The translations under genes were made by a program, and so were the position numbers. This document shows, piece by piece, positions 1 to 64,000 of a stretch of 64,000 bases of DNA. This DNA is from Curvibacter sp. AEP1-3. Its GTDB lineage: Bacteria > Pseudomonadota > Gammaproteobacteria > Burkholderiales > Burkholderiaceae_C. Position 1 is the first letter of the stretch; each line of letters begins with the position of its first letter. The notes under the pieces were generated by a model. It did not search any database. It had not been told where the DNA came from and worked only from the letters and a program-made list of their open reading frames with translations. The stretch lies in contig NZ_CP015698.1 in the NCBI RefSeq assembly GCF_002163715.1, forward strand, positions 3,388,201 through 3,452,200. Reading direction: 5' to 3'.

Positions 1-975
1 GTACTGGATGCCATCACTGGCGAAGTGCTGGCGCTTGCCAACTACCCCAGCTACGTGCCGGACAAACGTCACAACCTCACCGGTGAGCAGTTGCGCAACC
101 GTGCATTGACCGACACGTTCGAGCCTGGTTCGGTCATGAAACCGTTCACAGTCGGTCTTGCGCTGGAGTCTGGTCGCGCCAAGCCGACTACCGTGATCGA
201 TACTGCTCCAGGCTCGGTCACCATCACCGGTGCCACCATCCGCGACTCGCATCCGCACGGCGCCTTGACGGTGGAGCAAGTCATCCAGGTCTCCAGCAAC
301 GTGGGCACCACCAAGCTGGCTATGCAGATGCCGGCCAGTGAAATGTGGCAGACCTTCTCGCAAGCGGGTTTCGGTCAGAAGCCGCAGATCGAGTTTCCCG
401 GCGCAGTGTCCGGGCGGCTGCGTCCCTACAAGTCTTGGCGCCCCATTGAACAGGCCACCATTTCTTATGGTTACGGCATGTCTGCTTCGTTGTTTCAGAT
501 GGTGCGTTCGTACACCGTCTTTTCCCATGATGGCCAGATTATTCCTGCCACTTTGCTGAAAACCAGCCAGCCTGCGGTAGGCGTTCCCGTGTTCTCCGAG
601 CAGACCGCGGCCAAAGTCCGCCATATGCTGAAAATGGCTGCTGGACCGGGCGGCACGGCACCCAAGGCTCAGACCATCGGTTACTCGGTGGGTGGAAAGT
701 CGGGAACCGCCTACAAGCAAATCGGCAAGGGCTACGGGAGCGACGGAAACCGCAAGTACCGCAGCTGGTTTGTGGGCATGGCGCCCATCGAGCAACCGCG
801 CATCATCGTGGGCGTCATGCTCGATGAGCCCAGTGCCGGCAAATACTACGGCGGTGAAGTGGCCGCGCCTGTATTCAGTGAGACCGTGCAGCAAACCTTG
901 CGCATGTTGGGGGTTCAGCCTGACATGGCTGTGCAGCCGCATATCGTCGCGGATGCGGTGGAGGAGAGCTTCTGA
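1..975 (+). CDS. ftsI: Peptidoglycan D,D-transpeptidase FtsI (PBP3), 3' part
   Basis: This is the C-terminal part of the division-specific class B penicillin-binding protein that cross-links septal peptidoglycan in the periplasm. The frame is open from base 1, so the gene starts upstream of the window. The three penicillin-binding motifs are visible: SxxK as SVMK (Ser codon near base 130), SxN as SSN (near base 292) and KSGT (near base 697). The stop codon overlaps the murE start (ATGA at 975), as expected inside a dcw operon. The N-terminal membrane anchor and dimerisation domain lie outside the window. Identity is secure from the motifs and from murE following directly. Confidence 0.95.
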   Translation, partial: VLDAITGEVLALANYPSYVPDKRHNLTGEQLRNRALTDTFEPGSVMKPFTVGLALESGRAKPTTVIDTAPGSVTITGATIRDSHPHGALTVEQVIQVSSNVGTTKLAMQMPASEMWQTFSQAGFGQKPQIEFPGAVSGRLRPYKSWRPIEQATISYGYGMSASLFQMVRSYTVFSHDGQIIPATLLKTSQPAVGVPVFSEQTAAKVRHMLKMAAGPGGTAPKAQTIGYSVGGKSGTAYKQIGKGYGSDGNRKYRSWFVGMAPIEQPRIIVGVMLDEPSAGKYYGGEVAAPVFSETVQQTLRMLGVQPDMAVQPHIVADAVEESF

Positions 976-2474
976 TGGCCACCTTCACTACCCCCGCGCA
1001 GGCCGTGGAATGGCTGCGTTCCCGCGGCGTTCAGGGCCTCACGACAGACAGTCGCGAAGTGACCGGCGTGGATGCATTCATTGCATGGCCGGGTGCCGCG
1101 ACCGATCCACGGCGCTTTGTTGCGCCCGCACTGGCGAAAGGCGCTCTCGCCTGCCTCGCGGAGCAGTCGGGTGCAGAGGCCTTCGAATTGGATCCCGATC
1201 GCACGGGCTTTTACTCCGGACTCAAGGCCGGTTCTGGGCCGATAGCAGCAGCGTTTTACGGCATGCCTTCCCGCGAGTTGGCCGTGATGGCGGTGACCGG
1301 CACCAACGGAAAAACCAGCACTGCCTGGTGGTTGGCACAGGCACTGGGCCAAGTGGGGGGCAAAGAGGCTATGCCGTGTGGCGTCATCGGCACGCTGGGC
1401 GTTGGTCGCCCGCCTGCATTGAAGGCCACAGGCTTCACGACGCCTGATCCGGTTCTCTTGCAGAAGACCCTGCGTTCTTTCACGGAGCAAGGGCTCAAGG
1501 CATGCGCGATGGAGGCTTCGTCCATCGGCATCGAAGAACTGCGCATGGCCGGCACGGTAATCCATACCGCCATCTTTACCAATTTCACCCAGGACCATCT
1601 GGATTACCACGGCAGTATGGCGGCTTACTGGGCCTCCAAGCGCGCGCTGTTTTCCTGGGACGGGTTGAAGGCCGCGGTGGTGAATGTGGATGACGACAAG
1701 GGCGCCGAACTGGCCGCTGAGCTTGCGTCCACCTCCTTGGATGTGTGGACTGTTGGCGTTCAGCGTGACGCACGTCTGGTGGCCCGCAGCGTGACCCATT
1801 CGGCACACGGGCTGGCGTTCGATGTGGTGGAAGGCGGAAATTCCGTGCGTCTGCAGTCGCACGTTATCGGTAGCTACAACGTGTCCAACTTGTTGGGGGT
1901 GATTGCAGCCATGCGCACTGTGGGTATCCCTCTGCAGTCCGCGGTGCAATCCTGCGCAACGCTGTTGCCGGTACCCGGTCGTATGGAATGTGTAGGTGGA
2001 GATTCTGCTCCCCTGGTGGCGGTGGACTATGCCCATACGCCGGATGCTTTGGCGCAGGCTTTGCGCGCATTGCAGCCGGTTGCCCAAGCCCGTGGCGGAA
2101 AGCTCTGGTGCGTGTTCGGTTGCGGTGGTGACCGCGATGCGTCCAAGCGTCCCCTGATGGGGGCGGTGGCCGCTGCCCAGTCGGAGCATGCAGTAGTGAC
2201 CAGCGACAACCCCCGCAGCGAAAAGCCTGAAGCCATCGTGGCGCAAATTCTTTTGGGCATGGTGGAGTGCCCCCATGTGGATGTGCAGGTCGATCGCGCC
2301 GTGGCGATTGCCGACGCCATCCGCAGCGCCGATGCCCGCGACGTCATTTTGCTGGCCGGCAAAGGTCATGAAGAAACCCAGGAAATTGCCGGTGTGAAGA
2401 ACCCGTTCTCCGATATGACGCACGCCCGGGCTGCCTTGGCTTTGCGCAGTCCCAATGAGGAGGCCATGCGATGA
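975..2474 (+). CDS. murE: UDP-MurNAc-L-Ala-D-Glu:meso-DAP ligase MurE
   Basis: A cytoplasmic ATP-dependent ligase that adds the third stem-peptide residue to UDP-MurNAc-dipeptide. The 499-residue protein has the family's usual length. The Mur-ligase P-loop TGTNGKTS is at residues 108-115. The DNPRSE motif near residue 411 is the signature of meso-diaminopimelate selection (Lys-type enzymes differ here), so the cell wall is inferred to be DAP-type. The start codon overlaps the ftsI stop by one base and the stop overlaps the murF start by four bases, so translation is probably coupled. Nothing unusual was seen in the sequence. Confidence 0.97.
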   Translation: MATFTTPAQAVEWLRSRGVQGLTTDSREVTGVDAFIAWPGAATDPRRFVAPALAKGALACLAEQSGAEAFELDPDRTGFYSGLKAGSGPIAAAFYGMPSRELAVMAVTGTNGKTSTAWWLAQALGQVGGKEAMPCGVIGTLGVGRPPALKATGFTTPDPVLLQKTLRSFTEQGLKACAMEASSIGIEELRMAGTVIHTAIFTNFTQDHLDYHGSMAAYWASKRALFSWDGLKAAVVNVDDDKGAELAAELASTSLDVWTVGVQRDARLVARSVTHSAHGLAFDVVEGGNSVRLQSHVIGSYNVSNLLGVIAAMRTVGIPLQSAVQSCATLLPVPGRMECVGGDSAPLVAVDYAHTPDALAQALRALQPVAQARGGKLWCVFGCGGDRDASKRPLMGAVAAAQSEHAVVTSDNPRSEKPEAIVAQILLGMVECPHVDVQVDRAVAIADAIRSADARDVILLAGKGHEETQEIAGVKNPFSDMTHARAALALRSPNEEAMR

Positions 2475-3883
2475 GCGCCATGATGACACTGTCTCACGCG
2501 CTCAAGTTGATACCGGGCGCTACGTTGGTAGGCGATGGATCTACGTCTATTCACCGCGTACACACCGACACCCGGACGATTGAACCTGGCGACCTGTTTG
2601 TGGCACTGCAGGGCGAGCGTTTCGATGCCAACGACATGCTGCATGAAGCCTTCGCCAAAGGCGCCGCCGCCGTGCTGTGCCATGCAGGTCTGACGGCCAG
2701 CGCTTATCCCGCCGGCTTGTCGCGTATCGAAGTGTCCAACAGCAAGCTGGCCTTGGCTACATTGGCCACTGGTTGGCGCGCCCAATTCGATCTGCCGGTG
2801 ATTGCCGTGACGGGCAGCAATGGCAAAACCACCGTCACGCAAATGATTGCCAGCATCTTGCATGCGCACGCTCCGGATGGTGCGGCGCTTGCAACAGTGG
2901 GTAACTTCAATAACGACATCGGCGTGCCATTGACGCTTTTGCGCATGCGTGCATCGCATCGCATCGCTGTGGTGGAGCTGGGTATGAACCATCCCGGCGA
3001 AATCGCGGTGCTGGCTGCCATGGCCCAACCCACCGTCGCGTTGGTGAATAACGCGCAGCGTGAGCACCTGGAGTTCATGCACACCATCGAAGCGGTGGCG
3101 CGTGAAAACGGCAGCGTGCTGTCTTCATTGCCTGAAACAGGCACCGCGGTGTTTCCTGCGGATGATGATTTCGCCCCTCTATGGCGCGAGCTGTCTGCCG
3201 GCCGTGTTGTAGCGACCTTTGCCCGCGGTGACGCTGGCGCAGATTTCGTGGTGCGCAGCGCAAGCTGGCAGGATGGTGCCTGGCAGGTCGTGGCCGGCAC
3301 GCCCCAAGGGGAGCTGCGCTACCGCTTGGCCATTGCAGGTCGCCACAACGTGAAGAATTCCTTGGCCGCAGCGGCTTGCGCTCTGGCCGCTGGCGTGCCT
3401 GCTATCACGGTGGCACGCGGGCTGGAGGCCTTTGTGCCCGTCAAGGGCCGCTGCCGCGCCATGCAGGTGCGCCAAGGCGCGCTGGACTTCACCTTGGTGG
3501 ATGACACCTACAACGCCAATCCGGATTCCATGCGCGCCGCCATTGATGTGCTGGCAGATTTGCCCGGCCCGCGCTTGTTGGTGATGGGTGACATGGGTGA
3601 AGTAGGCGAGCAGGGTCCCGCCTTCCACGCGGAAGCGGGTCGCTATGCGCGCGATGCAGGCATTGAGCATGTGTTGGCTCTGGGGGATTCCAGTGCCCAT
3701 GCGGTGCAAGAGATGCCGGGTGCCCGGCATTTCAAGGATGTGGCCGACCTGAATGCTGCTGCCTTGGCTTTGGCGCCTGCGGTGGCCAGTGTGCTCGTCA
3801 AAGGCTCGCGCTTCATGCGCATGGAACGTGTGGTGGAGGCCCTGTCGGCCCGCCTCGCGCAGGAGGTGGCGGGTCATGCCTAA
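2471..3883 (+). CDS. murF: UDP-MurNAc-tripeptide:D-Ala-D-Ala ligase MurF
   Basis: Adds the D-Ala-D-Ala dipeptide to UDP-MurNAc-tripeptide, completing the cytoplasmic pentapeptide precursor. The 470 residues show the Mur-ligase layout: an N-terminal substrate domain, the P-loop TGSNGKTT near residue 114, the central ATPase domain with the NNAQREHLEFM segment, and a C-terminal domain beginning around DDTYNANPDSM. The ATG overlaps the end of murE by four bases. It is followed by an 18-base gap to mraY, one of the few non-overlapping junctions in this cluster. DdlB, encoded further along the operon, makes its dipeptide substrate. Confidence 0.97.
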   Translation: MSAMMTLSHALKLIPGATLVGDGSTSIHRVHTDTRTIEPGDLFVALQGERFDANDMLHEAFAKGAAAVLCHAGLTASAYPAGLSRIEVSNSKLALATLATGWRAQFDLPVIAVTGSNGKTTVTQMIASILHAHAPDGAALATVGNFNNDIGVPLTLLRMRASHRIAVVELGMNHPGEIAVLAAMAQPTVALVNNAQREHLEFMHTIEAVARENGSVLSSLPETGTAVFPADDDFAPLWRELSAGRVVATFARGDAGADFVVRSASWQDGAWQVVAGTPQGELRYRLAIAGRHNVKNSLAAAACALAAGVPAITVARGLEAFVPVKGRCRAMQVRQGALDFTLVDDTYNANPDSMRAAIDVLADLPGPRLLVMGDMGEVGEQGPAFHAEAGRYARDAGIEHVLALGDSSAHAVQEMPGARHFKDVADLNAAALALAPAVASVLVKGSRFMRMERVVEALSARLAQEVAGHA

Positions 3884-3901
3884 ATTGTTTGGAGAAGTTT
3901 C

Positions 3902-5080
3902 ATGCTGCTGAGCCTGGCCCAATGGCTGCAAAGTTTGTCGCCCGAGTTCGGTGTGTTCCGGGTATTTCAGTACCTCACTTTCCGTGCCGTGATGGCTGCG
4001 CTGACCGCGCTCTTGATCGGTCTGGCTGCTGGCCCGGCCGTAATTCGTCGTCTGCGCGCACTGAAGATCGGCCAGCCCATCCGTGGTTACGGCATGGAAA
4101 CCCACTTGGCCAAAAGTGGTACGCCCACCATGGGTGGCGTACTCATCCTCTTGTGCATTGCCACCTCCACGCTGCTGTGGGCAGATCTTTCCAACCGTTT
4201 TGTCTGGATCGTGCTCATCGTGACCCTGGGCTTCGGCGCCATCGGTTGGGCCGACGACTGGCGCAAGGTGGTGCACAAAGACCCTGAGGGCATGCGCTCC
4301 CGCGAAAAGTATTTCTGGCAAAGCCTGATCGGCCTGCTGGCCGCGCTGTACCTGGTGTTCAGCATCTCCGAGAGCTCCAACCTGCGGGTGCTGGAGCTGT
4401 TTTTCAATTGGGTTCGCTCGGGCTTTGATGTGAATCTGCCCCCCAAAGCCGGCCTGTTGCTGCCTTTCATCAAAGAGGTGAGCTATCCCCTGGGCGTGTT
4501 GGGCTTTGTGGTCATGACCTATCTGGTCATTGTGGGCTCCAGCAATGCGGTAAACCTGACTGACGGCCTGGACGGCCTGGCCATCATGCCGGTGGTAATG
4601 GTGGGTTCTGCGCTGGGTGTGTTTGCTTACGTAACAGGCAGCTCGGTGTTCTCCAAGTACCTGTTCTTCCCTTATATCCCCGGTTCCGGCGAGTTGTTGA
4701 TTTTCTGCTCCGCCATGGCCGGTGCAGGCCTGGCTTTCTTGTGGTTCAACACCCATCCCGCGCAGGTTTTCATGGGCGACGTCGGCGCCTTGGCACTGGG
4801 GGGCGCTTTGGGCACTATCGCCGTCATCGTTCGCCAGGAAATCGTGTTGGCCATCATGGGGGGCATCTTTGTGGCTGAGGCCCTGTCGGTCATGCTGCAG
4901 GTCACCTGGTTCAAGTACACCAAAAAGAAATTCGGTGAAGGCCGCCGCTTGCTCAAGATGGCGCCGCTGCACCACCACTTCGAGAAGTCCGGCTGGAAAG
5001 AGACCCAGGTCGTGGTCCGCTTCTGGATCATCACCATGCTGCTCTGTCTGGTCGGCCTGTCCACCCTGAAATTGCGATGA
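3902..5080 (+). CDS. mraY: Phospho-MurNAc-pentapeptide transferase MraY
   Basis: Integral membrane enzyme that transfers phospho-MurNAc-pentapeptide to undecaprenyl phosphate, giving lipid I. At 392 residues it is close to the usual MraY length and is strongly hydrophobic, with about ten membrane segments. Family motifs include the Asp pair in [16 protein letters not shown] (Mg2+/substrate region) and the His-rich loop [13 protein letters not shown] possible ribosome site (GGAG at about 3890-3893) lies before the ATG. The stop overlaps the murD start (ATGA at 5077). It is followed by murD and murG, the usual dcw order. Confidence 0.97.
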
Positions 5081-6957
5081 ACACGCCCGAGCAGCACCTC
5101 CCGCTTGAACCCCAGCAGACACCGGCAGTTGACGCCGGTGTGCTGCAACACGCCTCTATGGCGCAAGAGGTTCAGCCTGTGGTGTCTGCAGTGGATGTGG
5201 AAAGCCAGCCTGCTGAAGAGGTCGCTCAGGTGTCCTTGCCTCCAGTTCCAGCTTCCGCCGGTCCCAAGGCATTGCCAACTACCTTGACCGCTGCCAAAGA
5301 GGCTGCCGAGTTTGTGGCCCGCATCTTCGCGGAAACCGAGGCGGAAAAAACAGAAGCTGCAGAGGCGGAATCGACGGTGACGGAGGTCAGCGTTGACGAA
5401 GCGGTGGCAGAAGAAGTACCCGCAGCCGAGCAGGTCTTTGCGCTGCTGGCCGGTCAAAAGGTGTTGATTCTGGGACTGGGTGCCTCGGGTCTGGCCATGG
5501 CCCGTTGGTGCGTGTTAACGGATGCGGCGCAAGTGACGGTGGCCGATACCCGCGAAACCCCGCCTCAGTTGGCCGTGTTGCAGCAGGAGCTGCCCCAAGT
5601 GCAATTTGTAGCCGGTCCGTTTGTTGCGTCCTTGGTGGAAGGGCGCGACCTGAACGCCGTGTACCGGTCGCCAGGTTTGAGTCCCGAAGAAATTGCTCCT
5701 GTTTTAGGAGCTGCTGGTGCACATTCCATCAGCGTTGGCGGCGAGTTGAGCTTGTATTCCATGGCCTTGGAAGCGCTGCGTACTGAGCGTGCTTACCAGC
5801 CCGCGGTGTTGGCAATTACCGGCACCAACGGAAAGACGACTGTCACCTCGCTGACCGGGCAACTGATCGCCCATGCAGGCAAAACCGTTGCGGTGGCCGG
5901 CAACATCGGCCCCACGCTGTTGGACACGCTGACGCAGCATTTGCAAGCTGAGACCCTACCAGACGTTTGGGTGCTGGAACTTTCCAGCTTCCAGCTGGAT
6001 GCCGCAGGAAGTTTCGAGCCTACGGCTGCCGTGGTGCTCAATGTGACGCAAGACCACCTCGATTGGCACGGCAGCATGCAAGCCTACGCGGGGGCCAAGG
6101 CCCGCATCTTCGGCCAGCGCGGCATGATGGTGTTGAACCGCGAAGACGCCACCGTCATGGCCATGCGTCCGGAACCTGTGCGTGTGCGCCTGCAGAAGCC
6201 GCAAGAGCGCGCATACATTTCCTTTGGCACCGACATGCCCCAACGTCCCGGCGATTTTGGCATCGAAGACGTCAACGGCATGGTCTGGCTGGTGCGTGCA
6301 CTGGAAGCAGACGAAACGCGCAAGCGCCGCAAGGATGAAGAGGAAGAGATCCACATCCAGCGCCTGATGCCTGCGGACGCCTTGCGCATCCGTGGGCGCC
6401 ACAACGCCAGCAATGCCTTGGCAGCTTTGGCACTGTGCGCCTCCGCCGGTTGTGCGCTGGCCCCCATTTTGTACGGTCTGCGCGAGTACCGTGGTGAGCC
6501 GCATCGCGTGGAGCCTGTCGGCATCATCAATGACGTAGAGTTTTTTGACGATAGCAAGGGCACCAACGTGGGCGCCACGGTGGCAGCATTGCAGGGCCTG
6601 GGCGCTGACCGTCGCATCGTCGTCATTCTGGGCGGTGAGGGTAAAGGTCAGGATTTCGCGCCTTTGGCTGCCCCGGTGGAGCGCTATGTGCGCGCCGTGG
6701 TGCTGATCGGCCGGGATGCTCCCCTGATCCGCGCAGCCCTGGAACTGACCGGCATTCCTTTGGTGGATGCTGACAGCATGGCTTCCGCCGTCACGCTGGC
6801 CAATGCCAAAGCCCACGCAGGCGACGCGGTGCTCATGTCCCCCGCCTGTGCCAGCTTTGACATGTTCAAGAACTACGAGCACCGCGCGCAAGTGTTCTGC
6901 GACGCAGTGAAAGAACTGGCCCTGTCCAACGGCACTGAGTTGGAGCAGCTTCCATGA
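5077..6957 (+). CDS. murD: UDP-MurNAc-L-alanine:D-glutamate ligase MurD with N-terminal extension
   Basis: Adds D-Glu to UDP-MurNAc-L-Ala in the cytoplasm. The enzyme core begins near residue 125 with the Rossmann-like stretch [17 protein letters not shown]. The P-loop GTNGKTT follows near residue 249, then FFDDSKGTN. At 626 residues it is far longer than the usual 440-500. The first ~125 residues are low-complexity and rich in Ala, Glu, Val and Pro with no recognised domain. A second insert near residues 415-430 is highly charged ([10 protein letters not shown]). The start at 5077 is supported by the ATGA overlap with mraY, although an internal start cannot be excluded. The role of the extension is unknown. 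Confidence 0.95.
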
Positions 6958-8204
6958 AGTTCATGCCCAACATCGTCGCGGGTTGGTTTGCGCCCAAAGA
7001 AGCTGAGGCTGCCGGTGCCCTGCCTGTGCGTCTGGGCGGACGTGGCTCGTTCTCTGCCAGTACCACTCCCGCGCAGGTCAAGGGTTTCGACCAGCCACTG
7101 GTCTGGGTCACGGTGGCTTTGCTGCTCTGGGGGCTGGTGATGGTGTATTCCGCATCCATCGCGATGCCGGACAACCCCAAGTTCACCTTCTATTCCCACA
7201 CACATTTCGTGACCCGTCACGCCATGTCCATGATGGTGGCCTTTGTGGCGGCACTGATTGCCTTCCAGGTGCCAGTCCAGACCTGGGAGCGCCTTGCACC
7301 CTGGTTGTTTGTGGTCTCCCTGGTGCTGCTGATTCTGGTGCTGGGCGTGGGCCGCGGTGTGAACGGCGCCAAGCGCTGGATCTCTCTGGGGGTCATGAAC
7401 TTCCAGCCTTCCGAGCTCGCCAAGTTCGCGGTGCTGCTCTATGCGTCTGACTACATGGTCCGCAAGATGGAAGTGAAAGAGCACTTCTTCCGCGCCGTGG
7501 CTCCCATGGCGGTGGCAGTCGCGGTCATCGGTTTGCTGCTGTTGGCAGAGCCTGACATGGGCGCCTTCATGGTGATTGCCGTGATCGCCATGGGTATCCT
7601 CTTTTTGGGCGGCGTGAACGCCCGCATGTTCTTCCTGATTGCGGCGGTGATCGTGGTGGCTTTCGGGCTGATGATCGCCTTCTCGGAATGGCGCCGTGAG
7701 CGCATTTTTGCGTATCTGGACCCATGGAACGAAAAGTACTCCATGGGCAAGGGCTACCAGCTCTCTCACTCCCTGATTGCTATCGGTCGCGGCGAGATCT
7801 TCGGTGTCGGTCTGGGCGGGAGTGTGGAAAAACTGCACTGGCTGCCCGAAGCGCATACCGACTTTTTGCTGGCCGTGATCGGCGAAGAGTTCGGCTTGGT
7901 CGGGGTGGTCGCCGTGATCGGGATGTTCTTGTGGATGACCCGTCGCATCATGCACATCGGCCGCCAGGCCATTGCGCTGGACCGCGTCTTTGCCGGTCTG
8001 GTGGCCCAAGGTGTGGGCGTGTGGATGGGCTTTCAGGCCTTCATCAATATGGGCGTGAATTTGGGTGCCTTGCCCACCAAAGGCCTGACCCTGCCACTCA
8101 TGAGCTATGGCGGCTCCGCCATCCTGATCAATCTCGTCGCCATCGCCGTGGTGCTGCGCGTGGACTATGAAAACAGACAACTCATGCACGGAGGCCGTGT
8201 ATGA
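6954..8204 (+). CDS. ftsW: Septal peptidoglycan glycosyltransferase FtsW
   Basis: SEDS-family membrane protein that polymerises lipid II at the septum together with FtsI. The 416-residue protein has a cytoplasmic N-terminus of about 45 residues and then roughly ten membrane segments. SEDS hallmarks are [18 protein letters not shown], the AEPDMGAF segment with its catalytic-site Asp, and the C-terminal PLMSYGGSA. It lies between murD and murG with four-base overlaps on both sides. A paralogue of the same family, rodA, occurs at 25943-27097 and serves cell elongation; the dcw context assigns this copy to division. Confidence 0.96.
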
Positions 8205-9265
8205 CGCAAAAGACGGCATTGATCATGGCCGGCGGCACGGGCGGGCACATCTTCCCGGGACTGGCTGTGGCCCAAGCCCTGCGGGACAAAGGCTGGCGCG
8301 TGCACTGGCTGGGTGCCCCCGGCAGCATGGAAAGCCGCATCGTGCCGACCCGCGGCATTCCGCTGGAGCTGGTGGAGTTTGGTGGCGTGCGCGGTAAAGG
8401 CATCAAGACATTGGCACTGCTGCCGCTCAAGCTGCTGCGCGCCTTCTGGCAAAGCCTGCAAGTGGTGCGCCGTGTGAAACCTGACGTGCTGGTGGGCCTC
8501 GGTGGCTACATCACTTTCCCCGGCGGCATGATGGGCGTGCTGTGTGGCAAACCTTTGGTCTTGCATGAGCAGAACTCGGTAGCCGGCATGGCCAACAAGG
8601 TGTTGGCCGGTGTAGCCGACCGCGTGTTCGCTGCCTTCCCCCAAGCCATGCCCAAGGCGGAATGGGTGGGCAACCCCTTGCGCGCTGAATTCTTGAACCT
8701 GCCTGCACCGGAAGCGCGTTTTGCTGGCCGCAGCGGCCCGATCAAGGTGCTGGTGGTGGGTGGCAGCTTGGGCGCCCGCGCACTTAACACCGTGGTCCCC
8801 CAAGCCCTCGCGCTGATTCCTGAAGCCCAGCGTCCCGTGGTGACGCACCAGGCCGGCGAAAAACAGATTGACGAGTTGCGGGCCAACTATGCCGCTGCCG
8901 GCGTCCAGGCCACGCTCACCCCATTCATCGACAACACCGCGCAGGCGTTTGCTGATGCCGATCTGGTGATTTGCCGGGCCGGTGCCAGCACGGTGACCGA
9001 GCTGGCCGCCGTGGGCGCTGCGGCGGCGTTTGTGCCGTTTCCTGCTGCGGTGGATGACCACCAGACCTTCAATGCCCGCTTCCTGGTCGATCAGGGCGGT
9101 GGCTGGCTTTTGCCGCAAGCCACCCTGACTCCCGAAGCGCTGGCAGAGATGCTATTGAAAACAGAGCGACCCGCACTGATGCAGCGGGCGCTGGGAGCCA
9201 AAAAGATGCAACAACTACACGCTACCGAAGCCGTGGTGGCCGCCTGCGAGGAGCTTGCGAAATGA
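8201..9265 (+). CDS. murG: UDP-GlcNAc:lipid I GlcNAc transferase MurG
   Basis: Peripheral membrane GT-B glycosyltransferase that converts lipid I to lipid II. The N-terminal glycine-rich loop [17 protein letters not shown] is diagnostic, with the second G-loop [12 protein letters not shown] near residue 105 and [10 protein letters not shown] near residue 188. The C-terminal acceptor and UDP-GlcNAc region carries [13 protein letters not shown] and [12 protein letters not shown]. Length (354 residues) is normal. Four-base overlaps join it to ftsW upstream and murC downstream. Confidence 0.97.
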
Positions 9266-10698
9266 AGCACGCAGTCAAACACATTCATTTCGTTGGCGTG
9301 GGCGGATCCGGCATGTCCGGCATTGCCGAAGTGCTGAGCAACCTCGGCTACGAGATCTCGGGCTCCGACTTGGCTGATAACGTCACAACCCGCCGCCTGG
9401 CCGCTTTGGGCATCAAGACCTACGTGGGCCACGCCGCAGAGAACGTGACTGGTGCGGACGCCGTGGTCACCTCCACGGCGGTGCAGTCCGACAATCCCGA
9501 AGTCATCCGCGCCCGCGAGATGAAGATCCCTATCGTGCCCCGTGCGTTGATGCTGGCAGAGCTCATGCGCTTGAAGCAGGGCATTGCGATCGCAGGTACC
9601 CACGGTAAAACCACGACCACCAGCCTGGTGGCGAGCGTGTTGGCGGAGGCCGGTCTGGACCCTACTTTTGTGATCGGTGGCCGCCTCAACAGCGCAGGCG
9701 CGAATGCGCGTCTGGGCAGTGGCGAGCACATCGTGGTCGAGGCAGATGAGTCGGATGCGTCCTTCCTGAACCTCCTTCCCGTGATGGCAGTGGTAACCAA
9801 CATCGACGCCGATCACATGGAAACCTACGGGCACGATTTCGGCAAGCTCAAGAAAGCCTTTGTCGATTTCCTGCACCGCATGCCTTTCTATGGCGCAGCG
9901 ATTCTCTGCACCGATGACCCCGCGGTGCGCGACATCTGCGAGCAGGTCACCTGCCCGATCACCAGCTACGGCTTCAACGAAGACGCTGAAGTGCGCGCTG
10001 TGAATGTGCGTGCGATGGGCGGCCAGATGCACTTCACCGTGCAACGCCGCAACGGTGTAGTTCTGCCCGATATGGAGGTGGTGCTGAATTTGCCCGGCCT
10101 GCACAACGTGCTCAACGCGCTGTCGGCCATTGCAGTAGCCGTGGAGCTGAACATTCCAGACGCGGCCGTCGTCAAGGCGTTGGCCGAGTTCAAGGGCGTG
10201 GGACGCCGCTTCCAGCGCTATGGAGACCTCGCTTTACCCCAGGGTGGCACGGTCACGGTGATTGATGACTACGGTCACCACCCCGTCGAGATGGCCGCCA
10301 CGCTGGCAGCCGCACGCGGTGCCTTCCCCGGGCGGCGTCTGGTCCTGGCTTTCCAGCCGCACCGCTACACCCGCACACGGGATTGCTTTGAAGATTTTGT
10401 GAAAGTCATTGGTGCCGGTGCCGACGCGGTGCTGCTGGCCGAGGTGTATGCCGCCGGTGAAGCGCCCATCGTGGCGGCAGACGGCCGGTCTCTCGCGCGT
10501 GCCCTGCGCATTGGCGGCAAGGTGGAGCCCCTGTTTGTGGACGACATCGCCGCCATGCCTCAAGCCGCCATCGACAACGCGCGCGATGGCGATGTGCTGA
10601 TGTGCATGGGTGCCGGATCGATTGGCGCCGTGCCCGGAAAAATTGTTGAATTGCTACAAAATCAGGAGCTGCTCGCGCAGCAGGGACGGGCGCTATGA
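9262..10698 (+). CDS. murC: UDP-N-acetylmuramate:L-alanine ligase MurC
   Basis: Attaches L-Ala to UDP-MurNAc, the first peptide step of precursor synthesis. It shows the N-terminal glycine-rich loop [14 protein letters not shown], the P-loop GTHGKTTTT near residue 113, and the C-terminal [10 protein letters not shown] and HRYTRTRD motifs. The last ~14 residues (from LQNQELLAQ to the stop) are not typical MurC. They are encoded by a copy of an interspersed repeat that also contains the stop codon and the ddlB start, so the C-terminal tail was probably acquired by repeat insertion. The catalytic core looks intact. Confidence 0.96.
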
Positions 10699-10706
10699 GT
10701 CAAAAT
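10651..10706 (+). repeat. Family A interspersed repeat spanning the murC/ddlB junction
   Basis: A short element of about 50 bases with the core AGGAGCTGCTCGCGCA and the distal part GGGCGCTATGAGTCAAAAT. It matches the copy at 18314-18367 closely at both ends, while the middle differs. It encodes the C-terminal tail of MurC, the murC TGA and the ATG plus first codons of ddlB. Bounds are approximate. Confidence 0.8.
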
Positions 10707-11648
10707 AATCTGAATCTAGGGAAGGTGGCTGTGCTGATGGGCGGTGCCTCGGCAGAGCGCGAGGTGTCACTGATGTCGGGAAGTGGCGTGCTCAAGGCAC
10801 TGCGTTCGCAAGGCGTGGACGCCCATGCCTTCGACCCCTCTGAGCGTGCGCTGGATGAACTCAAGCGTGAAGGCTTTGATCGCTGCTTCATCGCGCTGCA
10901 CGGTCGCTTCGGCGAAGACGGCACCGTGCAGGGCGCGCTCGAATTGCTGGGTATTCCTTACACCGGCTCCGGCGTGATGGCCTCCAGCATCTCCATGGAC
11001 AAGGTCATGACCAAGCGCATCTGGCGCTTTGAAGGCTTGTCCACTCCTGCATGGCAGCAGGTCAAAAGCGCCGCCGAAACCCAGGCTGCGTTCGCAGCGC
11101 TGGGCGCACCCATGATCGTGAAGCCCGCACGTGAAGGCTCTTCCATCGGATTCACCAAGGTGATGAGCGCGGACCAGTGCGATGCCGCCTATGCACTGGC
11201 CTCCAAACACGACAGTCATGTGCTGTGCGAGCAGTTCATTGCGGGTGATGAAGTGACCTGCCCGGTGTGGGGACCAAGCTCTGCGCCTGAGGCGCTGCCG
11301 GTGATCCGCATCGTGGCGCCCGAAGGTAACTACGACTACCAGAACAAGTACTTCACTGACACCACCCAATACCTGGTCCCCGCTGGCTTGCCCGCCGGCG
11401 AAGAGGAAGCCATCCAAGCGCTGGTGTGCAAGGCCTACCAGGTGCTGGGCTGCCGCGGCTGGGCACGGGCTGACGTCATGATTGATGCCAAGACCCGCAC
11501 CCCCTACTTGCTGGAAATCAACACCTCACCGGGCATGACCGGCCACTCCCTGGTGCCCATGTCTGCCCGTGCAGCCGGCATCAGCTACGAAGAACTGTGT
11601 GTGCGCCTGCTGCAAAGCACCGCCACAGACGGAAAGGCGGACGCGTGA
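10695..11648 (+). CDS. ddlB: D-alanine:D-alanine ligase DdlB
   Basis: ATP-grasp enzyme that joins two D-Ala molecules to supply MurF. The 317-residue protein has the N-terminal [14 protein letters not shown] motif with its catalytic Glu, the central [18 protein letters not shown] segment, the ATP-grasp [11 protein letters not shown] strand, and the C-terminal [18 protein letters not shown] motif that binds metal and D-Ala. The start codon lies inside a family A repeat and overlaps the murC stop by four bases, so the first few residues come from repeat sequence. The end overlaps the GTG start of ftsQ. Confidence 0.96.
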
Positions 11649-12430
11649 ATTCCACTGTCGCTACTCCGCTGGACGTCAAGCTCATGAATGGGACCGCTGT
11701 GCTCCTGTTCATGGCTTTTGTCGTCCTCGCAGTGGTGACGGGTGGCCGCTGGCTGGGGCGTTTGCCCATGTTTGCCATCCAAGGCATTACGGTAACCGGC
11801 GACATGAACCACAACAGCCCGCTTACGTTGCGGGCCAATGTGGCCCCCGGCTTGAATGGCACTTTTTTCTCCGTTGATCTGGCGCGGGTGCGCTCCGCTT
11901 TCGAGGCGGTGCCATGGGTGCGCCACGCGGTGGTGCGCCGCGAGTTTCCGAACCGCTTGCGGGTGGATTTGCAGGAACACGTGGCAGTGGCCTATTGGGG
12001 CGCGGAGCCGGAATTGCGCCTGCTCAACAGCTATGGCGAAGTGTTTGAAGCCAACGTGGGCGAAGTGGAGCAGGACGTGCTGCCCAAGCTTAGCGGGCCT
12101 GACGGCCAGAGCGGTGACGTCTTGGCCATGTACCGCACGCTGACCCCTTTGTTTGCCGGCATGGAGCTGCCGCTGGAACAACTGGATTTGTCAGGTCGTG
12201 GCAGCTGGCGCGCCCGTCTGGACGGTGGCGCCGTGATTGAGCTCGGGCGCGGAACGCCAGAGGAAGTCACCGAGCGCCTTCAACGGTTTTTGAGAACGCT
12301 GACGCAGGTCACCACACGCTATGGACGGGCGCCGGGCTCCGTCGAATCGGCGGACTTGCGGCACGCCAACGGATACGCAGTCAAGCTGCGCGGCGTTACC
12401 ACGCTGGCAGCGGACAGCACCAAGAAATAG
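11645..12430 (+). CDS. ftsQ: Cell division protein FtsQ
   Basis: Bitopic divisome protein that links the FtsZ ring to the periplasmic synthases. The GTG at 11645 was chosen because it overlaps the ddlB stop (GTGA) and gives a short cytoplasmic tail of about 15 residues before the membrane segment [16 protein letters not shown]. An upstream in-frame start at 11597 would lie deep inside ddlB. A POTRA domain follows ([15 protein letters not shown], then [20 protein letters not shown]), with an FtsQ/DivIB C-terminal domain after it. This gives 261 residues, a normal length. The next gene, ftsA, starts 23 bases downstream. Confidence 0.93.
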
Positions 12431-12453
12431 CGGAAACGAAGCAGGGTACAACT

Positions 12454-13683
12454 ATGGCTAAAGAATACAAAGATCTTGTCGTCGGGCTGGACATCGGCAC
12501 TGCCAAGGTGATGGCGGTGGTTGCTGAAGTCATGCCCGGTGGCGAGCTCAAGCTGGCCGGTTTCGGCGTGGCGCCGAGCAACGGACTCAAGCGCGGCGTG
12601 GTGGTCAACATTGATGCCACCGTCGCCAGCATCCAGCAGGCGCTTAAAGAGGCCGAGCTGATGGCCGACTGCAAGATCACCCGGGTGTACACCGGCATCA
12701 CCGGCAGCCACATCCGTGGCATCAACAGCAGCGGCATGGTGGCGGTGAAGGACCGCGAAGTGACGCAGGCCGACGTGGCCCGTGTGGTCGAAACTGCCAA
12801 GGCCATCAACATCTCGACCGACCAGCGCCTGCTGCTGGTTGAGCCTCAGGAATTCATCATCGACGGCCAGGATGTGCGCGAGCCCATCGGCATGAGCGGC
12901 ATCCGCCTCGAAGCCAAAGTGCATATCGTGACCGGTGCACAAAGTGCGGCCGAGAACATCATTAAGTGCGTGCGCCGATGCGGCCTGGAAGTCGAGCAGC
13001 TCATGCTCAACCCGCTGGCCAGCAGCCTGTCGGTATTGACGGAAGACGAGCGCGAGTTGGGTGTGGCGTTGGTGGATATTGGCGCCGGTACGACCGATGT
13101 GGCCATCTTCACCAATGGTGCCATTCGTCACACCGCTGTGATCCCGATTGCGGGTGACCTGATTACCAGTGACATTGCCATGGCTCTGCGCACGCCCACC
13201 AAGGACGCAGAAGACATCAAGGTGGAGTCCGGCCACGCCAAGCAGTTGCTGGTGGACCCCGAGACGCAGGTGGAAGTGCCCGGTCTGGGGGATCGCGGCC
13301 CCCGCATGCTGAGTCGTCAGGCCCTGGCCGGTGTGATTGAACCGCGGGTGGAGGAAATCTTCTCCCTGGTGAATCAGGTGATGCGCGAGTCCGGCTATGA
13401 AGAAGTGCTGTCCAGCGGCATCGTGCTAACCGGCGGCAGCTGCATCATGCCCGGCATGGTGGAGCTGGGTGAGGACATCTTCCTCAAGCCCGTGCGCCGC
13501 GGCATCCCCAAATACAACAGTGCTTTGGCCGACATGGTGGCGCAGCCCCGTGCAGCCACGGTGATGGGCCTCCTGGAAGAGGCCCGCATTGCCCGCATGC
13601 GCGGCTACAAAGTCGCGCAGAAGTCCGGCACCATGAAATCAGCGTTCAGTTCCGTCAAGGACTGGTTTGTAGGGAACTTCTGA
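12454..13683 (+). CDS. ftsA: Cell division protein FtsA
   Basis: Actin-fold ATPase that tethers FtsZ filaments to the inner membrane. The 409 residues show the phosphate-1 motif VGLDIGTAKV, the 1C domain, the phosphate-2 motif VDIGAGTTDVAIF near residue 210, and the adenosine motif GIVLTGGSCIMPG. The C-terminus (KSAFSSVKDWFVGNF) is the amphipathic membrane-targeting helix. Unlike most dcw clusters, ftsZ does not follow directly: a FlhD-family gene lies between. Confidence 0.97.
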   Translation: MAKEYKDLVVGLDIGTAKVMAVVAEVMPGGELKLAGFGVAPSNGLKRGVVVNIDATVASIQQALKEAELMADCKITRVYTGITGSHIRGINSSGMVAVKDREVTQADVARVVETAKAINISTDQRLLLVEPQEFIIDGQDVREPIGMSGIRLEAKVHIVTGAQSAAENIIKCVRRCGLEVEQLMLNPLASSLSVLTEDERELGVALVDIGAGTTDVAIFTNGAIRHTAVIPIAGDLITSDIAMALRTPTKDAEDIKVESGHAKQLLVDPETQVEVPGLGDRGPRMLSRQALAGVIEPRVEEIFSLVNQVMRESGYEEVLSSGIVLTGGSCIMPGMVELGEDIFLKPVRRGIPKYNSALADMVAQPRAATVMGLLEEARIARMRGYKVAQKSGTMKSAFSSVKDWFVGNF

Positions 13684-13865
13684 TCATGTCTCACACGCAA
13701 CTGAATTTTTCTGTGTTGAACCAGCTCCCGCGCAGCTGCTGAGGACTCATCAGGGTCGTCGTGCATCGAGGCTTGGACCCGCCTTCATAGCCGGTAGGAA
13801 ATGTTTGCAAAAGATCGTTGGAAATACATCGTCGAAGAAATATTGGATCGAAGGAGATAACAAAT

Positions 13866-14189
13866 ATGAAAGCCCAGATACAGGCTGAAATTCGCGAAGC
13901 AAACATGGCCTACTTGAACATGGCCCAGAGCCTCATCCGCCAAGACCTGAAGTCGGCGGTGAAGATCCTGGGAATGTCTGAGGACGCAGCAGAAATCATC
14001 AAGACCTTGTCAGAAAGCCAGAAAGCCAGCATTGCAGACAGCGACATCCTGCTGTGCCGCTTCGGAGTCAGTGATGACGTGGTGTGGAACCTCCTCACCA
14101 GCCATCCCGCTCCCAAGCCGGAAGCAGAAAGCGCTACCCGTCTCCTCGCCGACATCTTGTTGGCAGGCCGGTTTGCGATGGCAGCCTGA
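13866..14189 (+). CDS. FlhD-family regulator-like protein between ftsA and ftsZ
   Basis: A 107-residue protein that aligns along most of its length with FlhD, the flagellar master-regulator subunit. Matching blocks include AEIREANMAYLNMAQSLIRQD (E. coli: [20 protein letters not shown]), a central LGMSEDAAEII, and LLCRF with Cys64 where E. coli FlhD has LVCHF and its dimer disulfide Cys65. The ATG at 13866 is preceded by AAGGAGATAACAAAT, a strong ribosome site. No flhC is nearby, and the gene sits 182 bases after ftsA and 58 before ftsZ, on the same strand. FlhD normally binds DNA only with FlhC, so this copy may act alone, borrow a distant FlhC, or have a division-related role. Family membership is well supported; function is unknown. 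Confidence 0.82.
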   Translation: MKAQIQAEIREANMAYLNMAQSLIRQDLKSAVKILGMSEDAAEIIKTLSESQKASIADSDILLCRFGVSDDVVWNLLTSHPAPKPEAESATRLLADILLAGRFAMAA

Positions 14190-14247
14190 GCCCTGACGGT
14201 CACCCGGTTCACCCACATTTAAAGATTGCAATTCAAGGAGTAACAAC

Positions 14248-15492
14248 ATGAGCATCGAAATGATCGAAGAAGAAGCCTTCAACCAAGGCACCCAAATCAA
14301 GGTCATCGGCGTGGGCGGCGGCGGCGGTAACGCTGTTGAGCACATGATCACCACCTCAGTGGGCGGTGTGGAATTCATCTGCGCCAATACCGACGCGCAG
14401 GCACTGAGCCGCAGCTCTGCTCACAAAACCATTCAGCTTGGCGGAACCGGCCTGGGCGCCGGCAGCAAGCCCGACAAGGGCCGCGAAGCCGCTGTGCAGG
14501 CAGAAGCCGACATCCGTCAGGCCATCGAAGGCGCACACATGCTCTTCATCACTGCAGGCATGGGCGGCGGCACTGGTACCGGCGCGGCACCTGTGATTGC
14601 CAAAGTGGCCAAGGAAATGGGCATCCTGACCGTGGGCGTGGTGACCAAGCCTTTCGATTTCGAAGGCGGCCGCCGCATGAGCAACGCTGACTCCGGTCTG
14701 GCCGAGCTGGAAGCCAACGTGGACTCCCTGATCGTGGTGCTCAACGAAAAGCTGCTGGAAGTGCTGGACGACGATGTCTCACAGGACGAAGCCTTTGCAC
14801 ATGCCAATGACGTGTTGAAAAACGCCGTGGGCGGCATTGCTGAAATCATCAACGTCAAGGGCGAAATCAACGCCGACTTTGAAGACGTGCGCACCGTGAT
14901 GGGCGAGCCCGGCAAGGCCATGATGGGTACCGCGACTGCCAGTGGCCCGGACCGTGCCCGCATTGCTGCTGAGCAAGCCGTGGCGTGCCCGCTGCTGGAA
15001 GGCGTGGACTTGTCCGGCGCCAAGGGTGTGCTGGTGCTGATCTCCGCTTGCAAGGGTTCCTTGAAACTGAAGGAGTCCAAGATGGCCATGGAGACCATCC
15101 GTGCCTGCGCATCTCCAGACGCGCATGTCATTTACGGCACCGCTAACGACGAAAAGTTGGGCGACGAAATTCGCGTGACCGTGATCGCTACCGGACTGAG
15201 CCGCCAAGGCGGTGCCCGACGCACTGCGCCTCCCCTGCAAGTGCTGCGTACCGGTACCGACAACGTGCCTTTCCATGTGCCGACCCTGAATACGATTGCC
15301 AGCCCTGCTGGAACTACCGCTTCGATGGGCAACGCCGGTGCAGCCGTGGCACAACCTGACTACGGCAGCATGGCAACCCCCAGCGTGTGGCGTACCAACC
15401 GCACACAGGCGGCGGCCAAGGTGGATGCGCTCTCCAGCGGCGGCATGGATGACTACGAGATCCCTGCTTTCTTGCGCAAGCAGGCGGATTGA
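14248..15492 (+). CDS. ftsZ: Cell division GTPase FtsZ
   Basis: Tubulin-like GTPase that forms the cytokinetic ring. The N-terminal IKVIGVGGGGGNAV loop, the tubulin signature GGGTGTGAAP near residue 106 and the T7-loop region NADFEDVRTVM are intact. After a variable linker, the C-terminal peptide DDYEIPAFLRKQAD matches the conserved motif that binds FtsA and other partners. Length is 414 residues. A clear ribosome site (CAAGGAGTAACAAC) precedes the ATG, consistent with high expression independent of the upstream genes. Confidence 0.98.
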   Translation: MSIEMIEEEAFNQGTQIKVIGVGGGGGNAVEHMITTSVGGVEFICANTDAQALSRSSAHKTIQLGGTGLGAGSKPDKGREAAVQAEADIRQAIEGAHMLFITAGMGGGTGTGAAPVIAKVAKEMGILTVGVVTKPFDFEGGRRMSNADSGLAELEANVDSLIVVLNEKLLEVLDDDVSQDEAFAHANDVLKNAVGGIAEIINVKGEINADFEDVRTVMGEPGKAMMGTATASGPDRARIAAEQAVACPLLEGVDLSGAKGVLVLISACKGSLKLKESKMAMETIRACASPDAHVIYGTANDEKLGDEIRVTVIATGLSRQGGARRTAPPLQVLRTGTDNVPFHVPTLNTIASPAGTTASMGNAGAAVAQPDYGSMATPSVWRTNRTQAAAKVDALSSGGMDDYEIPAFLRKQAD

Positions 15493-15499
15493 TTTAGCA

Positions 15500-15597
15500 C
15501 ACCCCCCGGCTACGCGCACTGCGTGTCGCTTCGCTTTCCCCCTTGCAGGGGGCAACACCTGTGGCCCGGCGTAGCCGGTTCCACGGTGTTCATTTGC
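15500..15597. repeat. Family C palindromic repeat between ftsZ and lpxC
   Basis: A nested inverted repeat. Outer arms CCGGCTACGC (15506-15515) and GCGTAGCCGG (15569-15578) are exact complements. Inside lies the perfect hairpin CCCCCTTGCAGGGGG (15538-15552). No T-tract follows the hairpin, so it is not a standard intrinsic terminator, though it could stop or stabilise the dcw transcript. I associate elements of this style with Comamonadaceae intergenic regions, but no second copy was found in this window. Confidence 0.65.
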
Positions 15598-15645
15598 TAA
15601 GTCACGCCGCCCGGAGGTTTTTTGCGCTACTTTTACAATAGACCT

Positions 15646-16569
15646 GTGCTGAAACAACGAACTCTCAAATCCCTGACCCGCGCCGTTGGCGTGGGCCTGC
15701 ATAGCGGCCAGCGTGTCGAGATCACCTTGCGCCCTGCTGCTCCGGATACGGGCATCGTGTTCAGACGGGTGGACTTGCCGAATGCACCTGACATCGTGGT
15801 GTCTGCCGAATCGGTGACGGATACGCGCCTGGCCTCCACCCTGTCCTGCGGCAACGCCAAAGTGCATACCGTGGAGCATTTGATGTCCGCCTGCGCCGGT
15901 CTGGGCGTCGACAACCTGTTCGTCGACATCACGGCCGAAGAAGTGCCCATCCTTGACGGCTCTGCGGCATCGTTCGTGTTTCTGCTGCAAAGCGCCGGCA
16001 TCGAGTTGCAGAACGCCCCACGACGTTTTATCCGCTTGACCCGCCCGGTCGAAGTCCGCGAGGGGGAGGGTGCCAATGAAAAGTGGGCCCGCTTGGACCC
16101 GTACCACGGCTACAAACTGAGTTTCGAGATCGACTTCAACCACCCCGCCGTGGATTCCACCGGCCAGAAGGTGGAGTTTGATCTCAGCACCGACAGCTAC
16201 TCGCGCGACATTGCCCGTGCACGCACCTTCGGATTTACCAAAGATGTCGAAATGATGCGATCCAACGGCTTGGCCCTGGGTGGCGGCTTGGACAACGCCA
16301 TCGTGATGGACGATTACAAGGTCCTCAATGCCGACGGCCTGCGTTATGACGACGAGTTTGTGAAGCACAAGATTCTGGACGCCATCGGCGACCTGTACAT
16401 CGTGGGCAAACCCCTGTTGGCCGCCTACAGCGCACGCCGTTCCGGGCACGCCTTGAACAACAAGCTGTTGCGCGAACTCCAGGCTCACCCGGAAGCCTGG
16501 GAGGTCGTGACGTTTGAAGACGTCAAGCAGGCCCCGCAGGGCTTCGCCCAGCCAGCGCGCGCCTGGTAA
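15646..16569 (+). CDS. lpxC: UDP-3-O-acyl-N-acetylglucosamine deacetylase LpxC
   Basis: Zinc-dependent deacetylase that commits UDP-GlcNAc derivatives to lipid A synthesis. The GTG at 15646 was chosen because [21 protein letters not shown] aligns with the E. coli start MIKQRTLK. A TTG at 15622, just after a GGAGG, would add eight residues and cannot be ruled out. Zinc and catalytic motifs are present: [33 protein letters not shown] and SGHALNNK. The GTG start gives 307 residues, a normal length. Its position after ftsZ is the standard end of a proteobacterial dcw cluster. Confidence 0.95.
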
Positions 16570-16612
16570 CCCTGCCGTCTATCCGGTCAGCGCTTGCCTG
16601 CGCTCATCCGCT

Positions 16613-16620
16613 GCCGATAA
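16613..16620 (+). promoter_or_regulatory. Possible sigma-28 (FliA) -10 element
   Basis: GCCGATAA, an exact match to the FliA -10 consensus, lies 46 bases before the start of the flagellar-rod-like gene. No good -35 (TAAAGTTT-like) sequence was seen 11 bases upstream, so this may be chance. Confidence 0.3.
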
Positions 16621-16665
16621 TGGGGCATCCTGTTTCCCACGGGAAATAACCCGAGGCAGTTGCTC

Positions 16666-16965
16666 ATGAACTCCATTTCTTCTATCGCTTTATCCGGTTT
16701 GAATGCGGCCCAAACCAGCTTGAACGCGAGCGCCCATAACGTGGCCAACCTCGCGACCGAAGGCTTCAAGCGCCAGGAAACCGTGCAAACCGCACAGAGC
16801 GGCGGTGGAGTGACAACTAGCGTGCGAGAGGCCAGTACCGCAGGCAATGCCTTGGAGCAGGACGTGGTGACCCAGTTGCAAGCCAAAAACAGCTTTATCG
16901 CCAATCTGGCGGTATTCAAGACACAGGACAAAATGGCCGGCGCCCTCCTGGACACCAAGGTCTAA
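16666..16965 (+). CDS. Small flagellar basal-body rod-like protein
   Basis: A 99-residue protein whose first ~40 residues match the flagellar basal-body rod N-terminal domain shared by FlgB/C/F/G (LSGLNAAQTSLNASAHNVANLATEGFKRQ, including the ANxxTxGFKR core). The rest contains a helical C-terminal half (NALEQDVVTQLQAKNSFIANLAVFKTQDKM) like the end of rod proteins, but there is no room for the D1 domains of FlgG. The ATG at 16666 follows CGAGGCAG. No other flagellar structural gene is nearby. It may be a solitary rod-domain paralogue; its role is unknown. Confidence 0.75.
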   Translation: MNSISSIALSGLNAAQTSLNASAHNVANLATEGFKRQETVQTAQSGGGVTTSVREASTAGNALEQDVVTQLQAKNSFIANLAVFKTQDKMAGALLDTKV

Positions 16966-16971
16966 ACCCTC

Positions 16972-17727
16972 TCAAAGGCCGCTGGAATACTGGCGGGTAA
17001 TCGCGTCTAGGCGCCCGCTGCGCCGCAGCTTGTCCAATGACGCCTGCATGCGCTGTACGACCGCAGGGTCGGTTTGCAGGTTCAGGGCGAAGTAATAGGC
17101 CCCGTCTTCACTAAGCTTGCTGGCTTTAGTCACAGCACCTGACGTCAGGTTGGCACTCCGCAGGCTCCAGGCCATCCCTACCTCGGTATCGACCATCGCA
17201 TCCACCGCATCGGCCAACAGCAGTCTCAGCACCGCCGCGTTAGAGCTATCCTCAATCATGGCGCTAGCGGGTACCCCGGCTTGAATCAGGTCCTGGCGAG
17301 CTGCTTCATCCCTGACAATGCCAAAACGGAGCTGGCTGATCTCGCGGTTGGCGACGCCTCCTTTGTCCGGCGCAGTTTTGACATACACCCAGGTGCTGCG
17401 CGGGAGCAGGGGGCCGACCCAGAGAAACTCTTTCTCACGTGACGCCTTGCGCGCCGTAGTGAAAAGCACCGTGTCCGGCAGATTGCTCACGATTTTGTAA
17501 GCGCGTGCCCACGGTACGAGATTGAGCTTGCAAGTCAGCTTGGCATCTGCACATACCGCTCTAAGCACATCACTGGCAATGCCCTTGACTTCGCCAGACT
17601 CCTCAAAGTTGTAGGGTGGCCACTGCTCGGTGTAGCCGGTGAGTGTCTGGGCTTGCAAGCACCCCATCCCTGCCATCGCCCAAAGTGCGGCTGAGGCAAT
17701 GTGTCGTGAGAGGTGATTCACCTGCAT
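16972..17727 (-). CDS. Periplasmic solute-binding protein, family 3-like
   Basis: A 251-residue exported protein resembling the substrate-binding component of polar amino acid ABC transporters (SBP_bac_3). The start at 17727 gives a signal peptide ending near ALWAMAGMGCLQAQ; upstream frames would put a long charged stretch before it. Typical features are GYTEQWPPYNFEESGEVKGIASDVLRAV at the N-terminus and the late segment MQASLDKLRRSGRLDAITRQY. No permease or ATPase gene adjoins it, so it may be an orphan receptor-type binding protein. The ligand cannot be predicted. It lies 37 bases downstream of ruvC on the same strand. Confidence 0.8.
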   Translation of the reverse strand: MQVNHLSRHIASAALWAMAGMGCLQAQTLTGYTEQWPPYNFEESGEVKGIASDVLRAVCADAKLTCKLNLVPWARAYKIVSNLPDTVLFTTARKASREKEFLWVGPLLPRSTWVYVKTAPDKGGVANREISQLRFGIVRDEAARQDLIQAGVPASAMIEDSSNAAVLRLLLADAVDAMVDTEVGMAWSLRSANLTSGAVTKASKLSEDGAYYFALNLQTDPAVVQRMQASLDKLRRSGRLDAITRQYSSGL

Positions 17728-17764
17728 GGACTGTGTTCCGGAAGGGCCAGTTAGTCCATAAATT

Positions 17765-18313
17765 CTATTGGCTACGACCATCCCGGTAGCGGATTTTTCC
17801 ATTGCCGCCCACACCGTTGGCTCCCGCCAACAAGGCCATGGACTTTCCAGCATGGGCGTGCGTAATGGCGAGGCCCAGCGCATCCGCGGCATCAGGGCCG
17901 GGCAGTCCGGGCAAGTGCAGCAGGCGCTTCACCATTTCCTGAATCTGGTCCTTGTGCGCGCGTCCGTGTCCAGCCACGGCTTGCTTCATCTGCAGCGCGG
18001 TGTACTCCGCAACGGGCAGGTTTGCGCACACCAGTGCGGTCACCAACGCGCCTCGGGCCTGGCCCAACAGCAGGGTGGACTGCGGGTTCACGTTGACGAA
18101 CACAATTTCCACTGAGGCACAGGTGGGCTGGTAGCGCTCCACGACTTCGCCGATGCCGTCAAACAGAATCTTCAGACGCGCCGGCAGTGCTCGCGTATCC
18201 AAGTGCTCAGTGCGTATGGTCCCGCTGGCCACATAGCGCACATCGGCGCCCACCACGTCCACCACGCCGAAGCCGGTGGTGCGCAAGCCGGGGTCAATGC
18301 CAAGGATTCGCAT
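17765..18313 (-). CDS. ruvC: Holliday junction resolvase RuvC
   Basis: Endonuclease that resolves Holliday junctions during recombination, working with RuvAB. The acidic active-site residues appear in [16 protein letters not shown] (Asp7), [15 protein letters not shown] (Glu), and the late HAxxDA-like segment [16 protein letters not shown]. Length (182 residues) is normal. ruvA and ruvB are not in the window. A family A repeat lies directly upstream, between this gene and the CdsA-like gene on the same strand. Confidence 0.95.
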
Positions 18314-18367
18314 GCTATGAAATCAGGAGCTGCTCGCGCAATATATACGTGCGCTAGAGGTCAAAAT
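18314..18367 (+). repeat. Family A interspersed repeat, reference copy
   Basis: The best-formed copy: GCTATGAAATCAGGAGCTGC at one end, TCGCGCA in the core, an ATATATACG spacer, and GTGCGCTAGAGGTCAAAAT at the other end. It fills the gap between ruvC and the CdsA-like gene. Read on the minus strand, it supplies the last codons and the TAG stop of the CdsA-like gene. Confidence 0.85.
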
Positions 18368-19343
18368 ACCATCTGGCGGAGTGGAAGAAAACCGGTGCCG
18401 CGAAGCACAGGGCATCCACCCGGTCCAGCAGTCCACCGGCACCTGTGACAGAGCGCACCGGCCCGCCCCAGCTGGGAATGCCGCGGTCGCGCTTGAGGGC
18501 CTTCATTACAAAATGCCCCATGGAGCCTGCCACGCAGGCGATGAAGGAAAACGCAAATGCGGTACCAGGTACCCAAGGCGTGATGCCGGCCAACAGCGCA
18601 CCAAACAGGCTTGCCACAAACACACCTATCCACCAGCTGGGCCAGTTGAAGCTCTGGCTGATGGCAGGTGCTGCCGGTGGCAGCTTGAGCTTGCGGGACA
18701 CAAGGTGCTGCACTGCCATGCAGAACTGCACCACCAGCACCAGGAAGAAGACCATGAATGCGTTCTTGTGGTCGTAGCCAGGGAACTTGAGCATCAAGAG
18801 CGCAGGCACATGGCTCATGCCGTAGATGCACACCATGATGCCCCACTGCAGCTTGGCATTGCGCTCCAGAAAGCGCAGCGGGTCATTGGCCAGTGCGCTG
18901 GCGACCGGCAAGGCCAGGAATACATAGACCGGAATGAACACGGCAAACATGTCGAAGTGCTCGGTAGCCACCAGCCAGTACTGCAGCGGCAGCACGACAA
19001 AAAATGCCAGCACAAGGCTGCGATGGTCGCCCAGCCGGGTGGGGGAGAGCGTCATGAATTCGCGCAGCGCAAAGAACGATACGCCGCCAAACAGGGTGAG
19101 TGCGACCAGCGGGTCGCTGAGCCAGCCGATCCAGAACACAAACACCATGAACCAACTGGTGCGGATGATGCCGTCCAGATTTTTCAGCTCACCGCGGCGG
19201 CGGTCGCCAGCTTCATCATCCCCGTATTCGCGCAGCGACATGACGAAGGCCACGATGCTGGCCAGAAGCAGCAAACCGAAAACGATGATGAATAGGGCGC
19301 CGACCTGCTGTGTGGGGCCGAGATTCTTGAGATAAAAATACAT
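18354..19343 (-). CDS. Phosphatidate cytidylyltransferase-like (CdsA family) membrane protein
   Basis: A 329-residue polytopic membrane protein resembling CDP-diglyceride synthases, which make CDP-diacylglycerol from phosphatidate and CTP. The C-terminal segment KALKRDRGIPSWGGPVRSVTGAGGLLDRVDALCFAAPVFF corresponds to the CdsA signature, although the usual Lys-Asp-..-HGG order is altered (GAGGLLDRVDA). The gene lies seven bases downstream of plsC, whose product makes phosphatidate, so the two form a phospholipid pair. The last codons and the stop lie in a family A repeat. A dedicated essential CdsA may exist elsewhere (E. coli YnbB is such a paralogue), so no symbol is given. Confidence 0.82.
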   Translation of the reverse strand: MYFYLKNLGPTQQVGALFIIVFGLLLLASIVAFVMSLREYGDDEAGDRRRGELKNLDGIIRTSWFMVFVFWIGWLSDPLVALTLFGGVSFFALREFMTLSPTRLGDHRSLVLAFFVVLPLQYWLVATEHFDMFAVFIPVYVFLALPVASALANDPLRFLERNAKLQWGIMVCIYGMSHVPALLMLKFPGYDHKNAFMVFFLVLVVQFCMAVQHLVSRKLKLPPAAPAISQSFNWPSWWIGVFVASLFGALLAGITPWVPGTAFAFSFIACVAGSMGHFVMKALKRDRGIPSWGGPVRSVTGAGGLLDRVDALCFAAPVFFHSARWYFDL

Positions 19344-19350
19344 AGCTGTC

Positions 19351-19962
19351 TTACACGTCCCGCAGGGCTACGACTGCGCTGCGCGCTCTGTCCAGAAAGG
19401 CACGGCGTTCTTCACCTTCGCCGACTTGCATGGGCGCGCCAAAGGTGACCGAGCAGAGCACCGGGACCGGTACCACCTCGCCCTTGGGCAGCACGTGTTG
19501 CACATTGTTAATCCATGCGGGGACCAGCACCACGTTCGGGAAGCGGGTGGCCAGGTTGTAGAGACCGGCCTTGAAGGGCTGTGGTTCGCCGGTATGGCCA
19601 CGGGTGCCTTCGGGGAACAGGATGATGGAGTCACCATTGGCCAGCGCCTCGATCAGCGGCTCCAGAGGGTCTTCCTCAGAGCTGCGGTCACGGGAGACGT
19701 AGATTACGTGGAACACCTCGGTGGTAATCCACTTCTTGAAGGGCGACTTGGTCCAATAGTCTTTCGCGGCAATGGCGCGGGTGATGTGGCGCAGCTCTTT
19801 GGGAAGTGCAGCCCAGATCATGACCAGATCGGCATGGCTCTGGTGGTTGGCGAAATAAATGCGCTGTTCAGCCTTGGGCGGGCATCCGTGCCAGCGCGCT
19901 TGGGCACCGGTGAGGAAGCGGATCAGACCCAACAGAAAGTAACTCATCAACTTGGCAAGCAT
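19351..19962 (-). CDS. plsC: 1-acyl-sn-glycerol-3-phosphate acyltransferase (PlsC family)
   Basis: Inner-membrane acyltransferase that converts lysophosphatidate to phosphatidate. The catalytic motif NHQSHADLVMIW (NHx4D) is near residue 35, and FPEGTRGHTGEPQPFKAG carries the substrate-binding EGTR motif. An N-terminal hydrophobic stretch (MLAKLMSYFLLGLIRFL) should anchor it. At 203 residues it is slightly shorter than E. coli PlsC. It is followed seven bases later by the CdsA-like gene, the next enzyme in phospholipid synthesis. Confidence 0.9.
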   Translation of the reverse strand: MLAKLMSYFLLGLIRFLTGAQARWHGCPPKAEQRIYFANHQSHADLVMIWAALPKELRHITRAIAAKDYWTKSPFKKWITTEVFHVIYVSRDRSSEEDPLEPLIEALANGDSIILFPEGTRGHTGEPQPFKAGLYNLATRFPNVVLVPAWINNVQHVLPKGEVVPVPVLCSVTFGAPMQVGEGEERRAFLDRARSAVVALRDV

Positions 19963-20070
19963 GGCGGGGATGATACAGAGCGGATGTGTCGCTTCTGGTG
20001 CTTGTTGTGACTGTCAACCGAGATGGTTGGTTGGCGCTGGAAGCGATGGGCGGGATACTCTGCACCGTTC

Positions 20071-20104
20071 GTGTCCCCCGCGCTGCGCGCTCCTCCTTGA
20101 CCTC
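20071..20104 (+). repeat. Family B repeat core, copy 1
   Basis: The sequence begins GTGTCCCCCGCGCTGCGCGC and ends TCCTCCTTGACCTC. The constant ends match copies at 20213-20246 and 32159-32194, while the centre is a different small palindrome (CGCTGCGCG). It is inverted relative to copy 2, so the gap between plsC and mtgA holds a large inverted repeat. Flanking arms are weak (TCTGCA/TGCAGA). Confidence 0.75.
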
Positions 20105-20183
20105 ACTATGCAGAACACCCCGCCCACCGATTCCGATGGTCTGGACGGAGTCGTGTTTTCAATGCAGGTTCGCATTCGACTCT

Positions 20184-20276
20184 AGCAGTGGAGCAGGGGA
20201 GAGTCTCAAAGCGAGGTCAAGGAGGAGGCCGAAGGCCGGGGGACACGAGCGGCGGGACTCTCCCCTGCTCCGCTGC
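20184..20276 (-). repeat. Family B repeat, copy 2, with paired arms
   Basis: Core at 20213-20246 (AGGTCAAGGAGGAG, a GCCGAAGGC hairpin centre, CGGGGGACA). It is flanked by arms 20185-20205 and 20256-20276 that are complementary at 20 of 21 positions (GCAGTGGAGCAGGGGAGAGT and its complement). The arms do not resemble those of the copy in mpl. The 350-base gap 19963-20312 contains only these repeats and no gene. Confidence 0.8.
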
Positions 20277-20312
20277 GGGCGAAAACAATAAACACCCAGC
20301 GAAGATAAGGCC

Positions 20313-21029
20313 TTAAGGCAACTGCGCATCCGGCATCCGCGCCACTATGGTGCCGGCACGGCTGCTCAGGTAGCCCGAGTTGGGTGTCTTCTCGAAAAAC
20401 TTGGGGCGCGGCAACATCACCGCCAAACGGGCCGCCTCGTAAGCGCTGAGCTTGCCGGCGGGCTTGCGGAAATAGTGCTGGGCAGCGGCCTCCGCACCGA
20501 ATACGCCTTCACCCCATTCCACACTGTTGAGATAAATCTCCAGGATGCGCTGCTTGCTCAGCAAGTGCTCCAACAACATGGTGAGTACAAACTCCTGCCC
20601 CTTACGCAGCAGGGTGCGCTCGCCCGACAAAAACAGGTTTTTGGCCAGCTGCTGGGTGATGGTGGAGCCGCCCACAATCTTGGGCGGTTTGGTCGTTTTG
20701 CGCTGCTCGGCACGCTGCTCCGCCTTGGCGTTTTTGGCCCAGGCTTTTTCCAGGGCATCCCAGTCGACGCCATCATGCTGGCTGAAACCATCGTCCTCCG
20801 AGGCTATGACGGCGCGCTTCAGGTTGTCAGAGATGCGGTCATACGGCATCCATTCCTGCCGCCAGCGCAAGGCGCCGGTTTCGGTGGTAACCCGGTACGC
20901 CTCGGAGCGCTCAAAGGCCGTGGATTGCGGGTCTACGACCGCCATGGCGGCAATGCGGCCCACAAAGTACAACTGCAGCGCTACAAAAGACAGCGCGCAC
21001 AGCACGACCAAACGCAGCACCTGCTTCAT
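20313..21029 (-). CDS. mtgA: Monofunctional peptidoglycan glycosyltransferase MtgA
   Basis: GT51 enzyme that polymerises lipid II glycan strands without a transpeptidase domain. The 238-residue protein has an N-terminal membrane anchor (VLRLVVLCALSFVALQLYFVG). The five GT51 motifs follow, including AVIASEDDGFSQHDGVDW with the catalytic Glu, GGSTITQQLAKNLFLS, KGQEFVLTMLLEHLLSKQRILEIYLN and GVFGAEAAAQHYF. The start overlaps the TonB-like gene by four bases. Its presence complements the SEDS synthases ftsW and rodA in this window. Confidence 0.95.
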   Translation of the reverse strand: MKQVLRLVVLCALSFVALQLYFVGRIAAMAVVDPQSTAFERSEAYRVTTETGALRWRQEWMPYDRISDNLKRAVIASEDDGFSQHDGVDWDALEKAWAKNAKAEQRAEQRKTTKPPKIVGGSTITQQLAKNLFLSGERTLLRKGQEFVLTMLLEHLLSKQRILEIYLNSVEWGEGVFGAEAAAQHYFRKPAGKLSAYEAARLAVMLPRPKFFEKTPNSGYLSSRAGTIVARMPDAQLP

Positions 21030-21892
21030 TGTGAGTTCGAGGACGAGACCTTGGCTTCCAGCGTCTCTTCGCGGGTGAATTTAAAGCGGGACACCACCAG
21101 AATCTGGTCGGCCTGGCGGCGCATGGCTGCATTGAAGTTCCCGAAGGGGCCTGCAGACCGCGCAATAGCCTGCGCCCGCTTGTCGAGCACCGGATTGCCG
21201 GAGCTCTGCACGACTTCGGTGTCGAGTACGCGGCCATCGAAGTTGATGGTGACGATCATGGTCAGCTCGCCATAGAGTTTTTTGCCGCCGCTTTGCGGAA
21301 AGTTCTCGGTGCCTTTTTCTTCGATGGACTGGCGCAGCTGGTCGTAGTACACCGCATACACCTCCTCACGCACGGCTGGGCTCACATACCGCTTTTTGGG
21401 TCGTGAGTTTTCCATGTTGATGCGCCGCTCAATCTCGGCCAGCAGCTTGATGAGCTGTTTGCGCTTTTCTTCCCGCTCGGCGGCCTCTGCCTTGTCGGCC
21501 AGCTTGCTGGGGTCGGGTGGGGGCAGGGCGGCGAGCTGGTTTTTGACCTGCGCGAGCAACAGGTTCTGCTGCTCCTGCAGGCTTTGGAGCTTGCGGGCGC
21601 TTTCTTCTTCCAGCGAGTCGCCGATATCCGTCAGCGCGGACGGGGGCAGCGGGCTGGTGGCGCGGCCTTTTTCCACATCGCCGCCGCCGGCCATATTGGT
21701 CTGGGCGATGGCCTGCGCTTTGTCCGGTTTCTCGTTGCTCTTGGCATTGACCAGGATGACTTCCAGCGGCTTGTCTTCAAACACGCGGTTGAAAGCCTCC
21801 GGATCCACAAAGCGCACTGTCAGCAACACCCCGTGTATCGCGATGGATACACCCAAGGCCCATTGAAGTGTGGTGAGTTTGGGGAGCGTCAC
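21026..21892 (-). CDS. TonB-family energy-transducer-like protein
   Basis: A 288-residue protein with an N-terminal membrane segment (LQWALGVSIAIHGVLLTVRF), a Lys/Glu/Gln-rich periplasmic linker (about residues 50-150), and a C-terminal TonB-like fold (YDQLRQSIEEKGTENFPQ, GELTMIVTINFDGRVLDTEVVQSSGNPVLDKRAQAI). No exbB/exbD is adjacent, so it is not clear that it energises outer-membrane receptors. The GTG start at 21892 overlaps the exonuclease gene upstream by four bases and its end overlaps mtgA, which suggests a three-gene operon with an envelope role. Confidence 0.85.
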   Translation of the reverse strand: MTLPKLTTLQWALGVSIAIHGVLLTVRFVDPEAFNRVFEDKPLEVILVNAKSNEKPDKAQAIAQTNMAGGGDVEKGRATSPLPPSALTDIGDSLEEESARKLQSLQEQQNLLLAQVKNQLAALPPPDPSKLADKAEAAEREEKRKQLIKLLAEIERRINMENSRPKKRYVSPAVREEVYAVYYDQLRQSIEEKGTENFPQSGGKKLYGELTMIVTINFDGRVLDTEVVQSSGNPVLDKRAQAIARSAGPFGNFNAAMRRQADQILVVSRFKFTREETLEAKVSSSNSQ

Positions 21893-23940
21893 GGGGTGGG
21901 ATTATCGCCGCCGGCTTCAGGCGCTTCGTTCACATCCACCGCAATCGCGATCGGGCCGGCCACCTCGTCTTCGCTGTCGTCCTCGTCGTCCTGGTTGTCG
22001 GCTTCCACCGGCGCATCCAGACGTTCCAGCACCGTGCCTTGCACATCCAGGGTGATGAGGTCCATCTCGCCCAGCTTGACGCGCACCTTGGCGTGGCGGG
22101 GCAGTCCCTGCGCACCCAGGACGGGCAGCACCAGCGGAATGTCGTCCGCGCGCACCATGCCGTCTTTGAACAGGCTGGCGGTGAGCTCGGTGATGCCGTG
22201 CTGCTGGGCGTAACGCATGGTCCAGAACCGCTCCATGGCGCCCTGGTAGCCGTTGTAGGCGCTGTAAGCCGCGTCAAACGAGGAGATGATGGCGAACAGC
22301 TCCGCGTCCTTGGGCTTGAAGGGGGCGACCAAAGCCGCCGTCTTGCCATGGCGTGCACAGGCAATGATCTGCCACTGGTTGACCAGGTCGGTGTAGCGGC
22401 GCAGTGGCGAGGTCGCCCACGAATACGCTTTGACGCCGATACCCGAATGCGGCAAGGCCTTGGTACCCATGCGTACCTTGACGCCGGGTGCCAGCGACGC
22501 CTGGCTGCGGTAAATGCCGGGCACGCCCATCTCGGCGAGCCAGCTGCCCCAGGTGCTGTTGGCCAGAATCATGGCTTCGGCCACGATCAGGTCCAGCGGG
22601 GCGCCGCGCTGGCGGATGCTGATGAGCACGGTCTCGTCACCTTGCGGCTCCGCGCCATCGTTGCCTTGCAGGCGGAAGTTGTAGTCCGGGCGGTTGAAGG
22701 TCTCGGGTTTGCCGCGCACGATCTCGCGCTTGGCCTTCAGGTCGCGCGCCAAGCGGTGCAAAAATGATAGCTGCTCGCGCAGACCTGCTGAGGCCTGGGT
22801 GTCATTTTCATGGTTAAACGAGGCGTCGGTCAGCCACTGCTCGGTGACCACGCTGTCGAGCTGGTCGTGGCGCAGATTGTGGGCAATCGGCACACGTTCC
22901 AGCTTGGTCTCGCTGTTGGTGATCTCCAGCGTCTCCTCGTTGAAGGTGACATAGAGCGAGACGGACGGGCAATCCCTACCTTCCATGAGCGTGTAGGTCT
23001 GAACCACCTCGTCGGGCAACATGGTGACCTTGTAGCCGGGCATGTACACCGTGGACAGGCGGGCGCGGCCCAACACGTCCACCGGGCTGCCGGGCTGCAC
23101 GGCCAGGCCGGGCGCGGCGATGTGGATACCCACGGTCACGGTGCCGGAGCCCAGGCCCTGCACGCTCAGGGCGTCGTCAATTTCAGTAGTCTGGGAATCG
23201 TCAATCGAAAAGGCCTGTACGGCCGCCACCGGCAACTCGTCGGCAATGGCGGGTGCGCTAATGGCGGGAAAGCCGGTGCCCTTGGGGAAGTTCTCCAGCA
23301 AAAAGCGTTTCCAGTGGAACAGGTAGGGCGAAGCAATCGCACCGGCCTTTTGCAGCAGCTCAAGAGGCGCAATGTGGCTGGCGCGGCTGGCCTCGACCAC
23401 GGCCTTGTACTCAGGGGCGTTCTTGTCCGGCTTGAACAGGATCTTGTACAGCTGGTCCTTGATAGCCTGCGGGCAGCTGCCTGCTGCCAACTCTTGGGCC
23501 CACTGGTTGATTTGCTCGGCAATCAGGCGCTTTTTCTCAATCGCAGCCAAAGCCTGGGCAATGATTTCGGCAGGCGCCTTCTTGAAGCGGCCTTTGCCGG
23601 CACGGCGGAAGTAGTGCGGGGTGTCGAACAGCTTGAACAGCATGCCCGCCTGCTCCGCCTGGCTGGCCTGGGCGGAAAAGTAGTCTTTGGCCAGGTCCGC
23701 GAAGCCGAACTCTTCGTCGGGCGCGAATTCATAGGCCATGTCCAGCTCGATGCCCGCCGCCTGCGTCTGGGCGGCCGCAACGAACTCCGCCGGGGCGGGC
23801 TTTTCAAACTTGATCAGGATGTTGGCGCCCTTGACCTTGACGCGCTTGCCGGAATCCAGCTCCACCTGCGCCGAGGCTTCCGCCTCGGACAGGACACGGC
23901 CGGCCATGAATTTTCCGGCTTCTTCAAACAGTACAAACAT
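21889..23940 (-). CDS. RNase II/RNase R family 3'-5' exoribonuclease
   Basis: A 683-residue exonuclease of the RNB superfamily. The start at 23940 (MFVLFEEAGKFMAGRVLS) was chosen over an upstream frame whose residues look non-coding. The RNB catalytic motif is AFSIDDSQTTEIDDALSVQGLGSG with its metal-binding Asp residues, followed by ARLSTVYMPGYKVTMLP and the C-terminal SPLRRYTDLVNQWQI. It is shorter than RNase R and lacks an obvious Lys-rich tail. A family A repeat lies in frame inside the gene at 22761-22808, encoding residues around ENDTQASAGLREQLSF. Genes for a TonB-like protein and mtgA follow. Confidence 0.9.
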   Translation of the reverse strand: MFVLFEEAGKFMAGRVLSEAEASAQVELDSGKRVKVKGANILIKFEKPAPAEFVAAAQTQAAGIELDMAYEFAPDEEFGFADLAKDYFSAQASQAEQAGMLFKLFDTPHYFRRAGKGRFKKAPAEIIAQALAAIEKKRLIAEQINQWAQELAAGSCPQAIKDQLYKILFKPDKNAPEYKAVVEASRASHIAPLELLQKAGAIASPYLFHWKRFLLENFPKGTGFPAISAPAIADELPVAAVQAFSIDDSQTTEIDDALSVQGLGSGTVTVGIHIAAPGLAVQPGSPVDVLGRARLSTVYMPGYKVTMLPDEVVQTYTLMEGRDCPSVSLYVTFNEETLEITNSETKLERVPIAHNLRHDQLDSVVTEQWLTDASFNHENDTQASAGLREQLSFLHRLARDLKAKREIVRGKPETFNRPDYNFRLQGNDGAEPQGDETVLISIRQRGAPLDLIVAEAMILANSTWGSWLAEMGVPGIYRSQASLAPGVKVRMGTKALPHSGIGVKAYSWATSPLRRYTDLVNQWQIIACARHGKTAALVAPFKPKDAELFAIISSFDAAYSAYNGYQGAMERFWTMRYAQQHGITELTASLFKDGMVRADDIPLVLPVLGAQGLPRHAKVRVKLGEMDLITLDVQGTVLERLDAPVEADNQDDEDDSEDEVAGPIAIAVDVNEAPEAGGDNPTP
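22761..22808 (+). repeat. Family A repeat inside the RNB exonuclease gene
   Basis: AAAATGATAGCTGCTCGCGC and the distal TGGGTGTCATTTT form the two ends, with an AAAATGA/TCATTTT inverted terminal match. The element is 48 bases, a multiple of three, and stays in frame on the minus strand. Confidence 0.75.
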
Positions 23941-23995
23941 AGGGGGAGATTGTCCCCGCAAAACTACCCGCTCCGGATGCAGGGGCTTGCACCCC

Positions 23996-24589
23996 TCATT
24001 TGTTCGGGGGCAGACCCATAAACCGGGCGAAATCCGGCAGGTATTCCTCAAAGCCGGTCAGGGCATGGTCCCCGCCTTCCAGCAGCGTGACCTGCGTGTG
24101 ACCGTAGCGGGCATGCATTTCGCGCCAGTCCAGTACCTCATCCCCTTTGGCCAGGAGGGCTCGGTAGCGCTGTGGGTGCTGCAATTCGCCGACCTGCAGG
24201 GTGCGCAGCTCGTCCACATATTCGGGCAAAAAGAAAAAGCTTTCCTCCGGTGCATGCCATTGGCGGTTCTCGCCTATGTATTTGCCCAAATCCCGTGCAG
24301 GGTCCACTGCCGGGTTGATCAGCATGGCCCGACATTCTGTGGCCTCGGCAATGTGGGTGGCATAGAACCCACCCAGCGAGGAGCCGACGACCGCCATGCT
24401 GTCGCGCGGCCAATCCGCAATACCGTTCAACAACAGCTCCATCGCTGCCCTCGGTGAGGGGGGCAGCTGCGGGCACCACCAATGCACCTGCGGGTGGTGC
24501 TGCGCCATGTAAGCCGCCATGGCCTGTGCTTTGTGCGAATGAGGCGACGAGCGGAAACCGTGAAGGTAAAGGAGGTGGGTGGTAGTCAT
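23996..24589 (-). CDS. YqiA/YcfP-like alpha/beta-hydrolase (esterase)
   Basis: A 197-residue single-domain hydrolase resembling the UPF0227/YqiA esterases. The oxyanion HG pair is in LLYLHGFRSSPHSHKA. The nucleophile elbow is GSSLGG near residue 91, and the acid and His are likely in the LAKGDEVLDW and GGDHALTGF segments. The start MTTTHLLYLHGF at 24589 fits the family. Physiological substrates are unknown. It is the first gene of a minus-strand run and is divergent from the 7TM protein gene, with 94 bases between them. Confidence 0.85.
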   Translation of the reverse strand: MTTTHLLYLHGFRSSPHSHKAQAMAAYMAQHHPQVHWWCPQLPPSPRAAMELLLNGIADWPRDSMAVVGSSLGGFYATHIAEATECRAMLINPAVDPARDLGKYIGENRQWHAPEESFFFLPEYVDELRTLQVGELQHPQRYRALLAKGDEVLDWREMHARYGHTQVTLLEGGDHALTGFEEYLPDFARFMGLPPNK

Positions 24590-24683
24590 AGGGGGATAGT
24601 ACGGGCTGGCCGCATACTTTTCCTGCCTCTATGATGCTCTGTCGCTCAGTGGGAGCATCAAGACAGGTCGACCTCCTATTGCA

Positions 24684-25928
24684 GTGTTTCTTCAGGCTCT
24701 TTCCTTGAACTGTTTTTCAGCACTTGTCCTTTTCTGCCTCCGGGCGCTGTTGCCACGTACGGTAGTGCTGGCCTTGGCACTTTTGTCGTCGTGGGGAGGA
24801 CTGCACGCGGGTCAGCTGCAGTTTGAAAACGCGACCGTTTCCACCACCATCGACGGCAAGGTATCGAGGGATATCGTGACATTGCCCTTTCGATGGGATC
24901 TCCAATACCCCGGGCTGGCAGGTTCGGCTGTATTGGAATTCGAATTCATGGCAGGCCAGTTGCCGCAAAGCCCTGTCGGTCTCTATTTTCCAAAGCTGGG
25001 GTCTGCATATGTGGTGTCCCTGAATGGAGTCGTCATCGGGCGGGATGGGGATCTTTTGGTGTCAGGCGGGCAGGACACCGGGAAAGCCCCCCGTCTGATG
25101 CCGGTGAACGCTGAGTTGATCAAGCCACACAACATTCTTCGAATTCAGTTGCGTGCTGACAGTGGCCGCAAGGCGGGAGTTAGTGCGGTAGTCATTGATG
25201 AGTGGGGAAAGGTAAGCGCGCTTTTCGACGAGTACCGCCTATGGCGGGTAGGCGTACCTGGAGCCATCGCCGCTGCGCATGCATGCTTGGCGGTCCTTAG
25301 CGTATTGCTGTGGTGGTGGAGTGGGCGAGCTCGTTTGGATGGCGCTGGTGCCCAGCCGATCTTTTTGTTCAGTGCCGTCGCATTGTTTTGCTGGGCATTG
25401 CGGCTGACGGATTCGATATGGGAGACGCCTCCCTTGCCGTGGCCACTCTGGGGCGCGGTACCGGTGCTGGGGCTTGGCATCTGGGGATGTTGTTGCGCGC
25501 ACGTTTGCATGGTGGTCGCCAAGTGGGATGACAGGCCTTGGGCTACCGCCTTCAGGCTGTGGCTGGTCGCGATCCTCCTGTCTGGATTGGTCTTTGTGCC
25601 TTGGGGGCTGATCGGGGCGCATCCTGCGCTGTTGACGATTTGGTATGCCGTACTGGGCCTGACCTTGCTTGCATTCAGTGTGGGTTTGGCCAAGCATTCC
25701 ATGGGCAGTGGTGGCAACGCTGGGGGTCGCTTGCTGTCCGGAGCCGTTTTGCTGAGCGTCTGCATCGGATTGCTGGATCTTTTGCGCATGCGGACCCATG
25801 CGGGCGTGGCGGATGTCGCATTGTTGTACTACGCGTCTATCGTCTTTGGCCTGATTCTGGCAATCACAACTTTCCAATATGCGAGGACAAACCGGCAGGT
25901 ATCTCCCAAAGCGCACCAAGCCGCTTAG
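24684..25928 (+). CDS. 7TM-DISM-like membrane protein lacking an output domain
   Basis: A 414-residue protein with a signal-anchor, an extracytoplasmic beta-rich domain of about 160 residues (LQFENATVSTTIDG to IDEWGKVSALFDEYRLWR), and then seven predicted membrane helices. This layout is that of 7TMR-DISM receptors, which normally continue into a kinase or GGDEF domain; here the protein ends about 15 residues after the last helix. The GTG start at 24684 is tentative. It ends 14 bases before rodA, so the two are probably cotranscribed. A role as a sensor or scaffold for elongation is only inference, and family assignment is by topology rather than a strong motif. Confidence 0.6.
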   Translation: MFLQALSLNCFSALVLFCLRALLPRTVVLALALLSSWGGLHAGQLQFENATVSTTIDGKVSRDIVTLPFRWDLQYPGLAGSAVLEFEFMAGQLPQSPVGLYFPKLGSAYVVSLNGVVIGRDGDLLVSGGQDTGKAPRLMPVNAELIKPHNILRIQLRADSGRKAGVSAVVIDEWGKVSALFDEYRLWRVGVPGAIAAAHACLAVLSVLLWWWSGRARLDGAGAQPIFLFSAVALFCWALRLTDSIWETPPLPWPLWGAVPVLGLGIWGCCCAHVCMVVAKWDDRPWATAFRLWLVAILLSGLVFVPWGLIGAHPALLTIWYAVLGLTLLAFSVGLAKHSMGSGGNAGGRLLSGAVLLSVCIGLLDLLRMRTHAGVADVALLYYASIVFGLILAITTFQYARTNRQVSPKAHQAA

Positions 25929-25942
25929 GGATAATCACGCCC

Positions 25943-27097
25943 ATGTCGTACCAATTTGGAAAAGTCCCCCTGCGCCAGCGCATTGCGCCCTGGTTTTCGG
26001 GGTTTGACGGGCCGTTGGCCTTTGCAGTCTTCATTCTGGCCTGTGCCGGGCTGCTGACCATGTATTCATCCGGCTTTGACCATGGCACCCGGTTTGAGGA
26101 CCATGCCCGGAACATGCTGATCGCGGGCACCATCATGTTTGTGGTGGCCCAAGTTCCACCCCAGCGCTTGATGCTCGTTGCAGTGCCGCTGTACACCGTG
26201 GGCGTGGCCCTGCTGATAGCGGTTGCCATTTTCGGAATCACCAAAAAGGGCGCCAAACGCTGGATCAATGTCGGCGTGGTGATTCAGCCCAGTGAAATTC
26301 TCAAGATCGCCATGCCGCTGATGTTGGCCTGGTGGTTCCAGAAACGCGAAGGCCAGTTGCGTCCGCTTGACTTTGTGGTGGCTGGGCTGCTGCTGGCCGT
26401 CCCCGTGGGCCTGATCATGAAGCAGCCGGATTTGGGTACTTCGTTGTTGGTGCTGGCGGCCGGCATGGCGGTGATCTTTTTTGCCGGCATGAGCTGGAAA
26501 CTGGTGATTCCGCCCTTGGCGATCGGAGTGATCGGTATCTTCCTGATCGTGGTCTTTGAGCCGCAATTGTGTGCTGACGGCGTACGCTGGCCGGTGCTGC
26601 ACGACTACCAGCAGCAACGCATCTGCACGTTGCTGGACCCTACTCGCGACCCACTGGGCAAAGGCTTCCACATCATCCAGGGGATGATCGCCATCGGCTC
26701 GGGCGGTGTGACCGGCATGGGTTTCATGAAGGGCACGCAGACGCATCTGGAGTTCATTCCCGAGCGGACGACTGACTTTATTTTTGCTGCTTATTCGGAG
26801 GAGTTCGGCCTGATCGGCACCACCTTCCTGATCTGCGCCTTCATCTTCCTGATACTGCGCGGCTTGGCCATTGCGCTGGAGGCGCCGACCCTGTTTTCCC
26901 GACTGTTGGCTGGCGCTGCCACCATGATCTTTTTCACCTACGCGTTTGTGAACATGGGCATGGTCAGTGGCATTCTGCCGGTGGTGGGTGTGCCTCTGCC
27001 CTTCATCAGCTACGGCGGGACAGCCATGGTGACATTGGGGCTGGCGCTCGGCATCCTGATGTCAATTTCCAACTCCAAGCGCCTGGTCCAGTCATGA
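25943..27097 (+). CDS. rodA: Peptidoglycan glycosyltransferase RodA
   Basis: SEDS-family polymerase of the elongation machinery, partner of PBP2. The ATG at 25943 gives 384 residues, close to the usual RodA length. An earlier in-frame start inside the preceding gene would add 135 unrelated residues. SEDS motifs include KRWINVGVVIQPSEILK, MKQPDLGTSLLVLAAG with the key Asp, GKGFHIIQGMIAIGSGG, and PFISYGGTAM. Here mreBCD and mrdA are not adjacent; instead the gene is flanked by the 7TM protein and, with a four-base overlap, a HIBADH-like dehydrogenase. Confidence 0.93.
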   Translation: MSYQFGKVPLRQRIAPWFSGFDGPLAFAVFILACAGLLTMYSSGFDHGTRFEDHARNMLIAGTIMFVVAQVPPQRLMLVAVPLYTVGVALLIAVAIFGITKKGAKRWINVGVVIQPSEILKIAMPLMLAWWFQKREGQLRPLDFVVAGLLLAVPVGLIMKQPDLGTSLLVLAAGMAVIFFAGMSWKLVIPPLAIGVIGIFLIVVFEPQLCADGVRWPVLHDYQQQRICTLLDPTRDPLGKGFHIIQGMIAIGSGGVTGMGFMKGTQTHLEFIPERTTDFIFAAYSEEFGLIGTTFLICAFIFLILRGLAIALEAPTLFSRLLAGAATMIFFTYAFVNMGMVSGILPVVGVPLPFISYGGTAMVTLGLALGILMSISNSKRLVQS

Positions 27098-27984
27098 GTG
27101 CGCCTTTGCCGGTGACCGTGATCGGCGTCGGCAATATGGGCGGGGCCATGGCGCAGCGCCTTTGTGCACTGGGTTGGACACCATGGGTGCACGACATCGA
27201 TGTGAGCAAGGTGCAGTGTTTGGTGCCTTTCGGCGCTCTAGCGCCCGCGGATATTGGGCGAGCAGCTACTGAATCCATAGCAACCATCATTTGCGTGGTC
27301 GATGCCAATCAGACCCGTGAAGTGCTGTTCAGCCCCGGAGGGCTGGCTCCGCATCTGCCTGCCGGGCATGTGGTGATCTTGTGCCCGACCATTGGACCGC
27401 AGGATGCGGAAGACATTGCAGCGCAGCTAGCGACCTTTGGTGTACTCACGCTGGATGCCCCTATGTCAGGCGGCCCTGCCCGTGCGAGGGAGGGCAGCAT
27501 GAGCCTGATGGTGGCCGGCCCTGCGGCGGCGTGGGAACGCTGCCTACCGTTGCTCCAAGCGCTGTCGGCCAAGTTGTTTCATATCAGCGACCGGCCGGGT
27601 GATGGCGCACGGACCAAGCTGGTCAACAACCTGTTGGCGGGTATCAACCTCGTGGGGGCAGCCGAGGTCATGGCGCTGGCCGCTTGTTTGGGGTTGGACC
27701 AGGGGCGCACGCTGGATGTCATTGAACAGTCCAGTGGCCAGAGCTGGATCGGTAGCGACCGCATGCGCCGCGCCTTTGCGGGCGATCTGGCTCCGCGCGC
27801 CCACATGACCTTGTTGGCCAAAGACACGCGACTCGCCTTGGAAGCGGCATCCCAAGTTGGCTTTTCCGGCCCCCTAGGTGTCCATGCTTCTGCCGTGTTT
27901 GCGGCCGCAGTAGCCGCAGGATTGGAAGGGCTGGACGATGCGGCTCTGCTGGAGTTTCTGCAGCGGCCTAAAATGGCCGGATGA
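27094..27984 (+). CDS. 3-hydroxyisobutyrate dehydrogenase-family oxidoreductase
   Basis: A 296-residue NAD(P)-dependent beta-hydroxyacid dehydrogenase. The Rossmann motif [13 protein letters not shown] is at residues 10-22, the substrate signature [14 protein letters not shown] near residue 125, and the catalytic Lys in [13 protein letters not shown] near residue 172. Relatives act on hydroxyisobutyrate, tartronate semialdehyde or related acids; the substrate cannot be told from sequence. Four-base overlaps with rodA and tldD place it in a coupled operon with no obvious metabolic link. Residues around [16 protein letters not shown] are encoded by a diverged family A repeat. Confidence 0.88.
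27235..27283 (-). repeat. Diverged family A repeat inside the HIBADH-like gene
   Basis: A gapless 49-base alignment to the copy at 32745-32793 matches at 36 positions by hand count, including GCTCT, GCGC, GAGCAGCTA and ATAGCAA blocks. It lies in frame within a conserved part of the protein without obvious added length. Confidence 0.6.
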
Positions 27985-29441
27985 TCTCCCGCGAACCCAC
28001 TATCGAACGCTTGGCCACGGCCAAATCCCTGTTGCTCACGCCTTTCGGCCTGGATGAGAGCCATCTCACCCGCGCGCTGAACGAAATCAAGGCGCACCAG
28101 GTGGACGAGGCGGACCTGTACTTCCAGTACACCCGCTCCGAGGGCTGGAGTCTGGAAGAAGGCATCGTCAAAACCGGTTCCTTCAGCATCGACCAAGGCG
28201 TGGGCGTGCGTGCAGTGAGTGGCGAGAAAACCGCCTTTGCGTATTCCGACGATATTTCTGAGGCCAGCCTGCTGGATGCTGCCCGCACCGTGCGCACCAT
28301 TTCGGCTGCGGCGCAGAACAAGCGTGCGAAAGCCGCTACACCAAAGATAGCGGGCGGCCGCAAACTCTACGCCGGCCTGGACCCGATTGTCACCCTCGAC
28401 AGCACCGCCAAGGTGGAGCTGCTGGGCAAGGTTGAGAAACTGGCCCGTGCCAAAGACCCGCGCATCATCCAGGTGATGGCCGGTTTGGCTGCTGAATACG
28501 ACGTGGTGCTCGTCGCCCGCGCGGACGGCACGCTGGCCGCCGATGTGCGCCCGCTGGTGCGCCTGAGCGTGACGGTGATTGCCGAGCAAAAAGGTCGTCG
28601 CGAAGTAGGCTCCAGTGGCGGCGGTGGCCGCTTCGGGCTGGCGTACTTCACCGATGCGCAGATTGAAGACTATGTAGACCAGGCCGTGCACGCCGCGTTG
28701 ACCAACCTCGATGCCCGTCCTGCGCCTGCCGGCGAGATGACTGTGGTGTTGGGGGCCGGATGGCCCGGCATTCTGTTGCACGAAGCCATCGGCCACGGGC
28801 TGGAAGGCGATTTCAACCGCAAGGGCAGCAGCGCCTTCAGCGGCCGCATCGGCCAGCGCGTCGCAGCCAAAGGCGTGACGGTGCTGGACGATGGCACCAT
28901 TGCCGACCGCCGTGGCTCGCTCAACGTGGATGACGAAGGCAACCCCAGCCAGCGCAATGTGCTGATTGAAGACGGCATATTGAAGGGCTACATCCAGGAC
29001 AGCATGAACGCCCGCCTGATGGGCGTGAAGCCCACCGGCAACGGCCGCCGCGAGAGCTACGCCCACCTGCCCATGCCCCGCATGACCAACACTTACATGC
29101 TGGGCGGCGACAAGGCGCCGGAAGAAATCATCGCAAGTATCAAAAAGGGCTTGTACGCCCCCAACTTCGGTGGCGGCCAGGTGGACATTACCAGCGGCAA
29201 GTTTGTGTTCTCTGCCAGCGAAGCCTATTGGGTGGAAAACGGCAAGATCCAATACCCCGTCAAAGGCGCCACGCTGGTGGGCAGCGGCCCGGAGTGCCTG
29301 AAGCGCGTCTCCATGATCGGCAATGACATGAAGCTGGACCCTGGCGTGGGCACCTGCGGCAAAGAGGGTCAGAGCGTGCCTGTGGGTGTGGGTCAGCCTA
29401 CGCTTCGCATCGACGGTTTGACCGTAGGTGGAACTGCCTAG
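27981..29441 (+). CDS. tldD: Metalloprotease TldD
   Basis: Subunit of the TldD/TldE protease, which degrades unfolded or modified peptides and matures some peptide natural products. The 486-residue protein has the zinc motif [11 protein letters not shown] (HExxxH) near residue 267 and the C-terminal Cys in [33 protein letters not shown] is the typical N-terminal block. The partner tldE/pmbA is not in the window. The start overlaps the HIBADH-like gene by four bases. The DAHP synthase leader region follows 46 bases after its stop. Confidence 0.96.
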
Positions 29442-29474
29442 TGGCAAGCGTAAGCCGCTGTCAGAAACCTGTGC

Positions 29475-29480
29475 TACATT
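29475..29480 (+). promoter_or_regulatory. Possible extended -10 promoter of the DAHP synthase leader
   Basis: TGC-TACATT matches an extended -10 element (TGnTAnnnT) and would start transcription just before the leader-peptide ATG at 29488. No clear -35 was seen, and cotranscription from tldD is possible. Confidence 0.3.
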
Positions 29481-29487
29481 GAACCCC

Positions 29488-29556
29488 ATGCATTCCGCAC
29501 GTTTCTTTTTTAGCTACTTTTGGTTCTCACGCGCATCCGGCGGTCGAGAGATCTGA
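29488..29556 (+). CDS. Phe/aromatic-rich attenuator leader peptide
   Basis: A 22-residue open frame, MHSARFFFSYFWFSRASGGR followed by EI and a TGA stop. It contains five Phe, one Tyr and one Trp within nine residues (positions 6-13 are FFFSYFWF), exactly where a ribosome would sense charged aromatic tRNAs. It lies 112 bases before the DAHP synthase start and before an intrinsic terminator. There is no clear ribosome site, so it may be translated from a transcript beginning at or near its ATG. It is too short to be found by ordinary gene calling. The role is inferred from composition, position and RNA pairing, as in trp, phe and his attenuators. Confidence 0.85.
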   Translation: MHSARFFFSYFWFSRASGGREI

Positions 29557-29619
29557 ACGTACCCAAAAGAAACGTCCTGAATCTTCCCAAAAACCGCCGG
29601 CACCCCCGGCGGTTTTTTT
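29499..29619 (+). promoter_or_regulatory. Transcription attenuator of the DAHP synthase gene
   Basis: Mutually exclusive pairings can be drawn. The terminator stem is CCGCCGG (29594-29600) with CCGGCGG (29606-29612), then a run of T. The same CCGGCGG occurs at 29537-29543, at the end of the leader peptide, and can capture 29594-29600 as an antiterminator. The Phe-codon segment ACGTTTCTTTT (29499-29509) is a perfect 11-base complement of AAAAGAAACGT (29565-29575). A ribosome stalled at the Phe codons would free the antiterminator; one that reaches the stop would cover it. Confidence 0.8.
29588..29619 (+). terminator. Intrinsic terminator in the DAHP synthase leader
   Basis: The stem is CCGCCGG, CACCC loop, CCGGCGG, followed by TTTTTTT and preceded by AAAAA. 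It lies upstream of the coding region, so it acts as an attenuator rather than a gene end. Confidence 0.9.
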
Positions 29620-29667
29620 ATGCCTTTTTCAACCTGTTTTTCGCAACTTGGACTCTGGAGACCTGAC

Positions 29668-30795
29668 ATGAACGCTAAAGCCTCTGCAACCGGTGAGTGG
29701 TACGGACAACCCCAGCCCGCCGACCGCACCAGTAAAACCGACGACGAACGCATCAAGGACATCACCGTGTTGCCCCCTCCAGAGCACCTTATCCGTTTCT
29801 TCCCTATCCGCGGATCCGCGGTGGAGACCCTGATCTCCGACACCCGCAGCACCATCCACAACATCATGGCCGGCAAGGACGATCGTCTGCTGGTCATCAT
29901 CGGACCCTGCTCCATCCATGATCCCGCCGCGGCGCTGGACTACGCCCGCCGCCTGAAAGTGGAGCGTGAGAAGTACAAAGACACGCTGGAAATCGTGATG
30001 CGCGTCTACTTCGAGAAGCCCCGCACCACCGTGGGCTGGAAGGGCTTGATCAATGACCCCTACCTCGATGAGAGCTACCGCATTGACGAAGGCCTGCGCA
30101 TTGCACGCCAGTTGCTGATCGAGATCAACCGCTTGGGCATGCCCGCGGGCAGCGAGTTCCTGGACGTCATTTCCCCCCAGTACCTGGGCGACTTGATTTC
30201 CTGGGGCGCCATCGGTGCGCGCACCACTGAGAGCCAGGTGCACCGCGAGTTGGCCTCCGGCATCTCTGCGCCCATCGGCTTCAAAAACGGCACGGACGGC
30301 AACATCAAGATCGCAACCGACGCTATCCAGGCAGCAGCCGGTGGCCACCACTTCTTGTCGGTGCACAAAAATGGCCAGGTGGCGATTGTGCAAACCAACG
30401 GCAACCCGGACTGCCACGTCATCCTGCGCGGTGGCAAGGCGCCCAACTACGACGCTGCCAATGTGGCCGCGGCTTGTGCGGACCTCGCCAAGGCGAAGTT
30501 GCCCCAGACCCTGATGGTGGACTGCAGCCACGCCAACAGCAGCAAGCAGCACGAAAAGCAGCTCGATGTGGCCAAAGACATTGCCGGCCAGATCAGCGGC
30601 GGTTCGCGCAGCGTTTTCGGGGTGATGGTGGAAAGCCACCTGAACGCCGGAGCCCAGAAGTTCACCCCCGGCAAGGACGATGCGTCCGCGCTGGAATACG
30701 GCAAGAGCATCACCGACGCCTGCCTGGGCTGGGACGATTCGGTGGAGTCTCTGGAAGTGCTGTCTGCCGCCGTCAAGGCGCGCCGCGCAGCGTGA
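29668..30795 (+). CDS. aroG: 3-deoxy-7-phosphoheptulonate (DAHP) synthase, AroG/F type
   Basis: Condenses phosphoenolpyruvate and erythrose 4-phosphate, the first step of aromatic amino acid synthesis. The ATG at 29668 follows a GGAG site (29657-29660) and gives 375 residues. Class I DAHP synthase motifs are present: LLVIIGPCSIHD, MRVYFEKPRTTVGWKGLINDP, GARTTESQVHRELASG, GFKNGTDGN, LMVDCSHANSSKQH and VFGVMVESHL. The leader peptide and attenuator upstream suggest control by Phe, perhaps also Tyr and Trp, supply. Which isozyme (F, G or H feedback class) it is cannot be decided here, so the symbol is provisional. Confidence 0.93.
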   Translation: MNAKASATGEWYGQPQPADRTSKTDDERIKDITVLPPPEHLIRFFPIRGSAVETLISDTRSTIHNIMAGKDDRLLVIIGPCSIHDPAAALDYARRLKVEREKYKDTLEIVMRVYFEKPRTTVGWKGLINDPYLDESYRIDEGLRIARQLLIEINRLGMPAGSEFLDVISPQYLGDLISWGAIGARTTESQVHRELASGISAPIGFKNGTDGNIKIATDAIQAAAGGHHFLSVHKNGQVAIVQTNGNPDCHVILRGGKAPNYDAANVAAACADLAKAKLPQTLMVDCSHANSSKQHEKQLDVAKDIAGQISGGSRSVFGVMVESHLNAGAQKFTPGKDDASALEYGKSITDACLGWDDSVESLEVLSAAVKARRAA

Positions 30796-30809
30796 TGGCG
30801 CCATAAAAA

Positions 30810-30867
30810 AGCCGGAGTTGATGCTCCGGCTCACATTACCTAGCGGGCCTGAGTGCCCGCTTTTTTT
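30810..30867 (+). terminator. Tandem hairpins and terminator after the DAHP synthase gene
   Basis: A first hairpin AGCCGGAG/CTCCGGCT (30810-30831) is followed by GCGGGC/GCCCGC (30843-30860) and a run of seven T. The second is a standard intrinsic terminator. The first has A-runs before it and could also serve the convergent gene. Confidence 0.9.
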
Positions 30868-30872
30868 GTGCC

Positions 30873-31148
30873 TTATTGCAGCGGAGCAGGGGCCCGCAGT
30901 GACTCCATCACCGCGTCCGGCGTGCCGCCAGCAGCCAGGTGGGTTTTGTACCAGACGCTCAGGATGGTGCTGATCACCGGGCCGGGGTTCTCGCGCACTT
31001 TTGCCACATCCCACTGGTTGAGTTGGCAGATGCGCTCGACGAGGTCCATGTCCATGTCGATGGCTTCGGCGTCGCAACGGCGCAGTTTCAGGTCGGTGAA
31101 TTTGGCGCCTTCCGGGAGGCGGAGTTGAAAGTTCGGATCGGTTTGCAT
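30873..31148 (-). CDS. Conserved hypothetical small protein
   Basis: A 91-residue soluble acidic protein, MQTDPNFQLRLPEGAKFTDL onward, with no membrane segment or signal peptide. The ATG at 31148 was preferred over a TTG five codons upstream. I do not recognise a family with confidence. The segment VERICQLNQWDVAKVRENPGPVISTILSVWYKTHLAAGGTPDAVMESL looks helical and well ordered. It lies about 50 bases downstream of mpl on the same strand and converges with the DAHP synthase gene. Function unknown. Confidence 0.7.
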   Translation of the reverse strand: MQTDPNFQLRLPEGAKFTDLKLRRCDAEAIDMDMDLVERICQLNQWDVAKVRENPGPVISTILSVWYKTHLAAGGTPDAVMESLRAPAPLQ

Positions 31149-31161
31149 GGGGTTGTGGGTC

Positions 31162-31214
31162 AAATATGCTGTAGCCGCTTATAGATAGTGCGCGAGCAGC
31201 TATGAAGTTTGTAG
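31162..31214 (-). repeat. Family A repeat at the 3' end of mpl
   Basis: On the minus strand it reads CTACAAACTTCATAGCTGCT and continues CGCGCACTATC. The TAG stop of mpl lies inside it, and its LLQTS tail is repeat-encoded. Confidence 0.75.
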
Positions 31215-32693
31215 CAAGCTGGCGAGTTTGGCGTGGATGCCGCCGAAGCCTCCATTGCTCATGCACAGCACGTGGTCGCCCGGCTGCAGGGCGGCGGCCA
31301 CTTGGGCCAGCACGGTGTCAATGGTGTCGCCCACCTGCGCTCGTGCACCCATGGGGGCCAGCGCCTCGGCTGCGTCCCAGCCCAAACCGCCGCTGTGGCA
31401 GAAGGCGAGGTCGGCTTCTTCCAGGCTCCAGGGCAACTGGGCCTTCATGGCGCCGAGCTTCATGGTGTTGGAGCGCGGCTCGAACACGGCCAGAATGCGC
31501 CCCTTGCCGACTTGGCGGCGCAGGCCGTTGACGGTGGTGCGGATGGCGGTGGGGTGGTGCGCAAAGTCATCGTAAATGGTGACGGGGGCGCTGCCCGGTT
31601 GACCTGCCAACGGGGCTTTGGCGCGCACTTCCATGCGGCGCTTGACGTTCACGAATTGGCCCAGGGCTTCTGCAGCGACGGCAGGCGACACGCCTACATG
31701 CTCGGCGGCGGCGATGGCGGCCAGTGCGTTGAGTTGGTTGTGCACGCCGCCCAAGGCCCACTGCACCCGTGCGACCTCGTGGCCGTGGTGGTGGACGGCA
31801 AAGTCATGGGGCTCGCCGACGGCAGAAAAGTCGCTCACGGCGGCGCCGAAGCTGCGTTGTTCGCTCCAGCAGCCTTGGTGGAGCACGCGGGTGAGGCTTT
31901 CTTCCAGGCCGTTGACGACCACGCGCCCGGTACCGGGCACGGTGCGCACCAGGTGGTGGAACTGCCGCTCGATGGCGGCCAGGTCGTCAAAGATGTCGGC
32001 GTGGTCGAATTCCAGGTTGTTCAGGATGGCGGTGCGCGGGCGGTAGTGCACGAATTTGCTGCGCTTGTCGAAGAAGGCGGTGTCGTATTCGTCGGCCTCG
32101 ATCACGAAGAGTTTCGCTTCGGAGGCGGGGCGGAGGGGCGTCTGCGCCCTCTGCTCCTTGTCCCCCGCCCGCTGTGCGGGCTCCTCCTTGACCTGCGCAG
32201 AGGGCACAGACGCCCCTCCGCCCAGTCTTGCCGATACTCCGAAATTCAGCGGGACGCCTCCGACTAGGAATCCGGGCTGCAGTCCGGCGTACTCCAGCAC
32301 CCAGGCCAGCATGCTGGTGGTGGTGGTTTTTCCGTGGGTGCCGGCCACAGCCAGCACGTGCCGACCTTGCAGCACGTGTTCAGCCAACCATTGCGGGCCG
32401 CTGGTGTAAGGGGCGCCCGCATCAAGAATGGCTTCCATGAGCGGAAATTTGGGCGTTCCGTCGGCGAGTCGTGCGCGGCTGACGACGTTGCCGATCACGA
32501 ACATGTCGGGCTGCAAAGCTATTTGCTCCGCGCCGAAGCCTTCGATCAGGTCGATGCCCAGGGCCCGAAGCTGGTCGCTCATGGGGGGGTAAACGCCGGC
32601 ATCGCAGCCGGTGACTTTGTGGCCGGCTTCACGCGCCAGCGCGGCCAGGCCACCCATGAAGGTGCCGCAAATGCCCAAGATATGAATATGCAT
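31200..32693 (-). CDS. mpl: UDP-MurNAc:L-Ala-gamma-D-Glu-meso-DAP ligase Mpl
   Basis: Recycles the murein tripeptide by attaching it directly to UDP-MurNAc. The start at 32693 (MHIHILGICGTFMGGLAALA) fits the family. The P-loop [12 protein letters not shown] and the C-terminal DDFAHHPTAIRTTV and EPRSNTMKLGAM motifs are diagnostic. At 497 residues it is longer than usual. About 30 residues between RLGGGASV and ASEAKLFVIEADEYD are encoded by a family B palindromic repeat (32131-32220) inserted in frame, and the C-terminus lies in a family A repeat. It works with AmpD (43204-43845) in cell-wall recycling. Confidence 0.93.
   Translation of the reverse strand: MHIHILGICGTFMGGLAALAREAGHKVTGCDAGVYPPMSDQLRALGIDLIEGFGAEQIALQPDMFVIGNVVSRARLADGTPKFPLMEAILDAGAPYTSGPQWLAEHVLQGRHVLAVAGTHGKTTTTSMLAWVLEYAGLQPGFLVGGVPLNFGVSARLGGGASVPSAQVKEEPAQRAGDKEQRAQTPLRPASEAKLFVIEADEYDTAFFDKRSKFVHYRPRTAILNNLEFDHADIFDDLAAIERQFHHLVRTVPGTGRVVVNGLEESLTRVLHQGCWSEQRSFGAAVSDFSAVGEPHDFAVHHHGHEVARVQWALGGVHNQLNALAAIAAAEHVGVSPAVAAEALGQFVNVKRRMEVRAKAPLAGQPGSAPVTIYDDFAHHPTAIRTTVNGLRRQVGKGRILAVFEPRSNTMKLGAMKAQLPWSLEEADLAFCHSGGLGWDAAEALAPMGARAQVGDTIDTVLAQVAAALQPGDHVLCMSNGGFGGIHAKLASLLQTS
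32131..32220 (+). repeat. Family B repeat inserted in mpl, copy 3
   Basis: The core at 32159-32194 (TGTCCCCCG, a CCCGCTGTGCGGG hairpin, CTCCTCCTTGACCT) is flanked by arms 32131-32154 and 32197-32220. The arms are complementary at 23 of 24 positions and unrelated to the arms of copy 2. Length is 90 bases, a multiple of three, so mpl stays open. Confidence 0.8.
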
Positions 32694-32744
32694 GGGCGGT
32701 ATTCTACGGGGCGGACCAGCTGTCGTGATTAAGCATGATTTAGG

Positions 32745-32793
32745 GCTCTGGCGCACGTGGAATATGCGCGAACAGCTATTAAAAGAATAGCAA
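32745..32793 (-). repeat. Family A repeat between mpl and the nucleotidyltransferase-like gene
   Basis: GCTCTGGCGCACGTGGAATA then TGCGCGAACAGCTATTAAAAG and AATAGCAA. This is an intergenic copy in the divergent region between mpl and the next plus-strand gene. Confidence 0.8.
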
Positions 32794-32837
32794 ATGGGCG
32801 CGTAGCAGGGCTTTCGGCGGGCAGGCACAATCGGCCC

Positions 32838-33434
32838 ATGGATGATTTGAAAGAAGAAATCGCGGCTACGGCGGCGCGTTTGGTAGTGGAAGAGGGGCTG
32901 GAATACGGTCCGGCCAAGCGTCGCGCGGTCAAACAGCTGGGTGTGCCACCACGTTCTGCACTGCCGGATAACGATCAGGTAGAGGCTGCGGTTGAGGAAT
33001 ACATTGCGATCTTCTGTGCCGAGAGCCAGGCTGAGGAGTTGCAGGCCCTGCGTGAGCTTGCAGTGCAATGGATGCAGCGGCTGGAAGCCTTCCGGCCCCA
33101 CCTGGGCGGCGCAGTGTGGCGTGGTACGGCCACACGGCGGTCCGACATTTATCTGCAATTGTTTTGTGATGACCCCAAATCGGCGGAGATCAGCCTGATT
33201 GACAAGGGTGTTCGCTTCGAGGTGCGCTCTGTGCCCGGTTTGCAAGGGGATATGGTGGACGCCCTGAGCATTCACGCGATGTGCCAGCCCTTGGGTGAGC
33301 ATGTGGGTGTGCATTTGTTGATCAACGACCTGGATGACGTGCGGGGTGCCTTGCAGCCGGATGGCAAGGGCAGGGCGCCGCGTGGAAATTTGGCGGCAGT
33401 TCAAAAGCTGTTGGGAGATGTTCGTGATAGATAG
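32838..33434 (+). CDS. Conserved protein with nucleotidyltransferase-like motif
   Basis: A 198-residue soluble protein. Its N-terminus (MDDLKEEIAATAARLVVEEG) is helical and typical of small Burkholderiales conserved proteins. The segment GGAVWRGTATRRSDIYLQLFCDDPKSAEISLID loosely resembles the GS..D.D motif region of nucleotidyltransferases (G, then SDI). A second acidic residue is not clear, so activity is doubtful. It is divergent from mpl and overlaps the TlpA-like gene by about ten bases, suggesting cotranscription. Function unknown. Confidence 0.6.
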   Translation: MDDLKEEIAATAARLVVEEGLEYGPAKRRAVKQLGVPPRSALPDNDQVEAAVEEYIAIFCAESQAEELQALRELAVQWMQRLEAFRPHLGGAVWRGTATRRSDIYLQLFCDDPKSAEISLIDKGVRFEVRSVPGLQGDMVDALSIHAMCQPLGEHVGVHLLINDLDDVRGALQPDGKGRAPRGNLAAVQKLLGDVRDR

Positions 33435-33984
33435 TAAGGATTTGGCGCAATTCCCCTCTTCTCGCAGGCGCACGGTTCTCTGGGGTGTTGCCGCCGGTTT
33501 GGCGGGTGCCGCGGGGCTAGGGTTGTCGCTGCGCCATGCCAAAGATGCGGCTTTGGCTGTGGTCGACCCTGTGCCGGGTTTCTGGGAGCAGCAGTGGCAA
33601 ACCCCGCATGACACTACTTTGGCCATGGCTGGACTCAAGGGGCGGCCAGTCTTGATTAATTTCTGGGCGACCTGGTGCCCACCATGCGTAGACGAACTAC
33701 CTCTCTTGGACAGTTTTTATAAGGAGCAAGGCAGCCGCGGTGTACAGGTACTGGGGTTGGCCATCGATCGCAATGAGGCTGTGGTGCCATTTCTCAAGAA
33801 GCTGCCTTTGAGTTTTCCGGTCGCCATGGCCGGATTGTCGGGAGCAGATCTCGGGCGTGCATTGGGCAACATCACAGGTGGTTTACCGTTCTCGGTGTTG
33901 TTGGCTTCGGATGGATCCATTGCGCAGCGGAAAATGGGGCGGGTGACCGAGTCGGACCTCGCTGCTTGGGTTGCGGTAAAATAG
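33424..33984 (+). CDS. TlpA/ResA-like thiol:disulfide oxidoreductase
   Basis: A 186-residue membrane-anchored thioredoxin-fold protein. The N-terminal RRRTVLWGVAAGLAGAAGLGLSL is a twin-Arg-like or simple anchor. The active site is WATWCPPC with Cys85 and Cys88, followed by VQVLGLAIDRNEAVVPFLKKL and a cis-Pro segment GGLPFSVLL. The GTG at 33424 is favoured because GGGAG at 33413-33417 is well spaced; an ATG at 33418 lies too close to it. The role is probably reduction of periplasmic thiols, for example in cytochrome c maturation. A CcsA-like gene occurs elsewhere in the window, but no direct link is shown. Confidence 0.88.
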   Translation: MIDSKDLAQFPSSRRRTVLWGVAAGLAGAAGLGLSLRHAKDAALAVVDPVPGFWEQQWQTPHDTTLAMAGLKGRPVLINFWATWCPPCVDELPLLDSFYKEQGSRGVQVLGLAIDRNEAVVPFLKKLPLSFPVAMAGLSGADLGRALGNITGGLPFSVLLASDGSIAQRKMGRVTESDLAAWVAVK

Positions 33985-33997
33985 AGGCTCCTACCTA

Positions 33998-34045
33998 GTG
34001 GATTCGGTCTGAATCCACTGTCTCAAGCCCCTTCGGGGCATTTTT
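33998..34045 (+). terminator. Hairpin and intrinsic terminator after the TlpA-like gene
   Basis: Hairpin GTGGATTC/GAATCCAC (33998-34018), then GCCCC-TTC-GGGGC (34027-34039) followed by ATTTTT. It separates this gene from accB. Confidence 0.8.
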
Positions 34046-34108
34046 ATCTAGACATTTTTCCGATCTTTTCCCTTGTTTTGGGCGGAGATATGGTTTTTTG
34101 GTGGCGAT

Positions 34109-34137
34109 TTGCTGTAAATTCGCCGCTTTACTAATGT
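34109..34137 (+). promoter_or_regulatory. Candidate sigma-70 promoter of accBC
   Basis: TTGCTG (34109-34114), 17 bases, TAATGT (34132-34137). It is placed after the terminator and 18 bases before the accB ATG. The match is moderate. Confidence 0.4.
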
Positions 34138-34154
34138 CGGTTGTTGGAGATTCC

Positions 34155-34616
34155 ATGGATTTACGCAAACTCAAAACCCTGATCGATCTGGTGTCTGATT
34201 CCAATGTGTCGGAACTGGAAATTACCGAAGCCGAAGGCAAGGTCCGTATCGTCAAGGGTGGTGGTGCAGTGGTTCAGGGCTATGCGCCCGCTCCTGTGTA
34301 TGCAGCACCTGCTCCGGCAGCAGCGCCTGCAGCTGCCGCCGCTGCCCCAGCACCGGCTCCCGCAGAAGCCGCCGTGCCCGCCGGCCACACCGTAAAGTCT
34401 CCGATGGTGGGTACTTTCTACCGTTCTTCTGCCCCGGGCGCGAAGCCGTTCGTGGAAATTGGTGATTCCATCAAGGAAGGCGACACCATCTGCATTATTG
34501 AAGCGATGAAGATCCTGAACGAGATCGAAGCTGACAAGTCCGGTACGGTGACGCAGATTCTGTGTGAGAACGGTCAGGCTGTTGAATACGGCCAACCTCT
34601 GTTCATCATCGAATAA
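34155..34616 (+). CDS. accB: Acetyl-CoA carboxylase biotin carboxyl carrier protein
   Basis: Carries biotin for malonyl-CoA synthesis, the first step of fatty acid synthesis. The 153-residue protein has an N-terminal domain ([20 protein letters not shown]), an Ala/Pro-rich flexible linker (about residues 43-76), and a C-terminal biotinyl domain with EAMKI, where Lys119 is the biotinylation site. GGAGATTCC precedes the ATG. accC follows after 12 bases; this pair is the usual accBC operon. Confidence 0.97.
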
Positions 34617-34628
34617 GACGCAGCACCC

Positions 34629-35978
34629 ATGTTCAAGAAAATTCTGGTCGCCAACCGGGGCGAGATTGCGCTGCGAATCCAGCGCGCCTGCCGCGAGTTG
34701 GGAATCAAAGCCGTCATGGTCTATTCCGAGGCGGACCGCGAAGCCAAATACGTGAAACTGGCAGAGGAAGCGGTGTGTATCGGACCGGCTCCGTCCGGTC
34801 TGAGCTACCTCAATATGCCGGCCATCATTTCGGCCGCGGAAGTGACCGATGCGGAAGCCATTCACCCCGGCTACGGTTTTTTGAGTGAAAACGCGGACTT
34901 TGCTGAGCGCGTCGAGAAGAGCGGTTTCCAGTTCATCGGTCCTACACCCGAGTCCATCCGCATCATGGGGGACAAGGTGTCTGCCAAGCAGGCCATGATC
35001 CGCGCGGGCGTGCCCTGCGTGCCCGGCTCTGAAGGCGAGCTGCCGGATGACCCGGTCGCAATGAAGCGCATTGCCAAGGCCATTGGCTACCCGGTGATCA
35101 TCAAGGCTGCCGGCGGTGGCGGTGGTCGCGGTATGCGTGTGGTCCACACCGAGGCAGCGCTGGTCAATGCGGTACAGATGACCAAGGCGGAAGCGGGCGC
35201 GGCGTTTAACAACCCGGCGGTGTATATGGAGAAGTTTCTCCAGAACCCCCGGCATATTGAAATCCAGATCCTGGCAGACAAGCACAAGAACGCGGTGTAC
35301 CTAGGTGAGCGCGATTGCTCCATGCAACGTCGCCATCAGAAGGTGCTGGAAGAGTCACCCGCTCCCGGTATCAACCGCAAGCTGATTGAGCGTATCGGCG
35401 AGCGTTGCGTGGCTGCCTGCAAGAAGATCGGCTACCGCGGTGCGGGCACGTTTGAGTTCCTCTATGAAGACGGCGAGTTCTATTTCATTGAAATGAATAC
35501 CCGTGTGCAAGTGGAGCACCCGGTGACGGAGATGGTGACGGGCATTGACATCGTCAAAACCCAGATCATGGTGGCGGCCGGCGAAAAACTGCCTTTCACC
35601 CAGCGTCAAATTGAAGTGCGTGGTCACGCAATCGAATGCCGTGTGAACGCAGAAGATCCTTACAAGTTCACCCCGTCCCCAGGGCGCGTCACCATGTGGC
35701 ATGCACCCGGCGGTCCCGGAGTGCGTGTGGATTCACATGTGTACACCAACTATTTCGTGCCTCCGAACTACGACTCGATGGTCGGCAAGATCATTGTTCA
35801 TGGCGATACCCGCGAGCAGGCCATGGCGCGCATGCGTACCGCTTTGGCAGAGACCGTTGTCGAAGGTATCAGTACCAACATCCCCTTGCACCGCGAGTTG
35901 ATGGTGGACGCCAAGTTCATGGATGGTGGAACCAATATCCACTACCTTGAGCATTGGCTGGAACAACACAAGCGATAA
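34629..35978 (+). CDS. accC: Acetyl-CoA carboxylase biotin carboxylase subunit
   Basis: ATP-grasp enzyme that carboxylates the biotin on AccB. The 449 residues show the N-terminal [21 protein letters not shown], the [17 protein letters not shown] segment, the ATP-binding glycine loop [23 protein letters not shown], and the catalytic [16 protein letters not shown]. Length matches E. coli AccC. prmA begins nine bases after the stop, consistent with cotranscription. Confidence 0.98.
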
Positions 35979-35986
35979 GGTTTTGC

Positions 35987-36865
35987 ATGTTTGAATTGCG
36001 TTTGATGTGTCCCGAAGACCGGGTCGAAAACCTGAGTGATGCGCTGGACGCGTTGGATGCGCTGAGTGTCAGTGTGGAAGATGCTGATGCCCAAACCGAT
36101 GCCGAGCAAGCGTTGTTCGGTGAACCCGGAATGCCGCCGCCCAAAGACGGGTGGCAGCGTTCCCGCGTGATTGCATTGTTTGCGGATCGCGCCCAAGCGG
36201 ATGAAGCGGCCCAGTTGTTGTCTGCCCAAGACTTCTTTGAGGGTTGCCGTATCTTGGGTATCGAGGTGCTCGAGGACCAGGACTGGGTGCGTTTGACCCA
36301 GTCGCAGTTTGCGCCGGTAGAGATCACCCCTGAGTTCTGGATCGTGCCGACCTGGCATGAGCCGCCGGTACAGGCCAAAGAGGTAATTCGTCTGGATCCT
36401 GGCTTGGCGTTCGGCACGGGGACGCACCCCACCACGCGCATGTGCTTGCGCTGGATTGCGCGTAATGGCGGTTCCGGTCGGGTGCTGGACTATGGGTGCG
36501 GATCAGGCATTCTGGCCATAGGTGCAGCCAAATTCGGTGCTACGGAAGTGATCGCTGTTGACATTGATCAGGCCGCTGTGGATTCCACTGTCTTGAATGC
36601 CGAAGCAAATCACGTCACATTGGTGTCCGGGTTACCTGAGGCAGCTCAAGGGGTATTCGATGTGGTGCTCGCCAACATCCTGGCCACGCCCTTGAAGGTG
36701 CTTGCTCCGCTGCTATGTGCGCATGTGAAGGCGGGTGGCCATCTTGTGCTTGCCGGGATTCTGGAGCGGCAGGCGGAAGAGTTAAAGGCAGCTTATTCGC
36801 CGTACTGCAAACTGTCTGTGGCAGACACCGAGGACGGCTGGATCTTGATGACTGCCGCAGTCTGA
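35987..36865 (+). CDS. prmA: Ribosomal protein L11 methyltransferase PrmA
   Basis: S-adenosylmethionine-dependent methyltransferase that trimethylates L11. The start at 35987 (MFELRLMCPEDRVENLSDAL) gives 292 residues, the normal length. The linker motif RLDPGLAFGTGTHPTTRMCL, motif I RVLDYGCGSGILAIGAAKFGA and the NPP-like motif DVVLANILATPL are present. Its position after accBC is common in beta- and gammaproteobacteria. Confidence 0.95.
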   Translation: MFELRLMCPEDRVENLSDALDALDALSVSVEDADAQTDAEQALFGEPGMPPPKDGWQRSRVIALFADRAQADEAAQLLSAQDFFEGCRILGIEVLEDQDWVRLTQSQFAPVEITPEFWIVPTWHEPPVQAKEVIRLDPGLAFGTGTHPTTRMCLRWIARNGGSGRVLDYGCGSGILAIGAAKFGATEVIAVDIDQAAVDSTVLNAEANHVTLVSGLPEAAQGVFDVVLANILATPLKVLAPLLCAHVKAGGHLVLAGILERQAEELKAAYSPYCKLSVADTEDGWILMTAAV

Positions 36866-36898
36866 TTGCGGTGATTGCGCCCACTACAATGTGACGCA

Positions 36899-37969
36899 AT
36901 GAGTCTGATTACCCAATGCCCGGCATGCTCCACGATGTTCAAGGTCGTGCCGGACCAGTTGCGTATATCCGATGGTTGGGTTCGTTGTGGGCAGTGTGAT
37001 GAAGTTTTCGATGCCAACGCGAATCTTCACTCCGAGCCTGTTCCCGTGTCTCTGGAGCCGGAGCCCCCGCGTGATCCTGTAGCCACCACCAGCCCTGATC
37101 CGGACTGGGCTGCTTCTCTGCGATTCGCGTCTGACGAATCTCCTAAAGAGACAGAGGATGATGCCTCCAACATGTCATTCACTGCGGAACAGTCAGACGC
37201 CGCTTTACGCGATCACTTACATCCTGACGAATCTCTTCCGGTCGGCACACCGGTCAATGAGTCCTCTGACACGGGATTGGATGATTTCTTGTCGCAGAGC
37301 CCCAAATCACTCGCGCAAACTCCCGGTGTGGATCACGAGACACCGCCGTTGGATGCGCCTGCGGAGCCCCCTCTGGAAACTTTGTCGGGTGCGGCGCCCC
37401 GTTACACACAAGCCCATGTGAAAGTCGCAGAGAAGGATGAGGTTAAACAGCCCTCGTTCATGCGGGAAGGGCGGGGCAAGAGCATTTGGCACAAAACAGG
37501 CGTACGTATTGTTCTGGGGCTATCGGGCATGGTGTTGATCGGGGCGTTGGCAGTGCAAGTTGCCGTCCATGAGCGAGATCGTTGGGCCGCCTATGAGCCA
37601 TCCACGCTGCCTGCGCTGGAGGCTTTGTGTGAGGTGATGGATTGCAGCGTAAGTCCATTGCGTAACATTGAAGCGGTGGTGATCGATAGTTCATCGTTCA
37701 CCAAGGTTCGAACCGATGTGTATCGGCTCAATGTTGCTTTGAAAAATAATGGTCCTGTCCCTGTTGCTCCGCCCGCGTTGGAGCTGACTCTCACGGATAT
37801 GCAGGACCAAAGCCTGATACGTCGTGTTCTTAAGCCGCAAGATATAGGTTTTAAAGCGAATACCTTGGAGCCAGATGCAGAGTTTTCAGCGGTACTTCCC
37901 ATTGCTGTGAAAGCAGGGAACTCTTCAGAGCGCGTGTCTGGGTACCGGCTACTTGCCTTTTATCCTTGA
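36899..37969 (+). CDS. Zinc-ribbon and DUF3426 membrane protein
   Basis: A 356-residue protein starting with an MJ0042-type zinc ribbon (CPACSTMFKV then CGQCDEVFDA, two CxxC pairs within residues 7-38). A long acidic, Pro/Ser-rich disordered region (about residues 45-190) follows, then one membrane segment (VLGLSGMVLIGALAVQVAV) and a periplasmic DUF3426 domain with NPL-like strands (VYRLNVALKNNGPVPVAPPALELTLTD). It follows prmA by 33 bases, the usual neighbourhood. Function is unknown; an envelope stress or regulatory role is conceivable but not shown. Confidence 0.85.
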   Translation: MSLITQCPACSTMFKVVPDQLRISDGWVRCGQCDEVFDANANLHSEPVPVSLEPEPPRDPVATTSPDPDWAASLRFASDESPKETEDDASNMSFTAEQSDAALRDHLHPDESLPVGTPVNESSDTGLDDFLSQSPKSLAQTPGVDHETPPLDAPAEPPLETLSGAAPRYTQAHVKVAEKDEVKQPSFMREGRGKSIWHKTGVRIVLGLSGMVLIGALAVQVAVHERDRWAAYEPSTLPALEALCEVMDCSVSPLRNIEAVVIDSSSFTKVRTDVYRLNVALKNNGPVPVAPPALELTLTDMQDQSLIRRVLKPQDIGFKANTLEPDAEFSAVLPIAVKAGNSSERVSGYRLLAFYP

Positions 37970-37993
37970 TCGGCTTGTGGTGCCAACAAAAAA

Positions 37994-38020
37994 GCCCGGG
38001 GCCTATGGCGCCGGGCTTTT
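37994..38020. terminator. Bidirectional terminator between convergent genes
   Basis: GCCCGG/CCGGGC stem with an inner GGCC...GGC extension, AAAAAA on the left and TTTT on the right, so it can end transcription from both sides. Confidence 0.85.
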
Positions 38021-38038
38021 CTACTTCAGGCAGGCCGC

Positions 38039-38440
38039 TTAGGGCTTGCTGGAAGTAGGGAATGGCCACGCAGCTTGTGGATTCAGCGTGGTTTGTGCCG
38101 CAGGGGCAGCGGCAGGCTTGGCAGCTGGTGCCTTTGCAGCCTTCTTTGCAGCAGGCTTCTTGGCAGCAGGAGCTGCGGCCTTTTTGGCGGGAGCGGCTTT
38201 CTTCGCTGCTACGGCCTTTTTGGCAGGAGCTGCTGCTTTTTTAGCAGGAGCTGCGGCCTTTTTGGCGGGAGCGGCTTTCTTCGCTGCTACGGCCTTTTTG
38301 GCAGGAGCTGCTGCTTTTTTAGCAGGAGCTGCGGCCTTTTTGGCGGGAGCGGCTTTCTTCGCTGCTACGGCCTTTTTGGCAGGAGCTGCTTTCTTCGCGG
38401 GAGCGGCCTTCTTAGCGGCCGGTTTTTTTGCAGTTGCCAT
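38039..38440 (-). CDS. Histone H1-like Ala/Lys/Pro-rich DNA-binding protein
   Basis: A 133-residue, extremely basic protein built from AAPAKKA- and AVAAKKA-type units, with an Ala/Pro C-terminal tail ending AAWPFPTSSKP. Such lysine-rich H1-like proteins (compare Bordetella BpH1 and Pseudomonas AlgP) bind DNA and compact the nucleoid. The ATG at 38440 was chosen because AGGAG lies six bases before it; an ATG immediately upstream is possible. The central part is a near-perfect 78-base tandem repeat (26 residues), so the length may vary between strains. Confidence 0.88.
   Translation of the reverse strand: MATAKKPAAKKAAPAKKAAPAKKAVAAKKAAPAKKAAAPAKKAAAPAKKAVAAKKAAPAKKAAAPAKKAAAPAKKAVAAKKAAPAKKAAAPAAKKPAAKKAAKAPAAKPAAAPAAQTTLNPQAAWPFPTSSKP
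38168..38390 (-). repeat. 78-bp tandem repeat in the histone H1-like gene
   Basis: Units begin at about 38168, 38246 and 38324, each starting AGGAGCTGCGGCC. The first two are identical by eye and the third diverges near 38390. Each encodes 26 residues. Confidence 0.9.
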
Positions 38441-38469
38441 CATGTTCTCCTTGATCAAGGTGCAAGAAG

Positions 38470-38534
38470 CACTTTCCGCTGCGTATCTGGCAGAAAGTGA
38501 TTCATGCCACTGGGCGCTATCCCAGCGGCATGAA
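38470..38534. other. Two strong hairpins upstream of the histone H1-like gene
   Basis: CACTTTC/GAAAGTG (38470-38476 with 38493-38499) and TTCATGCC-x-CTGGG / CCCAG-x-GGCATGAA (38501-38514 with 38521-38534). The second is a 13-pair stem with a single mismatch. No T-tract follows on either side, so it is not an intrinsic terminator. It lies in the leader of the H1-like gene and downstream of nrdB. Confidence 0.7.
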
Positions 38535-38611
38535 CTCGGTGTCGCACACCCATTGCACTGAACGAGCAGCAGCAGAACAGGGGCGAAAACTGGAGCGGCA
38601 TAACGAGTTGA

Positions 38612-39799
38612 TTAATCCCAGGACAGCGCGCCGCCGGACTGGTACTCGATAACACGCGTTTCGAAGAAGTTACGTTCCTTCTTCAAGTCAATCATTTCGC
38701 TCATCCACGGGAACGGATTTTCCTCATTCGGGAAAAGCGGCTCCAAGCCGATTTGTGTGGCCCGGCGATTTGCGATGTAGCGTAAGTAGCCCTTAAACAT
38801 CGAAGCATTCATGCCGAGCACACCGCGTGGCATGGTGTCTTCCGCATAACGGTACTCGAGTTCGACGGCCTTCTCGAAAAGTGCCTTGATCTCCGCCTTG
38901 AATTCGGGCGTCCACAGATGAGGGTTTTCCAGCTTCAACTGATTGATCAGGTCGATACCGAAATTGCAGTGCATCGACTCATCGCGAAGAATATATTGAT
39001 ACTGTTCAGCAGCACCAGTCATCTTGTTCTGGCGACCCAAAGCGAGAATTTGGGTGAAGCCCACATAGAAGAACAGGCCTTCCATCAGGCAGGCAAATAC
39101 GATCAGGGACTTCAGCAGCACTTGATCGCTTTCAGGCGTACCCGTGTGGAAGTTCGGGTCCATGATAGCTTCAATGAAGGGGATCAAAAACTCGTCTTTA
39201 TCGCGGATGGACTGGACTTCGTTATACGCGTTGAAGATTTCGCTCTCATCCAGACCCAGGGACTCCACGATGTATTGATACGCGTGGGTGTGAATGGCCT
39301 CTTCGAATGCCTGACGCAACAGGAACTGCCGGCATTCAGGCGCGGTGATGTGGCGATAAGTACCCAACACAATGTTGTTGGCGGCCAAGGAATCTGCAGT
39401 CACAAAGAAGCCGAGGTTGCGCTTGACGATGCGGCGCTCGTCTTCAGTAAGTCCATTGGGATCCTTCCACAACGCGATGTCGCGCGTCATGTTGACCTCT
39501 TGGGGCATCCAGTGATTGGCGCATGTGGCGAGGTATTTTTCCCAGGCCCATTTGTATTTAAACGGGACCAACTGATTGACGTCAGTTTGTCCGTTGATGA
39601 TGCGTTTGTCGGATGCCTTGACGCGATGTCCGCCGGCACTCAGCTTGGCAGCTGGCATCGCAGCGGACAGCGGGGTAACTGATGTTTGAGCCGCGAATAC
39701 AGAAGACACTGGTGCCTGCGCTACTGCGTCATTTCCAGACGGATTGCGCGCGTAATTCAACGGCGATGCGGGCTTGACTTCTTCGTCCCAGGACAACAT
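38612..39799 (-). CDS. nrdB: Class Ia ribonucleotide reductase beta subunit NrdB
   Basis: Di-iron tyrosyl-radical subunit that supplies the radical for deoxyribonucleotide synthesis. The start at 39799 ([17 protein letters not shown]) gives 395 residues. Iron-ligand and radical-region segments are visible: [20 protein letters not shown] (ExxH), [17 protein letters not shown] (ExxH) and [13 protein letters not shown]. The C-terminus [12 protein letters not shown] contains the conserved Tyr and tail that dock on NrdA. It lies downstream of nrdA on the same strand, separated by 119 bases with two hairpins. Confidence 0.96.
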
Positions 39800-39828
39800 A
39801 GATGATTCCAATTTGCAGATTATGTGAG

Positions 39829-39917
39829 CAGTGAATTGAATTGAAAAGTAATCATGCAATTCACTGAAAATTTGTGTTGTTCAATAGCATCGCAATTTGC
39901 ACCGCGACGCTATTGAA
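39829..39917 (-). other. Paired hairpins in the nrdA-nrdB intercistronic region
   Basis: TTCAATAGC/GCTATTGAA (39880-39888 with 39909-39917, with further CGC/GCG pairing inside) starts two bases after the nrdA stop. CAGTGAATTG/CAATTCACTG (39829-39838 with 39857-39866) follows. Neither has a long T-tract, so partial termination or RNA processing is more likely than full termination. Confidence 0.7.
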
Positions 39918-39918
39918 A

Positions 39919-42837
39919 TCATTGGCAGGACTCGCAAGTCGGGTCATCAACGCCGCAGAACTTGATGTCAGTTGCAGCATTGCTGGCCAACTCCATCTGG
40001 GCTTGTGCCGCAGCAGCCGCAGCTTCCAAGGCGCTCGACATTTTGGTGGAGCCTTGCGCATCGTTGCCGGATGACACTGCATTCAAACGTCCCGCTGTGA
40101 CGGTCGATTTTTCAGCGTGTGTCGCAGACATCGTGCGGAGGTAGTAGGTGGTTTTCAGTCCACGCAACCAAGCCAGTTTGTAGGTCTCATCCAGCTTCTT
40201 GCCGGAAGCACCGGCCATGTAGATGTTGAGAGATTGCGCTTGATCAATCCACTTCTGGCGACGTGCCGCAGCTTCCACCAACCAGCGGGTTTCCACTTCG
40301 AATGCAGTGGCATAGAGCTGCTTGATTTCTTGAGGCACGCGATCGATCGGGCTCAAGGAGCCGTCGAAATGCTTCAGGTCCATGACCATCACGTCGTCCC
40401 ACAAGCCAAGGCGCTTGAGGTCGCGCACCAAGTAGCTGTTAATGACGGTGAATTCACCGGACAGGTTGGACTTGACCGACAGGTTGCCGAAGCAGGGCTC
40501 GATGGATGCGTCCACGCCAATGATGTTGGAGATTGTCGCAGTCGGCGCAATGGCCACGCAGTTGGAGTTGCGCATGCCGTCAGCGGCAATCTTGTTGCGC
40601 AAGGCGTTCCAGTCCAGTGTGGAAGAGCGGTCAACTTCCACATATCCGCCACGGGCGTTAGCCAACATGTCCAGAGTGTCTGGTGGCAACACGCCCTTGT
40701 CCCACAGGCTGCCCTTGTAGCTGTGGTACTTGCCCCGCTCACGGGCCAAATCAGTGGAAGCCCAGTAGGCGTAATAGCTGATCGCTTCCATGGATTGGTC
40801 TGCGAACTCTACAGCCGCGTCGCTGGCATAAGGAATGCGCAGTTCATACAGGCTGTCCTGGAAAGCCATCAGACCCAAGCCCACGGGGCGGTGGCGCATG
40901 TTGGAGTCACGCGCCTTTTTCACCGCGTAGTAGTTGATGTCAATCACGTTGTCCAACATGCGCATAGCGGTGGAGATCGTGCGCTTGAGCTTGTCGTGGT
41001 CGAGTGCGCCGTCTTTCAAGTGTTGCAGCAGGTTCACGGAGCCCAGATTGCACACGGCTGTCTCAGTGTCGGATGTGTTCAGGGTAATTTCGGTGCACAG
41101 ATTGGAGGAATGCACCACACCTGCGTGCTGTTGTGGGGAACGCACGTTACATGCGTCTTTGAATGTGATCCATGGATGTCCGGTTTCGAACAGCATGGTC
41201 AGCATCTTGCGCCACAGATCGCTGGCTTGTACGGTGCGGGATGGCTTGATCTCACCACGCGCCGCTTTCTCTTCGTAGGCGACATAGGCCTTCTCGAATT
41301 CCGCGCCAAACAGGTCGTGCAAGTCGGGCACGTTGGACGGGGAGAACAGGGTCCAAGTGCCTTTTTCCATTACTCGGCGCATAAACAAGTCCGGAATCCA
41401 ATTCGCGGTATTCATGTCGTGGGTACGGCGGCGGTCGTCGCCGGTGTTCTTGCGCAACTCCAGGAACTCTTCGATGTCCAAGTGCCATGTCTCGAGGTAA
41501 GTACAAACAGCACCTTTGCGCTTGCCACCTTGGTTCACAGCCACGGCAGTGTCGTTCACCACTTTCAGGAACGGTACCACCCCTTGAGATTCGCCATTGG
41601 TTCCCTTGATGTGGGAGCCCAGTGCACGTACGCGTGTCCAGTCATTGCCCAGACCGCCCGCAAACTTGGAAAGAAGTGCGTTCTCTTTGATAGATTCGTA
41701 AATGCCATCCAGATCGTCAGGCACCGTGGTCAGGTAGCAGCTGGACAGTTGTGAGCGCAAAGTACCGCTGTTAAACAGAGTCGGTGTGCTGGACATGAAG
41801 TCAAAGCTGGACAGCACTTCGTAAAACTCGATCGCGCGGGCTTCACGGTCAATTTCGTTCAGGGACAGACCCATTGCCACGCGCATGAAAAACGCCTGGG
41901 GCAACTCAATGCGGGTTTTGCCTTCGTGCAGGAAGTAGCGGTCATACAAGGTTTGCAGGCCGAGGTAGTCAAACTGCAAATCGCGGCCGGCCTTGAGGGC
42001 GTTACCCAAGCGCTTCAAATCGAACTGCTGAAGCTTTTCGTCCAGAAGTTCTGCGGCGATACCACGCTTGATAAAACCGGGGAAATAGTCCGCATAGGCT
42101 TCCTGCATATCGGCCTGAGCCACATCGCGGCCCAAGACTTCACGGGAGATCGTGTGAAACAGCAGCCGCGCAGTGGCGTAGGTGTAGTCCGGGTCTTTTT
42201 CAATCAGGGTACGAGCCGCCAAAATGGCCGCTTTGTAGACCTCGTCCAACGGCACACCGTCGTAGAGGTTGCGCATGGTTTCCGCAAGGATCGGGGCCGC
42301 CTTGACATCAGCTCCCAAACCAGAACAGGCCGTTTCGATACGGGACTGGAGCTGAGCCAGATCCAAAGGCACCCGCTGACCGTTGTCAATGACGTGAATG
42401 ACGGGCGCTGCAGGAGCCTCTGTAGCCACTTGTTTGGCCCGCTCTTGGGTGCGGCGCTCACGGTAAAGAACGTATGCACGTGCAATTTCATGGTGGCCGC
42501 CGCGCATCAGGCCCAACTCGACCTGGTCTTGCACGTCTTCAATATGGAAAGTTCCACCGCCGGGCCGTGAACGGACCAAGGCGCGGATGACCTGCTGGGT
42601 CAACCCATCAACGGTTTCCCGAACGCTGGCGGATGCAGCGCCTTGGGTGCCGTGTACCGCGAGAAATGCCTTCATCATGGCAACTGCGATCTTGTTCGGC
42701 TCAAAGGGCACGACGGCGCCATTGCGGCGAATGATCTGGTACTGCGCAAATGCGTTTGTTACGGACGATTCTGCGCCCGGGACGGGAGACAGCAGAGGGG
42801 CTGTAGTGGTTGGTACAGCAGTAGAAATAGATTGCAT
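39919..42837 (-). CDS. nrdA: Class Ia ribonucleotide reductase alpha subunit NrdA
   Basis: Catalytic subunit reducing ribonucleoside diphosphates. The ATG at 42837 was chosen because GAGGA lies five bases upstream; an ATG at 42888 has no such site. At 972 residues it is much longer than E. coli NrdA (761). The extra length is N-terminal: one ATP-cone (YQIIRRNGAVVPFEPNKIAV) and a second cone-like region (VIDNGQRVPLDLAQLQSRIE). This arrangement resembles the Pseudomonas aeruginosa enzyme. Active-site motif NLCTEITL, radical-transfer Tyr pair in KTTYYLRTM, and the C-terminal redox pair CESC are present. A NrdR-box pair lies upstream. Confidence 0.96.
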   Translation of the reverse strand: MQSISTAVPTTTAPLLSPVPGAESSVTNAFAQYQIIRRNGAVVPFEPNKIAVAMMKAFLAVHGTQGAASASVRETVDGLTQQVIRALVRSRPGGGTFHIEDVQDQVELGLMRGGHHEIARAYVLYRERRTQERAKQVATEAPAAPVIHVIDNGQRVPLDLAQLQSRIETACSGLGADVKAAPILAETMRNLYDGVPLDEVYKAAILAARTLIEKDPDYTYATARLLFHTISREVLGRDVAQADMQEAYADYFPGFIKRGIAAELLDEKLQQFDLKRLGNALKAGRDLQFDYLGLQTLYDRYFLHEGKTRIELPQAFFMRVAMGLSLNEIDREARAIEFYEVLSSFDFMSSTPTLFNSGTLRSQLSSCYLTTVPDDLDGIYESIKENALLSKFAGGLGNDWTRVRALGSHIKGTNGESQGVVPFLKVVNDTAVAVNQGGKRKGAVCTYLETWHLDIEEFLELRKNTGDDRRRTHDMNTANWIPDLFMRRVMEKGTWTLFSPSNVPDLHDLFGAEFEKAYVAYEEKAARGEIKPSRTVQASDLWRKMLTMLFETGHPWITFKDACNVRSPQQHAGVVHSSNLCTEITLNTSDTETAVCNLGSVNLLQHLKDGALDHDKLKRTISTAMRMLDNVIDINYYAVKKARDSNMRHRPVGLGLMAFQDSLYELRIPYASDAAVEFADQSMEAISYYAYWASTDLARERGKYHSYKGSLWDKGVLPPDTLDMLANARGGYVEVDRSSTLDWNALRNKIAADGMRNSNCVAIAPTATISNIIGVDASIEPCFGNLSVKSNLSGEFTVINSYLVRDLKRLGLWDDVMVMDLKHFDGSLSPIDRVPQEIKQLYATAFEVETRWLVEAAARRQKWIDQAQSLNIYMAGASGKKLDETYKLAWLRGLKTTYYLRTMSATHAEKSTVTAGRLNAVSSGNDAQGSTKMSSALEAAAAAAQAQMELASNAATDIKFCGVDDPTCESCQ

Positions 42838-42932
42838 GATTTCCTCGTCTAAATCGATGTTTTTTTGTGGTGATCCGGTGTCAGTCATGGTTGTCACGGT
42901 GACGCCATATGTCCATGCGCAACAATCAGGGC

Positions 42933-42980
42933 ACACTATATCTGGGGTCTGGGGTGGTGACAAGCCACTACCGGTAGTGT
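42933..42980 (-). promoter_or_regulatory. Candidate NrdR-box pair upstream of nrdA
   Basis: ACACTATATCTGGGGT (42933-42948) and CCACTACCGGTAGTGT (42965-42980) are both 16-base sites resembling ACACwATATATwGTGT. Their starts are 32 bases apart, the three-helical-turn spacing typical of NrdR sites. The second contains a perfect 14-base palindrome. The rest of the 366-base gap 42838-43203 shows no gene. Confidence 0.7.
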
Positions 42981-43203
42981 ATCTGCCTCGAGGCAGTGAT
43001 TTGCTCAGCGCAAACCCGAGGGTGTATCTGCACCAGTGTTTTCATGGCGCTGCAGAGCCTTGAAATCCTGTGTTTTTGCGCCCTATCGCAAGTGTTGACG
43101 CGGTTCAGCAGCACATTTCATCGGGAATCGCGCGCCGGTTCTGAATGCGCACTATTCGGGTGCGTTCAAACAGGCTTCAAAATTTATTTCGAGATGTGCG
43201 AAC

Positions 43204-43845
43204 TCAGATTTGTCCGGTGTCGCTTTGTGGCACCCCGGCAGGAAAATGCCATCCGGAAATTTCTGGCCAAAGCTTCAGTTCGGGCCATTGAAATCCTGGT
43301 CCCGGGTCGGTTTTACGACCCGGGGCAATGTGTTCATGTCCGGCTAGGTATTGAATCTGGTAGTTTTGTGCAATCGCCCCACACAAGCGGTGAAGGCTTT
43401 CATACTGAGGCGGAGTGAACCTGTCCTCCTCGGTTCCTTCCAGCTCAATACCGATGGAGTCATCGTTGCAGTTGTCGCGATCCCGGTAGTAGGACTTGCC
43501 CGCATGCCACGCGCGTTCGTTACAACTGACAAACTGCAAAACTACCCCGGATCTCCGTATGAAGAAGTGGCTCGAAACCTCCATGCCCCGTATGGTTTGG
43601 AAGTAAGGGTGAGCATCCCAGTCCAAAGTGTTGGTGAAAAGTTGCTGTACCTCGGGGCCGCCATACACACCCGGCGGTAGAGATATGGAGTGGATAACCA
43701 CCAGGTCGACAACTGCGCTAGCGGGTCTGGGGCCGAAGTTGGGAGAGGGTATTTGCTGTGCTTCGGACCACCATCCGGCGTCCCAACCGGATGCATTAGG
43801 CAGTGCGGGGTCAGGGTGTCTTGTCACGGTCTTCCCCGGGTACAT
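43204..43845 (-). CDS. ampD: 1,6-anhydro-N-acetylmuramyl-L-alanine amidase AmpD
   Basis: Cytoplasmic zinc amidase that splits anhydro-MurNAc-peptides during wall recycling and thereby limits AmpR-type beta-lactamase induction. The 213-residue protein has VVIHSISLPPGVYGG with the zinc His, SSHFFIRRSGVVLQFVSCNERAWHAGKS with the second His, and HEHIAPGRKTDPGPGFQW with the third His and Asp. The start is uncertain: ATG at 43845 overlaps the pilR end by 35 bases, while GTG at 43827 has a GGGGA site and less overlap. Mpl in this window performs the later recycling step. Confidence 0.93.
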   Translation of the reverse strand: MYPGKTVTRHPDPALPNASGWDAGWWSEAQQIPSPNFGPRPASAVVDLVVIHSISLPPGVYGGPEVQQLFTNTLDWDAHPYFQTIRGMEVSSHFFIRRSGVVLQFVSCNERAWHAGKSYYRDRDNCNDDSIGIELEGTEEDRFTPPQYESLHRLCGAIAQNYQIQYLAGHEHIAPGRKTDPGPGFQWPELKLWPEISGWHFPAGVPQSDTGQI

Positions 43846-45322
43846 CGATGCGCAAGCGCTCCATGCGATAACGTATTTGGCGCAGGCTGATTCCCAAGCG
43901 CTGGGCCGCAGCAGTGCGGTTGAAACGTGTTTCTGTCAGTACGCGAACCAGAATGTCGCGCTCTTGGGCGTCCAGATGGCTTTGCAGGTCGTTGGGTATG
44001 GCCAGTGGTGCAGGCGCTGTTGCCAGTTCATTCATGACATCTGTTTGCGCCTGGATGTCTGCGATCGCTGAATTTGCTACGGCCGGTTCTTGTGTGGGCA
44101 AAAGTACTGCAGGTGTGGAGTCCGCGTAGGTGGCATCCATTTCCAGGGCGAAGCCATCCGATAGAGCCATGGCTCTGTGCAACAGGTTCTCCAGTTCCCT
44201 GACATTGCCTTTAAGTGGATGCAGCTTCAGTTGCTCCAGCATGGAGGCAGAAATCGCCGGTACAGGGCTACCGGTTTCAGCGCATATACGTTGGAGGATC
44301 GCCCTGCACAAAGCCTCCAGGTCGTCTTTGCGCTCGCGCAAAGGTGGAAGGTGGATATCGATGACATTCAGTCGGTAATAGAGGTCTTGACGGAACGTGT
44401 TGGCCGCGACTTCTGCCGCCAGGTCTTTGTGTGTGGCACTGACCAACCGCACATCGACAGCTTCCTCCGCATTGCTTCCCAAGGGGCGGATTTTTCTCTC
44501 TTGAATGGCACGCAGAAGTTTCGCTTGCATGGCTAGAGGGAGATCGCCGATTTCGTCCAGAAACAAAGTCCCCCCGTGCGCCGCTTGGAAGAAGCCGGTT
44601 CTGTCTTGCGTCGCACCGGTGTAGGCGCCCTTTTTGGCGCCAAAGAACTCCGCTTCCAACAAGGCTTCGGGGATCGCACTGCAGTTCACAGCAACCCACG
44701 GCCCTTGAGCCCGGTGGCTATTCGCGTGCAGAGCTCTGGCCGCTAACTCTTTACCCGTACCGGACTCGCCCCGAATCAGCACGGGAGCCATACTGCGTGC
44801 CACCTTGGCAATGCGTTCCTTGACCGCGAGCATGGCTACAGAGGAACCCGCCATCAACTCCAATGCGGATGCAGCGGTCGAGCTGGCTGCCACACTCGCG
44901 ACTGCTTTAGCGCTTGTAGTCGCTGCGTCTAATCCACGGCTGTCGCTAAGCGCCGATGCGACTGCAGTCCGGAACTGCTTCAAATCGACTGGCTTTGTCA
45001 GGTAGTCAAAGGCGCCAGCTTTCAAGGACTCGACGGCATTTTCGGCTGATCCGTAGGCCGTAATCACCATGCAGCGCTCGCCCCGGAATTGAAGACGCAG
45101 GTTCTTCAGAATATCAATACCCATGCCGTCAGGTAGACGCATGTCAGTAATGACCAGGTCATAGGTCTGACGCGCCAAGGCTTCCAGCGCTTCCTGCACG
45201 GATGCGGCGGTGTCGACTTGATGGCCTTCCCGTAGAAGGGTCAGTTCATAGAGCGTGCGCAGATCCGGTTCGTCGTCAATCACCAGGATCTTTGAGGCGC
45301 TCAATACAGGGAGGCTTGCCAT
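43811..45322 (-). CDS. pilR: Sigma-54-dependent response regulator, PilR-like
   Basis: NtrC-family activator, probably of type IV pilus genes. Domains: receiver (residues 10-125) with phospho-acceptor Asp60 in LVITDMRLPDG; AAA+ domain with Walker A GESGTGKE, the sigma-54 loop GAYTGA (Tyr variant of GAFTGA) and LFLDEIGDLP; and a C-terminal Fis-type helix-turn-helix (RFNRTAAAQRLGISLRQIRYRMERL). Length is 503 residues. The start overlaps the end of the pilS-like gene, so the two are translationally coupled. PilA and other pilus genes are not in the window. Confidence 0.92.
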   Translation of the reverse strand: MASLPVLSASKILVIDDEPDLRTLYELTLLREGHQVDTAASVQEALEALARQTYDLVITDMRLPDGMGIDILKNLRLQFRGERCMVITAYGSAENAVESLKAGAFDYLTKPVDLKQFRTAVASALSDSRGLDAATTSAKAVASVAASSTAASALELMAGSSVAMLAVKERIAKVARSMAPVLIRGESGTGKELAARALHANSHRAQGPWVAVNCSAIPEALLEAEFFGAKKGAYTGATQDRTGFFQAAHGGTLFLDEIGDLPLAMQAKLLRAIQERKIRPLGSNAEEAVDVRLVSATHKDLAAEVAANTFRQDLYYRLNVIDIHLPPLRERKDDLEALCRAILQRICAETGSPVPAISASMLEQLKLHPLKGNVRELENLLHRAMALSDGFALEMDATYADSTPAVLLPTQEPAVANSAIADIQAQTDVMNELATAPAPLAIPNDLQSHLDAQERDILVRVLTETRFNRTAAAQRLGISLRQIRYRMERLRIDVPGEDRDKTP

Positions 45323-47040
45323 GGTGTGTTGTGGTCGCTTTCAGCGCTTATGGAAGATGTCAATCTTGTCAGGGTCAGCATGAATTCGTTGCCCTCATGC
45401 AGTTGGCTGTCACGTATCCGGGTATTGCGTTGGTAGGTCAGTGTCGCGCTGTGTCGCTCGCACAGCTCGCGGGAAATATACAAGCCGAGGCCGCTGGAGC
45501 GGCTCTCCGACGAGAAGAAGGGTTCAAAAAGATGCCGTTCCACTGTCTGGTCCATGCGTGCACCATCACTCCAGACGGACACCAATGCGACCTCATCGCC
45601 ATAGGCCACTGTGATTTGAATGGCCTCCAAGTGGCGACTGGCATAGCGGTGCGCGTTGTCCAGCAAATTGACCATGACTTGCCGCAAATGATCATGGTCA
45701 AACCGGACAGAATGCACTGCTGGATCAATCTCAAATCCGATCATTCCGGCCTGACCATGTTGTTGGGCCCAGTCTCGCGCGATTTTGTACACCGCTTCAC
45801 TCAGGCCGTGCAGGGCATCGCGCTCACTAAAGTTGGCGCCGCGTGCCCGGGCGACGTTCAGGATGTCATCCACGATTTTTTCAAGTCTTTTTGCGTTCTG
45901 CCCGACCATATTCGTCAAGCGAAGCTGCTTCGGGTCACTCAAATCCTCTGCGAGTAATGCGTTGGCCTGCGCAATCGCCGCCAAAGGATTGCGGATTTCA
46001 TGGGCTACCGCGGTGGACATGCGACCCATACTGGCCAATTTTTCGGTGCGTAATCGGGCCTCCGCTTGGCGTTGGTCTTGCAGGAACAAGACGCACAGGC
46101 TGTCTTCCCCGATACCTTGGGGCGCTGCCAGCCGGGTTCGGGCCAGAACCTTTAATGGCGCGCTTCCTTCATGCTGCAGTGAGACTTCCGCTTCTTGCTG
46201 TTGGCCACTGCCCAGGCTGAGCCTGCTTAAATGCAGGAGAGGCCTCCACGCGGGGTCAGCCTTGAGATCGAACACTGCTGCGCGCAGGCGGTCCTCATCG
46301 CCCAGCAACGCGCGTGCTGCGGGGTTGGCTGCACGTACGATGCCGCCCTGGTCCACGATCATCACGCCCTCCGGCAGGGCTTCGATCACCAGTTCATTCA
46401 CCTCCCGCTGAATGGTGGCCGCCAACTGGCTTTGCCGTGCCCGCTTGCCTTCATTGGCCAGTCGTGTTGCCAATTGGTTCGCCAGAAAGGCAATCGCGAA
46501 ATAACCTACGCCACTGAGTCCGGCTTGGACGAACGAGGCCGGATTGTCTTGATCGCTGCGAATCTGGGTCCAGACTGCACCACCCAAAAGCAACATGGTC
46601 ACGCCGGCAGCGGTCCCCAATGCCAAACGCAGGGACCCCAAAACTGAAGCCAGCAGCACCGGTAAGGCAAACAAAGGGGTGTAGTTGAGACTGTTCCCGT
46701 GAAGCCATTGCAATGCCGAGAACGCCAGCACGTCAATGCCAATTAGCACGCCCCAAGAGCGCGTAAACGCCGCGCCCAAGGGGCGGGGGCGCAAATGAAG
46801 TCGGGTAGCTAGCGTGCCCAAAAAATAGGCAATGCACACTGCCAGCAAGGTTTTGCTATGGGCCGGGCCGGTCGCATAAAGCGTGATTTGAAGTAGTACC
46901 AGCACTACGCCCAAGACCAGGCGTGCGGTCATGAATGCCTGCCACAGCCGTTTGAAGTCCCCCTGGTCTTCTGCGGGCCCGGGAACGGCTTCCAGCGCCG
47001 ATGCACCGAACCAAGAGTGCTCCCCTTGCTCCTGCTGCAT
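45301..47040 (-). CDS. pilS: Sensor histidine kinase, PilS-like
   Basis: Membrane kinase partner of the downstream regulator. The 579 residues contain about six N-terminal membrane helices (residues 35-200), a PAS domain (LPEGVMIVDQGGIVRAANPAARALLG), an H-box AVAHEIRNPLAAIAQ with the phospho-His, an N-box HLRQVMVNLLDNAHRYA, and a G-box SSGLGLYISRELCE. This topology matches PilS, which senses pilin levels in the membrane. It starts one base into the stop of the small zinc-motif gene upstream. Confidence 0.9.
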   Translation of the reverse strand: MQQEQGEHSWFGASALEAVPGPAEDQGDFKRLWQAFMTARLVLGVVLVLLQITLYATGPAHSKTLLAVCIAYFLGTLATRLHLRPRPLGAAFTRSWGVLIGIDVLAFSALQWLHGNSLNYTPLFALPVLLASVLGSLRLALGTAAGVTMLLLGGAVWTQIRSDQDNPASFVQAGLSGVGYFAIAFLANQLATRLANEGKRARQSQLAATIQREVNELVIEALPEGVMIVDQGGIVRAANPAARALLGDEDRLRAAVFDLKADPAWRPLLHLSRLSLGSGQQQEAEVSLQHEGSAPLKVLARTRLAAPQGIGEDSLCVLFLQDQRQAEARLRTEKLASMGRMSTAVAHEIRNPLAAIAQANALLAEDLSDPKQLRLTNMVGQNAKRLEKIVDDILNVARARGANFSERDALHGLSEAVYKIARDWAQQHGQAGMIGFEIDPAVHSVRFDHDHLRQVMVNLLDNAHRYASRHLEAIQITVAYGDEVALVSVWSDGARMDQTVERHLFEPFFSSESRSSGLGLYISRELCERHSATLTYQRNTRIRDSQLHEGNEFMLTLTRLTSSISAESDHNTPWQASLY

Positions 47041-47270
47041 CAGTGTTCAGCCAACGAGCGGTGTCCGTCGGTGCAGTAGCGCCCGCGCGTGCCCGCAACC
47101 ATATCGGAGAACGGCATATGCAGTCCGCAGTGCGTGCAGGCATGCATCTCCACCGTCTTAGAAACAGGCTCTGCCTGCTCTTGCGTCTGCGGGCTGTCAG
47201 GCACACGGAGCTTGCTGCGGATCCTCCACAACACCGCTAAAACAATCAGAAGTAACAAGAGGTACTTCAC
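47040..47270 (-). CDS. PP0621-like small membrane protein with Cys motif
   Basis: A 76-residue protein with one N-terminal membrane helix (KYLLLLLIVLAVLWRIRSKL) and a C-terminal Cys/His motif (HACTHCGLHMPFSDMV, then GRYCTDGHR) likely to bind zinc. The GTG start at 47270 overlaps the upstream gene's stop (GTGA). It is recognised as the conserved small gene usually found between the ccsA-like gene and pilS in Burkholderiales. Function unknown; the constant linkage suggests a role with PilS or cytochrome assembly. Confidence 0.82.
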   Translation of the reverse strand: MKYLLLLLIVLAVLWRIRSKLRVPDSPQTQEQAEPVSKTVEMHACTHCGLHMPFSDMVAGTRGRYCTDGHRSLAEH

Positions 47271-48070
47271 GTGGACCGTCCCAGTAGAACTTCCAGCACG
47301 AAGCGCGAGCCGATATAGCCCAAAAGCAGCAGCACGGAGCCTGTGTAAAGCACAGCCACGGCGCGTTTGCCGCGCCAGCCGAAGCGTGCCCGGCCCAATA
47401 GCAAGATGGCGAATGTGACCCACGACAGAACAGAAAACACCGTCTTGTGATCCCAATGCCAAGCATGGCCTTGGCCGTACACCACATCGCCGAACACATA
47501 ACCCATGACCAAGGTGGCTGTCAGCAAAACAAAGCCTGCACCCACAAACCGGTAGGTGAGCCGCTCCAGTGTCAATAAGGGCAAGCCGCTGTGTGGATCA
47601 GCCGCTTGGCGGATGCGTGCCTCTGCACGCCCCATGAGCCATGCATGCACGACTGCGGTGCCAAATAGTCCATAGCTTGCAACACCGAAGGCCAAATGTG
47701 TGGGCAACCATATGGACGCGCTACTGGATAGCGTCGATCCCGGAAAGATGCAGGCCAACACGACCGCCACCGCACCTACTGCAGACAAGGCCCACCGCGT
47801 CTGCAGTTGTGGGTAAATTTGGCTCTCAATGGCATACACCGCGGCCACCACCCATGCGGTCATCGACAGAGCCGGTGCAAAACCGAATTTCGTAGGGGGT
47901 AGCAACAGTCCCCAAGCCAGCACCGCCCCGTGCAGAAACCATGCCAGTGCGACCCATCCTCGTGCTGCGGCGGATGACAGGTGGGTAGCCCGCAAGGCAG
48001 GCCACGCATACGCGCAGGCCGCCAAAACCGACAACGCTAAGCTGGTGGAAGACGCACTGGCTAAAATCAT
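47267..48070 (-). CDS. CcsA/YpjD-like cytochrome c assembly family membrane protein
   Basis: A 267-residue protein with about eight membrane helices. The late segment GHAWHWDHKTVFSVLSWVTFAILL corresponds to the conserved Trp/His region of the CcmC/CcsA family, which handles haem. Its short form resembles E. coli YpjD rather than a full CcsA, so a direct role in cytochrome c maturation is uncertain. The ATG at 48070 was chosen. It is divergent from ffh with 78 bases between, the same arrangement as in many beta- and gammaproteobacteria. Confidence 0.85.
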   Translation of the reverse strand: MILASASSTSLALSVLAACAYAWPALRATHLSSAAARGWVALAWFLHGAVLAWGLLLPPTKFGFAPALSMTAWVVAAVYAIESQIYPQLQTRWALSAVGAVAVVLACIFPGSTLSSSASIWLPTHLAFGVASYGLFGTAVVHAWLMGRAEARIRQAADPHSGLPLLTLERLTYRFVGAGFVLLTATLVMGYVFGDVVYGQGHAWHWDHKTVFSVLSWVTFAILLLGRARFGWRGKRAVAVLYTGSVLLLLGYIGSRFVLEVLLGRST

Positions 48071-48148
48071 GTGCACAGTTTAGCGTTTTGCTCCCTGCCG
48101 GCACTGTCCGGCTCACACCGCAGGTTGCGCCTGCCGGAATACTTCAAT

Positions 48149-49513
48149 ATGGCCTCCGCTCTTACCGACAAACTATCCCGCCTCGTTAAAGACCTGCGAG
48201 GCCAGGGGCGTATCACCGAGTCCAACGTCACCGACATGCTGCGCGAAGTGCGCATGGCGCTGCTGGAGGCCGACGTGGCCCTCCCGGTGGTGCGCGACTT
48301 TATTGCCCGGGTGAAAGAAAAAGCGCTGGGCCAGGAAGTACTGGGCTCCCTGCAGCCCGGCCAGGTGCTGGTGAGCATCGTTAACCGCGAGCTGGCTGCC
48401 ACCATGGGTGAAGGCGTGAGCGACATCAACCTCGCGGCCCAACCACCCGCCGTCATCCTGATGTCGGGCTTGCAGGGTGCGGGTAAAACCACCACCACCG
48501 GCAAGCTGGCCAAGCACCTGATTGAAAAGCGCAAAAAGAAAGTACTGACCGTGTCCGGCGACGTGTACCGTCCCGCGGCGATCGAACAGCTCAAAACCGT
48601 GACCGCCCAAGCCGGTGCGGAGTGGTTCCCCTCCACCCCGGACCAGAATCCGGTAGACATCGGCCGTGCCGCGCTGGACTACGCCAAAAAGCACTTCTTT
48701 GATGTGCTGCTGGTCGACACCGCAGGTCGCCTGGCGATTGACGAAGCCTTGATGCTGGAAATCAAAAACTTGCATGCAGCGTTGAACCCGGTTGAAACCC
48801 TGTTTGTGGTGGACGCCATGCAAGGTCAGGACGCGGTCAACACCGCCAAGGCCTTCAAGGAAGCGCTGCCACTGACCGGCATCATCCTCACCAAGACCGA
48901 TGGTGATTCGCGTGGCGGTGCCGCACTCTCAGTGCGCCAGATCACCGGCGCACCCATCAAGTTCGCCGGTACCAGCGAAAAACTCGATGGTCTGGAGGTG
49001 TTCGACGCCGAGCGCCATGCGGGCCGCATTCTGGGCATGGGCGACATCGTGGCGCTGGTGGAGCAAGTCACTGCCGGGGTGGACATCGAGGCTGCCAAGA
49101 AGTTGGCTGAAAAGGTCAAGAGCGGTGGCGGCTTCGACCTGAACGACTTTTTGGCCCAGATCCAACAGATGAAGCAAATGGGGGGCCTCTCCAGCCTGAT
49201 GGACAAGCTGCCTGCGGCCATGGCGGCCAAGGCCGGTCAGGTGGACATGGACAAGGCGGAGAAAGACATCAAGCGCAAGGAAGGCATCATCCACAGCATG
49301 ACGCCGCTGGAGCGCCGCAAGCCCGAACTCATCAAAGCAACGCGCAAGCGCCGTATCGCCGCCGGTGCGGGTGTGCACGTGCAGGAAGTCAACCGCATGC
49401 TCAAGGAGTTTGAGCAAATGCAAGAGATGATGAAGAAGATGAAGGGCGGCGGCATGATGAAGATGATGAAGCGGCTGGGAGGCATGAAAGGCATGCCCAA
49501 AATGCCCTTCTGA
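48149..49513 (+). CDS. ffh: Signal recognition particle protein Ffh
   Basis: GTPase that binds 4.5S RNA and signal sequences and delivers nascent membrane proteins to FtsY. The 454-residue protein has an N domain, the G domain with P-loop GLQGAGKTTTTGKLA near residue 107, DTAGRLAID and TKTDGDSRGGAAL. The Met-rich M domain at the C-terminus includes SMTPLERRKPELI, RKRRIAAGAG and a tail rich in MMKKMKGGGMMKM. The ATG at 48149 was chosen by homology (MASALTDKLSRLVKDLRGQG). Confidence 0.98.
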   Translation: MASALTDKLSRLVKDLRGQGRITESNVTDMLREVRMALLEADVALPVVRDFIARVKEKALGQEVLGSLQPGQVLVSIVNRELAATMGEGVSDINLAAQPPAVILMSGLQGAGKTTTTGKLAKHLIEKRKKKVLTVSGDVYRPAAIEQLKTVTAQAGAEWFPSTPDQNPVDIGRAALDYAKKHFFDVLLVDTAGRLAIDEALMLEIKNLHAALNPVETLFVVDAMQGQDAVNTAKAFKEALPLTGIILTKTDGDSRGGAALSVRQITGAPIKFAGTSEKLDGLEVFDAERHAGRILGMGDIVALVEQVTAGVDIEAAKKLAEKVKSGGGFDLNDFLAQIQQMKQMGGLSSLMDKLPAAMAAKAGQVDMDKAEKDIKRKEGIIHSMTPLERRKPELIKATRKRRIAAGAGVHVQEVNRMLKEFEQMQEMMKKMKGGGMMKMMKRLGGMKGMPKMPF

Positions 49514-50412
49514 TGTCTGAGCAAACACCGCAACAAATCCTCAAAGGCATAGGCCTAGCCGTCTTGGCCATGGCCTGTTTTGCCACCCTGGACACCACCA
49601 CCAAATGGGTGTCGCTCAGCGCGCCGCTCATGGTGGCCATGTTCTTCCGTTATGCATTTCAGGCGGTTGCCACCACCGCCATTGAGCTGCCACGCCAAGG
49701 GCGCGCTTTGCTCCAAACCGAGCATTTGGGTTTGCACCTGCTGCGCGGCGGTTTGTTGCTGGCCACTAGCATGTTTGCATTCCTGAGTCTCAAACACATG
49801 CCGGTGGGCGAGTTCACCGCCATCGTGCTGCTGACCCCGCTCATCGTGACGCTGCTGGCCGCCCGCATGCTGCATGAAAAGGTGTCGCGCCTGCGCCTGT
49901 TGCTGGTGGCCGGCGGGTTTGCTGGCACTTTGGCCATCGTGCGGCCCAAGGGTGCAGACTTCAATTGGGCGCTGCTTTTTCCGGTGTGCGTGGTGCTGGC
50001 CAATGCGGGCTTTCAGCTGCTCACCAGCCGCATGGCCCGGACAGAAGACCCGATGACCATGCAGTTCTACACCGGCTGGACCGGAGCGCTGGTGGCGGCT
50101 GTGGCATTGCCATTTGCCTGGGAGCCGATCTCCTCGTCAGCCGTATGGGGTGGGCTACTGTTGATGGGTTTTTTGGGCAGCCTAGGACACTTCATTTTCA
50201 TCCAGGCCTTCAAGCGCGCACCGGCTTCGATCCTTATGCCCTATATGTACGCCCAGATTGCCTTTGCCATGCTGGGGGGCTGGTTGATGTTCTCACACGT
50301 CCCTGACCACTGGACGCTGGCCGGTATGGGATTGATCGCTGTCTGTGGTGCGGCAGGGGCGTGGCTCACGGCTCATGAGAGCCGCGCTGCGGCAGAAGCG
50401 CTGGAGCACTAA
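49513..50412 (+). CDS. EamA/DMT-family transporter
   Basis: A 299-residue membrane protein with about ten helices in two EamA repeats (first from ILKGIGLAVLAMACFATLD, second from ADFNWALLFPVCVVLANAGF). The substrate is unknown; DMT proteins export metabolites or amino acids. The start overlaps the ffh stop by one base, although a functional link to protein targeting is not expected. Confidence 0.9.
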   Translation: MSEQTPQQILKGIGLAVLAMACFATLDTTTKWVSLSAPLMVAMFFRYAFQAVATTAIELPRQGRALLQTEHLGLHLLRGGLLLATSMFAFLSLKHMPVGEFTAIVLLTPLIVTLLAARMLHEKVSRLRLLLVAGGFAGTLAIVRPKGADFNWALLFPVCVVLANAGFQLLTSRMARTEDPMTMQFYTGWTGALVAAVALPFAWEPISSSAVWGGLLLMGFLGSLGHFIFIQAFKRAPASILMPYMYAQIAFAMLGGWLMFSHVPDHWTLAGMGLIAVCGAAGAWLTAHESRAAAEALEH

Positions 50413-50484
50413 AAGGCTCCACGGCGCGGACGGTCAATTTTGGTCCAAATATGTTGGGGCATGAATACAGGGGTGCCTTGCATG

Positions 50485-50517
50485 ATTAGGTCCCTTGGCC
50501 TTCTTTGCGGACCTAAT
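50485..50517 (+). other. Inverted repeat between the EamA and M48 genes
   Basis: ATTAGGTCC (50485-50493) and GGACCTAAT (50509-50517) are perfect complements around a 15-base loop. There is no T-tract, so a terminator role is doubtful. An operator or RNA structure is possible. Confidence 0.5.
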
Positions 50518-50643
50518 GCGGATTATTCCTTCGCGTCCTTAGCGGTTTTGTTGCCCGGTTAGCTGGATATGATCTTGCTGCTGAGCCGGGTAAACCTGCC
50601 GAACAGGTTCCAGAAACAGACAGTAAAAATGAGGGAGAAGATG

Positions 50644-51831
50644 ATGGATGAGTTGGTATATCCGCGAGAACGTGTGCTTGGGAAGATCACCTTGGTGCTT
50701 GGCATCGTTGCTTGGCTGCTTATTCTTGTGGGCACGTTTGGCTTGGCCTTGATTTATGTGCTTTTGGGGTTTATTGCTTATGTATTTGCACAGTCTGCGT
50801 GGGTGGCTGCAGTACGCGGCACTGCCGTGCAAATCACTGAAGAGCAATTTCCGGATCTACATGCTAGATTCAAAGATTGCTGCGAAAAGCTGCATATAGA
50901 TGCAGTGCCTGAGGCTTACTTGTTGAATGGGAACGGTATTTTCAATGCCTTCGCCACTCGGTTCTTCGGACGCAATTTCGTAATTCTTTATTCCGATGTT
51001 GTAGATACTTTTGAAGTTGAGCCAGACAGCATCAACTTCTATATCGGACATGAGCTAGGGCACATAAGGCTAAAGCATCTGACGGGTCAACTTTGGCGTC
51101 TGCCTATGATGTGGCTTCCTTTACTGGGCGCTGCCTATTCACGCGCTAAAGAGTACTCGTGCGACCTCCATGGTCGAGCCTGTTGTGAAAGCGCTGAGAC
51201 AGCTGCCAGGGCGTTGATTGTCTTGGGTGCAGGTCCTATTCGGGTCAAGACGACCGATATCAATGCGTACACGCAGCAGGTCGTCAATGCTGCTGGGTTT
51301 TGGTCTTCATTTCATGAAATCGTCAATGGGTATCCATGGCTGACGAAGCGTGTCTGGCGCATAAAGACACCGGATCGGACATTGCCTAAACGCAATCCGT
51401 TTGCTTACTTCTTGGGGCTCTTCGTCCCGTATGGCGGGGCAGCTGGTGGTGGTTCGGGATTTCTCATTTTGGTGGCCATTCTTGGGGTCATGGCCGCAGT
51501 GGCTCTACCGGCATATCAGGAATACACGAACAAAGCAGTCGTGAGTCAGGCTTGGATTCAGTCTGCTCCAACGCGAAATCAGTTGGCAGCCTTTTATGGG
51601 CAACACCAGAAAGTTCCTACCTTTCGCGAAGCGGGCCTGGAAGAAACCTTGCCAGATGGAAGGCGCATGGGTATCAATTCCGAAAGCATGATCGTCGACG
51701 TGCCGACAAAAGCAGGGACCCTTTTGTTGGTTCCCAAAGTCGCACCAGATGAAGCAAACGGCATTGCATGGACTTGTGAGGCTGGTGAAGGGATGAAACC
51801 CGCGGCACTCCCCTTATCCTGCTCGAACTAA
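50644..51831 (+). CDS. M48-family metalloprotease fused to a type IV pilin-like domain
   Basis: A 395-residue protein. Two N-terminal membrane helices (residues 14-55) are followed by an M48 peptidase domain with HELGH at residues 136-140 and a probable third ligand Glu170 (KEYSCD). From residue ~271, the sequence GFLILVAILGVMAAVALPAY and EYTNKAVVSQAW closely matches the N-terminal helix of type IV pilins. The end has a pilin-like Cys pair (AWTCEA, Cys378; LPLSC, Cys393). The pilin Glu5 is replaced by Val and the helix is internal, so normal prepilin processing is unlikely. ATG 50644 lies six bases after GGGAG. Codon use looks more AT-rich than its neighbours. Substrate unknown. Confidence 0.85.
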   Translation: MDELVYPRERVLGKITLVLGIVAWLLILVGTFGLALIYVLLGFIAYVFAQSAWVAAVRGTAVQITEEQFPDLHARFKDCCEKLHIDAVPEAYLLNGNGIFNAFATRFFGRNFVILYSDVVDTFEVEPDSINFYIGHELGHIRLKHLTGQLWRLPMMWLPLLGAAYSRAKEYSCDLHGRACCESAETAARALIVLGAGPIRVKTTDINAYTQQVVNAAGFWSSFHEIVNGYPWLTKRVWRIKTPDRTLPKRNPFAYFLGLFVPYGGAAGGGSGFLILVAILGVMAAVALPAYQEYTNKAVVSQAWIQSAPTRNQLAAFYGQHQKVPTFREAGLEETLPDGRRMGINSESMIVDVPTKAGTLLLVPKVAPDEANGIAWTCEAGEGMKPAALPLSCSN

Positions 51832-52021
51832 CCAGTTCATTGGTTCGGCGGATGAAAAGCCCCCCTGGTTTCTATCAATTCGTTAGGTCACAAAAGTTGC
51901 AACCAATGGCCGGCCTAGGTTGTTTAGCTGCCAGCGAGATATAGAGGGCGATTAAAGCTGAGGGTCGCAGCGGCTTTAAAAGTGCTACGAGCTATTTCCC
52001 CAACGAGGGTTTTCGAAGCAA

Positions 52022-52070
52022 GTTTTCAACTTACAATTTTCTCGCGGTTTATCAAAAGCCGTTTTCAACT
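52022..52070 (+). repeat. Direct repeat GTTTTCAACT upstream of the DUF3015 gene
   Basis: Two identical ten-base copies at 52022-52031 and 52061-52070, 39 bases apart, flanking a TACAAT (52032-52037) that could be a -10 element. Possible regulator sites. The rest of 51832-52097 shows no gene. Confidence 0.4.
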
Positions 52071-52097
52071 CAACGTTCAATATTGCAGGGAGAAAGC

Positions 52098-52583
52098 ATG
52101 AAGAAGTTTGTTATTGCCGGTTTGTTGCTGGCTGCATCTGGTCTCACTTTGGCTGCTGGCGCACAGGGCTCCGGTCCAAGCCCATACACCGAGTGCGGTA
52201 TCGGTGCATCAATTTTCAAGGATACGGATTGGGCTGCTGCTACTTCAAACGTGACATGGGATCTGGGTACCACCGCTTTGTCTTCCGCATCTTATTCTCC
52301 TGAGATGTGCTCCCCCAAGAAGGTCAAAGCAGCTATGTTGATTCGCGACAACTATGCCCAGATTTCTGAAGAAATCGCTCGCGGTCAAGGCGATCATTTG
52401 AGCGCTGCACTTGAAGTGTTTGGCTGCAGTGCAGTAGCTCAGCCCGTAGCGGCCACCCAAGTGCGCGGTGAGTTTGGGCGCATGGTATCGACCTCTTCTT
52501 ACGGCGGTCAGAGCCAAATCCAGAAGGCTGGCCAAATGTATCAAGTCATCCAGTCAGCTGCCCAAGGCCGTTGCGGCGCTTGA
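52098..52583 (+). CDS. DUF3015-family secreted protein
   Basis: A 161-residue exported protein with a signal peptide (MKKFVIAGLLLAASGLTLAAGA). It has the conserved YTECGIGASIF, TWDLGTTALSSASYSPEMC and NYAQISEEIARGQGDHLSALEVFGC-type segments of the DUF3015 family, with Cys residues that may form periplasmic disulfides. AGGGAGAAAGC precedes the ATG. A DUF4105 gene follows on the same strand; I believe the two families are often neighbours. Function unknown. Confidence 0.88.
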   Translation: MKKFVIAGLLLAASGLTLAAGAQGSGPSPYTECGIGASIFKDTDWAAATSNVTWDLGTTALSSASYSPEMCSPKKVKAAMLIRDNYAQISEEIARGQGDHLSAALEVFGCSAVAQPVAATQVRGEFGRMVSTSSYGGQSQIQKAGQMYQVIQSAAQGRCGA

Positions 52584-52605
52584 TGCCTTTGCGATCTCTT
52601 GAAAT

Positions 52606-52627
52606 AGCCCCTTCGGGGGCTTTTTTT
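52606..52627 (+). terminator. Terminator after the DUF3015 gene
   Basis: AGCCCC-TTCG-GGGGCT followed by seven T. A strong intrinsic terminator lying just before the DUF4105 gene start. Confidence 0.9.
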
Positions 52628-52636
52628 CGTCTGCAG

Positions 52637-54545
52637 ATGCCGGCTTTGTTGCTGGTGTTTTTGGTTTTGCTGGGGTGTCCTCTGGCCTCCCGATCGGCAT
52701 TGGAGGTCCCTAGTGCGACTTCTGGCTATGTGGAGTTATCCCGCGACGCAACGTGGTTGCGCTTGCTGCATTACCAAGGGGGAGGCATCGGCAACACCCG
52801 GAGTGCGATTCATAGCCCCGAGTTTTTCTTGGATCCCCAAGGTAGCACAGACGCGGCGGCAGAGTTGTCCGCGACAGTTCGTGCATTGCATCAGCCTGTC
52901 GTCGTGGGGGGGGGAGGATGATCACGCTGCATGTCGCTTTCCGGCTCGCAGGCAGTGGCTGGAGACGCGAATATCCGGGCTGCGGAATGAGCTCCAAAGC
53001 GTTCTCAAGGATTTGAGCTGCCCGGCCTTCCTTGAATGGGGCGATCCTCGGGACATTGATTCCATCAGCCTGATGTTTGCCAATGGCTATTTGGGCAATC
53101 CGGCTTCCTATTACGGCCACTTATTCTTGAAGTTCAACTCCAAGAAGAGCGGGCAGTCGTATCTGCTCGACAAGACTGAAAATTTCGGGGCACTTGATGT
53201 GAGAGGTGACAACCCGGTCCAGTACATCGTGAAAGCGCTGGTCGGTGGTTACGACGGCGGATTTAGCCAAATCGATTTTTTCTATCACGACGCGACTTAT
53301 ACGGAGAATGAGTTTCGTGACTTGTGGGAGTACCGTCTCGATCTAGCGCCAGAGGAGGTGCGCTTCCTCTCCGCCCACGCCTGGGAGATCCATCGCAAGC
53401 GTTACACCTATTTTTTCTTTCATGACAACTGCGCATTCCGGGTCGCGGAAGTGCTGGAGCTTTTGAAGGATGTGAAGGCCGTGCCGACGGCCGCGCCATG
53501 GGTTATTCCGCAAGAGGTGGTCAAGGTGGTTGCGAATCAGTCCAGGGACGGCAAGCCCTTCGTAAAGGAGCGAAGACTCCATCCCTCCCGGCAGTCACGT
53601 CTGTATCAAGGTTTCAATGCCCTCAATGGCGAGCAGCAGGCGCTCGTGCAATCGATCGCCGTGCAGAGAATCACCCTAAGTGACCCTTCAGTCAAGTTGT
53701 ACCCTGAAGCCGATCAAGCCAAGATGGCGGACACTTTGCTCGACTACTATCAGTTCACCAGTGGTAGCACGGATGCGGGAAGTGAAAAAAAATTGCCGGA
53801 GGCCTATTTCTCGGTGTTGAAGGCCCGCTTTGACTTGCCGCCTGCAGCCACAGCCCCCAAGGGGGCTGTAGCGGATGCAAGGGATGCGCCTGATGTGGGG
53901 CGTTCTCCCGGATGGGTGCAAATCGGGTTGGGGAGTCAAGAAGGGGCTGGTCCGGTTCAGACCCTACGCATTCGCCCTGCCTATTACGATGATTTGGATA
54001 GCGATGCGGCTCAGGCTCCGTGGAGTGGTTTGAGCATGGGGGATCTCACTCTGGAACGGCAGAGCGACAAGGTGCAGGTGAAGAAACTGGACTTCGTGGC
54101 CATCAACAGCAACAGACCTTCCATGACCCGCATGCCTGGTGACGGGGGTACGGGGTGGACAGCCCGATTCGGCCTTGAGAAACAAAGCCTCGCTTGCACA
54201 GATTGCCTAGTCTTTCGCCTTCAGGGCGACTATCGCAAGGTCATGTCGTTGCCGATGCCCAATTCCATTCTGGCACTTGGCTTGGGCGGCGGCGTGCAGT
54301 CCAACCGAAACAACGAAGGTATGGCACTTACGTCTGTATTGCTGAAACTTTCCAAGCGGTTTCAGAACGGGAGTCATGTCAATTTGAGCCAAGAAACCAA
54401 GGTGTCGCTTGACCGTTCCGAGAGCACTCGCCATATCAGCACTTTGGAATGGCGGACCCCTATTTCTCGCGCATTGGATTGGCGACTTTTGTGGGAGAGT
54501 GACGGCGTGGCGCGAACCACCTTCGGTTTTGGTACCTATTGGTAA
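52637..54545 (+). pseudogene. DUF4105-family outer-envelope protein, interrupted by a frameshift at a G9 tract
   Basis: Two frames together encode one DUF4105 protein. The first (from MPALLLVFLVLLGCPLASRS, a signal peptide, through LLHYQGGGIGNTRSAIHSPEFFLD) stops at 52921. The second carries the rest (CRFPARRQWLETRI, ISLMFANGYLGNPASYYGHLFLKF, FFYHDATYTENEF, YTYFFFHDNCAFRVAEVLEL) to 54545. The junction is a run of nine G at 52906-52914; with eight G the frames join as VVVGGEDDHAACRFPAR. It may be a true frameshift, a phase-variable switch, or a sequencing error. The intact product would be about 635 residues, probably envelope-located. Function unknown. Confidence 0.85.
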
Positions 54546-54581
54546 GCAGGCGTAGGAGTATGGTGACTAGTTGCTTGATGG

Positions 54582-54632
54582 GCTGCTGGCGCATACGGAA
54601 TTTGCGCGAACAGCTCCTAAATCAATAGCAAA
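54582..54632 (-). repeat. Family A repeat before the CoA-transferase stop
   Basis: GGCTGCTGGCGCATACGGAA, TTTGCGCGAACAGCTCC and AATAGCAAA. The TGA of the CoA-transferase gene lies directly at its edge (54633-54635). Confidence 0.75.
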
Positions 54633-56147
54633 TCAAAGCATCCGTCCGATCTTCACAAACCGGTCGTGCCACGACAGCGCCTCGCTCAGGATGTGCGGAG
54701 TGTGGCGGCCCGGGGCAGTCTGCAGGGCACGGTCAAAGTAGTCGCGCAGGGCAGGACGGAAGTCGGGGTGGGCGCAGTGCTCGATGACGAGTTGTGCGCG
54801 CTGGGTGGGCGACTTGCCGCGCAGGTCGGCCAGGCCTTGCTCGGTGACGATGATTTCCACATCGTGCTCGGTGTGGTCGGTGTGCGAAACCATGGGCACG
54901 ATGCAGGAGATGGCGCCGTCTTTGGCGGTGGAGGGAGTCATGAAGAAAGACAGGTAAGCATTACGCGCAAAGTCGCCCGATCCGCCTATGCCGTTCATGA
55001 TGCTGCTGCCCATGATGTGGGTAGAGTTCACGTTGCCGTAGATGTCGGCCTCGATCATTGCGTTCATGGCAATCAGCCCTAGGCGGCGAATCACCTCGGG
55101 GTGGTTGCTCATCTCCTGCGGGCGCAGCACGATGCGCTCGCGGTAAAAGTCGATGTTGGCATTGAACTCGTCCAGCGCCGCCGGGCTGAAGGACAGCGCC
55201 GTGGCCGAGGCCATGGTCAGCTTGCCGGACTTGATCATCTCCAGCATGCCGTCTTGCAGCACCTCGGTATAGGCGCTCAGGTTGTTGAACGGGCCCTTGT
55301 TTAGGCCGATGAGCACCGCGTTGGCAATATTGCCCACGCCACTCTGCAGCGGCAGCAGGTCCGCAGGCAGGCGGCCGGCGCTTACCTCTTGCTGCAGGAA
55401 CTGGATGATGTGTCCGGCTATACGTTCGGAGGTTTCATCCGGTGGAGAAAAAGGCGAGTTGCGGTCGTGTTCGCTGGTTTCCACCACGGCAATCACCTTG
55501 GCCGAGTCGCAGTGCAGGTAGCAGTCGCCAATGCGGTCGCCGGGCGCCACCAGCGGGATGGGCTGGCGGTGCGGCGGAATGCGGGTGCCGTAGTAAATGT
55601 CGTGCATGCCCTCCAGCCCGGTGTGCTGATGGCTGTTGACTTCCAGAATGATGTGGTCGGCCAAGTCCAGCCAGGTCTTGTTGTTCCCCACCGAGGACGA
55701 GGGGATCAGTCTCCCGTCGGTCAAGATACCAGCCACTTCCACCACCGCCACTTTGAGTGGCCCGAGAAACCGGAACCACGCCAGCTGCGCCACATGCGAG
55801 AGGTGAATGTCGGTGTACTGCATCTGCCCTGCGTTGATCTGCTTGCGTACCGTGGGGTCAGACTGGTAGGGCAGCCGCATGGAGATCCCGTGGGCTTGGG
55901 CCAGTGCGCCGTCCAGCTCGGGCGCGGTGGAGGCGCCCGTCCACAAACCGATTTGGAAGTTCTCGCCCGCTGCGTGCAATGCTTCTATGCGTTTTGCCAG
56001 CGCCTGCGGTACCGCCTTCGGGTGGCCCGAGCCGGTAAAGCCGCTCATGCCCACATTCGCCCCGGCCGGGATGAGCGCGGCGGCGGCCTCGGCTGACATG
56101 ATCTTGGCCTGAAAGGCTGGATGTTGAATGCGGCTGGCCGATGGCAT
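54633..56147 (-). CDS. Acetyl-CoA hydrolase/transferase family, succinate:acetate CoA-transferase-like
   Basis: A 504-residue CoA-transferase of the type that exchanges CoA between succinyl-CoA and acetate (compare AarC, Cat1). Key segments are GANVGMSGFTGSGHPKAVP near the N-terminus, LQSGVGNIANAVLIGL, the catalytic-Glu region MNAMIEADIYGNVNSTHIMG, the glycine-rich GIGGSGDFARNAYLSFF, and VTEQGLADLRGKSP. It lies alone between a DUF4105 gene and a PEP-CTERM gene. The role may be acetate handling or a modified TCA cycle. The exact substrate pair is inference. Confidence 0.9.
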   Translation of the reverse strand: MPSASRIQHPAFQAKIMSAEAAAALIPAGANVGMSGFTGSGHPKAVPQALAKRIEALHAAGENFQIGLWTGASTAPELDGALAQAHGISMRLPYQSDPTVRKQINAGQMQYTDIHLSHVAQLAWFRFLGPLKVAVVEVAGILTDGRLIPSSSVGNNKTWLDLADHIILEVNSHQHTGLEGMHDIYYGTRIPPHRQPIPLVAPGDRIGDCYLHCDSAKVIAVVETSEHDRNSPFSPPDETSERIAGHIIQFLQQEVSAGRLPADLLPLQSGVGNIANAVLIGLNKGPFNNLSAYTEVLQDGMLEMIKSGKLTMASATALSFSPAALDEFNANIDFYRERIVLRPQEMSNHPEVIRRLGLIAMNAMIEADIYGNVNSTHIMGSSIMNGIGGSGDFARNAYLSFFMTPSTAKDGAISCIVPMVSHTDHTEHDVEIIVTEQGLADLRGKSPTQRAQLVIEHCAHPDFRPALRDYFDRALQTAPGRHTPHILSEALSWHDRFVKIGRML

Positions 56148-56271
56148 GTCAAAGAACTCCGAAGCAGTGAGATTAAAAGCGCCGCTGCAAGCTGCTTATG
56201 GCGCGATTTATCTTACGTGCAGGCCTCGGGTTTTCCCTTGCGATTTTCTTGACTTAGGGCAAGCCAAAAGC

Positions 56272-56296
56272 AAAAAGGGCTCCCGAAGGAGCCCTT
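56272..56296 (-). terminator. Terminator after the PEP-CTERM gene
   Basis: AAGGGCTCC/GGAGCCCTT stem (56275-56283 with 56288-56296) with a T-run on the minus strand (AAAAA at 56272-56276). It ends the PEP-CTERM transcript. Confidence 0.85.
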
Positions 56297-56314
56297 GTCC
56301 AAAACCGAGTCTGA

Positions 56315-57133
56315 TTAAGACCTGCCTTGCGCTCTGCGACGACGGGCTACTACGCCCATCAAGCCCAAACCGGCCAGCAACATGGCGTAAGTTTCTGGTT
56401 CGGGCACGGCGGGGATCACATTTCCGTTGCGCACGCTAAAGTTGTATTGGCCGGCTACATTGGAATTCAGCTGGTGGCTAATCAGGGCGTTTGATCCGGA
56501 GTTGAGTAGGGCGCCATTCACTGCGGAGCCGGCCAGCTCGAACGAGTTAGTGGTGCCGTTGGACCAGCCGGCGCGTGCAGACGCACCACCGAAACCGTTG
56601 ACGCCATTGCTTGCACTGCCGGTCTCCCAGCTTACGTTGTCGTAGTTGAACTGGAAGTCGAAGTTGCCAGCGCCAGTGTCGGAGCGGTCGGTCACGATCA
56701 GCTGAAAGCTGTTGGTTTTATCTGCTTGGCTGCTGAAGTAGCCCACATTGAGCCAGTTGACGCCAAAGGTCTGGCGGCCATTGACCGTGGCTTGTCCGTA
56801 TTGCGTGAGGCCGCTAATGGCATTACGGGTGTCCACGTCGGCAAAGAACGGAGCCAGCATGGGTGTGCTGGTGCTGAGCAGGCTGAAGGGCGTGAACGTG
56901 GAGAGCGCCGAGTTAAAGGTCACGTTGCCGTTGTTGTTGACATACAGCTGGCTGAAATTCGATCCGTAGAAATTGATGTTGAACCCGATATCAACTCGGC
57001 CAGTTGATAGATCGTCATTTGCAGCAAGGGTATTGGCGGTGTACAGATTGTCGTCATGAACGGCGCCTGCCATGGCTGACGATGCTGCAAAGGTGATGGC
57101 CAGTAAGGTACCGGCGGCGATGTTTTTGAACAT
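56315..57133 (-). CDS. PEP-CTERM secreted protein with NIDO-like domain
   Basis: A 272-residue exported protein. It begins with a signal peptide (MFKNIAAGTLLAITFAASSAMA), then a NIDO-like extracellular domain (GFNINFYGSNFSQLYVNNNGNVTF, LAPFFADVDTR, FGVNWLNVGYF, FQLIVTDRSDTGAGNFDFQFNYDNV). It ends with VPEPETYAMLLAGLGLMGVVARRRR, a classic PEP-CTERM sorting signal recognised by exosortase. The start at 57133 follows GGGAG. Exosortase and exopolysaccharide genes are not in the window, so they must lie elsewhere. It is probably a surface or biofilm-matrix protein. Confidence 0.9.
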   Translation of the reverse strand: MFKNIAAGTLLAITFAASSAMAGAVHDDNLYTANTLAANDDLSTGRVDIGFNINFYGSNFSQLYVNNNGNVTFNSALSTFTPFSLLSTSTPMLAPFFADVDTRNAISGLTQYGQATVNGRQTFGVNWLNVGYFSSQADKTNSFQLIVTDRSDTGAGNFDFQFNYDNVSWETGSASNGVNGFGGASARAGWSNGTTNSFELAGSAVNGALLNSGSNALISHQLNSNVAGQYNFSVRNGNVIPAVPEPETYAMLLAGLGLMGVVARRRRAQGRS

Positions 57134-57294
57134 ACTTGTGCTCCCTGTTGATGGAGACTGAAGTATCGGTAGCAGCATCGCCAATGGGTGGGCACCGGTG
57201 TGGTGCGTTTGGACTAGCTTTCGAACAATATTTGCAACAAATTGTTTCGGAATGGGGCTTTTTTGGGGAGCCTCGGGCAGTCGGCGTCTAATGA

Positions 57295-58632
57295 TCAGGC
57301 CGCAAACTCGGTGGTCAGCACCTCACCGCGCAAGGTGTAGCTGCGCGTCTCGGTGATCGTCACATCCACCAGCTGGCCCACCAGGCGCGGGTTGCCGGCA
57401 AAGTTGACCACGCGGTTGCACTCGGTGCGGCCCATCAGTTCGCCGTTGTCGCGCTTGCTGCTGCCTTCCACCAGAATGCGTTGCACCGTGCCCAGTCGCT
57501 GATTGCTGATGGTGGCAATGTTGGCGTTGATGGCGGCTTGCAGCTCTTGCAGGCGGGCCAGCTTCACTTCGTGTGGGGTGTCATCGTGCAGGTTTGCCGC
57601 CGGCGTGCCGGGGCGGGGGCTGAAGATGAAGCTGAACGAGTTGTCAAAGCCGATGTCATGGATCAGCTTCATCATCTTGGCGTGGTCTTCGTCCGTCTCG
57701 CCGGGGAAACCGACGATGAAGTCCGAGCTGATGCTCATGTCCGGCCGGATGGCGCGCAGCTTGCGGATGGTGCTTTTGTATTCCATGGCGGTGTAGCCGC
57801 GCTTCATGGCCATCAAAATCTTGTCGCTGCCGTGCTGCACCGGCAGGTGCAAGTGACTCACCAGCTTGGGCAGTTTTTCGTACGCCGCAATGAGGCTGGG
57901 TGTGAACTCGTTGGGGTGGCTGGTGGTGTAGCGGATGCGCTCGATGCCCGGGATGTCGCTCACGTACTCCAGCAAGGTCGCAAAGTCGGCCATCTCGCCC
58001 GAGTCCCCCATTTCGTTGCGCCAAGCATTCACGTTCTGGCCCAGCAGGTTGACTTCTTTCACGCCCTGGTCGGCGAGACCGGCAATCTCCACCAGCACGT
58101 CTTCAAACGGCCGGTTAATTTCGGTACCGCGGGTGTAGGGCACCACGCAGTAGCTGCAATACTTGGAGCAGCCTTCCATGATGCTCACGAACGCACTGGC
58201 ACCGTCCACCTTGGCAGGCGGCAGGTGGTCAAACTTTTCGATCTCGGGGAAGCTGATGTCCACCTGCGGCTTGTCCAGCGCCTTGCGGGCGTTGAGCATT
58301 TCGGGCAGGCGGTGCAGGGTTTGGGGGCCAAACACCACGTCCACATAAGGCGCGCGCTTGATGATTTCGGCACCTTCCTGGCTGGCCACGCAGCCGCCCA
58401 CCCCGATTTGCACGCCTTTGGCCTTGAGGTGCTTGATGCGCCCCAAGTCGCTGAACACCTTCTCTTGTGCCTTCTCGCGCACCGAGCAGGTATTGAACAG
58501 AATCAGGTCGGCCTGTTCCACATCGTCTGTGGGCTCGTAGCCCTGCGCTGCGCCGAGCACGTCAGCCATCTTGTCCGAGTCGTACTCGTTCATTTGGCAG
58601 CCGAAGGTTTTGATAAAGACTTTTTTGGACAT
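57295..58632 (-). CDS. miaB: tRNA-2-methylthio-N6-dimethylallyladenosine synthase MiaB
   Basis: Radical-SAM methylthiotransferase modifying A37 of tRNAs that read UNN codons. The 445 residues show the N-terminal UPF0004 domain ([37 protein letters not shown]) with three cluster Cys. The radical-SAM motif is [17 protein letters not shown] (CxxxCxxC), and a C-terminal TRAM domain ([32 protein letters not shown]) follows. Length is normal. A family A repeat lies just upstream. Confidence 0.97.
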
Positions 58633-58649
58633 GATGGGTTTGTTTCAAT

Positions 58650-58700
58650 GCTATGAATTCAGGAGCTGCTCGCGCAAACGCAGCGGGCGCTAGGGTGCCA
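58650..58700 (+). repeat. Family A repeat upstream of miaB
   Basis: GCTATGAATTCAGGAGCTGC, TCGCGCAAACGCAGCG and GGCGCTAGGGTGCCA. It is intergenic between miaB and the secreted hypothetical gene, and close to the copy at 18314-18367. Confidence 0.8.
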
Positions 58701-58747
58701 AGTGACTATTAAAGTGAATGCTGGGGGCGACCCGGGGTCGCACCTGC

Positions 58748-59128
58748 TTACTTGGAGTAAGAAGGCTTGGCCGGGATGAGCTGGGCTTCCAGCTCGGTCA
58801 GTACCCAAACGTCGTGCAGCATCCCGTTGGGTTCGCGGGTGTACATCACAGGCAAGGTTTGCCCGATCAAGGTAGCCGACAGGGCCAGCATGCCGTTTGC
58901 CCCGCGTATCCGAGCGCCGGGGGACAGGCGGTCGGCTTTGGTGTCCAGCAGCACCTCGGGCGGCGCTTGGACAATCAGCGTGCCGCGCAGCGCGTTAGAG
59001 GGAAAGGTGCGTACTGCCACCACGGAGCCATCCGTAGTGGTGAGGTTCTTGCTGGTAGGGCCGGTTTGTGCGATGACACCTGTGGCCGCAAGGCCCAGTG
59101 AGCAAAGCAAAAGAATGCAGCGGTTCAT
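58748..59128 (-). CDS. Secreted hypothetical protein
   Basis: A 126-residue protein with a signal peptide (MNRCILLLCSLGLAATGVIA, cut near AQT). The mature part is small, with predicted beta-strands (GSVVAVRTFPSNALRGTLIVQAPPEVLLD, LSPGARIRGANGMLALSATLIGQTLPVMYTREPNGML). The start at 59128 was chosen because upstream residues look non-coding. I do not recognise a named family, though similar short periplasmic proteins are common in Burkholderiales. Function unknown. Confidence 0.72.
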   Translation of the reverse strand: MNRCILLLCSLGLAATGVIAQTGPTSKNLTTTDGSVVAVRTFPSNALRGTLIVQAPPEVLLDTKADRLSPGARIRGANGMLALSATLIGQTLPVMYTREPNGMLHDVWVLTELEAQLIPAKPSYSK

Positions 59129-59198
59129 GGTGTGTATCCAGAGGCTGTGAATGAAGTAATGCATTTTAGCGGCTGAGCCCCAAACCGGGCCGGCCAAG

Positions 59199-59234
59199 AA
59201 AAAACCCGCAGCACTTTCGCACTGCGGGTTTTCT
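59199..59234 (-). terminator. Terminator after tRNA-Met
   Basis: AACCCGCAG/CTGCGGGTT stem (59203-59211 with 59222-59230) with a run of T on the minus strand. It is correctly placed to end the tRNA transcript. Confidence 0.9.
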
Positions 59235-59238
59235 TGTT

Positions 59239-59315
59239 TGGTGGTCGTAGGTGGACTTGAACCACCGACATCAGCATTATGAATGCTGCGCTCTAACCAA
59301 CTGAGCTATACGACC
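59239..59315 (-). tRNA. tRNA-Met (CAU anticodon), probably elongator
   Basis: On the minus strand the cloverleaf starts GGTCGTATAGCTCAGTTGGT, has the anticodon loop TTCATAA between CAGCA and TGCTG stems, a GGTTCAAGTCC T-arm, and an encoded CCA end. The acceptor pair GGTCGTA/TACGACC is perfect. The first pair G-C excludes initiator tRNA. A CAU anticodon could also be tRNA-Ile2 (lysidine), but overall similarity favours elongator Met. Confidence 0.93.
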
Positions 59316-59340
59316 GAAGACCGGCATTATAGACCAGAAT

Positions 59341-60120
59341 TTATTGGTGCGTAAAGTTCGCCGCGCGTTTGTTCACGAAGGCGTCCATGCCTTCCTTCTG
59401 GTCTGCGGTGGCAAACAAGGCGTGGAACATGCGGCGCTCAAAAGCAATGCCGTCTGCCAATGTGCCTTCAAACGAACGATTCACGGCTTCCTTGGCCGCC
59501 ATGGTGGCCACCTGAGAGAAAGCGCAAATCTGCAGCGCAGCACCCAGAGCTTCATCCTGCAGCTTGTCCAGCGGCACTACGCGGCTCACCAAGCCTGCGC
59601 GCTCGGCTTCAGCGGCGTCCATCATGCGGCCTGTCAAGGCCAGGTCCATGGCCTTGGACTTGCCCACAGCACGGGGAAGGCGTTGCGTGCCGCCCGCGCC
59701 GGGGATGATGCCCAGCTTGATCTCGGGCTGGCCGAATTTGGCGTTGTCCGCTGCAATGATGAAGTCGCACATCATGGCCAGTTCGCAGCCACCGCCCAGC
59801 GCAAAGCCGCTCACAGCGGCGATGACCGGCTTGCGGATGGTGCGTATGGTTTCCCAGTTGCGGGTGATGAAGTCGCCCTTGTAGGCATCTGCAAAGCTGA
59901 ACTTGGCCATGGCCGTGATGTCGGCGCCGGCGGCAAAGGCTTTCTCACTGCCGGTGATCACCATGCAGCCGATGGCGGGGTCCGCGTCAAAGGCCTTGAG
60001 CGCCGCGCCCAATTCATCCATCAGTTGATCATTCAGCGCGTTGAGTTGCTTGGGGCGGTTGAGCGTGATGATGGCGACCTTGTCGCCTTCGATACGGGTG
60101 GTGATGCATTCGTAGCTCAT
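59341..60120 (-). CDS. Enoyl-CoA hydratase (crotonase family)
   Basis: A 259-residue crotonase that hydrates 2-enoyl-CoA in beta-oxidation. The start at 60120 ([20 protein letters not shown]) fits the family. The oxyanion-hole residues are in [11 protein letters not shown] and [17 protein letters not shown]. Both catalytic Glu residues appear, in [11 protein letters not shown] (first) and [20 protein letters not shown] (second), so hydratase activity is likely. It is divergent from a second crotonase-family gene 54 bases away, and the two may share a control region. Confidence 0.92.
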
Positions 60121-60174
60121 GATGGAAGTCTCCGGATTTTTGATGTTTTGAACTATAGCGAAGAGGGTTTGCAC

Positions 60175-60999
60175 ATGACTGACGCCGGCACGACTCCTAC
60201 CAACTCCTTTGAATCTACCGTCACCTACGCCGAACAGGGCGCAGTGGCTTTGCTGACCTTGAATCGCCCGGCAAGCCTGAACAGCTTCACCCGCCAAATG
60301 CATGCCGATTTGTTGAAGGCGCTGGACTGCGCAGAATCGGATTCCGCCATCCGTGCCGTGGTCATTACCGGTGCAGGCCGTGGTTTTTGTGCGGGCGCGG
60401 ATTTGACGGAATTCGATTTCGAGCCCGGCCCCAATCTCGTGGAGCGCGCCGATCCCGGCCCCGTGATCGACCAGGCCTTCAACCCCACCACCCGGCGTAT
60501 TCAAGCTTTGCGCATGCCGGTGATTGCGGCCGTCAATGGCGTGGCTGCAGGGGCAGGGGCTTCACTGGCATTGGCTTGTGATGTGGCGATTGCTGCGCCG
60601 GGTGCCAAGTTCATTCAGGCATTCAGCAAGATAGGGCTGGTGCCTGACGCCGGCAGCAGCTGGTTCATGCCCCAGCGCCTGGGCATGGCCCGGGCGCTTG
60701 CCTTGGCTATGACCGGTGATGCACTACCTGCGGCGCAGGCCAAAGACTGGGGGCTGATCTGGGAAGTGGCCGACGACTGCGTCACCGCCGCCATGGACAT
60801 AGCTCAGCGCTTGGCCGCGATGCCGACATCCGCGCTGGTGGCCACCCGCCATCTACTGCGCGACGGGCTTAACCGTAGCCTGAACCAACAGCTGGACGCG
60901 GAGCGGGATACCCAAAGTGCCATGGGCCGCACCCATGACTATTTGGAGGGCGTGATGGCATTCCGTGAGAAACGCGCCGCGCGGTTTACCGGCCAATAG
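60175..60999 (+). CDS. Enoyl-CoA hydratase/isomerase-family protein, PaaG-like
   Basis: A 274-residue crotonase resembling PaaG, which isomerises ring 1,2-epoxyphenylacetyl-CoA. Family motifs are [11 protein letters not shown] and [21 protein letters not shown], where the hydratase Glu of the first site is replaced ([11 protein letters not shown]). [26 protein letters not shown] has Asp in place of the second hydratase Glu. This is the pattern of isomerase-type PaaG proteins rather than hydratases. No other paa genes are nearby, so the assignment is provisional; it may act on other unsaturated acyl-CoAs. Confidence 0.82.
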
Positions 61000-61023
61000 C
61001 TGCAGGGTTGGTGAAAAGCCGGA

Positions 61024-62898
61024 TCAGCCGGCGCTCTCCAGCCATTTATTGGTTGCGGCCGCATCGCGCACCGACAGGCGCACGGCTTGAGAGGCTGCAG
61101 GCAGGGTGAGTTGCAGGTTCATCAGCCGCTTGTCACGCGATACGAGTGCTGTGACTTTCTTGGCCTTGCCGGTGTAAAGCGTCAGGTCATCCAAGGATTG
61201 CATGCGCCAGGGCTCGCCTTCAGTTTGCACGGCCAGCCATTCGTCGCCCGCCGCAAAGCCGGCCTTCTCAGCCGCACCGCCGCGGAGCACTTGCTGGATG
61301 AACAGGCCGCCGGACTCCTTGACGCGCAGCCCCAGCTGCTGGGCCACTTGATCCGGTTCGCGGTTCACCTGCACACCGTGCTGCTCCAGCAATTCGGCCA
61401 CCGGCAGTTCCTTGGTGCTGTGCACCCAGCGCTCCAAGTCTTTGGCAAACGAGCGGCCACCCAGCTCTTGAAGCACGGTCAGCAGGTCGACTTCGGTCAT
61501 GGGGCCGCCGGCGCCACGTCTCCACAGACCGCGCATCACTGCATCCAGCGTGGTTTTTCCCTCAGCGCGCAAGGTCAGGTCCAAGCACAGGCCGACCAGG
61601 GAACCCTTGGTGTAGTAGCTCACTGTAGCGTTGGCTGTGTTCTCGTCCTGCCGGTAGTACTTCACCCAGGCGTCAAAGCTGCTTTGGGCCACGCTCTGCA
61701 CCAGTCGGCCGGGCGTCTGGTCCACTTGGTTGATGGTCTTGCTCAGCAGTTTGAGGTAGGCCGCGTTGTCGATGCGCTTGGCCCGGCGCAGCAGCAGGTC
61801 GTCGTAATAGCTGGTGAAACCCTCAAAGAACCACAGCAGCTCGGTGTAGTTTTCGCGGGTGTAGTCATAGGTGGTCAGTTCTGCGGGGCGCAAGCGCTTC
61901 ACGTTCCAGGTGTGGAAGTACTCGTGGCTGATCAGCCCCAGCAGCGTGGTGTAGCCCTCGGGCTGCTTGTGTGTGGTGGGCGCCAGCGTGCTGCGGGGCA
62001 GGCGCGGCAGGTCCTTACGGTTGCAGATGAGCGCCGTGGAGTTTTTGTGCTCCAGCCCGCCGTAGCCGTCGTACACAGCCGCCAGCATGAAGACGTAGTT
62101 TTTGAATGGAATCGGGCTCTGGCGCGCATCCTTCGTGCGCGATGCGCTCTCTTTTTGATAGCTTTCAAGCTCGCTGCCATGCCAGAAACGCATCTCGGCC
62201 TCGCAGATGGCGCGAGTGTCGGCCAGCAGTTGCTCGCCATCGAAGCTGGGCGGGGCACCCGCCACCACAAAGCGGTGCGGCACTCCGAATACCTCGAAGC
62301 TGCCGCTCCAGAACGGGCCCATTTCCACCGGGCAGTCCACCAGCGTGTCGTAGTCGGCAGCGCGGTAGAGGCCGAAGCCGGCTTTGTCGATGCGCACCGC
62401 CTCCAGTCCGGTAGCCAGCTGCCAGCCTTGGGCGCCTGCAACAGGCAGCATTTCCAAAGTGTGCGGCAGTGCTGCTGCTTCGGGCACCTGCAGGCACAGG
62501 CTGGTGCCATTAAAAAAGCCGCGCTGCGCGTCCAGCCAAGCGGTGCGCACTGAGGAGTCGAAGGCGTAGACCTCGTAGCTCACTTCCAGCGGCAGCTCCG
62601 GGCGGCAGTTGGCTTGCCAGGTCGCCTTGTCCAGTTGCTCGACCGCGATCCGCTTGCCATTCTGACGGCATTCCAGCTTTTGCAGGTGCTTGGCAAATTC
62701 GCGCAGCAGGTAGCTGCCCGGTATCCAAGCCGGCAGCCGCAGCACCTGCTGACTGGCCGGCGACGCCACCGTCATGGTGACCCGGTAGAGGTGGGCATGC
62801 AGATCTGCCACTTCCACCCGGTAATGCACTGCAGCCTGAGGGACAGGGGTCTTTGCCACAGATTTGGTGGTCTGGGGGGGCTTGGAAGAGGTTTTCAT
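61024..62898 (-). CDS. M61-family peptidase with PDZ domain
   Basis: A 624-residue zinc peptidase of the glycyl-aminopeptidase (M61) family. The zinc motif HEYFHTWNVKRLRP (HExxH) is near residue 325 and the third-ligand Glu in LWFFEGFTSYYDDLLLRR. The N-terminal beta-domain (YRVEVADLHAHLYRVTMTVA) and a C-terminal PDZ domain (GLFIQQVLRGGAAEKAGFAAGDEWLAV) complete the layout. No clear signal peptide was seen. A family A repeat lies in frame at about 62114-62164, encoding residues around SYQKESASRTKDARQSPIP, an apparent insertion before the KNYVFMLAAVYDGYGGLEH block. Confidence 0.92.
   Translation of the reverse strand: MKTSSKPPQTTKSVAKTPVPQAAVHYRVEVADLHAHLYRVTMTVASPASQQVLRLPAWIPGSYLLREFAKHLQKLECRQNGKRIAVEQLDKATWQANCRPELPLEVSYEVYAFDSSVRTAWLDAQRGFFNGTSLCLQVPEAAALPHTLEMLPVAGAQGWQLATGLEAVRIDKAGFGLYRAADYDTLVDCPVEMGPFWSGSFEVFGVPHRFVVAGAPPSFDGEQLLADTRAICEAEMRFWHGSELESYQKESASRTKDARQSPIPFKNYVFMLAAVYDGYGGLEHKNSTALICNRKDLPRLPRSTLAPTTHKQPEGYTTLLGLISHEYFHTWNVKRLRPAELTTYDYTRENYTELLWFFEGFTSYYDDLLLRRAKRIDNAAYLKLLSKTINQVDQTPGRLVQSVAQSSFDAWVKYYRQDENTANATVSYYTKGSLVGLCLDLTLRAEGKTTLDAVMRGLWRRGAGGPMTEVDLLTVLQELGGRSFAKDLERWVHSTKELPVAELLEQHGVQVNREPDQVAQQLGLRVKESGGLFIQQVLRGGAAEKAGFAAGDEWLAVQTEGEPWRMQSLDDLTLYTGKAKKVTALVSRDKRLMNLQLTLPAASQAVRLSVRDAAATNKWLESAG
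62114..62164 (-). repeat. Family A repeat inside the M61 peptidase gene
   Basis: GGGCTCTGGCGC, CGTGCGCGATGCGC and TTGATAGCT blocks align with the copy at 32745-32793. The reading frame stays open through it. Confidence 0.65.
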
Positions 62899-62917
62899 GC
62901 CAAAACACCGGTTTGCG

Positions 62918-62980
62918 CCCGCCGTATATGCGCGAGCAGCTATGAATTCAGGAGCGTTTGTTCAGGAGCGTTTGTTCAGG
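62918..62980 (-). repeat. Family A repeat plus short tandem repeat
   Basis: TATATGCGCGAGCAGCTATG begins the family A part. It is followed by two tandem copies of AGGAGCGTTTGTTC (62951-62978) and a partial third (AGGGGCG). Intergenic between dsbC and the M61 gene. Confidence 0.75.
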
Positions 62981-63011
62981 GGCGGCTGTGAAGGGCGGAT
63001 GCCTGCGCGCC

Positions 63012-63740
63012 TCATCCCTTGGCGTCTTTCAGGTGCTTCTCGATTTGCTGGGCGTCGATGGCACCAGGCACGCGGTTGCCGTCTTCAAACAGCAGGGTGG
63101 GGGTACCCTGAATGCGGTAGGCCTTGCCGAACTCCACGTTGCGGGCCAGTGGCGTGGTGTCGCACATGGCGGCAGCAGCAGGTGCGGGTTGGTCACGAAG
63201 CATCCAATCCTGCCAAGCGACCGCCTTGTCCTTGCTGCACCAGATGGCCTTCGACTTTTCGGTGGAGTCCGGTCCCAGGATGGGGTACAGGAACATGTAG
63301 ACCGTCACGTTGTCGATCTTCTGCAGGTCACGCTCAAAGCGCTTGCAGTAGCCGCAGTTGGGGTCTTCAAACACGGCTACCTTGCGCGAGCCGTTGCCAC
63401 GCACGATCGTGAAGGCGTCCTTGAACGGCAAGGTGTCGAACTTGATCGCAGTCAGCTTGTTGATGCGCTCTTCGGTCAAATTGCGCAGGCCCTTGGTCTC
63501 AAACATGTTGCCCTGGATGAGGTAGTTCCCTTTGGCATCGGTGTAATAGATCTCGGCGCCGTTGACGCGGACTTCATACAGGCCCGGAATCTTGGAGGGG
63601 CGCACTTCGTCAATCGCCTTGAGCTGGGGCACGCGTTTGGCAATGGCTTCGCGGATGGCGGCCTCTTGGGCAGTTGCGCCGGTGGTAAGGGCGGCCAAGG
63701 CCAAACCCAGGGTGGCGGCAAACGAGCGGGTGAAATGCAT
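63012..63740 (-). CDS. dsbC: Thiol:disulfide isomerase DsbC
   Basis: Periplasmic isomerase that reshuffles wrong disulfides. The 242-residue protein has a signal peptide (MHFTRSFAATLGLALAALTTGATA), an N-terminal dimerisation domain (IREAIAKRVPQLKAIDEVRPSKIPGLYEVRVNGAEIYYTDAKGNYLIQG), and a thioredoxin fold with active site CGYC (VFEDPNCGYCKRFERDL) and cis-Pro in IQGTPTLLFEDG. A second Cys pair (WCSKDK, AAMCDTT) matches the structural disulfide of DsbC. The reducing partner DsbD is not in the window. Confidence 0.96.
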   Translation of the reverse strand: MHFTRSFAATLGLALAALTTGATAQEAAIREAIAKRVPQLKAIDEVRPSKIPGLYEVRVNGAEIYYTDAKGNYLIQGNMFETKGLRNLTEERINKLTAIKFDTLPFKDAFTIVRGNGSRKVAVFEDPNCGYCKRFERDLQKIDNVTVYMFLYPILGPDSTEKSKAIWCSKDKAVAWQDWMLRDQPAPAAAAMCDTTPLARNVEFGKAYRIQGTPTLLFEDGNRVPGAIDAQQIEKHLKDAKG

Positions 63741-63778
63741 ATGGGGAAGGTTCCGTTCAGAAAAGTTGGACTAAGGCC

Positions 63779-64000
63779 TTAAAGGCCCATCGCGCGGCGG
63801 GCTACCCAGCGCTTCAAGGGCAGAAGGTGGTCAAAGCCCCGCATGCCCCAGCTGCGTGCACTTTGCACCAGTTCATGGGGATGTGAAAAAAGTTGTTGCA
63901 AGGAATCGCCACTGCCACCCACCATCGCGAATTCAGCTTTGCGGGCCCGTTCATACTGGCGCAGCAGGCGCATATCGTCCACCGCGCGCCAATAGCCGCG
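63779..64000 (-). CDS. Ubiquinone-biosynthesis FAD monooxygenase (UbiH/UbiF-like), C-terminal part
   Basis: The 3' end of a flavoprotein hydroxylase. The frame is open to the window edge, so the start lies outside. The visible 73 residues (YWRAVDDMRLLRQYERARKAEFAMV, LQQLFSHPHELVQSARSWGM, LPLKRWVARRAMGL) match the conserved C-terminal end of UbiH/UbiF/UbiI ubiquinone hydroxylases (LRRYERxR and LK..xxxxAxG patterns). Which ring position it hydroxylates cannot be told from this fragment. It lies 38 bases upstream of dsbC on the same strand. Confidence 0.85.
   Translation of the reverse strand, partial: RGYWRAVDDMRLLRQYERARKAEFAMVGGSGDSLQQLFSHPHELVQSARSWGMRGFDHLLPLKRWVARRAMGL

Follow-up and report, generated by a model that had tools for sequence, protein, structure and literature searches.

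What is a type IV pilin doing at the end of a protease? The question is raised by a gene in the window, i.e. the whole analysed stretch of 64,000 nucleotides from Curvibacter sp. AEP1-3 (contig NZ_CP015698.1, positions 3,388,201 to 3,452,200), whose product joins an M48 metalloprotease to a pilin domain without its head. A second ATG at 50641, directly beside the one at 50644, is a possible alternative start. A 420-aa open reading frame from 50569 is less likely to be the true frame, because aligned relatives begin near the 50644 start. The gene and its parts are:

50631..50640 (+): GAGGGAGAAG, a ribosome-binding-like stretch 5' of the ATG at 50641, read from the sequence
50644..51831 (+): M48 protease-headless pilin fusion gene, 395 aa, ATG at 50644, stop ending at 51831
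50668..50817 (+): N-terminal membrane hairpin, residues 9-58 (AlphaFold2 model, charge analysis)
50842..51378 (+): M48 catalytic domain, residues about 67-245 (Pfam, structure)
51049..51063 (+): HELGH zinc motif, residues 136-140 (sequence, alignment)
51151..51165 (+): EYSCD (ExxxD), residues 170-174, with E170 as presumed third zinc ligand
51445..51459 (+): Gly-rich linker replacing pilin residues 1-5, residues 268-272 (alignment)
51445..51828 (+): headless type IV pilin domain, residues 268-395 (phmmer, hhalign, structure)
51460..51516 (+): pilin helix positions 6-24, predicted third membrane segment, residues 273-291, with positions 14-24 strongly conserved
51604..51828 (+): loop, sheet and Cys-loop part of the pilin, residues 321-395 (predicted structure)
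51775..51822 (+): C-terminal Cys pair C378/C393 (alignment, pattern count)

The protease part is recognised by PF01435 (M48 in Pfam; E 9.4e-15, 55.3 bits where the cut-off is 20.3) and carries HELGH and EYSCD, in agreement with a sequence-only reading of the window that had named an M48 metalloprotease. By regular expressions, all 91 locus rows contain HExxH together with an ExxxD-type motif, and the retained M48 motifs suggest that the fusion protein is proteolytically active. An HtpX orthologue was considered and rejected, the best score of 28 bits falling far short of the NCBIfam equivalog cut-off of 341. Within the predicted cytoplasmic protease domain the cysteines C79, C80, C173, C180 and C181 are conserved; in 81 rows C80 and C180 are invariant, and C79, C173 and C181 are kept in at least 90%.

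The pilin part matches gonococcal PilA/PilE over residues 273-333 (E 4.7e-8, phmmer against PDB); PF00114 is found in some relatives and has no match in the window protein (Pfam). Profiles of 37 fusion pilins and 23 ordinary pilins align with a probability of 99.9 over 123 columns, starting at pilin residue 6 (hhalign). The C-terminal domain shows the pilin fold in the AlphaFold2 model when compared by VIA-align 2, and Foldseek alone returns weak E-values only (best 0.013 and 0.085). The earlier description of a "complete" pilin-like domain thus holds for the predicted fold and fails for the head, since the leader is gone together with residues 1-5. In register with Pro22, the place of FTLIE, residues 1-5 of ordinary pilins, is taken by a Gly/Ala-rich linker, and the position of Glu5 is Gly in the window protein. 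Glu5 is absent from 63/63 loci in a narrow count (63 of 80 loci, 15 being dropped without the anchor motif and 2 without a recognised ORF), and from 212/212 rows in a wider one (190 registered by script and 22 by eye, where any row with Glu5 would fall; near-duplicates occur among the rows, and two of them come from the window itself). The pilin helix region begins at residue 268, not at the N terminus, so that the helix is internal and without Glu5, just as first described. The leader and prepilin peptidase site (N_methyl, PF07963) are lacking too, the gene lying outside the 15 N_methyl places of its genome. A WxC...C pattern occurs in 204/204 full rows, in the window protein as C378/C393, which bears out the Cys pair noticed before. 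A pilin that has neither Glu5 nor a free N terminus would not be expected to assemble into a filament; because the fusion protein lacks pilin residues 1-5 and such a terminus, it should neither be processed by prepilin peptidase nor polymerise like a pilin, the latter as had been anticipated.

Charges averaged over 81 rows are neutral at the N terminus, 1.6 K+R versus 0.2 D+E after TM2, 5.6 versus 1.1 before TM3, and net negative in the last 75 residues (6.5 K+R versus 10.0 D+E). The charge before TM3 and in the tail, together with the natural orientation of pilins, suggests a cytoplasmic protease and a pilin domain that is usually periplasmic. The internal helix would then be the third membrane segment, which agrees with the third membrane anchor that the sequence-only reading had offered as one option.

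The same domain order is found elsewhere. Among 8000 scored candidates there are 2185 relatives; the 120 listed cover 99-100% of the query (one is the window's own), and the whole pilin is present in all 121 sequences (listed relatives and query). When genomes were scanned with patterns drawn from the protease alone, 274 relatives emerged, the best 80 of which, a selection favouring full-length copies, are loci in named genomes of Beta- and Gammaproteobacteria, Desulfoluna and Komagataeibacter. Judged by these comparisons, the fusion recurs in related bacteria and is not an artefact; the observation of the sequence-only reading is confirmed and its interpretation partly supported. When the pilin region was searched by itself, each of the 7 proteins found carried an M48 domain, a search unable to reveal other fusions. 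The source names of some relatives already combine protease with PilE, PilA or PulG. No paper on an M48-pilin fusion was found in the open-licence literature, a scope outside which most subscription journals lie.

In an even sample of the phylum the family is found in 8 of 397 genomes (5 with whole pilin, 1 with helix only, 2 without pilin), and within the order in 10 of 250 (4 whole, 5 with helix and without the usual globular part, 1 without pilin). A six-frame check left six loci with the helix and no detectable globular tail (L078, L079, L104, L108, L110, L111), the tail-detecting HMM being insensitive to divergent tails (the tail-bearing L031 and L109 scored E 0.63 and 0.0082); L081 has a frame break, and L112 gave no match and has another C-terminal domain. 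In a tree of 130 catalytic domains, a branch (100/99) separates the 88 rows with a pilin helix from those without pilin or with a GspG-like tail; the very long branch of L106, midpoint rooting and an unsettled bootstrap leave the deep part of this tree rough. The helix-only label needs 6 changes on the tree, and several helix-only rows branch early. The globular part was likely lost repeatedly, the conceivable opposite polarity being a gain from an earlier helix-only state. The slot of the third helix holds an unrelated helix in L105 and none in L106. In one fusion protein (L031:3744-5216, +), which has an extra Cys-containing tail, the pilin domain is 46% identical to a pilin of its own genome versus 40, 39 and 36% in three others, a single case of possible re-capture of a resident pilin.

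Along the protein, mean entropy in 87 diverse rows is lowest in the active-site stretch (0.75 bits) among the regions compared, followed by pilin positions 14-24 (0.91 bits), TM2 (1.25 bits), TM1 (1.58 bits), pilin positions 6-13 (1.91 bits) and the remaining pilin (2.2-2.4 bits); the outside, globular domain is the least conserved part. Among 384 windows of 11 residues, positions 14-24 come only 63rd, behind 62 with stronger conservation, and the end of TM2 is on a par with them (0.90 bits), so that the small residues at positions 14-24 may reflect packing within the fusion protein itself.

The sequence-only reading had also pointed to PilS/PilR nearby, and both are present in the window:

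43811-45322 (-): PilR-like ORF, read by eye
45301-47040 (-): PilS, 6TM_PilS E 2.7e-12

As a functional clue this nearness was rejected: a match to the window PilS occurs in only 5 of 80 loci, many of which have short flanks, and its 24-27% identity is the level of generic kinases. Between PilS and the fusion gene lie an EamA gene (Pfam) and genes that we take to be ffh and ccsA; downstream of the fusion gene follow a DUF3015 gene and an Lnb_N gene (52083-54545, +; Pfam). No conserved operon was seen around the fusion gene with crude longest-ORF-first calling, which lost the focal gene in some loci. A conserved pilus-gene neighbourhood is absent from the 80 loci, whose flanks are often short, as well, as a pilin and a PilB-type ATPase occur within about 8 kb only in Desulfoluna butyratoxydans. 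In this species (L049:707-4081) the ordinary pilin and PilB-type ATPase are situated ~4-7 kb from the fusion gene.

A link to pili is suggested at the level of whole genomes. A PilQ search of 49 fusion genomes (from 50 of the 80 loci) gave a match in 48 with an E limit of 1e-20, which is lax and lets in other secretins too. Over the curated cut-off it is present in 46 of 49 versus 196 of 250 genomes of the order (Fisher p 0.009, a rough value, the rows being related and from several orders). All 10 family-bearing genomes of the order are PilQ-positive at a base rate of 78%. Of the three genomes below the cut-off, two encode N-methyl pilins and a PilT that passes its own cut-off. In the remaining one, Komagataeibacter nataicola, neither PilQ nor N-methyl was matched and no PilT passed; its fusion helix has lost G14, A17 and A18 and kept P22. 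The genome of the window encodes PilQ, N-methyl pilins and T2SSE-type ATPases elsewhere. As the fusion is sparsely distributed while PilQ is common, it is not a general pilus factor. The PilQ link and the conservation of positions 14-24 fit a placement of the protease at the pilus machinery or a sensing of pilins, without amounting to proof.

Pilin-family tails are not confined to the fusion with PilA-type domains. A sister group of M48 proteases (P0203-P0241, relatives of L105) has in many members a C-terminal domain resembling GspG, the type II secretion pseudopilin; the signature is present in 23 of the 120 listed relatives of L105. A profile of 30 sister tails aligns with 21 GspG sequences at a probability of 97.1 over 77 columns and with 23 pilins at 1.1 (hhalign, pairwise, no database search), and Pfam T2SSG is matched in 18 of the 30 proteins at E up to 1 (best 8.7e-5); on these two results the assignment is based. 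A direct HMM of the GspG-like tail against 56 pilin-like sequences reached E 0.011 at best, and a whole-sister-protein profile matched three GspG/EpsG chains at E 0.66-2 only. The third membrane helix of the sister proteins has no match to the headless-pilin profile; with a helix that is not pilin-like and a tail that is GspG-like, weight falls on the periplasmic part. Weak M56 matches occur in 20 of 30 sister rows (best 0.0024, Pfam). By sequence, pilin-family domains occupy the same place on the M48 protease in two forms, PilA type and GspG type, which may have arisen by two gains or by replacement. The sister tails suggest that the pairing of a protease with the pilin family is not a single accident.

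Headless pilins are carried by other proteins, too. In 84 genomes of the class, where selected long frames rather than every match were read, a headless pilin closes the open frames of six proteins (L143-L148), which are 716-831 aa long. Five of them, not L148, have by eye a lipoprotein-like Cys after a signal-like start, and in the two that were scanned Pilin is the sole Pfam family over cut-off, the large part having none. One further protein (L156:545-1297, +) consists of a GYF_2 domain followed by a headless pilin, and its link to XAC3805 is one of architecture, not alignment. In PMC10333488 and PMC4960238, XAC3805, a DUF4339 pilin-like protein, is described as without prepilin leader or probably not a true pilin.

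We tentatively favour, with a little less than even confidence, a role in which the helix docks the M48 protease on pilins or on pilin-binding membrane proteins and cytoplasmic-side proteolysis follows. The protein would be an inner-membrane M48-type zinc protease with its active site towards the cytoplasm, to which the decapitated PilA supplies a third membrane helix and usually a periplasmic domain. Loss of residues 1-5 would block processing and polymerisation, and positions 14-24, common to ordinary pilins, would be kept. The helix could then dock laterally on pilins resident in the membrane, or on membrane proteins by which pilins are normally recognised, and the docked protease would act from the cytoplasmic side to trim or remove (pre)pilins or a regulator that binds pilins. 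Contacts of pilins with PilS inside the membrane are reported in published work cited in PMC6058289, and PMC3684759 describes a truncated pilin that can trigger a proteolytic signal in Pseudomonas.

Alternatively, the protein might act as a BlaR1-like sensor, its periplasmic pilin domain sensing unassembled pilins, pilus state or the redox of the Cys pair, the third helix passing the signal on so that the cytoplasmic protease is switched on, and the protease cutting a cytoplasmic or membrane regulator. We consider this unlikely, since six rows are without a detectable globular domain, the outside domain is the least conserved part, the window protein has no M56 match up to E 1 (Pfam), and no regulator gene is conserved near the fusion gene in related loci. 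A plain anchor, i.e. a pilin helix captured by chance by an HtpX-type quality-control protease and without functional bearing of its pilin origin, would account for the sparse distribution, the absence of a pilus-gene neighbourhood, the presence in Komagataeibacter without PilQ and N-methyl match, and the relatives using an unrelated helix or none in that place. In our judgement it is slightly less likely still than the sensor, because conservation is far higher at positions 14-24 than at positions 6-13 of this helix, and the GspG-like sister tails and the headless pilins of other proteins lower the odds of a capture by chance. That the fusion protein is an unusual minor pilin, built into or onto the pilus base, agrees with its predicted true pilin fold and is highly improbable, as leader, free N terminus and Glu5 are missing and a large domain and a membrane hairpin precede the helix.

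Under the favoured docking role the fusion may tie a protease to pilus subunits. Little is known of how cells control the unassembled pilins in their membrane, and the fusion provides a genetically testable entry point. It splits the pilin helix in two: the head for processing and assembly is lost, and positions 14-24 are kept under constraint even without the globular domain, which suggests a role in intramembrane recognition. More broadly, and with appreciable doubt, decapitated pilins could be a recurrent plug-in module of M48 proteases (PilA and GspG types), GYF_2 proteins and a lipoprotein-like family, docking accessory proteins on pilins or type IV filament machines, with the M48 form as a dedicated protease or sensor of the pilin pool.

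Among known systems, HtpX is an M48 membrane metalloprotease, from which the window protein differs in its pilin C-terminus and in not being an orthologue. The M48 proteases ZMPSTE24/Ste24p and BepA have no pilin, Ste24 possessing another membrane part and BepA another location. BlaR1 belongs to another peptidase family (M56) and combines it with a penicillin-binding sensor. Compared with the type IVa pilins PilA/PilE, the fusion protein is without leader, cleavage site and Glu5, and its pilin is not N-terminal. The GYF_2 (DUF4339) headless pilins, e.g. XAC3805 of Xanthomonas, likewise have an internal pilin behind an unrelated domain, with GYF_2 in place of the protease.
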